Positions 1 to 31,392 of a stretch of DNA of 31,392 bases are shown here, in pieces. Every line of letters starts with the position of its first letter. Position 1 is the stretch's first letter. The DNA is taken from positions 1-31,392 of IMG/VR virus record IMGVR_UViG_3300025108_006280; one strand, written 5' to 3'. The notes below the pieces were generated by a model, which was not told the origin of the DNA, ran no database searches, and saw nothing but the letters and a program-made list of their open reading frames with translations. The translations under genes and the position numbers were made by a program. The DNA is from a virus.

Positions 1-196
1 CGCAAGGGGGGGGTGTCTGGGCTTCGCACACACCTAACAGCGCCCCTGCGCCCGTCTGGGAGGCGTTAGGCGTCCAGCTATCGCAAAATCCCGAAAAGGC
101 GCCCAGCGGCGGCTGAGGCCCTGCGGCGATGGATCTGGCGAGAGGATGGAGCCGCTATCCAGCCCCACCATACACCGCATATATACGATAGAGCCG
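1..196. other. Left edge, no confident gene
   Basis: This stretch follows the last leftward gene. A 12-bp direct repeat, GAGCCGCTATCC, occurs at 149-160 and 191-202, 42 bp apart (about four helical turns), with an AT-rich core between the copies (TATCGTATATATG on the minus strand). The right copy overlaps the stop codon of the upstream gene. A minus-strand frame is open across 34-180 but has no ribosome binding site and unconvincing composition, so I do not call it. The repeat could be a regulatory site for genes beyond the window. Confidence 0.3.
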
Positions 197-424
197 CTAT
201 CCGGCGCCGCCATCGTCGGGCCCATCCTCCACGAAGCCGAAGGCGCGGGCCGTGTACGTCACGCTGCTCTTGGCTGCGTGCTCGCTGTCGTCCCAGCCCG
301 AGGCGTACAGCCGCCTGGGGAGCCTGTGCAGCTTCCAATGCCATCGCCCAGCCTTCTCGGTCACCGTGCCGTAGGCACCGCCGGGGTAATCCTTCTTACG
401 CTCGTGCCAGCCGTTATTCGCCAT
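197..424 (-). CDS. Hypothetical 75-residue phage protein
   Basis: This small protein of unknown function is rich in Trp, Lys and Arg in its first half and ends in an acidic Gly/Asp tail (GPDDGGAG). It has no Cys pairs, membrane segment or signal peptide. It is the last visible gene of the short leftward unit headed by the XRE regulator. Its ATG lies two bases after the stop of the preceding 55-residue ORF, which suggests translational coupling. The gene call rests on spacing and plausible composition. Confidence 0.6.
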   Translation of the reverse strand: MANNGWHERKKDYPGGAYGTVTEKAGRWHWKLHRLPRRLYASGWDDSEHAAKSSVTYTARAFGFVEDGPDDGGAG

Positions 425-426
425 TC

Positions 427-594
427 TTAATCCTTATCCCGTGGTGTTGATGCGTCAAGCGCTGCCCGCCTGAGCCGTTCAGCCTCGCACGTGAGCGCGT
501 CCACTGTATCTAGTAGCTCCTCGACCACCACGCGCCAGCGTAGGGTCAGCGTGCATTGCTCGTCCTCAAGCGCTGCCTTGATTGCGTCGTTCAT
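427..594 (-). CDS. Hypothetical 55-residue helical protein
   Basis: The ORF starts at an ATG overlapping the TGA stop of the XRE gene (ATGA), so the two are probably coupled. The product is almost entirely helical (N-terminus MNDAIKAALEDEQ) with heptad-like Leu/Val spacing and alternating Glu and Arg, and could form a short coiled coil. It may be a partner or antagonist of the XRE protein, but only gene order supports that. No family is recognised. Confidence 0.55.
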   Translation of the reverse strand: MNDAIKAALEDEQCTLTLRWRVVVEELLDTVDALTCEAERLRRAALDASTPRDKD

Positions 595-824
595 GCCCGC
601 AACCTCTCCACCCGCTGCCTGTCGTCCTCGGTGAGCCAGTCGGCCGCCGGGATGCCCGCCGCCGCCTCGATGAGTAGCGCCGTCAGTAGGCTGGGCCGGT
701 GCCGCCCGCTAATGATGTTGCTGACGGTCGCGGACGAGATCCCGAGCAGATCCGCCGCCCGCTGGAACTGCATCCCCTGCTCGCAGATCCATCGCCGCAG
801 GGCTTTGCCCGCCGAGCTGGTCAT
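591..824 (-). CDS. XRE/Cro-CI family regulator, 77 residues
   Basis: This is a single helix-turn-helix domain protein and probable DNA-binding repressor. Residues about 18-40 (FQRAADLLGISSATVSNIIS) fit the XRE pattern, with Gln in the first helix, Ala and Gly at the turn, and Ser-Ala-Thr-Val starting the recognition helix. The protein is little more than the domain, as in Cro or antitoxin-type regulators. The ATG has a strong AGGAGG seven bases upstream. The region immediately upstream is packed with TGATCA palindromes, its likely binding sites, so autoregulation is the simplest model. The two small downstream genes are coupled to it. A role in replication control is also possible, because the helicase operon ends inside the same array. 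Confidence 0.8.
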   Translation of the reverse strand: MTSSAGKALRRWICEQGMQFQRAADLLGISSATVSNIISGRHRPSLLTALLIEAAAGIPAADWLTEDDRQRVERLRA

Positions 825-836
825 ATCTCATCCTCC

Positions 837-1071
837 TGATCACTAGACAGCACGCTGGATCCATCCTGATCACTGCCTGATCACCGTCTTAGCATACACA
901 AGAACGCTGCACTGCACGCTGAAACCCCTTAGTGATCACTGAGATCAGACAAAAGACTCAGACAGAGTGCGCCAGCCCCAAGAAGTTTGGCTGTTTTCAG
1001 TGTGCAAGCGTGCAGTCCAGCGTTCAGCCAGTGATCACGCTAGTGATCAGGCAGTGATCAAGCGGTGATCA
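837..1071. repeat. Array of eight TGATCA palindromes (operators or iterons)
   Basis: TGATCA begins at 837, 867, 878, 933, 1032, 1044, 1055 and 1066. Most copies extend to GTGATCAC or AGTGATCA, and 931-940 is the perfect palindrome AGTGATCACT. Successive spacings are 30, 11, 55, 99, 12, 11 and 11 bp, so nearly all lie on the same helical face. The last copy contains the TGA stop of the helicase gene. A pair of 9-bp inverted repeats (CTGCACGCT at 912-920, AGCGTGCAG at 1007-1015) sits between the clusters. A weak extended -10 (TATGCT on the minus strand, 891-896) could drive the XRE gene. The array could be a cooperative operator for that regulator or an iteron-type origin next to the replication genes. 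Confidence 0.75.
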
Positions 1072-2403
1072 CTCGCGCCACGCCCGGCCACGCTGGTACC
1101 AGATCCAACCCTTCCTGAATCCTCGCCGCTGCTGAGTCTCGCGCCATTCGCGCGTAGCCTGCGCGGCTAGCGCTGCTGGCACCCACAGGCGCGGCGGTGC
1201 CGCCTTGAACAGCTTTTTGTATTCGCTGCCGGCCCATGCGAGGCCAGATCCGGGGGGCCATGCCTTGCGCTCCACCACCCGCAGCAGGCGCCGGTACTCG
1301 CTCCGCTTGTGCTCCTCGGCGGTGTCCTGGCCCGCGTACACCTCGCGTAGGCCGACGTTCCAGATCACCGGCTCGCGCTCCTCGACCTCGGCGGCGTCCT
1401 CGGCCTCGCGCGCCTCTCCAGCCTTCCCGATGCCGCGCCCGTCCAGCGTGTAGACGCGATCATCCGTAGGCATACCGTGGACAGCCGCGGCGCCCGACAG
1501 GTCCAGCAGTAACGCAGCATCCTTGCCCGCGTGGGGCCGCAGGACACGCCCTACCATCTGGAGGTATGTGGACTCCGCGCCAGCTCCGCGCGCCAACATG
1601 CAGACCGCCGCCGCTGGCACGTCCACGCCCTCGGTGAAGACGTACACCGACACGAGGCACCGCACGGCGCCTGCCTTGAAGTCTGAGACGGCCTTGCGCC
1701 GTTCGTCGGGCTTGGTGTTCGCGTGGACGCACCGCGCCTCGACCCCGCTAGCCGTCAGGTCCGCAGCCAGACCCACGCCCTCTTGAATCGTGCGCGTGAA
1801 GGCGAACCCCTGGCGCCCGCCCGCGTGCTCCAACCACGCCGCCGCTGGCGCCTGGGCCAAGCCGTCCCTGATCTCCTCTGCCGGCCCCATCACGCGACAC
1901 GGCACGAGGTGGCCCGCCTCAATTAGCTCGCCGTATTGGGCCGCGACAACGATCCGCCCGAACGTGTCACCTAGCGGCGAGCCGTCGCCCCGCTGTGGCG
2001 TCGCCGTCATGCCGAAGCGCCACGCATCAGGCCAGCGGGTCAGGACGCTGTGCCAGTGCGGCGCCGTCGGGCTGGCGTGGTGCGCCTCGTCCCATACCAG
2101 TAGCAGCGGCTGTCGTACTTCCGCGCCGAGGGCCAGTGCCTGCACCGTCGCCACGTCGATACGATCTGCCACGTCGGGGCACTGTGTTTGCGCGCGCTCC
2201 CGCGCCTGCTCCACCAGCTCCGTGCGGTGGGCCAGCCACAGCACCGTCGCGGACAGGTGCGCCCGCAGGGTGCGCGCCACCACTTCCAGGCCCATGACCG
2301 TTTTTCCGCTGCCAGTGGGGGCGACGAGGAGCACGGCACGGTCCTCGCGGAAGGCTTCTTTAACTCCCTCCACCGCCCGCGTCTGGTAGGGGCGCAGCTT
2401 CAC
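1069..2403 (-). CDS. SF2 DEAD/DEAH-box DNA helicase
   Basis: This 444-residue ATP-dependent helicase or translocase probably acts in replication or recombination. Visible motifs: an N-terminal RPYQ Q-motif-like segment (4-7), Walker A PTGSGKT (29-35), Walker B DEAH (105-108), motif III TATP (133-136), motif V TEGVDVP (257-263) and motif VI QMVGRVLR (282-289). Both RecA-like lobes are complete, giving the compact UvsW/RAD25-like layout common in phages. I place the start at GTG 2403, which overlaps the TGA of the zinc-ribbon gene (GTGA). The frame is open further upstream, but that extension only mirrors the neighbouring gene. The stop codon lies inside the TGATCA array. Confidence 0.92.
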   Translation of the reverse strand: MKLRPYQTRAVEGVKEAFREDRAVLLVAPTGSGKTVMGLEVVARTLRAHLSATVLWLAHRTELVEQARERAQTQCPDVADRIDVATVQALALGAEVRQPLLLVWDEAHHASPTAPHWHSVLTRWPDAWRFGMTATPQRGDGSPLGDTFGRIVVAAQYGELIEAGHLVPCRVMGPAEEIRDGLAQAPAAAWLEHAGGRQGFAFTRTIQEGVGLAADLTASGVEARCVHANTKPDERRKAVSDFKAGAVRCLVSVYVFTEGVDVPAAAVCMLARGAGAESTYLQMVGRVLRPHAGKDAALLLDLSGAAAVHGMPTDDRVYTLDGRGIGKAGEAREAEDAAEVEEREPVIWNVGLREVYAGQDTAEEHKRSEYRRLLRVVERKAWPPGSGLAWAGSEYKKLFKAAPPRLWVPAALAAQATREWRETQQRRGFRKGWIWYQRGRAWRE

Positions 2404-2594
2404 TCGATCGCCGCTGCTGCGGTGCCCTCGGGCCGCGTGCGGCTGATGGCCTCCTCGGTCTGGGGCGCCCATCGGATCCATCTGCCGCAGTCGGTGCACG
2501 TCACACTGATGTGCCGCGTTCCGTTGCCGAACGTGCGCCATTCCAGCCACCCTTCAACCACGTCGCCGCAGGCTGGGCAGTGTTCGTCGTTCAT
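2400..2594 (-). CDS. Small zinc-ribbon protein, 64 residues
   Basis: Two Cys pairs, CPAC (6-9) and CTDC (33-36), flank a beta-rich middle, the pattern of a zinc ribbon. The C-terminal third is low complexity and Ala-rich. The gene is wedged between primase-helicase and helicase with a four-base stop/start overlap on each side, so all three should be made together. A role as a DNA-binding accessory of the replication enzymes is a reasonable guess from position, but nothing shows it directly. Confidence 0.75.
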   Translation of the reverse strand: MNDEHCPACGDVVEGWLEWRTFGNGTRHISVTCTDCGRWIRWAPQTEEAISRTRPEGTAAAAIE

Positions 2595-4684
2595 GCGCGC
2601 GCCCACTTGCGCTTGCGCTTGCCGTCCTCGCTGACGAACACGCGCGCCCATCCCGCACGTCGCAGAATGTCGGCCACGCGGTGCCCGTCGCGGGGTGTCT
2701 GCTTCTCCCTGGGCACCTTGACGGCCAGATCGAGTACGTCCACCGTCGTGATGTGGTGCTTGATATCGATCCATTCAAGGATCGGCCCGGTCCAAGGGTC
2801 CTCGATGCTGTAGGCCACGGACTCAGTCACCCGCCGCTCGTCCTCGTTCTCGGCCAGCCACCACTGCGCGCCCGCCTCGAACATCACAACAGCCTCGGCC
2901 CACACCTGATCGCGCACCTGGGCGGCAAGCTGCGGGTCGCACCGACCGGCCTTGACCGGCCACCATCGCCGGCTGCCGCTGCTGTCTGCCAAGAATCCGT
3001 CGTGGTTCTCTGTGCCCACGAGCACCGCGCGCCGCTTCTGCTTCACGAGGTCGCGCCCATACGGGGGCCGGTAGACGTCTTCCGAGGATGACAGCAGCGC
3101 CTTGACCTTTGCCATCTGTGCACGCCGTACACCGGCCATTTCGGCCAGCTCATAGACCCACACGCCTTGCAGGCCGAGATATCCGTCCTTGGTGTCGAGG
3201 TCGAGATCAGAGTCCCGAAACCACTCATCACCCACGAGCGCGCGTAGGGTGCTTGACTTTCCCGCGCCCTGCTGCCCTACGAGCACGAGGGCCGTGTCCA
3301 ACTTGCACCCTGGATCGAGGGCACGCGCCACGCAGCCGACAGCCCACCTCGTCGCGTAGGCTTCGCACTGCGGCGACGACGCCACACCAAAGAGGTCGAT
3401 CAGCAGCGAGGGCACGCGGATCCGCCCGTCCCACTTGAGGCCGCGCAGGTACTCCGCGAGGCGGTCACGCGGCCTCATACTGGCGGCGAGGGCAAGATAC
3501 TCCCGCACGAGATCGCGGCCCATCTTGACGCCGTACGCGGCGGCGATCCATGCCGACAACGCGGAGGCGTGGCGGTCGCTGACCTCCTCGACGCCCCACA
3601 TATCGCGGCGGTGCATTTGGCAACTCCAGAAGCCGAACCGGGGGTCGCGCATGATCTCGCGATAGTTGTGCGCGTTCTGGGTCGGCCTGCCGTTGCTTGG
3701 GTTGACCGCCAGATGCAGATCGGCCGCTGGCGGGAAACACTGCGACCCCAAGCCGCTGTAGCTGGCGACGTCGCTGAACGTCAGCACGTCAGGGCCCGGC
3801 AAGTTCGCCGGGTTGACGGCCGGAGCCGCATTGCCCACCACCCGCACGGGCAGCGGATCGGGGTAGTGCGGATCGCTCTCAGCCGCGCCAAACGCACCCA
3901 GTACGGTCTTCCGCGCCTCGTGCTCATCCAGGCCGCACGCACGCCCAGCCTCGATCAGCGTCTCCCTCGCTGCCGTTGCGCCTACGCGACCGGCCGCGAC
4001 GAGTCGCCCGATACTGTACGCCGAGGTGTTGAGTTCGTTGTTCCGCCCGCCCGCCCCGGTCCCAGCGACCCTGTTGGCCGCATTGTCCAACGCCGTCAGC
4101 GCGTAGCGGTCAGTCCGTGCCGCCGAGGGCACGCTGACGGGCGCCTCCTTGCGCCGCAGGACGAGGTCAAGCAGCTCCTGCGGCGCATCGACCGGCGCGC
4201 GTGCATCGCTCACGGTGTACTCGCCTTGCGGCGTCTCCGACTCGGCGGCGACGACATACCCACCGTCGCCGCGTACATCGACGCCCGGCAGGATGGCGGC
4301 GCGGTTGCGTACGCCCTCACTCCATCGCCAGTACATATGCAGGCCACCACTTGGCGTCCTGACCGTGTGCGTGGGCGGAAGGTCTAGGTGTTCCACGGAA
4401 GCGATCCCGTCGACGCCGTTCTTGGTGTCGAGGTCAAGCACCCACACGCCCGAACCCTCCCCCGTGGCGACCCCGATCCCCCGGTGGTGCGCGTTGAACA
4501 ACTCCCGCACCACCGGGGGATCGTTGCTCGCTACCCTCTGCCACGCCCTCACGGCGGGGTGTTTGCCCACGCTGGCGCAAGGGTTGCGGCAGTCGCACTG
4601 CCCTCTGTCGTCCCACCCCAGGATCGGGAAGACCCGCCACCCGCGCCGCTCCGCGTACCGCCCCGCTACCACCGACAGAATCAA
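2591..4684 (-). CDS. Prim-pol / VapE-like primase-helicase
   Basis: This 697-residue protein fuses an N-terminal bifunctional primase/polymerase domain to a C-terminal VapE-type P-loop ATPase, so one protein may prime and unwind DNA. Prim-pol features are a Cys cluster plus GKHP (30-43), metal-binding DLD (84-86) and SGGLHMY (112-118). The linker, about 180-370, looks variable. The ATPase shows Walker A GQQGAGKS (470-477), Walker B around VWVYELAE (508-515) and the VapE segment GTENHDGFL...RRWWP (557-576). The start is TTG 4684, overlapping the methyltransferase TGA (TTGA), with a GGAGGTGAG ribosome site just upstream. It is very likely the phage replication protein. Confidence 0.9.
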   Translation of the reverse strand: MILSVVAGRYAERRGWRVFPILGWDDRGQCDCRNPCASVGKHPAVRAWQRVASNDPPVVRELFNAHHRGIGVATGEGSGVWVLDLDTKNGVDGIASVEHLDLPPTHTVRTPSGGLHMYWRWSEGVRNRAAILPGVDVRGDGGYVVAAESETPQGEYTVSDARAPVDAPQELLDLVLRRKEAPVSVPSAARTDRYALTALDNAANRVAGTGAGGRNNELNTSAYSIGRLVAAGRVGATAARETLIEAGRACGLDEHEARKTVLGAFGAAESDPHYPDPLPVRVVGNAAPAVNPANLPGPDVLTFSDVASYSGLGSQCFPPAADLHLAVNPSNGRPTQNAHNYREIMRDPRFGFWSCQMHRRDMWGVEEVSDRHASALSAWIAAAYGVKMGRDLVREYLALAASMRPRDRLAEYLRGLKWDGRIRVPSLLIDLFGVASSPQCEAYATRWAVGCVARALDPGCKLDTALVLVGQQGAGKSSTLRALVGDEWFRDSDLDLDTKDGYLGLQGVWVYELAEMAGVRRAQMAKVKALLSSSEDVYRPPYGRDLVKQKRRAVLVGTENHDGFLADSSGSRRWWPVKAGRCDPQLAAQVRDQVWAEAVVMFEAGAQWWLAENEDERRVTESVAYSIEDPWTGPILEWIDIKHHITTVDVLDLAVKVPREKQTPRDGHRVADILRRAGWARVFVSEDGKRKRKWARA

Positions 4685-6162
4685 GACTCACCTCCACGAT
4701 GCCGCTGCGAGCGGCGGTTCTTCAGCCTACAACCTGCGGAGCGCACGGCTCGCGCACCCCGCGATGGCACGCGCAAGTCGGATTGCAGGACAGCCCGCAC
4801 GACAACCTCGGCCATCTTCGGGGGCACGGCGTTGCCTACCTGCTGATACTGCGACGCCTTGGCGCCTTGCCACGGGTAGCCGTCAGGGAAGCCCTGAAGG
4901 GTGGCGCACTCGCTGACCGTGAGGCGGCGGCGTCCTGTGGCCTCCCACATCAACATCCGCACCTCGGCGTTGGCGCTCCACTGACCCGATCCCTTGCCGC
5001 CGTGCCCAGCGCAAACAGTGGGGGCGGGGCGGTCTGCGAACCGCACGCTGGCGACAAACGGCCCGGCGTTCCCGGCACCGCCGCCACTCTGCGCCGCGAT
5101 AGTCGTGCAGGGCTCGTCGGTGATATCGCGGAGGGTGCGGGTGTGTTCCTGGCCGGGAGCCCGGGGATTGGTACCGCCGCCGAGGACCCGCACGTCGAGG
5201 AGCTCAGGGCGGGAACCGGCCTCGTCGATACGCAGTCCGTTGTCTCGGTGCGAGCCCGCCTGGACCGGCACCGCAAGCACGTCGTTGGTGTTTCCGATGG
5301 CGTTGTTGGCGGTGACAGCGCGTGATGGCTTGTCGAGGTCGAGGCGGTAGGAAGACCCCGCCTGCTCCTCGAACCTGCGGATCCGAGCCTCCTGCTCAGG
5401 GGAAATAAGGGAGACGCTGGGCTCATCAACGCTGTGCGCTTCGGAGTTGGTGCCGCCGCCTGGGCCGCCGCGCCCACGCTCCATCGTCAAGTCGCCCTGC
5501 ACTGTGCCGTCGAGGTTCAGCGCATCCCGCACCGTTGCCCACGGCAGCAAGCCCGGCCCGAACAGGCCCGCCTGAGTCGTCGGTGCGCCGTGCGTCGCTT
5601 CGGGCCACCGGATGCTGTGCGGCCCGGCCACGAGAATCACGCGCTTGCGGAACTGCGGCACGCCGAACGAAGCTGCATCGAGGACCCGCCAGCCGACCCA
5701 GGCGAATCGCCCTTGCAGTTGCTCCAGAATCACGCGGTCGAAGTAGAAGCGCGGGCACGGGCGGGGCATATCGCCCTCCATGTAATCCAGGCCCACACAC
5801 CCGTTCTTGCACGCCCCCCGGTGCTGGATTAGGCCCGCCACATTCTCCCCGAAGAACCATCGCGGCTTGACGTGATCTAGCGCCGCCACGGTCCAGGGCC
5901 AGCCGTTGCGCTCGCCCGCGCTGCCCTCGCGCTTGCCGGCGGTGCTCCAGTCCTGGCAGGGGAAGCTCGACCACATCGCATCGAACGGTCCGGGCGGATA
6001 CAGGCTCAGATCCCGCACGTCGCCGTGGATAACGTCATGCCCCGCCGCGCGAGCCGTCGCCACCGCGTGCTCGTCGCGCTCGATGCCAACCGACTCGCAC
6101 CCCGCAGCGTGGATGCCGAGGTCGGAGCCGCCAGCGCCGCTGAACAGCGTCAGGAAGCGCAC
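4681..6162 (-). CDS. C5 cytosine-specific DNA methyltransferase
   Basis: This 493-residue enzyme should transfer a methyl group from S-adenosylmethionine to cytosine C5. Visible motifs: I (FSGAGGSDLG, 7-16), IV with catalytic Cys69 (SSFPCQDWS), VI (ENV, 106-108), VIII (QFRKR, 170-174), a long variable target-recognition region, and IX-X near the C-terminus (ECATLQGFPDGYPW, then QVGNAVPP). No restriction endonuclease lies nearby, so protection against host restriction is the likely role. The start is GTG 6162, inside the last codons of the GNAT-like gene (13-bp overlap). The first 107 bp of this region are duplicated at 6692-6798. Confidence 0.95.
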   Translation of the reverse strand: MRFLTLFSGAGGSDLGIHAAGCESVGIERDEHAVATARAAGHDVIHGDVRDLSLYPPGPFDAMWSSFPCQDWSTAGKREGSAGERNGWPWTVAALDHVKPRWFFGENVAGLIQHRGACKNGCVGLDYMEGDMPRPCPRFYFDRVILEQLQGRFAWVGWRVLDAASFGVPQFRKRVILVAGPHSIRWPEATHGAPTTQAGLFGPGLLPWATVRDALNLDGTVQGDLTMERGRGGPGGGTNSEAHSVDEPSVSLISPEQEARIRRFEEQAGSSYRLDLDKPSRAVTANNAIGNTNDVLAVPVQAGSHRDNGLRIDEAGSRPELLDVRVLGGGTNPRAPGQEHTRTLRDITDEPCTTIAAQSGGGAGNAGPFVASVRFADRPAPTVCAGHGGKGSGQWSANAEVRMLMWEATGRRRLTVSECATLQGFPDGYPWQGAKASQYQQVGNAVPPKMAEVVVRAVLQSDLRVPSRGARAVRSAGCRLKNRRSQRHRGGES

Positions 6163-6164
6163 GG
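6058..6164. repeat. 107-bp direct repeat, copy A (intact methyltransferase 5' end)
   Basis: This matches 6692-6798 at 99 of 107 positions without gaps, offset 634 bp. It covers the end of the preceding gene, the GTG start and about the first 34 codons of the methyltransferase. The corresponding stop codons (6150 and 6784) and start codons (6162 and 6796) sit at identical positions in both copies. Confidence 0.95.
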
Positions 6165-6674
6165 CTCGCGCCCTGCGAACAACGACCGATTGTCCCCGAT
6201 GGCGTACTCGGGCGGCGGCATGTCCTCCGGCAGCAGTTGGAACGCCATCAGCCCCCCGGCAGTCTCGCCTACGTGCCTAAAGCCGGCGAGGGTCCACGTA
6301 TAGCCCCACGTGTCGACACCTCGCCGCCTGATCGGCCTGACGTGCTCGCGGTCGAGGAAAGTGACCATCCCAAGGCTGGGCGGCTCGCCATAATGGGCAA
6401 GGGTCGCAGCCACAGCTGCAGTGATCAGGCTCGACGCCGTCCACTCGCCGCCCTCGCGGCGGAAGGCGGAACACACCCACGCGCCCGCCCATGCGTGCTT
6501 GACGTACTCCGGGAACGGCCACGACGTGACCCAGTAGGCGTAGGGCAGGGAGCGAAGAACTAAACACCGCCCCGGCGGCACGAAGTTGGGCGCTCCGACG
6601 CTCTGGCGGTTGTAGTGGCGATCTGCCATCGGCCGCACGAGAGGATCACAGCGATGGGAAAGCGACCACATCAC
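6150..6674 (-). CDS. GNAT-like phage protein, possibly Mom-like DNA modification
   Basis: This is a 174-residue protein. The segment near residues 19-23 (RHYNR), the strand GMVTFLDREHVRP and the C-terminal AGFRHVGETAGGLMAFQL resemble an acetyltransferase-type (GNAT) fold, where the AGFR..G element closes the acyl-CoA domain. Phage Mu Mom, which modifies adenine, has a related fold, and the neighbouring DNA methyltransferase makes a modification role attractive. I recognise the general phage family but cannot verify its reaction. The start is GTG 6674, overlapping the TGA of the truncated methyltransferase ORF. The gene sits exactly between the two copies of the 107-bp repeat, as if inserted. 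Confidence 0.7.
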   Translation of the reverse strand: MMWSLSHRCDPLVRPMADRHYNRQSVGAPNFVPPGRCLVLRSLPYAYWVTSWPFPEYVKHAWAGAWVCSAFRREGGEWTASSLITAAVAATLAHYGEPPSLGMVTFLDREHVRPIRRRGVDTWGYTWTLAGFRHVGETAGGLMAFQLLPEDMPPPEYAIGDNRSLFAGREPCAS

Positions 6675-6796
6675 CTGCGCCCCTCCAAGTACGCCACCGC
6701 GTGCTTGTCGTATTCGATGCCAACCGACTCACACCCCGCAGCGTGGATACCGAGGTCGGAGCCGCCAGCGCCGCTGAATAGCGTCAGGAATCGCAC
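6671..6796 (-). pseudogene. Truncated duplicate of the methyltransferase start
   Basis: This 41-residue ORF from GTG 6796 repeats the methyltransferase N-terminus, including motif I (FSGAGGSDLG) and motif II (ESVGIE). After residue 34 it diverges into AYLEGRR and stops. It lacks every catalytic motif, so it cannot methylate. It keeps the 13-bp overlap with the upstream gene and a GTGA overlap with the downstream GNAT-like gene, so translating it may couple the two. Two changes from the intact copy alter residues (Arg to Tyr, Glu to Lys); others are silent, which hints that it once was, or still is, under selection. Confidence 0.85.
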
Positions 6797-6798
6797 GG
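6692..6798. repeat. 107-bp direct repeat, copy B (truncated methyltransferase start)
   Basis: This is the partner of 6058-6164. It is itself bracketed by a 13-bp direct repeat, CCTCCAAGTACGC, at 6682-6694 and 6807-6819. That repeat encodes the shared AYLE segment ending the truncated ORF and lying near the end of the 42-residue ORF, so it marks a likely recombination junction. Confidence 0.95.
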
Positions 6799-6912
6799 AT
6801 ACGGCGCCTCCAAGTACGCGATAGCCTCCGCGGTGCACTTACGCCGCGCGCCGTGCGACACGGACAGCGCCACCCGCAGAATCAGCAGGGCGTCAGTAAT
6901 GGAGTAGGTCAT
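6784..6912 (-). CDS. Hypothetical 42-residue ORF
   Basis: This short ORF begins at an ATG overlapping the TGA of the Cro-like gene (ATGA) and overlaps the next GTG start by 13 bases. It opens with a mostly hydrophobic helix (ITDALLILRVAL) followed by a basic GARRK and the C-terminus YLEAPYPCDS. The hydrophobic run is probably too short and interrupted for a membrane anchor. Function unknown. The main support is coupling within a continuous operon. Confidence 0.55.
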   Translation of the reverse strand: MTYSITDALLILRVALSVSHGARRKCTAEAIAYLEAPYPCDS

Positions 6913-7121
6913 GCCCGCACCCACGAGCGCAGCGGCACCGCGCCCCCGCTCCACTCCTCGATCCGTACGCCGAGGGTGATGTTGGGGCCATTGCGCCCGT
7001 TCAGCCAGTTGTACAAGCACCGCTCCGACACGCCTAGATCACGCGCGGCGGCGACCTTGGTGCGTTCTGGGTGGGCGAGGTATGCGGCGAGCAGGGCCGG
7101 TCCTGTTTGCTTCGTGTTCAT
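6909..7121 (-). CDS. Cro-like helix-turn-helix regulator, 70 residues
   Basis: This small DNA-binding protein is the first gene of the leftward early operon. The helix-turn-helix is VAAARDLGVSERCLYNWLNG, about residues 23-42. It probably binds the palindrome GTGCAAGGTCTTGCAC 30 bp upstream, which overlaps the -35 of its own promoter and of the divergent operon, so it would set the balance between the two. The ATG has no Shine-Dalgarno sequence and lies six bases after the -10, so the message should be leaderless. The C-terminal third (about 45-70) shows no recognisable domain. Confidence 0.8.
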   Translation of the reverse strand: MNTKQTGPALLAAYLAHPERTKVAAARDLGVSERCLYNWLNGRNGPNITLGVRIEEWSGGAVPLRSWVRA

Positions 7122-7127
7122 GCGGCG

Positions 7128-7156
7128 AACCTACCCCGCAGAATTATTTAGTGCAA
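7128..7156 (-). promoter_or_regulatory. Leftward early promoter, leaderless
   Basis: The -35 is TTGCAC (7151-7156) and the -10 is TAGGTT (7128-7133), separated by 17 bases. Six bases separate the -10 from the ATG at 7121, so transcription should begin at or beside the start codon. The -35 is one arm of the shared palindrome. Confidence 0.65.
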
Positions 7157-7166
7157 GGTCTTGCAC
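7151..7166. promoter_or_regulatory. Palindromic operator shared by divergent promoters
   Basis: GTGCAAGGTCTTGCAC is a perfect inverted repeat of 6-bp arms around GGTC. Each arm is the -35 of one divergent promoter, so a dimer bound here would block both. The Cro-like protein encoded next to it is the obvious candidate ligand. Confidence 0.7.
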
Positions 7167-7190
7167 GCGCAGATTTGTTCCTTGTAGAGT
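7161..7190 (+). promoter_or_regulatory. Rightward early promoter, near-leaderless
   Basis: The -35 is TTGCAC (7161-7166) and the -10 is TAGAGT (7185-7190), with an 18-base spacer. The first ATG of the rightward operon follows seven bases later with no Shine-Dalgarno sequence. Confidence 0.65.
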
Positions 7191-7197
7191 CCTACCT

Positions 7198-7362
7198 ATG
7201 AGCAACGCAAACACCGCAGTAAAGCCCGCAGCAAAGCCCGAGCCTGATCCTGTCTGCGACGCCTGCGGGGGGCCGGTCGTCGCTGATGACGCGCTCTGCT
7301 TCGCTTGCGCAGACGATGAGGACGCCAAGTTCGCGGGCGGCTGGGCTCTCGGTGATGACTAA
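7198..7362 (+). CDS. Small zinc-ribbon protein, 54 residues
   Basis: This is the first gene of the rightward operon. An Ala/Lys/Pro-rich N-terminus precedes CDACGG and CFACAD, two CxxC pairs 13 residues apart that should bind one zinc. The tail is acidic. It is probably an early protein acting on nucleic acid or a host protein. Its start is set by the near-leaderless promoter, and its end overlaps the next gene by eight bases. No family is recognised. Confidence 0.7.
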   Translation: MSNANTAVKPAAKPEPDPVCDACGGPVVADDALCFACADDEDAKFAGGWALGDD

Positions 7363-7648
7363 CTACTCCCTCGACCGCAAGCCCTGCCCCGACTGCCGCG
7401 CGCCGATGACGCTGGACGAGGAGGCGCTCTTGGACGTGTGCGGCCCGTGCTTCACTCGCCGCGAGGGCGCCTACGTCGACCTACCCCGCGAGCAGCGGGC
7501 GCACGAGGCCCGCGTCAGCAGCGTGCAAGTTCCCATCCTCGGCAGTGTCAAGGCTGTGGGCGGCACCTTCGACGGGTTCGTCTGCGTGGATGACTACGAT
7601 TTCGTTGCTGACGACCTCGCCTTTGACGCATGGCGGGAGACGCGATGA
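7355..7648 (+). CDS. Hypothetical protein with Cys pairs, 97 residues
   Basis: The N-terminal half carries CPDC and CGPC, a probable small zinc-binding module like that of the preceding gene. The C-terminal half is acidic and beta-rich (VKAVGGTFDGFVCVDDYDF). ATG 7355 lies inside the end of the upstream gene, and the frame could also begin at the adjacent GTG 7352. Two zinc-ribbon proteins in tandem suggest an early nucleic-acid-binding pair, but the role is unknown. Confidence 0.7.
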   Translation: MTNYSLDRKPCPDCRAPMTLDEEALLDVCGPCFTRREGAYVDLPREQRAHEARVSSVQVPILGSVKAVGGTFDGFVCVDDYDFVADDLAFDAWRETR

Positions 7649-7839
7649 AGCGCCGCACCCCCGACGACGAGGCCGGCATGGGCGCCGCCGTCGACGCCAT
7701 GTACCGCGAGGAACAGCGACTGCACGACGAGCACTCCTCGCGCCTCTACGCCAACTGCGCGCGCCACCCTGGGCGGTGGGACTGGCCGGCGGCCGTGAAA
7801 CACCTCGACGCCGATGAGCGGCGGGAGTGGAGGCGATGA
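7645..7839 (+). CDS. Hypothetical 64-residue protein
   Basis: This charged, mostly helical small protein starts at an ATG overlapping the previous TGA. It has one Cys-His pair in CARHPGRWDW and a very acidic/basic C-terminus (LDADERREWRR). No family is recognised. A frame extends five codons upstream, but the coupled start is preferred because every junction in this operon has the same form. Confidence 0.6.
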   Translation: MKRRTPDDEAGMGAAVDAMYREEQRLHDEHSSRLYANCARHPGRWDWPAAVKHLDADERREWRR

Positions 7840-8042
7840 CGCCCGCCCAACTCGCGCGCGCGGAGCACTACCGGCAGCGCTGGGACGCCATTGCTGCCGC
7901 CGCCGCCGATGTTATCGCCTTCTGTGCGTACCACCGCCACGAACCGTCCCGCCGCATGGTGATCCGCTGGTACACCGCAGCGAGCGCTGAGGCGCGCTAC
8001 AGCAGCATCCTAACGATCCACACCCTGGAGGAGACACCATGA
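7836..8042 (+). CDS. Hypothetical 68-residue helical protein
   Basis: The product is a helical Ala/Arg-rich protein (MTPAQLARAEHYRQRW) with no Cys pairs or membrane segment. Its ATG overlaps the previous stop and its stop overlaps the next start, so it belongs to the coupled early chain. Function unknown. Confidence 0.6.
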   Translation: MTPAQLARAEHYRQRWDAIAAAAADVIAFCAYHRHEPSRRMVIRWYTAASAEARYSSILTIHTLEETP

Positions 8043-8245
8043 CCCGAGCTGATGCCGTAGATGCGGCGAACGACTACGCGACCGCAGCCATCAACCGCGA
8101 CAACGTCGCCAACGCCATCGCTAAGGAGGTCGTCGCCGGCCTCCCGCCGAGCGTGGACGGGCCGCTCGTCGCCGCGTACCGCAAGGCCGATGCCGCGTTC
8201 CGCAAGGAGCGCCAGCGGATGGCCTCCGTAACGGTGGACGAGTAG
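8039..8245 (+). CDS. Hypothetical 68-residue helical protein
   Basis: The ATG overlaps the previous TGA. The upstream gene ends in codons containing GGAGGAG, which provides a ribosome site. The sequence is Ala-rich and helical with repeated Arg/Asp/Glu, fits a single helical hairpin, and has no recognised motif. Confidence 0.6.
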   Translation: MTRADAVDAANDYATAAINRDNVANAIAKEVVAGLPPSVDGPLVAAYRKADAAFRKERQRMASVTVDE

Positions 8246-8451
8246 TGCACGCCCTCACCCTGACCCTTGCCGTTGCCCTCATCCTCTCCGTTGCCGTCGC
8301 CTACGACATGCACCGCCGCCTCCGCGCGACCCTTGCGGACGCCAGCCGCCTACACACCCTCGTGGACTATTGGCACGCGCGATGCGGGCGCGAGGCTGGG
8401 CGCTATGAGGCCGCGTACATCGACGCGGTCGACGGAGGGCGGGAGCGATGA
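8245..8451 (+). CDS. Small membrane-anchored protein, 68 residues
   Basis: An N-terminal hydrophobic segment (about residues 3-20, ALTLTLAVALILSVAVAY) is followed by a charged helical domain, so this is a single-pass inner-membrane protein or a signal-anchor type. GTG 8245 shares its G with the preceding TAG. It lies in the early operon just before the annealing protein and far from the lysis genes, so spanin or holin is unlikely. Superinfection exclusion or host takeover are possible roles, unproven. Confidence 0.6.
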   Translation: MHALTLTLAVALILSVAVAYDMHRRLRATLADASRLHTLVDYWHARCGREAGRYEAAYIDAVDGGRER

Positions 8452-9011
8452 GCGATAACCCCCATGCCACGCTCGCTGATGCACTTGCCGCCGCCCAGGG
8501 CGAGATCCGTAACCCCGCCCTGGACGGCGTAAACCCACATTTTCGATCGAGGTTCGCCACGCTCGCCAGCTGCCTCAAGGCTGTACGCCCGGTGTTTGCC
8601 AAGCATGGCCTTGCCATCGTGCAGGCGCCCTCGTCACATGACGGCGGGGTCGCCCTCACGACGACCATCATGCACGGCGCGGGCACCATTGAAAGCACGG
8701 TTGCTTGCCGGTGCGGCTCCAAGGTCCAAGAAATGGGCAGCGCGATCACGTACCTCCGCCGATATGCACTGTGTTCGATGGTGGGGATCGTAGGCGACGA
8801 CGACGACGACGGGAATCAGGCCGTGGCAGGGTTCAGCTCCGTACTCAGCGAGGCCCGCTCCATGCTCGCGGACCGTTTTGGGCCGGGCTGCGCAGCCAGT
8901 GCGGACGAGGCCAATCGGTGGATTCAGGAGCAGTCCGAGGGGCGCTACAGCCTGGACACCCTCGATAGCGAGCCTGGGCAGATCCTGCGGCTGCTCAAGG
9001 AGTCGCCGTGA
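8448..9011 (+). CDS. erf: ERF-family single-strand annealing protein
   Basis: This 187-residue recombinase belongs to the ERF (essential recombination function) family, which anneals complementary single strands and promotes recombination or circularisation. The characteristic core is visible: NPHFRSRFATLAS (29-41), the GSAITYLRRYAL stretch (97-108) and a following Asp-rich loop (116-121). The C-terminal region is variable, as usual. ATG 8448 overlaps the previous TGA. A putative structure-specific nuclease lies two genes downstream, giving a small recombination module. This enzyme could also drive recombination between the 107-bp repeats on the other side of the control region. Confidence 0.9.
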   Translation: MSDNPHATLADALAAAQGEIRNPALDGVNPHFRSRFATLASCLKAVRPVFAKHGLAIVQAPSSHDGGVALTTTIMHGAGTIESTVACRCGSKVQEMGSAITYLRRYALCSMVGIVGDDDDDGNQAVAGFSSVLSEARSMLADRFGPGCAASADEANRWIQEQSEGRYSLDTLDSEPGQILRLLKESP

Positions 9012-9310
9012 AGCCGCGCCACTACCAGACCAGCGGCGGCACCGTGCATTACTGCACGCACCGCAGGGTGCCCTATCCGCACTACAGCTCAGTTTGTGGC
9101 CTGCGGGTGGTCCACCACGGCGCATGGCCGGACGTGCAGACGCGCGAGCCGGTGACGTGCCGCAAGTGCATTGATTCATCCGACCGCCATTCAGTGGGCC
9201 TGACCGCTCCAGCAGATGGGGATTCTCCCGCCGCTGGGGCGACCTCTGTGCAGTCGGATGGGCGGGGGGCGGTGCGCGCCGCATCGTCTCCCGCAGTTTC
9301 GGAGGAGTAG
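9008..9310 (+). CDS. Hypothetical Cys/His-rich protein, 100 residues
   Basis: GTG 9008 overlaps the annealing protein TGA. The N-terminal half carries scattered Cys and His residues (HYCTHRR, SSVCGLRVVHH, TCRKC) that could bind a zinc ion. The C-terminal half is low complexity, rich in Ala, Ser and Gly, and probably disordered. Its place between annealing protein and nuclease suggests a recombination accessory, by position only. Confidence 0.6.
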   Translation: MKPRHYQTSGGTVHYCTHRRVPYPHYSSVCGLRVVHHGAWPDVQTREPVTCRKCIDSSDRHSVGLTAPADGDSPAAGATSVQSDGRGAVRAASSPAVSEE

Positions 9311-9715
9311 ATGGGGGCCCGCAGCCGCCGCAAAGGCGCCCAGTGGGAGCGCGACGTCGCCAACCGCCTGGGCGAGTGTTACCCCGCCGCGATCCGTGGG
9401 GTCGGGCAGGCACAAGCGGACTCGCCGCTTGCCGACGTCGAGGGCACGCCCTGGTGGGTCGAGTGCAAAGTGGGGCAGCGCCCGAACATCTACGCCGCCA
9501 TCCGCCAATCCGAGGAGGCGCGCGACGATCGCCCCTGGCTCATCGTCGCCCGCAAGAACAGCCCAGGCGGCTCCGCGCCGTCCGTGGACACCGTGACGAT
9601 GAGCTTGGACGAGTTCGCACGCCTCGTGGGCCGTCCGCAGGGCGGGTGCCCGTGCCGCGCCTGCCGCACGAGGCTGGGCGGGTCATCCGCGAGTTTTGAG
9701 ATAGATGTGCCATGA
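9311..9715 (+). CDS. PD-(D/E)XK nuclease, probable Holliday junction resolvase
   Basis: This 134-residue protein opens with SRRKGAQWERDVANRL, the conserved basic/Glu helix of archaeal and phage Hjc-like resolvases. It then has Asp (ADVEG) and WVECK, the D...ExK catalytic core. The C-terminal CPCRACRTR adds a possible zinc knuckle. It should cleave branched DNA made during replication or recombination. The ATG directly follows the previous TAG. It ends the rightward operon, and its stop lies within the following hairpin. Confidence 0.8.
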   Translation: MGARSRRKGAQWERDVANRLGECYPAAIRGVGQAQADSPLADVEGTPWWVECKVGQRPNIYAAIRQSEEARDDRPWLIVARKNSPGGSAPSVDTVTMSLDEFARLVGRPQGGCPCRACRTRLGGSSASFEIDVP

Positions 9716-9741
9716 CTGGGTACCCAGGAGGTACCTAGTCA
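9713..9741. terminator. Hairpin between convergent operons
   Basis: A 12-bp stem (one G-T pair) pairs 9713-9724 with 9730-9741 around a 5-base loop (sequence begins TGACTGGGTACC). It separates the end of the rightward operon from the end of the leftward late operon. There is no T tract on either side, so termination would be atypical or factor-assisted. The hairpin is certain as sequence, its function is inferred. Confidence 0.6.
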
Positions 9742-9756
9742 AACCGCGACGCTGCT

Positions 9757-10170
9757 CTATCGGGGCGCCGCCTTGATACTCCTCGCCGCCGCCTCGATCG
9801 CCACCTGTAGCAGCGACCGCACCAGGGCTAGGATCTGGCGGTTGCACACACACCCGCTCTTGTCCTCGATGGCGTCCGCGATGAGTCCAACGCCCGACCC
9901 TGCCGCCATCGTGATCCCGTCCACCACAGCCACCTCAGCATCGCTCAGGGGGCCGTCGACGTTGTCGTCTGTATCGGTGGGGTCGATGTGGGCAGCAAAG
10001 CGCGTAGCGAGCGCCTCAGGCATGCCCTCGGCCTTGAGCTTACGCATACCGATCGCCGTCGCCATGCGCATCTTCACGCCGCCGGGCACGGCGCGCGGCT
10101 CCACAGTGAGGGCGGCATCGAGGGCGACGGCGGCGATAGTGTCGCGGGCGTCGGGGGTGAGGTGGATCAT
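9757..10170 (-). CDS. Hypothetical 137-residue protein
   Basis: This is the last gene of the leftward late operon. It is helical and Ala-rich, with an acidic central stretch (DPTDTDDNVDG) and one CVC pair. I see no signal peptide or clear membrane segment, although GITMAAGSGVGLIAD is mildly hydrophobic. It follows the lysis genes and its ATG overlaps the previous TGA. Function unknown. Confidence 0.6.
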   Translation of the reverse strand: MIHLTPDARDTIAAVALDAALTVEPRAVPGGVKMRMATAIGMRKLKAEGMPEALATRFAAHIDPTDTDDNVDGPLSDAEVAVVDGITMAAGSGVGLIADAIEDKSGCVCNRQILALVRSLLQVAIEAAARSIKAAPR

Positions 10171-10370
10171 GCGGACTCAGCCCCCCGTGGGTCACCTAGA
10201 CGCTTCCACGAGTCGGCGCCGATGAGGGCGATAATGAGCCCCTCGGCGCGGTCCACGATGGGCTTGAGTTCCTCCCACGTCGCGTCAGTGTAGGCGATGA
10301 GCAGGCCAGCCAGGGCGAGCACGACGAGGCCGGCGAGGGAGAGGCGAACGCGGTTTGAGTTCATCGGCAT
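10167..10370 (-). CDS. Small membrane protein, holin candidate, 67 residues
   Basis: A strong hydrophobic segment (about residues 10-27, LSLAGLVVLALAGLLIAY) is followed by an amphipathic linker and a weaker second one (GLIIALIGA). Two close starts, ATG 10370 and ATG 10364, resemble the dual starts of some holins. Position three genes after the holin-like coiled-coil protein and two after the endolysin supports a lysis role, as holin or antiholin. Confidence 0.6.
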   Translation of the reverse strand: MPMNSNRVRLSLAGLVVLALAGLLIAYTDATWEELKPIVDRAEGLIIALIGADSWKRLGDPRGAESA

Positions 10371-10389
10371 TGGGCATAGTAACGCAGGA

Positions 10390-10557
10390 TCACCACACCG
10401 ACAGCGCGAGGCGCACGACGGCGGCGAGGACCAGCACCCGTGCCACCGTCACCCACGGCGGCACCTCGGAGCGGGTGATGACGCGCCGCCCACAGTCGCG
10501 GCAGCGCAGCACGCCATGCTCAAGTGCTGGGCGATGGCCGGCAGTCCAGCAGCTCAT
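10390..10557 (-). CDS. Small tail-anchored Cys-pair protein, 55 residues
   Basis: The ATG overlaps the endolysin TGA. The N-terminal half contains CRDCGRR, one CxxC pair (plus Cys3), and the C-terminus is hydrophobic (VTVARVLVLAAVVRLAL), suggesting a C-terminal membrane anchor. It lies within the lysis cluster and could be part of it. No family is recognised. Confidence 0.55.
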   Translation of the reverse strand: MSCWTAGHRPALEHGVLRCRDCGRRVITRSEVPPWVTVARVLVLAAVVRLALSVW

Positions 10558-11144
10558 TTGCTGTGGTCCCACCGCTCATAGGTGCCGCCGACGTGCCGCA
10601 ACTGCTGACCCTTCGGCGCCCCGGTGCCGTGGTAGGACACGTGGACGTGTCCCTTATCGTCGTAGGTGATCAACTGCCGGAAGGGCAAGCGCATCGCCAC
10701 GACGGCGGCGGCGAGGTCGAGGGCGGTCATCCCCCTTACCTTGATATCGGCCGCGCGCCCCCTGACGTGGTCCGACCCCGGGGCGCCCCCGACAGCGGCG
10801 TTTACTGCCGGGCTGCGGTAGCCGCTCGTCACGGTGATGGGTTTGCCCAGGTGGCGCCGCAGCGGATCAAGGATGACGCGGCATAGTTCTGCAAGCTCCT
10901 GGCGCGTGATGAGGCAGGGGTCATTCGGCAGACGCTGGGACGTGCACGACAGCTCCTCCAACGTAAAGAACTCGGAGCCCCAAGGGGGCGCTTCTTCGAG
11001 GTCGTTCGCCAGCCCATCGAGGCGATCGGCGGCTGTACGGACCGCAGACGCCGAGCGGCGCGACGGGCTAGCGGTGCGCTCAAGGCGCGCGGCGATGGTG
11101 CGGAGCGCCTCGGCCTCGCGGCGTAGGTATTCGATCTGACTCAT
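10554..11144 (-). CDS. M15 zinc peptidase endolysin
   Basis: This 196-residue lysis enzyme belongs to the M15A D-Ala-D-Ala carboxypeptidase/endopeptidase group, which cuts peptidoglycan peptides. The C-terminal domain has TSGYRSP (106-112), the zinc ligands His126 and Asp133 in SDHVRGRAAD, and the third ligand in GHVHVSY (165-171, His166 or His168). The first 50 residues form a charged coiled coil, less common for these enzymes, which may mediate cell-wall binding or oligomerisation. There is no signal peptide, so release probably depends on the holin-like neighbours. Confidence 0.88.
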   Translation of the reverse strand: MSQIEYLRREAEALRTIAARLERTASPSRRSASAVRTAADRLDGLANDLEEAPPWGSEFFTLEELSCTSQRLPNDPCLITRQELAELCRVILDPLRRHLGKPITVTSGYRSPAVNAAVGGAPGSDHVRGRAADIKVRGMTALDLAAAVVAMRLPFRQLITYDDKGHVHVSYHGTGAPKGQQLRHVGGTYERWDHSK

Positions 11145-11153
11145 CGCCCGATG

Positions 11154-11486
11154 TTAGCCCACAAACTTAGCTAGGACCGTCATTGCAAGGATGAGGGCGG
11201 CCAGCCCGCCTGACCAATAGGCGATGCGGTGGCCTACCTTCCGCAGTGACTCGTCTACGCCGGCCTGCCATAGCTTGAGGTCGTGGCGGTGCTCCGCGTA
11301 GGTGGCGAGCGTCACAAACTGCACGGGGCCCGATCGTCCCTCACGGTCTTGAGCTACCGCAATCCACGTCTCGACCTTGCGGAGGCGATCATCAACGGCG
11401 CTTGCCCCGTCCCGAACGTCTGCGGCGATGCGTTCGATGGACTCGGCTACACGCTGCTCTAGTGCCGCCATGTCATCCTGTGCCAT
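11154..11486 (-). CDS. Holin-like protein with coiled coil and C-terminal anchor, 110 residues
   Basis: A long helical, charged N-terminal region (residues 1-85) precedes one C-terminal transmembrane segment (about 90-107, YWSGGLAALILAMTVLAK). This topology resembles XhlA-type hemolysin/holin accessory proteins next to endolysins. Its ATG lies 14 bases inside the receiver-domain gene. It could alternatively be a tail-lysis linker protein. Holin function is inferred from position and topology. Confidence 0.65.
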   Translation of the reverse strand: MAQDDMAALEQRVAESIERIAADVRDGASAVDDRLRKVETWIAVAQDREGRSGPVQFVTLATYAEHRHDLKLWQAGVDESLRKVGHRIAYWSGGLAALILAMTVLAKFVG

Positions 11487-11928
11487 GGGGTGGCCCCAGG
11501 GAGAGCGCTAACGCCTCGTGGGCGGCGGTGGCGAGGCAGGCAAGTGCGCCTTCAACGGCGCCGAGCGCGCGGTGCCCCTGGCGCGTCTTGCGGCTCACAG
11601 CGAGCAGGCGGCGGTGTATGAGGTCGGCTGACGCTGGCTTCTCGATAACGTCCGCGATGCCCTGCTCAGATAGGAGCCGCTCAAACTCCTCAGTGGGCAC
11701 CGTGCCCGTGTGGATGACCACGGGGGTACCGCCGGCCGCGCCCGTGATGCGTGCGATCGTGTCGGTGGGCGTGGTGCCTATTGTCAAATCCGCGAGGATC
11801 ACATCTACGTCGTAGGCAGCGACGTCGGCGGCGTCGGCGGCGCCCTCAGTGGCCCACCCGAGGATCCCAAGCGCGGCGCTCAGGACCATCCTGAGCGTGG
11901 GGTCGTCATCTATGACGAGCACGCGCAC
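11473..11928 (-). CDS. Stand-alone response-regulator receiver domain (CheY-like)
   Basis: This is a 151-residue protein, from GTG 11928, with a complete receiver domain. The acidic pair is Asp8/Asp9 in VIDDD, the phospho-acceptor is Asp47 in VILADLTIG, the switch Thr is Thr74 in VVIHTGT and the conserved Lys is Lys97 in VIEKPAS. These are all the residues needed to bind Mg and be phosphorylated. There is no output DNA-binding domain, only about 40 helical Ala-rich residues. It sits between a tail gene and the holin-like gene, so it would be made late. It might sense or intercept host phosphorelay signals or gate lysis; these roles are inference. No kinase is encoded in the window. Confidence 0.85.
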   Translation of the reverse strand: MRVLVIDDDPTLRMVLSAALGILGWATEGAADAADVAAYDVDVILADLTIGTTPTDTIARITGAAGGTPVVIHTGTVPTEEFERLLSEQGIADVIEKPASADLIHRRLLAVSRKTRQGHRALGAVEGALACLATAAHEALALSLGPPHGTG

Positions 11929-11933
11929 GGCTA

Positions 11934-12641
11934 CTACTCGGCCGGGAAGTAGGTAAGGGTCCCTGACTCGATGGTGATCACACCAGCGTAGGAGGTCCAA
12001 TTGCCGACGATCAGGCCAATCTTCGCCACCGATCCAACGACGTCGTCCTCAGCGGACCGCACGGTTGTCCACGAGGCGCCGTCCGATGACTCCTCATAGA
12101 GGATATCCGAGCCCGATCGGCTGGTGCGGTAGTGCCAGTGACTTGTGGGATCGACGGACGTGCCCCCGTCAGTCTCGCCCACCTGTTCCAGGCCGATGAC
12201 GGCTCGCGCCCGCACCTTGGTCGAGTTGTCGTTCGCGGTCGTCAGCAAGAACGCGGAATCGTTCCCACGCGGCCAGCACGCACCGGGGCCGGCGAAAAGG
12301 TGCGTAGTGGACGCCGAGGTCGTCTCGTACTTCATTTTAAGCTCAACGGTCCAATCCCCGACCGCGTCCACGGTCAGCGCCAACGCCTCATCATCAAAGA
12401 GCGTGCCGTTTTCATAGGCCGGCCGGAAGTGACTGCCCTGGACGGCGGTGTTCAGGACCGACTCGGATCCGTCCCCCACGATGCTCGTGAAGTTGCCGCC
12501 GGGATCGTGGAGGTCGAACCCATCCCACATACCGCCGTCCACGATCCCGTCCGAAACGGTGAACGTGCCGCTGCCGGGGGACAATGAGAGCACTGTCGCG
12601 GCGGTGGCGCCGCCGCCCGCCCTGATGATCTTGACCGCCAT
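11934..12641 (-). CDS. Probable virion surface or tail protein, 235 residues
   Basis: The sequence is beta-rich and almost Cys-free, of the kind seen in phage tail-tip or lectin-like (concanavalin/LamG) domains, with strands around WTVELKMKYETTSASTTHLFAG. Near the C-terminus lies SSDGASWTTV, an Asp-box-like motif that also occurs in the 1078-residue tail protein with matching DNA. ATG 12641 overlaps the previous TGA; a TTG one codon upstream is a weaker alternative. A role in host recognition is inferred. Confidence 0.65.
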   Translation of the reverse strand: MAVKIIRAGGGATAATVLSLSPGSGTFTVSDGIVDGGMWDGFDLHDPGGNFTSIVGDGSESVLNTAVQGSHFRPAYENGTLFDDEALALTVDAVGDWTVELKMKYETTSASTTHLFAGPGACWPRGNDSAFLLTTANDNSTKVRARAVIGLEQVGETDGGTSVDPTSHWHYRTSRSGSDILYEESSDGASWTTVRSAEDDVVGSVAKIGLIVGNWTSYAGVITIESGTLTYFPAE

Positions 12642-12937
12642 CAAACAACCATCACGTTGACGTTGGGCGTGCCACTGTCGCTCTTGACGTCGATGAGTAC
12701 GTCGGTGCCGGGCCGCTTGGCGAAGCTCCAGACGTCTTTGGCAGCGAGCGCGGGCGCCTCGATGAAGTCGCCGCCGCCGACCTGAAACTTGACGGTCATA
12801 ACGAGGGCGTCGTCATCAAGCCACAGCTCGACCGCCGCGCCGCAATTCTCGATGTATATCTCATTGCCGCTACCCAGGTAGCTAGAGCTGACGGCGACAG
12901 CCTTGGTCAGTTCCCGGTCGATCGTTGTGAGTGCCAT
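12641..12937 (-). CDS. Small tail-associated protein, 98 residues
   Basis: This beta-rich protein has no Cys cluster or membrane segment and follows the tail hub gene. A good AGGAG lies eight bases before its ATG. Size and composition suit a small virion decoration or tail-tip component. No family is recognised. Confidence 0.65.
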   Translation of the reverse strand: MALTTIDRELTKAVAVSSSYLGSGNEIYIENCGAAVELWLDDDALVMTVKFQVGGGDFIEAPALAAKDVWSFAKRPGTDVLIDVKSDSGTPNVNVMVV

Positions 12938-12959
12938 GCGATGTGCTCCTGTTGGTTGG

Positions 12960-14588
12960 TTATACCGCCCACTCTTGGGCGCGGCTCAAGATTCGTAGTT
13001 GGACGTCGAACACCTCCAGCGGCCCCCAAGGCATCGCGTCCACGAGGGCCACGGCGCCGGACAGGCCAATGTCCGAGTCGGTGATCTTCACCACGTCCCC
13101 AGGCTTGATCCACGCCATATCCCGGGGAAGGCTGTAGGACACGAGGCGGTGCTGTAGCGCGTGCGCGTTAGCCTTCCATGCAGCGACGCGCCCGGCTGTG
13201 GCGGCGTCGCAGATGACCGCGCTGGTGATCTCCTTGACGCGGTGCCCGTACATCGCATTGCTACGCTCGCATAGCAGGGAGGTTACCGCCGACGACTCCA
13301 GCGCCGCAGTCTCCCCCGATCCCGTGACCACGGCGCGGGCCGTGTACTTGTCCGACTCGCTATCAATGCGATAGGACAGCCGCCACTCGTTGGCGACATC
13401 GTCGCGCGGCGAGTAGGACACGGCGCTGGCCCGCTCCACGAGCCCCCCGTCTGCGTCGATGTGGGCAACAGCATCACTCGCTGATGCGTCCCAGTCATAC
13501 CAGACAAAATAGAGCCCCCCGCCGCCGCCGCCCATGCGCGCGGAGATCGGGAGCACCGGCAGGATATGTTCCCGCACGAAATCCCACGGGGAGAAGCGGG
13601 CATCGGCTGACGCCGTCGCCGTCCAGTCGAGCAGGTAGGCGTTCATACGCGGCACAAGGGCGGCGACGCGCCCCCGGTCCCAACGAATCGTGGAGCGGGC
13701 CAGCCACCACACGAGCACGTCACCGGCACCACGCATCAGCGACCCGCCGACCATCATGCCGCCCGAGTGCGTGGACGTCCCCCAGCGGACCCAGTATGCG
13801 TCGCCGCCATCGTCGCGCGTGATGGTCGTGCCGGGCTCGAACAGGTCCACGGTTGCCACTGGGTTGCCGTCGCCGTCACTGCCGTCTTCGACGGTGAAGG
13901 TATCGCCGGGTGTGTCGTCGGTGACGTTGCGTATGGCGACCGTGCCGCCCTCGCAGTGGTGGCCCGCAATGAGCAGGGTCATGCCCGTAATGGGGTCGGA
14001 TCCTGTGACGCTGACGACGAGGCCCGGCGATCCAAATGCGTCGGGCTCCTCCAGCGGTGGGGCGCCGCCGATCCATGGATACATCTCCCCTAGTGCCTTC
14101 TCGTCGGCATTAGGCCACGTGTCGTCATCCACGACCGCGCGCACGGGGGGCCACAGCGCGCGGTCATCGAAGGGCATCTCCTCAAGCGCGAAGGTGATCG
14201 GCTGTCCGGCCGTCTCATACTGTGGATCCCTGACGACCCCGTCGATCACCGTGATCGCCTCCGTGGTGCCCTCTGCCCATAGCAGGAGCCTCGCCGTAGC
14301 GCTGCCCAGGTGGAAGCCCCTGGCGACGAGGTCAGGCACGTCTACGCCGGGGGGTAGCGTGAGGGTGATGCTGACGGATCGCGGCGCTGGACTGTCCGAC
14401 AGCGGATCGACGCTGTCCATCAGCGGCCCGCCAACGTCCAGCCCGTCAAGCCACTCCTCGGCGCCGTGCCCGTAGGCGTCGGCCGTCACGTGCTGCTCGC
14501 TGTGGAAGTAGTGGCGCCCTCCCCACGTCAGATCAAGGAGCCAGTGCAGCCCCTCAGACTTGCGCAACTGGTCGCGGCTCCACTGCAC
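12960..14588 (-). CDS. Tail hub / baseplate-like protein
   Basis: This 542-residue protein has the layout of siphovirus tail-tip proteins: beta-rich N-terminal domains, a Gly/Asp-rich middle and a C-terminal region (ending VVKITDSDIGLSGAVALVDA and VFDVQLRI) like the hub domain of J/gp27-type proteins. It probably plugs the distal end of the tail tube and carries adhesion proteins. The start is GTG 14588, shortly after the stop of the large tail protein. Confidence 0.7.
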   Translation of the reverse strand: MQWSRDQLRKSEGLHWLLDLTWGGRHYFHSEQHVTADAYGHGAEEWLDGLDVGGPLMDSVDPLSDSPAPRSVSITLTLPPGVDVPDLVARGFHLGSATARLLLWAEGTTEAITVIDGVVRDPQYETAGQPITFALEEMPFDDRALWPPVRAVVDDDTWPNADEKALGEMYPWIGGAPPLEEPDAFGSPGLVVSVTGSDPITGMTLLIAGHHCEGGTVAIRNVTDDTPGDTFTVEDGSDGDGNPVATVDLFEPGTTITRDDGGDAYWVRWGTSTHSGGMMVGGSLMRGAGDVLVWWLARSTIRWDRGRVAALVPRMNAYLLDWTATASADARFSPWDFVREHILPVLPISARMGGGGGGLYFVWYDWDASASDAVAHIDADGGLVERASAVSYSPRDDVANEWRLSYRIDSESDKYTARAVVTGSGETAALESSAVTSLLCERSNAMYGHRVKEITSAVICDAATAGRVAAWKANAHALQHRLVSYSLPRDMAWIKPGDVVKITDSDIGLSGAVALVDAMPWGPLEVFDVQLRILSRAQEWAV

Positions 14589-14591
14589 GGA

Positions 14592-17500
14592 TCAGCCGAT
14601 CTCCCGAATTGTGATGGTGTCGAGGCGGTCCAGTTCGCTCACGTCCTCATCTCCAAGCACGTTGGTGCGCGTGGCCGGTGACTCGATGCGCCCCCACAGC
14701 CACAGGTCGGGGTCGGTCAAGATGACCTCGTCCGTGGTGCGGTTGATGCGCGGCAGGAACAGCACAGGATCGGCGCCGTGCTGCAAGGCCAGCCCCTGGA
14801 GGCGCCGGATCTCATCACCACGCGAGGCAAGCGGGATCCCGCTGCTGGAGCCGGTGACGTAATCGGGCACGGGGTCGGATGCTTGTGCCTGCGTAGCATC
14901 GCTACCATCAGCCCAGCCGATCTCGATCTGGCGTAGCGCCTTGCCCATCTTACGGGCGCGCGATGAGCCGCTGCGCAACGCCTCAATATCCCACTGCGGC
15001 TCAACCGAGACGGACCAGCCGCGCCCGTACTGCATCCCGAACACGTGGACGTGTCCGAAGACGAGCTGACCGAGGCGGTAGTCCCCTTGCGCGGTGACTT
15101 GCGAGGGAATGCGCAAGCGCCAGTAGCGGTGAAAGTCGCCCAGCTCGTGCTTGTAGCCGACGACATTAGGCGCCCAGAACTCGCACGCTCCGGTCGCCCC
15201 TTCGGCGTCGTCAATGTCACGGCAGCGGATATACGGCACGGCGGCGCCCTCGTCCGTCCAGGCGCCGCCCGTGTTCTCAAGGATCTGGCGGTAGGCCGAG
15301 GTGCCCGTGAACTTGACCGTGCCGCCGACCAGTTCGCCCTCGTTGATGTAGCGGCCGGCCTTGTGACTGGCGCCGCCCTTCTCCGGGGCGATAACGTCGC
15401 CGTTGCGCGTGAAGCGCAGGCCGTCAAAGTCGGTGCGGGCGTCAAGGGTGATCTGGGTCGTCCACGAGGCGCCGTCCGTCGATGACTCAAGCACGCCCTG
15501 ACGGATGTTCGTGTTGAGCATCGCGATGAACCGAGACGACCCCATCAGGTGGGACTTGGTCGCAGTCGCCACGTTGAACATATCGAACGAAAAGATCGTC
15601 TCGTTCTCGTCCGTGGTGTGGCGCCACTGCGCCTGCGGCGAGGGGTTCACCCGCCACAGCATATTGGCAGCGGCGTGGTCGGCGTCCTGTTTGACGGTCC
15701 ACGAGTCACCGATCTTTGCCGGGCCGCTCTTGGCGGCGACCTTGATCCCGTCGTGCACCAGTTGAGGCGTGGCGCTAAAGCTGCGAGGGTGGAGGTCATC
15801 GGGCGACGTCCACGAGTCGCCAAAGCTGGAGCTCGCGGGGCCCCATGTCCCAGGCCAGCAGCAATAACCCACCGACGACCACTCCGAGTCCTCCGTGCCC
15901 GTGCCGAGGTGCCCGAAGAAGATGCGATTATTGCCGGTCAGCCCGCTGGAGGTCAGCGCACCACCGGCCCCAGCCGTGAACTTACGGAGCTGCCCGTGGT
16001 TTGCCTCCTCGCAGTACCACGTCAGCACGTCTCCGTCGGCGTCGAGGGCGACGCGCACCCACACGCGCGAGGTGAAGTCAGCGGACGTCGTGCCGAGGGT
16101 GATATCACCGTGCTTGTCGTAGACCGCGTAGCCCGTCGATGAGAGGCGGATGTGGCACTGGTGCTCGTCGGATGACCCGTCGCTCGTCTCGATGCGGACG
16201 GAGACGACGTCGGCGGTGGTGCTGCCCGTGGTGTTTAGCTGGACGGCGAACTCCACGAACCACGCGTAGGCGCCGCTGGTCGTGACCAGATCACGGCTGT
16301 AGTAGTAGTAGCCTCCCGTCGTGCCGAGATTCAGTACCCCAGGGCTGACGAGGTCCTCCGTCGAGGCCGCGCCTGACGTGCCCCAGTTCACGTTGCCCGG
16401 CAGCTCGATGGGCAGATAGATCCCGCCGAGGGCTGCTCCCGCACCGACCGTGTTGTAGGCGATCTGGTCGGTGTCCCTGTAATTGATGCCCGAACTTTCA
16501 GACGGCGCCGTGTGGGTGCTGTACCCGCCCAGCCAGATCACCCCGACCGATCGCTCATCCTCGTTGGCGGATGATGCCGTCCAGCGGCTAACGAGCGCCG
16601 TGCGCCCGCCCGTATCGACCGCGTCCCAGTACTCAAACCGATCTGTCGTGTCGCCCTCGTGGAGGGACAGCACCTTGGTGTTCTTGCCGAAGTCGGTCCA
16701 CGACAGCCCATCGTCATCCGAGCGGGCGATGACGCCTACACCGCTGTTGGTCGTGTCGAAGCGGATGGAGTAAAGCAGGCCGCACTCATCGCGCCACAGC
16801 GCGAGGGATGAATATCCCGTGCTGTTGCCGCCGCCTAGATCAACCTCGTCCTGCGCTGAAAGGTTGCCCATTGCGGAGGCGAGGCGGCGGGTCTTGTAGG
16901 CGCTCGACAGCGGCACCTTCGCGTAACCGACGATAAATCCCCCGTCGCTGCCGGCCACGATGCGAACGGCCTCAATGGTGCTGCTCGTGGTGGCGTTCCA
17001 GTCGTCGTCGGTCTGAATGAATGACGCGCCGAGCGAGCTGGATCCGTACACGCTCGCGGTGAGGTTCGACCCGTCATCCCACTCCACGACCATCAGGATC
17101 TCGCCGCCGCTATAGCAGACATTGATCGCGAGGATATCGGCAGTGGCCGGCGGCTCATCGAGCACGCGGCGGGCGTAGACAGCCCACGCAGCGTCCCCCT
17201 CGACGTCGTCGTTGTAATAGACGTCGACCTGATCGTTGGAGCTGCTCTGCACGAACAGGAGCACCCGCCCGCTGGGGAGTTGGAGGAGTCCGCAACCCTT
17301 CTGCGCCGCCGGGTCGTCAAGCGTCAGGTCGGACAGATCGGCCCACGTGCTAGTGCTGGCGGTGTAGTAGTGGGGGCTGATGGGAGCGCTGACGGTGCTT
17401 GCCTGGACTGCGATACAAAGAAGATCGCCGTTCAAGAGGCGGATAACCCGTGGGCGCCCGGTGTGCGCCGTGGGCAGCGATGTGAACCAGAGCGCCTCCC

Positions 17501-17828
17501 AGCCCGTCACCAACGAGGGTGCGTCCCAACCGTAATCGACAGGGGATGCGTCGGCTTGGTCTGACCAATAGTACCCCGCACGCTCCAGCCCTGGATTGCC
17601 GGCGCGGTGCGCGGTGATAAGTAGTTCCGCTTCTTGCGAGGGTGTACCCGTAGCCTCCAGCGCCATGTGGCTCGTGCGTACAGCCTCGGGCACGCCCGCG
17701 ACCGGTGAGGCCTCTTGGTACTTGCTGTCGGTGTTGCCCGTGCCGCGCCCCTGGAGGGCGTCGAGGTCCGCTACGGCCGAGGGGATACCCAGGCCACGAA
17801 GGTAGGTGTTGCTGACGTCTGAGGCCAT
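14592..17828 (-). CDS. Large minor tail/adhesion protein with sialidase-like and lectin-like regions
   Basis: At 1078 residues this is the largest gene. Its first half is a repetitive beta pattern with a canonical Asp-box (SDDDGLSW), as in sialidase-type propellers. The middle third resembles a concanavalin-like domain (FVEFAVQLNTT, WVRVALDADGDVLTWYCEE). A second Asp-box-like SSTDGASWTT follows. The last 150 residues (DPVLFLPR, LTDPDLWLWGR) look like a tail-attachment region. It lies just after the tape measure gene, so it should be a virion tail-tip protein contacting the host surface. No sialidase catalytic set is evident. Confidence 0.75.
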   Translation of the reverse strand: MASDVSNTYLRGLGIPSAVADLDALQGRGTGNTDSKYQEASPVAGVPEAVRTSHMALEATGTPSQEAELLITAHRAGNPGLERAGYYWSDQADASPVDYGWDAPSLVTGWEALWFTSLPTAHTGRPRVIRLLNGDLLCIAVQASTVSAPISPHYYTASTSTWADLSDLTLDDPAAQKGCGLLQLPSGRVLLFVQSSSNDQVDVYYNDDVEGDAAWAVYARRVLDEPPATADILAINVCYSGGEILMVVEWDDGSNLTASVYGSSSLGASFIQTDDDWNATTSSTIEAVRIVAGSDGGFIVGYAKVPLSSAYKTRRLASAMGNLSAQDEVDLGGGNSTGYSSLALWRDECGLLYSIRFDTTNSGVGVIARSDDDGLSWTDFGKNTKVLSLHEGDTTDRFEYWDAVDTGGRTALVSRWTASSANEDERSVGVIWLGGYSTHTAPSESSGINYRDTDQIAYNTVGAGAALGGIYLPIELPGNVNWGTSGAASTEDLVSPGVLNLGTTGGYYYYSRDLVTTSGAYAWFVEFAVQLNTTGSTTADVVSVRIETSDGSSDEHQCHIRLSSTGYAVYDKHGDITLGTTSADFTSRVWVRVALDADGDVLTWYCEEANHGQLRKFTAGAGGALTSSGLTGNNRIFFGHLGTGTEDSEWSSVGYCCWPGTWGPASSSFGDSWTSPDDLHPRSFSATPQLVHDGIKVAAKSGPAKIGDSWTVKQDADHAAANMLWRVNPSPQAQWRHTTDENETIFSFDMFNVATATKSHLMGSSRFIAMLNTNIRQGVLESSTDGASWTTQITLDARTDFDGLRFTRNGDVIAPEKGGASHKAGRYINEGELVGGTVKFTGTSAYRQILENTGGAWTDEGAAVPYIRCRDIDDAEGATGACEFWAPNVVGYKHELGDFHRYWRLRIPSQVTAQGDYRLGQLVFGHVHVFGMQYGRGWSVSVEPQWDIEALRSGSSRARKMGKALRQIEIGWADGSDATQAQASDPVPDYVTGSSSGIPLASRGDEIRRLQGLALQHGADPVLFLPRINRTTDEVILTDPDLWLWGRIESPATRTNVLGDEDVSELDRLDTITIREIG

Positions 17829-19760
17829 CTAGCGGCGCCTCCGTGGGTTGTGCCTGCCCACGCGCCGAGGCTGGACGGCGCGGAATGCGTCAAATGTGGA
17901 ACCCTGGCCGGTGCGTAGCGCCTCCGTTGTCATGGCGTCCACTGTACGCGGACCGACCTGGAATACGGTGGTAATGGTCTGGGGGCCGCGTCCTGCACGC
18001 ACCTCGGCCCGTGACTGCACCCGCTCACCTCGGAGTAGGGTGGCGTTGACCTCGTCGGGGGAGCCTGCGGGGCTGATACTGCGGGCTGGCCCACCTCCGA
18101 CCATTCCCCCCATGTGGAAGGAAGGCGGCTGCTGTGCTGCGATGATTCCGAAGTTGACCCAGCCTTGCGCCTGCGCGGCGATAGCCATCGCAACACCCGC
18201 GATGTAGTTGGGCGCAGTTGCGAACGCCATCAGCGCACCGATTTCGCGGAGGATATGCGCCTGCGCCAACTGCGTGTTCTTGTTGACCTCAAACGCCTTA
18301 AGCGCCGCCTCTTTGCGGTCTTCCGTGGTGCGATTGATAATCGCCACCTCGGCATCAGCGGCAGCGTCGAGAATGTTGAGGGAGATCGTGGCGACCGTCT
18401 GCACGGCCATGAGCGCGATATCTAGCGACTGCTGCCGCTTGGTGTCTGCCGCCTCCATCGCGGTCGCGCGACGCTGCTCAACGGCCTCCGTGTTCTCGGC
18501 CATCTTCTCTTCGAGGATGGCGGTGGCGTCCACGTTAGCCTCAAGAGCGCGGCGGCGCTTGAGTAGTGCGTTCTCGTAGGCGTCCGTCCCCTCAGCGAGG
18601 AGTGTCTCGGTCTCGCTGCTGCTGTGACGCTGGGATGTGGTGAGTTCCTCGAACTCGGCCTGCATGGCGCGGATACGCTCAAGCACGCCATCCATCACAA
18701 CGGCAACGTCTTCCTCGACGCCCACGAACTCGCGCGTTGCGGCGTCGAGGAATATCTGCGATTCAGCGAGGTCGAGCGTCAGCGCCTCAAGCTCCGCAAG
18801 GCTTTCCCCGGATACCTTGCCGCGATTCTTGACGAACTCCAGCGCCACACCAGCCGTCTTAGCTGCCACGGCCATCTTGTTGTAGCCGACGATGCCGGCG
18901 GCGAGCGTGGACGTGAGCCCCGCCAACGCCTTCTTCGACTGCGCCACGCCCACCGTCACGGCGGGTATCATCACCTCGATAAAGGTGCGTGCGACAGCGT
19001 CCCCGAAGTCCTCCAGGGCGCCCGTATCCCGCAGTTCCTGGGAAAGGTCCACGAGGCCGCCCACAACGCCCGTGATTACCGGCATCAGCGGGGCGAGCGC
19101 CTCTGTCCGCATAACGAGCATGGCGCGGCTCGCGTCGGCCAACGAGTCCTGTAGCAACTCCGCTTGGAACGCAGCCTCGGACGACACGAGGCCCGCATCC
19201 TCGACGCGCCCGATCGCTTCTTGGACGGCATCGCCGCCAGCGGCCAACGCGGGGACTAGCTCCTTTCCCGCCCGCCCGAAAAGCTCCATTGCCACTTGGG
19301 ACTTCTCAGCGTGATCGGCAAGCCCGTCGAAGCGCCCGGCAATCGTGACCAGATTGCCGGCGAGGTCGTCAGGTGATAGCTCGTCAAGCGTCAGCCCCAA
19401 CTTCTCCAGGGAGCCAGCAGCCTCGCCGGTCCCCTCGCGGGCGTCGGCCATGTTCCGCTGTAGCGTCTGCATGGCCGTCGCGCCATCGACAGCGCCGCCG
19501 GTCAGCAGGCCGATAGCCCCGGTGACCTTTTGCCAGTCCTCGACACTGGTGCCGACGCGCTTGGCGTCCTTGGCGATCTGGTTCAGCTCGCCCGATAGGT
19601 TAATGGTCGCCTTGGTGATGCCCACAACGGCGGCAGTGCTGGCGGCAGCGAACGCCGCGAACGACGCCGTTGCTGCCTTGGCGCTCGTCTTGATAGCTGA
19701 GTCAAACTTGGTGGTCTGCGCAACGATATCAACAGGTACGCGGGGGTTCTTCCTGGCCAC
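17829..19760 (-). CDS. Tail tape measure protein, 643 residues
   Basis: This tape measure protein spans the tail lumen and sets its length. It has the expected N-terminus, a long helical central region with coiled-coil stretches (about 380-470) and hydrophobic/amphipathic helices near the C-terminus (NYIAGVAMAIAAQAQGW). At about 0.15 nm per residue it would give a tail near 95 nm, an estimate only. It follows the tail chaperone genes in the usual order. It is at the short end for siphoviruses, and there is no separate lytic domain. Confidence 0.9.
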   Translation of the reverse strand: MARKNPRVPVDIVAQTTKFDSAIKTSAKAATASFAAFAAASTAAVVGITKATINLSGELNQIAKDAKRVGTSVEDWQKVTGAIGLLTGGAVDGATAMQTLQRNMADAREGTGEAAGSLEKLGLTLDELSPDDLAGNLVTIAGRFDGLADHAEKSQVAMELFGRAGKELVPALAAGGDAVQEAIGRVEDAGLVSSEAAFQAELLQDSLADASRAMLVMRTEALAPLMPVITGVVGGLVDLSQELRDTGALEDFGDAVARTFIEVMIPAVTVGVAQSKKALAGLTSTLAAGIVGYNKMAVAAKTAGVALEFVKNRGKVSGESLAELEALTLDLAESQIFLDAATREFVGVEEDVAVVMDGVLERIRAMQAEFEELTTSQRHSSSETETLLAEGTDAYENALLKRRRALEANVDATAILEEKMAENTEAVEQRRATAMEAADTKRQQSLDIALMAVQTVATISLNILDAAADAEVAIINRTTEDRKEAALKAFEVNKNTQLAQAHILREIGALMAFATAPNYIAGVAMAIAAQAQGWVNFGIIAAQQPPSFHMGGMVGGGPARSISPAGSPDEVNATLLRGERVQSRAEVRAGRGPQTITTVFQVGPRTVDAMTTEALRTGQGSTFDAFRAVQPRRVGRHNPRRRR

Positions 19761-20125
19761 TACATCATCGCCTTGGAGAGTTCAGCTTTGAAGTCGGTGC
19801 TGATATTGCGGCGCATTGGATCGGTCAGCGTCTTATCAATGACCCGCTTGTTGGCCGGAAAGACAAGGTTGAGATAGCGCACGTAGTGCGCATCGCTGCC
19901 AACCTTGGCCCGCAGGTTCCCGGCTCGCGTTCGGTACGCGCGGAAGCGGAGCCTCCCCGAGAAGCCCGTGCGCTTCGTGCAGTGGTCGTACCACTCGCCC
20001 TCAGCGCGGCGGGCGTTGGCCTCGACATAGCGGAGCATGGCGATCTCGCCCTTCTCGTCCATGAGCTTCTTCACGGCGCGCGCGTAGTGCTCGTCAAGGG
20101 CGTGGCTGATCTGGAGGTATGGCAT
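19760..20125 (-). CDS. Hypothetical minor tail protein, 121 residues
   Basis: This basic protein lies between the tail chaperones and the tape measure gene. The ATG is preceded by AGAAGG with about ten bases of spacing. It contains a Tyr/Arg-rich centre (RFRAYRTRAGNLRAKVG) and ends with KAELSKAMM. A gene here is less usual than direct chaperone-tape adjacency, and it may help tape measure or tube assembly. The frame stays open upstream, but the ribosome site supports this start. Confidence 0.7.
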   Translation of the reverse strand: MPYLQISHALDEHYARAVKKLMDEKGEIAMLRYVEANARRAEGEWYDHCTKRTGFSGRLRFRAYRTRAGNLRAKVGSDAHYVRYLNLVFPANKRVIDKTLTDPMRRNISTDFKAELSKAMM

Positions 20126-20127
20126 TG

Positions 20128-20202
20128 TCAGCGACCCTTCTTTGCGGCGTGCGGTCGCGGATGGGTGAGCTGGTCGAAGTGTGCATCGGTCAGGAGCTTC
20201 AC
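20128..20202 (-). CDS. Possible 24-residue ORF after the tail chaperone
   Basis: A GTG overlapping the stop of the frameshifted chaperone frame opens a 24-residue ORF (MKLLTDAHFDQLTHPRPHAA...) that ends two bases before the next gene. The GTGA junction is identical to those of real genes in this genome, and the basic C-terminus AKKGR is plausible. It is too short for family assignment and could be a spacer translated by coupling. Confidence 0.35.
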   Translation of the reverse strand: MKLLTDAHFDQLTHPRPHAAKKGR

Positions 20203-20357
20203 TGCCTCGCCCTTTCATTCCGCACCCGCTCGTAAGCGAGCACCTCGATTTGCTCCTCCCTCGACAGGCCGCGAAACCATCCCGGCCCATGCCCCGCCCC
20301 GTATTCCAAGGAGAGGCGAACCGCCATCAGGTCGAGGTGCCCTCGGCGGCGTCCGTA
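20199..20357 (-). CDS. Frame -1 extension of the tail assembly chaperone (T-like part)
   Basis: Reading from 20357 in the -1 frame gives 52 residues ending at a TGA at 20199-20201. They carry the W-F-x-G-L-S-x-E-E-Q...VLAYERVR pattern typical of GpT-like second chaperone domains. Slipping at GGGTTTT would fuse them to the first 119 residues of the upstream protein, giving about 171 residues. The same frame has an ATG at 20327 in a TGATG overlap, so a free 42-residue product is an alternative. Confidence 0.75.
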   Translation of the reverse strand, partial: YGRRRGHLDLMAVRLSLEYGAGHGPGWFRGLSREEQIEVLAYERVRNERARQ

Positions 20358-20713
20358 AAACCCGCCTGCTCCGCGACCTCCTCCTCACGCGGGAACAACT
20401 GCCGCGCCATCGGGATAAGCAGCTCGAAGCCCGTCTCGGACACCACATCAACGCTCGCCCCGTGCTCGCGGAGGTATGCATACACCTTGCCGCCGTAGGT
20501 GAGCACATCGTGCCCACAGCGCGCGTAGGACGCCTGGGTCAAGGCACCTACACCGGAGCACAAACCGATAGCAGCAGCGTAGACCCGCCGAAGCATCAGC
20601 CCGTCCGATTGGTGCTTCGAGAGGGCCGCGACCAACTCCTCACGTTCCGTGAAGCCCGGCAGCGACACCGGCCAAACCCTCTCCACCACTTCGATCTTCT
20701 CAGGCATTGCCAT
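20327..20713 (-). CDS. Tail assembly chaperone, zero-frame product
   Basis: This 128-residue protein sits between the tail tube and tape measure genes, the standard chaperone place (lambda gpG-like). It should bind the tape measure protein during tail assembly and be absent from the virion. It is helical with an acidic Glu-rich C-terminus (FPREEEVAEQAGFTDAAEG). An AGGAGGAGG precedes ATG 20713. Ten codons before the stop is the slippery heptamer that should produce a longer fused form. Confidence 0.85.
   Translation of the reverse strand: MAMPEKIEVVERVWPVSLPGFTEREELVAALSKHQSDGLMLRRVYAAAIGLCSGVGALTQASYARCGHDVLTYGGKVYAYLREHGASVDVVSETGFELLIPMARQLFPREEEVAEQAGFTDAAEGTST
20333..20363 (-). promoter_or_regulatory. 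Programmed -1 frameshift signal
   Basis: The heptamer GGGTTTT at 20363-20357 is read as G GGT TTT in the zero frame, an X XXY YYZ slippery site. Eleven bases downstream is a GC-rich hairpin, CGAGG-GCA-CCTCG (20345-20333). A one-base back-slip enters exactly the frame encoding the T-like domain. Confidence 0.8.
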
Positions 20714-20740
20714 CTGTTTCGCCTCCTCCTGGCGCTGGTG

Positions 20741-21253
20741 CTAGGTGCGGGTGACCGCCTTGGTGCCGCCGAACGGAACACAGATCCCGCTGACGCTGAA
20801 CTTCGCGGGATTGCCCTCCGTGAAGGAGACGTCCTGCGGGATGAAGGCATTGACCACGATGGTCTGCCCAGCCTCGCCGCCGGTGACGCCCGAGGTGTCG
20901 GCGGTGTAGGTCACCTTCACGGCCCAGACGTCGGAGCCGGTCGTGATGACCGACGTGCCGCCCGACCATGCGTTTTCCTTGAGCATCACGTCCATCAGCG
21001 CTTGAGTCTCGGTGCCGTCGCTGATCTCGGTCGCGTGGCAGGAGAACGACAGCGAGTAGGTCTTCTGGTCGGTCTGCCGGAATGCGTAGAAGTCTCCACG
21101 ATCCTTGAAGCCCTCGACGTCGTAATCCCCCTCAGCAAGGCCCGCGATGTTGAAGTCGCCGTCCTCGTAGATCATGGTTGCGGCAAGGGCGCCGCCGTCC
21201 TCAACAAGGATCGTTCCGTTGGGGATGAGAATAGGGGCGGAATTGAGGGCCAT
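20741..21253 (-). CDS. Major tail tube protein
   Basis: This 170-residue beta-rich protein should polymerise into the tail tube. Its position before the chaperones, its size and its N-terminus (ALNSAPILIPNGTILVEDGG) all fit tail tube proteins. The C-terminal segment (FTEGNPAKFSVSGICVPFGG) is typical of the closing strands of that fold. A strong AGGAGT lies upstream of ATG 21253. Confidence 0.82.
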   Translation of the reverse strand: MALNSAPILIPNGTILVEDGGALAATMIYEDGDFNIAGLAEGDYDVEGFKDRGDFYAFRQTDQKTYSLSFSCHATEISDGTETQALMDVMLKENAWSGGTSVITTGSDVWAVKVTYTADTSGVTGGEAGQTIVVNAFIPQDVSFTEGNPAKFSVSGICVPFGGTKAVTRT

Positions 21254-21263
21254 GCTGGGACTC

Positions 21264-21704
21264 CTAGGTCAACGGCAAACGGTGGTAGGTCTGAAAGCGG
21301 GACTCGTGGACGAACCACTCCCCCGACGAGGTCATGTCGCGGCTACTGCTCTCCCACAGCACCTGTACTCCATCTGTGGCAATCGCGGCGGCGATTAGGT
21401 CCCGCTCATGGTCGAGCGCTGCGTCCTCGGAAGCCAGACCGTCACGGGGCGTGTAGCGCGCGAAGAAGCGCACAGACACGCCCGACAGGGTCAGCGCGCC
21501 CAGTGCGGCGCGCTGCCTATCCTCGCCCGCCTCGGAGTCGAAGCCGATGGAGAAGCTTAGATGCGCCTTGCTCGCGGGCACCGCATCAGGCACATCGCCC
21601 GGTCCGTGTAGGTGGTAGGGCACGGGTGAGGCGTTCCAGTCGCCGCCGATGGTGAGGATCTGCGTGCTCAAGTCCTGCCGCAGCTCCGCGAAAGTCGTGG
21701 TCAT
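21264..21704 (-). CDS. Tail terminator-like protein
   Basis: This 146-residue protein begins at an ATG overlapping the adaptor TGA; the longer open frame upstream mirrors the neighbouring gene. It has alternating helices and strands of the type seen in lambda gpU/SPP1 gp17 terminators, including an N-terminal helix (FAELRQDLSTQIL) and central strands VSVRFFARYTPRD. Position between adaptor and tail tube genes supports capping the tube at the head interface. Confidence 0.7.
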   Translation of the reverse strand: MTTTFAELRQDLSTQILTIGGDWNASPVPYHLHGPGDVPDAVPASKAHLSFSIGFDSEAGEDRQRAALGALTLSGVSVRFFARYTPRDGLASEDAALDHERDLIAAAIATDGVQVLWESSSRDMTSSGEWFVHESRFQTYHRLPLT

Positions 21705-22438
21705 CCCCGAGGACTCCGTGCAAGCCACACCGTGGAGGCAGCGCCTGTGCGCCCGGTGCCGCCCTCGCTGCCGTCGTTGTCGTCGTCGTAGTCGAAATTG
21801 ACCGAGCCCCAGGCGCGTGCAGCGTCGTCGCTGTACTTGTCCGCGAGGCGCGTCCACTTGTTGTCATCAGCGGCGCCGCCACTCAGGTCGCGGCAGATGA
21901 TGCCCAGCGTGGTGTAGAGGTGGATCGGCCGTAGCGCCTGCGGTGTCGTGATCAACCAAGGGCGCCGCCCCATCATCTCCAACCTGCTCAAGACCTCACG
22001 CCATGCCTCCTGAATCCAGACCTCCCAGCCCGTCGAGGTCGAGGAGGGCAGGTAGGAGTTTAGATCGCTGTGGCGCGCGATGAGGTCGGCGTCGGTGACG
22101 ACCGGATCCAGGCGCACCCGCACGAGGGCGGCGTCGTGCCTCCACAGGTGCGTTTCGGTGTCGGGCATCGTGAGCGTGTACTCGACGCGCCAGGAAGACC
22201 CGAATGATTCAGTGGCGACCGTGGCGGCTGTGAGCGTGTACGTGGCGATGGAGCCGGTGATGGTGACGGCGGCGCCATCAACCACGGCGGTGCCGCTTGG
22301 GTTGTAGATCGAGATCGTGCCGCTGGACGGTGCGGCGAGTGCCCCGTCGTCGTACACCGGCAGGGTCAGGTACGAATCACGCGCACGCTCGAGCTGCGTG
22401 ACGGTGGGATACCGGACCTGATACTCGACCCAAGGCAC
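21701..22438 (-). CDS. Head-tail adaptor with N-terminal beta domain
   Basis: The first 100 or so residues form a beta domain (GTISIYNPSGTAVVDGAAVT). The next 100 are helical (GWEVWIQEAWREVLSRLEMM, ALRPIHLYTTLGIICRDLSG) like gp6/gp15-type connector adaptors. The C-terminus is acidic (DYDDDNDGSEGG). The combined form is longer than a bare adaptor, so it may also reach the capsid surface. GTG 22438 overlaps the previous TAG (TAGTG). Confidence 0.65.
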   Translation of the reverse strand: MPWVEYQVRYPTVTQLERARDSYLTLPVYDDGALAAPSSGTISIYNPSGTAVVDGAAVTITGSIATYTLTAATVATESFGSSWRVEYTLTMPDTETHLWRHDAALVRVRLDPVVTDADLIARHSDLNSYLPSSTSTGWEVWIQEAWREVLSRLEMMGRRPWLITTPQALRPIHLYTTLGIICRDLSGGAADDNKWTRLADKYSDDAARAWGSVNFDYDDDNDGSEGGTGRTGAASTVWLARSPRG

Positions 22439-22641
22439 TATTTCTTCGCCTTCCTCGGCGCGGACTTCTTGGCAGCGGGCTTCTTCTTGAGCGCTGCGGT
22501 GCCGCTGCCGTCGATGAGGACGGCGTCACCGTTGGCGTAGGTGATGCGCCAGCCGTGCGATCCGTCAGGCTGCACCGCCCGCGCGATGGTCTTGGGGGCG
22601 CCGCCGCGTAGCGCCTGGGCCTTGCGTAGTGCGTCCTTCAT
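22438..22641 (-). CDS. Small basic protein with Lys-rich tail, 67 residues
   Basis: A short beta-type core (DGSHGWRITYANGDAVLIDG) is followed by a repetitive basic tail (LKKKPAAKKSAPRKAKK). Such tails contact DNA or the head interior, so it may be a packaged or head-associated protein. It sits in the connector region with coupled junctions on both sides. No family is recognised. Confidence 0.65.
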   Translation of the reverse strand: MKDALRKAQALRGGAPKTIARAVQPDGSHGWRITYANGDAVLIDGSGTAALKKKPAAKKSAPRKAKK

Positions 22642-22808
22642 CGCCGCTCCTTCTTGCCGTCGGGGCCATAGGCGTCACCGGCCTCGACCCGATCAGCGAC
22701 CTTGCGCACGGTGCGCTCCGCGCGGTGTTTGGCCTCGCTGCGGGTCATGCCCGCCTCGCGGCAGCGCTCACGCAAGTTTTCGCGCACGTGCTTGAGGTCA
22801 CTACTCAT
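22638..22808 (-). CDS. Small helical protein, 56 residues
   Basis: ATG 22808 lies eight bases inside the previous gene end. The product is strongly charged and helical (DLKHVRENLRERCREAGMTR, then KHRAERTVRKVADR). Its Arg-rich helices could bind DNA or a head component. Function unknown. Confidence 0.6.
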   Translation of the reverse strand: MSSDLKHVRENLRERCREAGMTRSEAKHRAERTVRKVADRVEAGDAYGPDGKKERR

Positions 22809-23469
22809 CGATGACCACCTGTGCCGTCTGCCTCTTGACCGGCTTTGCCTTCTTGGTCCGCTTGGCGATCTCCTTGCGGATGGCCGCCAGGGCGGCGCCG
22901 TGGCGCTCCGCATCGACGGCCCTGGACGGTACCGATCGTGCCTCGTCCGCTGCCTTGTTGCGCTTGTCTTCCTCGGCCTGGGCCATGCGCTCCAGCACGT
23001 AGATCGGGCAGGGCGGGATCACGCCCTGCGTTAGCTGGTACTCCAGAAAGCGGACCCAGCCGGCCTCGTCGCAGTCCGCGACGGTGGCCCCTGGGTATAG
23101 CCGCGTGTAGATGCTGACGTGAGCATCGGGGCGCCCTTGCGGGGTGCAGAGGTAGGAGACGGGTTCGCCGGGGGTGCGGTCCTGCGGCGGGACGCTGTCC
23201 AGCGGCACGTGCGACCAACCGCGCTCCTCCTTGCGGGCGATTGCCGCGCGCACGCCGATGAGGTTTCCGTGACGGTCGGTGATGATGCCGTTCTGACCCT
23301 TGCGGATCTTCACCTTGCCGAGGAGGGGGAGGACCTTCCCCGCGAGCACCATCCAGCGCTCCGGGTGTGCCACGTAAATGAACGGCGTGGACGCCTCGAT
23401 GCGCGTCGGCGGTGGACCCCCGGTGGGGTCCGAGTCCATGACGAACGGGGTAGTGCTCGCGGTTTCCAT
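22801..23469 (-). CDS. Hypothetical head-region protein, 222 residues
   Basis: The start METAST at 23469 has an excellent GGAGGAGG nine bases upstream; an in-frame ORF further upstream lacks such a site. The N-terminal half is beta-rich (IEASTPFIYVAHPERWMVLAG), the middle has WSHVPLDSVPP, and the C-terminal 60 residues are a basic helix ending KKAKPVKRQTAQVV. It lies directly after the capsid gene, so it is probably a virion head protein (minor capsid or decoration). Confidence 0.65.
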   Translation of the reverse strand: METASTTPFVMDSDPTGGPPPTRIEASTPFIYVAHPERWMVLAGKVLPLLGKVKIRKGQNGIITDRHGNLIGVRAAIARKEERGWSHVPLDSVPPQDRTPGEPVSYLCTPQGRPDAHVSIYTRLYPGATVADCDEAGWVRFLEYQLTQGVIPPCPIYVLERMAQAEEDKRNKAADEARSVPSRAVDAERHGAALAAIRKEIAKRTKKAKPVKRQTAQVVIDE

Positions 23470-23556
23470 GCGGGATTGCCTCCTCCACCTCCTCCGGTGT
23501 GTGGATAGGGGACCGCCAGCGGAGGAGGGTGCTGACGGTCCCCGTGTACCCACGCG

Positions 23557-24468
23557 CTAGGCGTCGGTGATGATCGACACCCCGGCGGCGTCCAGAACTT
23601 CCACGACACCGAAGTGCATGTGGCTGACGTACTCGGTGAGGCCGGCGGGCGCGTTGCGGTCCTTCTCGAAGAGCACCTCGTTGCCGAGCACGACCTGCGT
23701 GAAGTCCGCATCGGAGCGGGGGGCGCTCATCGCGTAGGCAATCGCGCCACGGCCGAACATGCCGCCCGCGCGGTCAGCGAGGGAGTTCGCGGTGACGATG
23801 GATGTCGAAGTGTATACGTCGACGCCCAAGAAGTTGCCCTGCGAGCCGAGCCCCTTGGAGGCGTTCAACACCTCCTGCGATCCGGCGTTCCACTGGATGG
23901 CGCCGCCCGAGGCGGTGCTGACATCCGAGCGAATGTCGGCCCACTGGCGCGGGTGCAGCATCGCGAGGTAGGGGCCATTCACCGACGCGATCTCCAAGGT
24001 GGCGATAGCCTCCAAGAAGTTCGCGGCGGTGGCGTCCACCGTGGTCGATCCGACCGTCGAGGAGAAGGCGTCAACGATCTGGGCGACCTCGTCGCGCAGG
24101 GTCGCGCCGCAAGCGATCAGGGCATCCATCGCGAAGACCTGCTCCGCGCTGATGCCGAGCCCGTCCACCTGCCGCATGAAGTCCGACAGGTCGTACCGCT
24201 TGGAGAAGCGGGCCAAGGCAATATCCGAGGCGTTGTCGGTGGGCGTGGTAGCGGACACCGCCGCACCCTCGGTGGTCGAGGCCAGCAGCACCGCGCCGTT
24301 CAGGTCGAGATCGGGCACACGCACCGTGGTCGCGCCGACCGGAGCGGGGGCGCGGATCAGGCTGGGATGATTGGGGAGAGCGTTGCGATCGGCCAACGAC
24401 TGCACCCAGATCCCACTGAGGACGTCAGAGGCGAGCGCATTGCCGAGATTCGAAGTGTAGAAACCCAC
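23557..24468 (-). CDS. Major capsid protein, HK97-like
   Basis: This 303-residue shell protein shows the HK97-type pattern: an N-arm, a central segment (YLAMLHPRQWADIRSD) resembling the spine helix/P-domain, and a conserved C-terminal A-domain (ADFTQVVLGNEVLFEKDRN, then VSHMHFGVVEVLDAAGVSI). There is no N-terminal scaffold (delta) domain, matching the separate scaffold gene upstream. GTG 24468 has GGAG six bases before it. Confidence 0.85.
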   Translation of the reverse strand: MGFYTSNLGNALASDVLSGIWVQSLADRNALPNHPSLIRAPAPVGATTVRVPDLDLNGAVLLASTTEGAAVSATTPTDNASDIALARFSKRYDLSDFMRQVDGLGISAEQVFAMDALIACGATLRDEVAQIVDAFSSTVGSTTVDATAANFLEAIATLEIASVNGPYLAMLHPRQWADIRSDVSTASGGAIQWNAGSQEVLNASKGLGSQGNFLGVDVYTSTSIVTANSLADRAGGMFGRGAIAYAMSAPRSDADFTQVVLGNEVLFEKDRNAPAGLTEYVSHMHFGVVEVLDAAGVSIITDA

Positions 24469-24605
24469 GAGAACTCCAGGGGTGGTGTTTAACCGCCCGT
24501 CTCGGTGGGCCGAATAACCGCTAGTCCCCGTCTCAGTGGAGACAACCTGAAGCCCCGGTCACAGCCTGGAGGCACGCTGCACGCCTAGTGGCGTCCGAGG
24601 CGAGT
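24469..24605 (-). promoter_or_regulatory. Capsid leader with direct repeats and hairpin
   Basis: This 137-base gap is long for this genome. It holds two related segments, each pairing AACCGC with CCGTCTC(A or G)GTGG (about 24491-24509 and 24517-24539 on the plus strand). A hairpin GTCTC-AGTG-GAGAC lies at 24530-24543. It may stabilise or boost capsid mRNA or act as an attenuator after the scaffold gene. No confident promoter is seen. Confidence 0.4.
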
Positions 24606-25166
24606 CTACCCCGAAAACATCGTGATACCAGCCGCCTTGTTAAATGCCGACCAATCGCCGCTCTTAAGCGCTTGGTCGAGGAGCGCTTTACGTGCCTCCT
24701 CAGAGACGCTGCCGCCAGCACTCGGCGGCGCCGCCGCCGTCTGTTTCGGGGGCGCCTTCTCGGGCGCGGCGGCGGGCGTTGGCGTTGCGTACGGTGCAAG
24801 CCAACGGGGAGGGGGCTTGGGGTCGTCCTCGGCCGAGGCAGCGGCGACGAGGGCGGCTACATACTCACCCACGGACGCGGGGCGGTCGTCGCCCTCTAGC
24901 GCACCGTAGGCCGTGCGAGCCGCCGCCATGCCGGGTGCGTCATCGATGCCGTACTTGAGCAAGGAGCGCTCATCAGCCCACTGCGCTGCCGCCGCCGTGT
25001 GCGCGTCCTTAACACCGCTGAGTTGACCGCTGAGTTTCGCGTTGGCCGCGCGCAACTCGTCGCGCTCCTTCGTGGCGTTGGCTAGATCAGCCTTCAGTTC
25101 GGCCCACCGGGTAGGCGGGGGTGTGTCATGGACTGGGGGCGGCGCCGCCGGGGTGTCATCGCTCAA
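24606..25166 (-). CDS. Capsid scaffold protein
   Basis: This 186-residue protein has a Pro-rich N-terminus, a coiled-coil segment (about residues 20-60, WAELKADLANATKERDELRA), a Pro/Ala-rich hinge and a short C-terminal helix (ARKALLDQALKSGDWSAFNK), the usual capsid-binding tail of scaffolds. It lies between portal and capsid genes. The start is TTG 25166 with AGGAGG seven bases upstream. No protease is encoded nearby. Confidence 0.75.
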   Translation of the reverse strand: MSDDTPAAPPPVHDTPPPTRWAELKADLANATKERDELRAANAKLSGQLSGVKDAHTAAAAQWADERSLLKYGIDDAPGMAAARTAYGALEGDDRPASVGEYVAALVAAASAEDDPKPPPRWLAPYATPTPAAAPEKAPPKQTAAAPPSAGGSVSEEARKALLDQALKSGDWSAFNKAAGITMFSG

Positions 25167-25181
25167 GGTGTATCCTCCTCT

Positions 25182-26492
25182 TTAGACGCGGGCAAGGACG
25201 TCGCCAAGGCGCTCCCTGGCCTCATCAGTGGTGATCACGCCACGATCAAGGAGCGCGGTGATCGTGTCGATGCGTAGACGGTCCTCGGCGGGCGATGGCG
25301 GCAAGCCGCGATAGCGGATCTGGTACCCGTCCAGGGGGTAGTTCCTGCCCTCGGCCTCGTTCAGCAGGGCGGCGCAAAGCCGCAAGGTCTGACGGTCGCC
25401 CCGCAGGAACTGGGGCGCGAAGAAGCGCTGCTGTTCCCGTACGGACTCCCGAGCTACCGCGAGTGAGTAGCCGCTCCGAATGTCCGCGCTCTGCCTCGTC
25501 ACGTCGGGCGGGTGCAATCCCGCACCCTGGAGTGCTCGCCGCTCGTACATGGCGACGGCCCGCAGGATAGCTTCGGGGTCGGCTGGGCTTCCCCACTGGC
25601 CGACCATCGGCTGCGCGCCCTCTCGCACGCCGAGAAGGAGCACCGTGGCCGGATCGGTGACGACCTCCTGGCGGGCGCCGTCGACGCCAGCGCCCTCGAC
25701 CACTACCCCGGCGGCGTAACGCTGGGGCCAGCTGGCGTTGCGCATGATGTGCCCGAACTCGGTCAGATACAGGCCGATCCACAGGGACGCGCACACCACC
25801 TCTTGGGAGGTCCATGCGTCGAACAGCCAGCCCGTTTCGGCGGCGTGGAAGACGCTGTAGGGGAGGATATGCGCGGCGGCTACCGCCCGATCGTGGTCGC
25901 CAAGGACCTCGCCGCTCACGTCCCGGTCGACGCCGTCGATGTGAGCCTGCACCGTATAGGTGCCGCTCACCGCGTCGGCGGTGCGCCGCACCCACTCAAA
26001 ATCCGCGTGCTCCTCCCACTCGCCCACGATCAGCGGCTGGGATGGGCGTTGTGCTCGTGCCTTCGCCTCGACCATATCGGGGAATACTGGGCGGAAAACC
26101 AGGGCGCCGTGGTCCACGGTGACGCGCAAGAACATCTCACGGAACCCAAGGGTGTCCCTCTGAACACGCTGCATCAGCGCCCAATATCCGGCCTCGGCCA
26201 CGCGGGCCAGGAGTTCCCTGCCCGAGTCGTCGTCGTGGCCCACCTCGGGCTCCACGGCGTACAGCATTGAAGCCTGTGTCCATAGGCTTTGAAACGGGTT
26301 GGCGCTCATGTCAGGACGGTTGCCCCATGCGTCCGCGCGCACGCTGCCGAGCTGGTCACGGAGCAGGCTGCGAAGGTCGGACTCGTGGCGCCCGTACATG
26401 ATGCGGCGACGGAGCCGGGTGTGTTCTACGCGCTCGATGTTGGCCGCATCCAGCGGCGGCGGCGGCAGCGATGACAGCTTGGCAGCAGGCAC
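25182..26492 (-). CDS. Portal protein
   Basis: This 436-residue protein should form the dodecameric DNA channel at one capsid vertex. Typical features include the N-terminal helical region (RRIMYGRHESDLRSLLRDQL), a beta-rich middle around MFLRVTVDHGALVFRPVF, and C-terminal helical stem/crown regions ending in DRLRIDTITALLDRGVITTD. GTG 26492 has no Shine-Dalgarno sequence but follows a candidate -10 by six bases, like the leaderless starts elsewhere. Unusually, seven accessory genes separate it from TerL. Confidence 0.85.
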   Translation of the reverse strand: MPAAKLSSLPPPPLDAANIERVEHTRLRRRIMYGRHESDLRSLLRDQLGSVRADAWGNRPDMSANPFQSLWTQASMLYAVEPEVGHDDDSGRELLARVAEAGYWALMQRVQRDTLGFREMFLRVTVDHGALVFRPVFPDMVEAKARAQRPSQPLIVGEWEEHADFEWVRRTADAVSGTYTVQAHIDGVDRDVSGEVLGDHDRAVAAAHILPYSVFHAAETGWLFDAWTSQEVVCASLWIGLYLTEFGHIMRNASWPQRYAAGVVVEGAGVDGARQEVVTDPATVLLLGVREGAQPMVGQWGSPADPEAILRAVAMYERRALQGAGLHPPDVTRQSADIRSGYSLAVARESVREQQRFFAPQFLRGDRQTLRLCAALLNEAEGRNYPLDGYQIRYRGLPPSPAEDRLRIDTITALLDRGVITTDEARERLGDVLARV

Positions 26493-26498
26493 GGGCGC

Positions 26499-26528
26499 AA
26501 GTTAACGCGCGATGCTTGCGAGGCGCAA
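26499..26528 (-). promoter_or_regulatory. Candidate leaderless promoter for portal/late genes
   Basis: The -10 is TAACTT (26499-26504) and the -35 is TTGCGC (26523-26528), with an 18-base spacer. Six bases separate the -10 from GTG 26492. The -35 matches consensus in only three of six positions, so support is moderate. Confidence 0.4.
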
Positions 26529-26530
26529 GC
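26514..26530. terminator. Hairpin between accessory island and late operon
   Basis: Perfect 7-bp stem GCTTGCG/CGCAAGC around AGG. There is no T tract. It could terminate island transcripts or act in the portal promoter, whose -35 lies inside it. Confidence 0.5.
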
Positions 26531-26540
26531 GCTAGTCACG

Positions 26541-26777
26541 CTAGACGTCGAGGCAGCGCATCCGCACGAACTCCCCCGCCGTCATGGGGCGCGGCATCTG
26601 CCCGCAGCACATGACGGCGGATGGCACCGCCGTGCCCTTGCAGCACTTGCAGACCCCCCACCCGCGCGAAGCCTCGACCACCTCGGCCCACTCGTCATCG
26701 CTGAACCGCACCGCACGCTGGCGGCGCTTCTCGTTCGCAGGCAGTGGCGGGCGGCCCATCCTCTTGGCTGCGGGCAT
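26541..26777 (-). CDS. Small DNA-binding-like protein with AT-hook and Cys cluster, 78 residues
   Basis: The N-terminus has an AT-hook-like KRMGRPPLP, followed by RAVRFSDDEWAEVVEASR, reminiscent of a ribbon-helix-helix strand and first helix, and then CKCCKG...CCGQ, a likely zinc site. This points to a small regulator acting on DNA. ATG 26777 overlaps the previous TGA (TGATG). It is the last gene of the island. GTG codons one and two positions upstream are alternative starts. Confidence 0.65.
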   Translation of the reverse strand: MPAAKRMGRPPLPANEKRRQRAVRFSDDEWAEVVEASRGWGVCKCCKGTAVPSAVMCCGQMPRPMTAGEFVRMRCLDV

Positions 26778-27016
26778 CACCACGTCCTCACGGCTGCGGT
26801 CTTGACGTCGGTCTTGAGGTACCCGTGCGGCCCGAACGAGACGATCGCGACCTCGGCGGCGGCGTTGTAGTCGCGGGTTAGCAGTCCCCGACTAAGCACG
26901 GTGGACGCGAGCGAGGCGTCGGCGTAGTCCGTGAACAGGCCACGGATCTGCCAGGGGGCGTCGGCGGCGCACCGGGACACGAGTAGGTCAACGTAATCAG
27001 CGGTCAGGGTCATCAT
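26777..27016 (-). CDS. Hypothetical island protein, 79 residues
   Basis: The gene begins with two ATG codons after AGGAGG in leader copy 1. Only the first eight bases match the ATGATGACGAACACG start shared by its neighbours. The product is mixed helix/strand with no Cys cluster (TADYVDLLVSRCAADAPWQI, later AAAEVAIVSFGPHGYLK). Function unknown. Confidence 0.65.
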   Translation of the reverse strand: MMTLTADYVDLLVSRCAADAPWQIRGLFTDYADASLASTVLSRGLLTRDYNAAAEVAIVSFGPHGYLKTDVKTAAVRTW

Positions 27017-27076
27017 CTCATCCTCCTAGGGTTACACCTCGGCGGCTGGGCCCCCGAAGGGGCGCGCCGGGGCTAC
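27017..27076 (-). repeat. Island leader repeat, copy 1
   Basis: This is one of three near-identical leaders. It contains a GCCCC-UUCG-GGGGC hairpin (27063-27050 on the minus strand), then GAGGTGTAACCCTAG and AGGAGG before the start codons. It directly follows the stop of the upstream island gene. Confidence 0.85.
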
Positions 27077-27364
27077 CTAGGCGAAAATCACCAACTCCAC
27101 ACCGTCGAAGCTCCAGCAGCATCTCCCTTCGGAGTCCTCGCCCAAAAACCAAGGCTCATGGTCCCCGGTGATGTGGGTCACGTCAGCGACGCCGCTGGGC
27201 GCGTCGTCGGCGTAACCGCTCGATCTGATCGCGGACTTGCTGACGCGAACGCTCCGCGCCCCACCAGCGACGATGGCGGAGATGTAAGCCTCTTCGGCGC
27301 GGCGGAGCGCGCCCTTGAAGGTGATGGAAACCAGGGCGGCGGTGTTGTTCGTGTTCGTCATCAT
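27077..27364 (-). CDS. Hypothetical island protein, MMTNTNN family A, 95 residues
   Basis: The N-terminus MMTNTNNTAAL and C-terminus ELVIFA are shared with the 74-residue protein at 28394-28618, but the middles differ. The middle includes a helix (RRAEEAYISAIVAGGARSVR) and an acidic/aromatic part (DHEPWFLGEDSEGRCCWSF). It is translated after leader copy 2. Function unknown. The shared ends suggest the coding region was exchanged as a cassette. Confidence 0.7.
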   Translation of the reverse strand: MMTNTNNTAALVSITFKGALRRAEEAYISAIVAGGARSVRVSKSAIRSSGYADDAPSGVADVTHITGDHEPWFLGEDSEGRCCWSFDGVELVIFA

Positions 27365-27424
27365 CTCATCTCCTCACTAGGGTTACACCTCGGCGGCTGG
27401 GCGCCCCGAAGGGCGCGCAAGCGC
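27365..27424 (-). repeat. Island leader repeat, copy 2
   Basis: Same leader type as copies 1 and 3: hairpin GCGCCC-UUCG-GGGCGC (27416-27401), then GAGGTGTAACCCTAGTGAGGAG and the double ATG. The remaining 55 bases up to the next gene hold an inverted repeat, CTGATC-GAGCG-GATCAG (27468-27484), that covers that gene's stop codon and may be a terminator. Confidence 0.85.
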
Positions 27425-27480
27425 TAGGGTGTGCAGCCCGTGAGCCGGGCCGCTTCTTCTTCGACCGCTGATCGAGCGGA

Positions 27481-27996
27481 TCAGGCCGGGCAGGGGCCGA
27501 CGCTGGACAGTAGGTCGAACTCGTCGGCGCTCAGCCCGGCCGGGGCTTCGGTCACGATCTCGGGCAGGGGCGTCGCGTGCTTCCCGGTGAGGCACACGTA
27601 CTCGGTGATCGGGTAAGGCGATCCCGTGTCGACGTCGACCGTCGCCGACGTGCCGCACTTCCACAAGCGCACCGCGACGCCGTCGCTCTCGCGCAGCATG
27701 TAGACGTACTGCGTCGACTTGCGCCCGTACGGCTGCACGACCCGGTCGCCGTGCTTCTCGGGCAGGGCGAAGCCGTGGCTCTCGAAGAGCGCGACGGCCT
27801 TCACGAGCGGCCGACCCTCGATCAGCGGCAGGCTCGCGTCGTTCACGAGCAGGCTCGGCCCGTCAAGCGTGAAGGGCTGGCGCGTGCGGTGTTCGAACAG
27901 GGCGATCGTCGTCCTCATGTGCGTGCGCCGGGGCTCGCGCCCCGTGAGGTGAATGAAGGCGAGCACGTCGCGCTGCCGAACGGTGAGCTTCGTCAT
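27481..27996 (-). CDS. Hypothetical island protein, 171 residues
   Basis: The N-terminus (KLTVRQRDVLAFIHLTGREP) resembles a winged-helix opening of the LexA or MarR type. The following part is a mixed beta region with HGDRVVQPYGRKSTQYVYM and a C-terminal TGKHATPLPEIVTEAPAGLS. It has an AGGA site and lies between two Cys-rich or cassette genes. It lacks the MMTNTNN start. It could be a regulator of the island, but no family is recognised. Confidence 0.65.
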   Translation of the reverse strand: MTKLTVRQRDVLAFIHLTGREPRRTHMRTTIALFEHRTRQPFTLDGPSLLVNDASLPLIEGRPLVKAVALFESHGFALPEKHGDRVVQPYGRKSTQYVYMLRESDGVAVRLWKCGTSATVDVDTGSPYPITEYVCLTGKHATPLPEIVTEAPAGLSADEFDLLSSVGPCPA

Positions 27997-28008
27997 GCGG
28001 GATCCTGC

Positions 28009-28329
28009 TCACCAACGCCGCATGGAGGCGACTTGACTCTCAAGGTCGGGGTTTTGCAGGCACGTGAGGCACGCTCGGAACCCCTCCTCGTAAACCTCGT
28101 CGGAGCACTTCGCGCAGCACGGACCCTGACACACGAGGCAGTCGGGCCAGAACCACGTTTCTGCGTCCCGCACATCGCTCTTGAACTCGGGCTCCATCCA
28201 TGCGCCGCACTCGCCGCACTTTTGCGTAGGCAGGGGCACGAGAGCCCCGTCGCGCTTGCGTCGTCGGATGCGCCATCCGGTTCCTGACAGTTCAATCTTG
28301 CGTGTCATGTTGTTCGTGTTCGTCATCAT
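28009..28329 (-). CDS. Multi-Cys zinc-finger protein of the MMTNTNN set, 106 residues
   Basis: The shared MMTNTNN start leads into a basic stretch (WRIRRRKRDGALVPLP) and then four Cys groups, CGEC, CLVC, CCAKC and CLTC, enough for two zinc ions in a treble-clef or RING-like arrangement. It could bind nucleic acid or a host protein. ATG 28329 follows GAGGAG in leader copy 3. A GTG 12 bases upstream lies within that ribosome site and is unlikely. Confidence 0.75.
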   Translation of the reverse strand: MMTNTNNMTRKIELSGTGWRIRRRKRDGALVPLPTQKCGECGAWMEPEFKSDVRDAETWFWPDCLVCQGPCCAKCSDEVYEEGFRACLTCLQNPDLESQVASMRRW

Positions 28330-28393
28330 CTCTCTCCTCACTAGGGTTGCACCTCGGCGGCTGGGCGCCCCGAAGGGCGCGCGCCGTGGCTAC
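28330..28393 (-). repeat. Island leader repeat, copy 3
   Basis: It contains the same GCGCCC-UUCG-GGGCGC hairpin (28380-28365) and GAGGTGCAACCCTAGTGAGGAG before the start. Like copy 1, it directly follows a gene ending in ELVIF and a TAG within CTAGGTAGCC, so the homology runs from one gene end to the next gene start. Confidence 0.85.
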
Positions 28394-28618
28394 CTAGATG
28401 AAGATCACCAACTCGCCGCAGGCGTCGATGATCAGGTGGCCGCGCTGGCAGATCCGGTCCGCAGTGTCCCGCTCAGTCAGGGCCTCGGCCAGGGTGGGGA
28501 CGGTGGCCCAGGCGGTCTGACCAAGGCGGCGGATGGTGTAGGGGGCGGTGGGGTGCTCGACGTCGGCTTCGGGGGTGAGGGAGGAGAGGGCGGCGGTGTT
28601 GTTCGTGTTCGTCATCAT
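28394..28618 (-). CDS. Hypothetical island protein, MMTNTNN family B, 74 residues
   Basis: Its ends match the protein at 27077-27364 (MMTNTNNTAAL and ELVIF), while the middle (PYTIRRLGQTAWATVPTLAE) is unrelated. The first 32 bases of the two genes are identical. It is read from a leaderless promoter with no Shine-Dalgarno sequence. Function unknown. The C-terminal CQRGHLIIDACGELVIF looks like a small beta hairpin. Confidence 0.7.
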   Translation of the reverse strand: MMTNTNNTAALSSLTPEADVEHPTAPYTIRRLGQTAWATVPTLAEALTERDTADRICQRGHLIIDACGELVIFI

Positions 28619-28624
28619 GGGTAT

Positions 28625-28682
28625 ACATTAACCGCGCGTTTACCAATGCACAAGAACTATTTTGCGATATGCCGAAACTATC
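28625..28682 (-). promoter_or_regulatory. Leaderless island promoter 1 with upstream element
   Basis: The -10 is TAATGT (28625-28630) and the -35 is TTGTGC (28648-28653), with a 17-base spacer. Six bases separate the -10 from ATG 28618. The element GATAGTTTCGGCATATC lies at 28666-28682. Geometry is identical to the promoter before the ligase gene. Confidence 0.7.
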
Positions 28683-29486
28683 CTACTCGTAGTCCCTGGC
28701 CGCGATGAACACGGGAAAGCGGGGGACCCCGGCGGGCGTCAGTTCTTGATAGCGCACGGTGATGACGCCGCCGATCGGAAGCGGGTCCTCGCGGTGCTCG
28801 TCGGTGAGGCCGGTGCCGACCTTGAACTGCACTCCCGAGCCCATCAGGGTCACGCGGTACGCGCCCAGGCGCCCCCGGTGCTTGCCCGTGCCCTGCTGGT
28901 AGCCGGTGATCCGCGCCTCGGAGTCGTGGAAGTCCTTGAGCTTGAGGAGCGTGGAGCTGCGCTTCGGTTCGTACAGGGAGCCCTTACGTCGGAGCATGAT
29001 CCCCTCGGCGCCCTTGCGGCGTAGTGCGCGGTGGGCGCGGGCGAGATCGTCGTGCGAGCCGCAGGGACGCTGGCGTACGGCGCGGGCGTGCGGGCCCTGG
29101 ACGTGCTTGTTGATGTACTCCACCCGCTCCTCGAAAGTGCCCTGGACCTGGGGGGCGTCGAAGACCATGTAGGTGATTTTGCGCCAGTGGGCGTCAAGGG
29201 GCACCTCGCGACGCACGGCGCCGACCGTGTCCCGAAACATGCCCCGGCCGGCGAAGAGTTCGCCGTCGAGCACGGTGTTTGGCAGGCTGTCCCTGAACCA
29301 CTGGGGGGCGTTGAAGGGCTTGCCCGTGCGGCTCCAGAAGTTGCTGCCGTCCCAGATGGCGCGCACCCCGTCCAGCTTCTCACTGATCCAGAAGTCGCCA
29401 GGGTCCTCGCGGCCGGTCCACTTCTTCGCCAGGAGCACCGACGCCAGCGGGGACGAGGTGCCTGGGGTGTTCGTGTTCGTCATCAT
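28683..29486 (-). CDS. ATP-dependent DNA ligase
   Basis: This 267-residue ligase should seal nicks through a Lys-AMP intermediate. The catalytic Lys is Lys37 in ISEKLDGVRA (motif I). Further motifs are DGE (74-76, III), YMVFDAP (106-112, IIIa), EGIMLRRKG (161-169, IV) and KLKDF (182-186, V). An OB-fold follows (YRVTLMGSGVQFKVGTG). This two-domain form is a minimal size. It shares the MMTNT start and the twin leaderless promoter, so it belongs to the island rather than the replication operon. Roles in replication or repair after entry are plausible. Confidence 0.92.
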   Translation of the reverse strand: MMTNTNTPGTSSPLASVLLAKKWTGREDPGDFWISEKLDGVRAIWDGSNFWSRTGKPFNAPQWFRDSLPNTVLDGELFAGRGMFRDTVGAVRREVPLDAHWRKITYMVFDAPQVQGTFEERVEYINKHVQGPHARAVRQRPCGSHDDLARAHRALRRKGAEGIMLRRKGSLYEPKRSSTLLKLKDFHDSEARITGYQQGTGKHRGRLGAYRVTLMGSGVQFKVGTGLTDEHREDPLPIGGVITVRYQELTPAGVPRFPVFIAARDYE

Positions 29487-29492
29487 GTGGGG

Positions 29493-29550
29493 ATCGTAGC
29501 GCCGGGTTTACCGTATGTCTACTAATGTTCCGAGATATGCCGAAACTATC
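29493..29550 (-). promoter_or_regulatory. Leaderless island promoter 2 (ligase) with upstream element
   Basis: The -10 is TACGAT (29493-29498) and the -35 is TAGACA (29516-29521), with a 17-base spacer. Six bases lie before ATG 29486. The same 17-base element GATAGTTTCGGCATATC is at 29534-29550, again 48 bases upstream of the ATG. A matching GGTAAAC lies inside both spacers. Confidence 0.75.
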
Positions 29551-29566
29551 TGCGCTCGAGGAAGCG

Positions 29567-31018
29567 TCAGCCGATCCGCACCGAGACGTTGGTCTGCGCG
29601 TGGAACGGGAGGACGAAGTCTTTTAGCGCGTACCGGAGCGCGTCAACGCAGTCTTTAAGCTCGTACTTGGGATCGGTGATATCCCAGGATTCCAACGCCT
29701 CGATCAGCAGCTTGCAACGTGGATGCACGTTGATCAGGTCGTTCGCAAACCCCGCGTAGATGTACCGACAGCCCGTGTCCAGCAGCCCAGCGGCCCCGCG
29801 TCCCTCCTTCGCGCCGTCGATGCGGGGGCGCATGTTGTTGACGTGCATGCCGAACGTGCGGGCGATGGAGCGGGCGAGCTCCGCGTTGCTCTTGTAGGCG
29901 ATGCGTGATGCCGCCGGGATGTCACCGTAGGCCCGCCACAGGTCGCGCCACACCAGCCCGTGCCTGCGAAGCATCGAGGCGATATGCCGCCCGAACTCCT
30001 CGCTGGTAGCGGAGCCGACCGCCACGCATTCATCTACGACGTTGATCGCCTCCTTGAGTGCCCCCTCACTGTCGACCCACTGCTGCACCTGACAGAGCAC
30101 CGCAGCTTGCCCGTACTCGCGGCCGGCGGCTGCGTGGTCGACGCCCAGGCAGATGCGGATCGGACCCTTCGCGGGCGAAAGCTTGAGGCCGCTGCGGGCG
30201 TGCTTGCCACGGTCAAACGTCTTGAAGAAGGCGCCGAGGGGCTTGCCCTCCCATGCGCCCGACAGCACCACATCAGCGAACGCTGCCGGCGTGTTCGCCC
30301 ACTGCTCGTCAATCCAGGCTTGATCCATCCTGCGACCCGTGAGCAGCTGGAACGGCTCACTACTCCCGATGGGCGTCAGGTTCTCGACGGTCAAGTCTGC
30401 GTGCGTCTCTGAGAAGATGCCGGCCTCGGTCAGTTCGCGGATCCAGCGGCAGTCAGCGTTGGCCGGCGTGAAGGTCATACCCAGCAGCCCGCCAGTCCTC
30501 ATTAGCCGTCGATCTACCTCTCTGTAGATCTCTAACGTCGAGGGTTCGTCCAGTAACGCGCAATGGACCGTACTGCCCTGCAAAGCCTGGGGACCCTGGC
30601 GCGATGTGCGGAAGCGCACGACGGATCCGTTGTGGAACAAAACGGCTGGATTGTCTTTCCCGTAACCGTTGCGCCCAGACCAGTTGCTAGACGCCTTCTC
30701 ATCAACCGAGGCCACATCCACGAGGCCGCGAAACTTCGCCATGATGGCGACAGACTGCGACCACGACGTGCAGACGATCCAGCACTCCAGCGGGGGCGGC
30801 CTGAATTGGTGCGGGTGGATGCCGAGCGCAAGGTCGATCAGCCAGCGCAGCCCGCCGTAGGACTTGCCGATCTGGTTTCCGGCGCGAAAGCTCTTACGCG
30901 GCGCCGGGTCGAGGTAGAAAGCCTGCTGTGGAGGCGTCCACTGCATCAGGGCGCGCGGGCTGCGCTCCGAGGCTACGGCTAGGTGACGGAGCGCGTCTCT
31001 AAGTGCCATGGCATCCAC
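29567..31018 (-). CDS. Terminase large subunit
   Basis: This 483-residue packaging motor has an N-terminal ATPase with Walker A GNQIGKS (47-53) and Walker B CALLDE (153-158), and a C-terminal RNase H-type nuclease with Asp294 (LGVDHAA), Asp366 (AYGD) and Asp456/Asp459 (KDCVDALRY). It cuts the concatemer and pumps DNA into the portal. Length is normal. It lies just after the candidate small subunit, but seven island genes separate it from the portal gene. Confidence 0.93.
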   Translation of the reverse strand: MDAMALRDALRHLAVASERSPRALMQWTPPQQAFYLDPAPRKSFRAGNQIGKSYGGLRWLIDLALGIHPHQFRPPPLECWIVCTSWSQSVAIMAKFRGLVDVASVDEKASSNWSGRNGYGKDNPAVLFHNGSVVRFRTSRQGPQALQGSTVHCALLDEPSTLEIYREVDRRLMRTGGLLGMTFTPANADCRWIRELTEAGIFSETHADLTVENLTPIGSSEPFQLLTGRRMDQAWIDEQWANTPAAFADVVLSGAWEGKPLGAFFKTFDRGKHARSGLKLSPAKGPIRICLGVDHAAAGREYGQAAVLCQVQQWVDSEGALKEAINVVDECVAVGSATSEEFGRHIASMLRRHGLVWRDLWRAYGDIPAASRIAYKSNAELARSIARTFGMHVNNMRPRIDGAKEGRGAAGLLDTGCRYIYAGFANDLINVHPRCKLLIEALESWDITDPKYELKDCVDALRYALKDFVLPFHAQTNVSVRIG

Positions 31019-31024
31019 CCGCCG

Positions 31025-31297
31025 CTAATGGACCTGCCCGCTCAGGTGCGCAAGGATCTGCTCCCGAGCTGCTGGCGGTAGGCTGTTGATGATATCGCTG
31101 ACCTCGGCCAGCACGGCAAGCGGGTCATCGCTCGCCTTCTCGACGGCGGCGAGCTCCAGCGCGGCGAGCTTCTCATCGAACACCTCGGCCGCTTTGAGGA
31201 GCGTGGCGGCGGCGACCCATGAACCATCATGCTTGGCGAGTGCGGCCCAATCGGTGGCGTCGTCCATACGCTTGCGGAGGCGGTCTATGCGCTTCAT
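31025..31297 (-). CDS. Candidate terminase small subunit, 90 residues
   Basis: Position directly before TerL and an all-helical composition (N-terminus KRIDRLRKRMDDATDWAALA) fit a small terminase, which would recognise the packaging site. There is no clear helix-turn-helix motif and it is short, so it could also be a truncated or diverged subunit. ATG 31297 overlaps the stop of an upstream partial frame. Confidence 0.6.
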   Translation of the reverse strand: MKRIDRLRKRMDDATDWAALAKHDGSWVAAATLLKAAEVFDEKLAALELAAVEKASDDPLAVLAEVSDIINSLPPAAREQILAHLSGQVH

Positions 31298-31392
31298 CTG
31301 GAACCCTCCAGGGCGGTGTTGGCGGTCGGGTCGTCCATTGTCAACGGGGCGCTTACAGTCGTTTTAAATTTAGGCTCGCGCGCGAAAAAAGG
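31294..31392 (-). CDS. Partial gene entering the window (C-terminus)
   Basis: A minus frame is open from the window edge to a TGA overlapping the TerS ATG (ATGA), encoding at least 32 residues ending SAPLTMDDPTANTALEGSR. The typical overlap supports a real gene end. The stretch also holds TTGACA and AT-rich DNA, so a promoter reading is an alternative; I see no matching -10. Confidence 0.4.
   Translation of the reverse strand, partial: PFFAREPKFKTTVSAPLTMDDPTANTALEGSR

Follow-up and report, generated by a model that had tools for sequence, protein, structure and literature searches.

An accessory gene island of an uncultivated tailed phage with apparent exchange of small genes at repeated, expression-like signals

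The window analysed here is the whole of virus record IMGVR_UViG_3300025108_006280, a stretch of 31,392 bases that encodes TerL, an ATP-dependent ligase, a tape measure, a tail fibre, an endolysin, a methyltransferase, a primase/helicase and an Erf protein. The source is an uncultivated tailed phage, and the gene complement of this 31-kb record is that of a small one. The matches to its TerL were weak and to other groups only, with no T4-type phage among the matches listed. The gene order starts with TerL (31018-29567, minus strand), and the next conserved gene (26492-25182, minus strand) is a putative portal gene, named from its position and without a family match. These two genes are separated by only 7-94 nt in 11 of 11 relatives with a TerL 42-51% identical to that of the window, versus 3,074 nt in the window itself. 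Because the gap is nearly empty in every one of these relatives, all seven genes lying in it (26493..29566, minus strand) are accessory and form a gene island that was inserted downstream of TerL, ahead of the next conserved gene. Neither the island nor the module described below matched anything in annotated phages or in Rfam, and plasmids gave only short, weak matches.

All seven genes of the island are on the minus strand. The ATP-dependent DNA ligase (28683..29486) matches PHROG 114 at E=1.9e-60 and the Pfam domains DNA_ligase_A_M and OB_2. It is followed by gene A (28394..28618, 74 aa, no known family), the cysteine-rich gene B (28009..28329, 106 aa), gene C (27481..27996, 171 aa), gene D (27077..27364, 95 aa), gene E (26777..27016, 79 aa) and gene F (26541..26774, 77 aa). 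Gene E is present in every version of the module seen in other contigs (L018, L021, L016 and L159), while the first codons alone of F recur, in L016 and L159. PADLOC returned a weak match for E alone (E-value 0.0055), and an AlphaFold model of its product, at a pLDDT of 44, was too poor for use. Its low third-position bias raised the idea that E is conserved as a non-coding element; a within-species dN/dS of about 0.17-0.26 argues against this.

The ligase, A, B and D open with the same CA-rich start block, ATGATGACGAACACGAACA, which makes up about the first 6-11 codons of each gene; C does not have it. The 19-nt block has exactly four copies in the window, all on the minus strand and all at gene starts (27364, 28329, 28618 and 29486), with none expected in 100 shuffles and no further copy at up to three mismatches. 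The ligase copy (29468..29486) is a 19-nt match, as is that of B (28311-28329), whereas the copies of A (28587..28618) and D (27333-27364) are identical over exactly 32 nt. The first-pass annotation had already seen four genes with a common opening; the count holds, with the ligase as a fourth member from outside the segment it had covered. It had also described two genes with the same ends and unrelated centres, and A and D bear this out. Besides the first 32 nt, they share the tail GAGTTGGTGATYTTC-NNC-TAG, which encodes ELVIFI* in one gene and ELVIFA* in the other, and shuffling tests at both the protein and the nucleotide level found their cores unrelated. More broadly, no alignment among the cores of A, D, B, the ligase and the two replacement cores H and I from relatives (see below) clearly beats shuffled sequences.

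A second repeated element, a leader with a stem-loop, precedes B, D and E, with a Shine-Dalgarno sequence (GAGGAG or GAGGA) ahead of the ATG. Its motif CCGCCGAGGTGYAACCCTAG occurs in three copies versus 0.01 expected. Leader L1 (28330..28396, minus strand) runs from the A stop codon to the B start and has a UUCG stem-loop followed by GAGGAG; L2 (27365..27418, minus strand) lies between C and D; and L3 (27017..27079, minus strand), of the same type, runs from the D stop codon to the start of E. The earlier description of near-identical leaders reaching from gene end to gene start is right in part: the constant segment of L1 and L3 does start at the stop codon of the gene before and reach the following Shine-Dalgarno sequence, but the left arm of L2 is unlike that of the other two and L3 is just 82% identical to the reference copy. 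The UUCG hairpin is likewise present: the stem has CTAGG/CCTAG at its base and UUCG at its apex, though for the window copies the fold has only a small advantage over shuffled sequences (z about -1.2 to -1.6). No coding-strand intrinsic terminator was predicted at the leaders. The leader of the close relative L018 was considered as a chimera of L1 and L3, an idea then set aside, since L159 and L021 also have the L1-type C in GTGCAAC; a longer stem is common to L018 and L159, and L3 may simply be derived.

The ligase and A are without a stem-loop leader and have instead an element that was absent from the first-pass annotation, a sigma-70-like promoter with the common sequence AGTTTCGGCATATC. 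The ligase copy (29487..29547, minus strand) has a -35 TAGACA, a spacer of 17 nt, a -10 TACGAT and 6 nt to the ATG, and gives its ATG the top promoter score among the 694 ATGs in the window. The copy of gene A (28619..28679, minus strand) is a weaker match, with TTGTGC, 17 nt, TAATGT and the same 6 nt to the ATG. Promoters and stem-loops are thus separate elements, placed ahead of different genes. The -10 element ends 6 nt before the ATG in the ligase, in A and in several relatives, a spacing that predicts leaderless mRNAs for the ligase and A.

The content between these repeats varies among relatives. From the few assembled contigs available for the comparison of arrangements, L003 and L017 repeat the window arrangement almost identically. 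In L018, which is 94-98% identical, the ligase is followed by about 20 nt, a leader and E, and A-D are absent. L021, mostly 92-96% identical where it can be aligned, has a leader, a start block with a 6-nt deletion, a 119-aa core H unrelated to the window cores, and E. Two other contigs, L016 and L159, come from distant phages; most of their matching proteins are 24-40% identical in amino acids to those of the window. L159 has a start block, a new core I, a leader, E and the first codons of F. In L016, an in-frame fusion joins a start block to E downstream of a leaderless-type promoter; a second start block opens a 26-aa ORF. Start blocks attached to unrelated cores are identical over 19-54 nt, the upper figure (I versus the 26-aa ORF of L016) including three nt added for register; that of H, with its 6-nt deletion, is identical over 13. 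It is worth pointing out that some joints lie off the constant blocks: H meets E directly in L021, and the joint after the ligase in L018 is not clean. Because E is frameshifted in L159 (6001-6240), the copy of the module there may be degenerating or may work only in part.

Gene E is 89-94% identical in L016 and L159, with a dS of 0.15 to the former and 0.10 to the latter, inside the range of 0.02-0.20 for genes compared within the species. Gene 11934-12644, the one other gene with a good match, has a dS of 0.79 to L016 and 1.73 to L159. These figures point to a recent transfer of the E module between distant phages. Exchange has apparently also occurred between the copies of one repeat. The ligase promoter of L018 resembles the promoter of window gene A in its upstream part and the window ligase promoter in its downstream part, with the switch inside the shared block; none of 5000 permutations was as extreme, although a few of the informative sites lie in poorly aligned flanks. 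The simplest reading of this chimera would be an exchange or conversion between copies, in either direction. As a side observation, the gene at 11934-12644 (minus strand) encodes a 236-aa protein without a family match that is 74-80% identical in L016 and L159, well beyond the 24-40% of their other genes, and is a second candidate for transfer among these phages.

The contigs compared thus show changes of gene content at the signals and movement of modules between phages. Shared expression signals are where genes have been gained, lost and swapped, as seen from the variation among the relatives, the recurrence of the E module in distant phages and the chimeric promoter. The proposal, made from the window alone, that recombination at constant blocks could swap coding cores is supported in part: exchange of gene content at these blocks is well supported by H, I and the 26-aa ORF and E fusion of L016, as well as by the missing A-D and the chimeric promoter of L018. 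Other genes with the same 5' block or leader, which it suggested looking for, do exist. The explanation that we regard as probable as a whole is an accessory island with joints at expression signals, contents exchanged through short repeats, and repeats kept mainly for expression. The exchange would take place by homologous or annealing recombination through repeats of 19-60 nt. A candidate recombinase in the window phage is the Erf-like single-strand annealing protein (8448..9011, plus strand; PHROG 2324, E=1.4e-36; PF04404, E=9.4e-22); as the records of L016 and L159 yielded no PF04404 match, it is regarded as a candidate only, not as a necessity.

Several other explanations have to be weighed against this one. 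Repeated units that are adjacent and on one strand, with A and D alike at both ends, might go back to a single ancestral gene unit that was duplicated in tandem, the cores then diverging gradually while selection kept only the expression signals; two of the four start-block genes of an unrelated phage (L019, below) do look paralogous. This origin is improbable here and already largely refuted: the cores are no closer than shuffles, yet their 19-32 nt edges are identical including synonymous sites, near-identical relatives carry other genes or none in the same slot, and distant phages have the module too, with an E dS of 0.10-0.15. Both of the outcomes that would have spoken against core swapping, blocks without any other core and simple duplication with gradual divergence, are contradicted. 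A less remote alternative is ordinary mosaicism, in which illegitimate recombination at gene edges does the joining and the blocks are surviving expression signals that do not guide the exchange. We think this unlikely but would take it seriously, given the little homology at the H-E joint of L021 and on the ligase side in L018, and given that boundary sequences are missing at most phage mosaic joints (PMC3029335). It does not readily account for the same blocks lying at the joints of different cores, nor for the switch within a shared block in the L018 promoter, which needs an exchange between copies.

A true site-specific system, with an undetected integron-like or other recombinase using the stem-loop leader as its site, would fit the structured leaders at gene boundaries, their CTAGG/CCTAG stem base and the variable content between them. 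The first-pass annotation had called the exchange integron-like and integrase-free. The second half of that phrase agrees with the domain searches: five records, which may be incomplete, had no match to PF00589 (tyrosine integrase, IntI) or PF00239 (serine resolvase), with working positive controls. The first half holds by analogy only, as no attC core (RYYYAAC or GTTRRRY) was present on either strand of the five leaders tested. Moreover, the start block is shared also where the leader is absent. Site-specific recombination is not supported, and we consider a system of this kind very improbable.

Returning to exchange through short repeats, the blocks most likely persist for expression, as judged from their resemblance to known signals. 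The proposed role of the start block is that of a downstream enhancer of translation, in leaderless and Shine-Dalgarno-led mRNAs alike. CA repeats directly after the start codon enhance both kinds of translation (Martin-Farmer and Janssen 1999, as described in PMC9031893), and a CA-rich block behind both kinds of signal fits this role. The likeness extends to the position after the start codon and to the two classes of genes; here the CA-rich stretch is a natural and fixed sequence, ACGAACACGAACA, and the enhancer is putative. The stem-loop, in turn, may insulate or process the transcript between cistrons and present the Shine-Dalgarno sequence. Recombination at such blocks would bring in a new core pre-fitted with a promoter or leader, a start codon and N-terminal codons. 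One could go further and see a portable format for in-frame gene capture. The promoter with its start block on one side and the stop-to-Shine-Dalgarno stem-loop on the other would then be standard connectors, through which different phages acquire, lose and trade small coding cores in frame by recombination over short homologies; functionally, this would be a counterpart of integron cassettes that needs no integrase. We hold this joint reading only tentatively, and think it rather doubtful.

In integron gene cassettes, variable ORFs alternate with constant, structured DNA, and a tyrosine-recombinase integrase acts at attC sites. The island shares the variable ORFs and the structured constant segments that separate them; it differs in that neither integrase nor attC cores were found in the records and leaders searched and in that constant sequence lies inside the ORF ends. 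The closest known system is that of the promoter early stem-loops (PeSLs; Arbiol 2010, Comeau 2014) in T4-type phages, which are described as repeated promoter and stem-loop units beside variable small genes, with gene shuffling proposed or shown (PMC4503421). Similar motifs are found in the halovirus HGTV-1 (PMC3950731). Both PeSLs and the present elements are repeated intergenic units beside variable small genes whose content differs among relatives. In contrast to PeSLs, the phage here is not T4-type, promoter and stem-loop are separate, no terminator is predicted at the leaders, and the constant sequence extends into the coding ends of genes.

Another parallel is offered by the SAS/ESAS elements of cluster K mycobacteriophages, in which unrelated small genes of these phages carry a 13-bp sequence, GGGATAGGAGCCC, 3-7 bp upstream of the start codon. 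It probably serves translation initiation and has an inverted repeat just upstream in half of the cases (PMC3203893). These are also start-linked repeats; unlike the main block here, which is downstream and inside the gene, SAS is upstream of the start codon, and the sequence upstream of the island genes differs from GGGATAGGAGCCC. Conserved boundary sequences, the short shared stretches at mosaic module joints that permit homologous exchange (PMC3029335), differ from the blocks here, which are repeated several times per genome and resemble expression signals. What is new in the present case is that the constant blocks reach into coding sequence, so that swapped cores gain a constant N-terminus.

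It has long been asked how phages can gain new small genes and keep expression intact. In this island the joints can be seen; they are repeated and linked to expression signals, and relatives show genes that are there, missing or replaced, along with a recent transfer that involves distant phages. The idea that expression signals double as recombination connectors can thereby be tested directly, and the blocks can serve as search tags for cargo genes in metagenomes.

The start block may also spread as a 15-19 nt unit in its own right. In the unrelated phage L019 (3300011013_000088, 20667-21579, minus strand), four small genes in one stretch open with ATGACGAACACGAAC, 15 nt of which are exact in all four. 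Three of them have clear leaderless-type promoters (TTGAC.., 16-17 nt, TAnnnT, 6 nt, ATG); two resemble paralogues and the remaining pair is unrelated. One start-block gene each occurs in L015 and L196, with strong promoters; a promoter score of 9 or more is reached by 1.7% of all ATGs in the scanned loci. Because the search was by exact match, this reach outside the module family is merely suggestive. A scan with ATGACGAACACGAACA gave 50 viral contigs, many with internal or isolated starts as chance predicts. L164 and L166, in which search patterns fell within ordinary genes, were dropped as chance matches. The 30-nt block gave partial matches only against phage GenBank sequences. In GTDB genomes the 19-mer had at least 119 matches (loci L022-L140), nearly all inside or antisense to other genes and often in recurring sequence contexts that are not gene starts, so that it was rejected as a host marker.

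Two smaller observations concern short ORFs. A 54-aa ORF at window position 7198 (plus strand), beginning MSNANTAV, lies behind a leaderless-type promoter (TTGCAC, 18 nt, TAGAGT, 7 nt, ATG) and has an N/T-rich start that is start-block-like at the protein level. The start block itself also opens very short ORFs, of 8 codons in L015 (955-973, minus strand) and 26 codons in L016 (10620-10715). Their stop codon touches or overlaps the Shine-Dalgarno sequence of the downstream gene, and they are possibly leaderless leader peptides that feed ribosomes to it.
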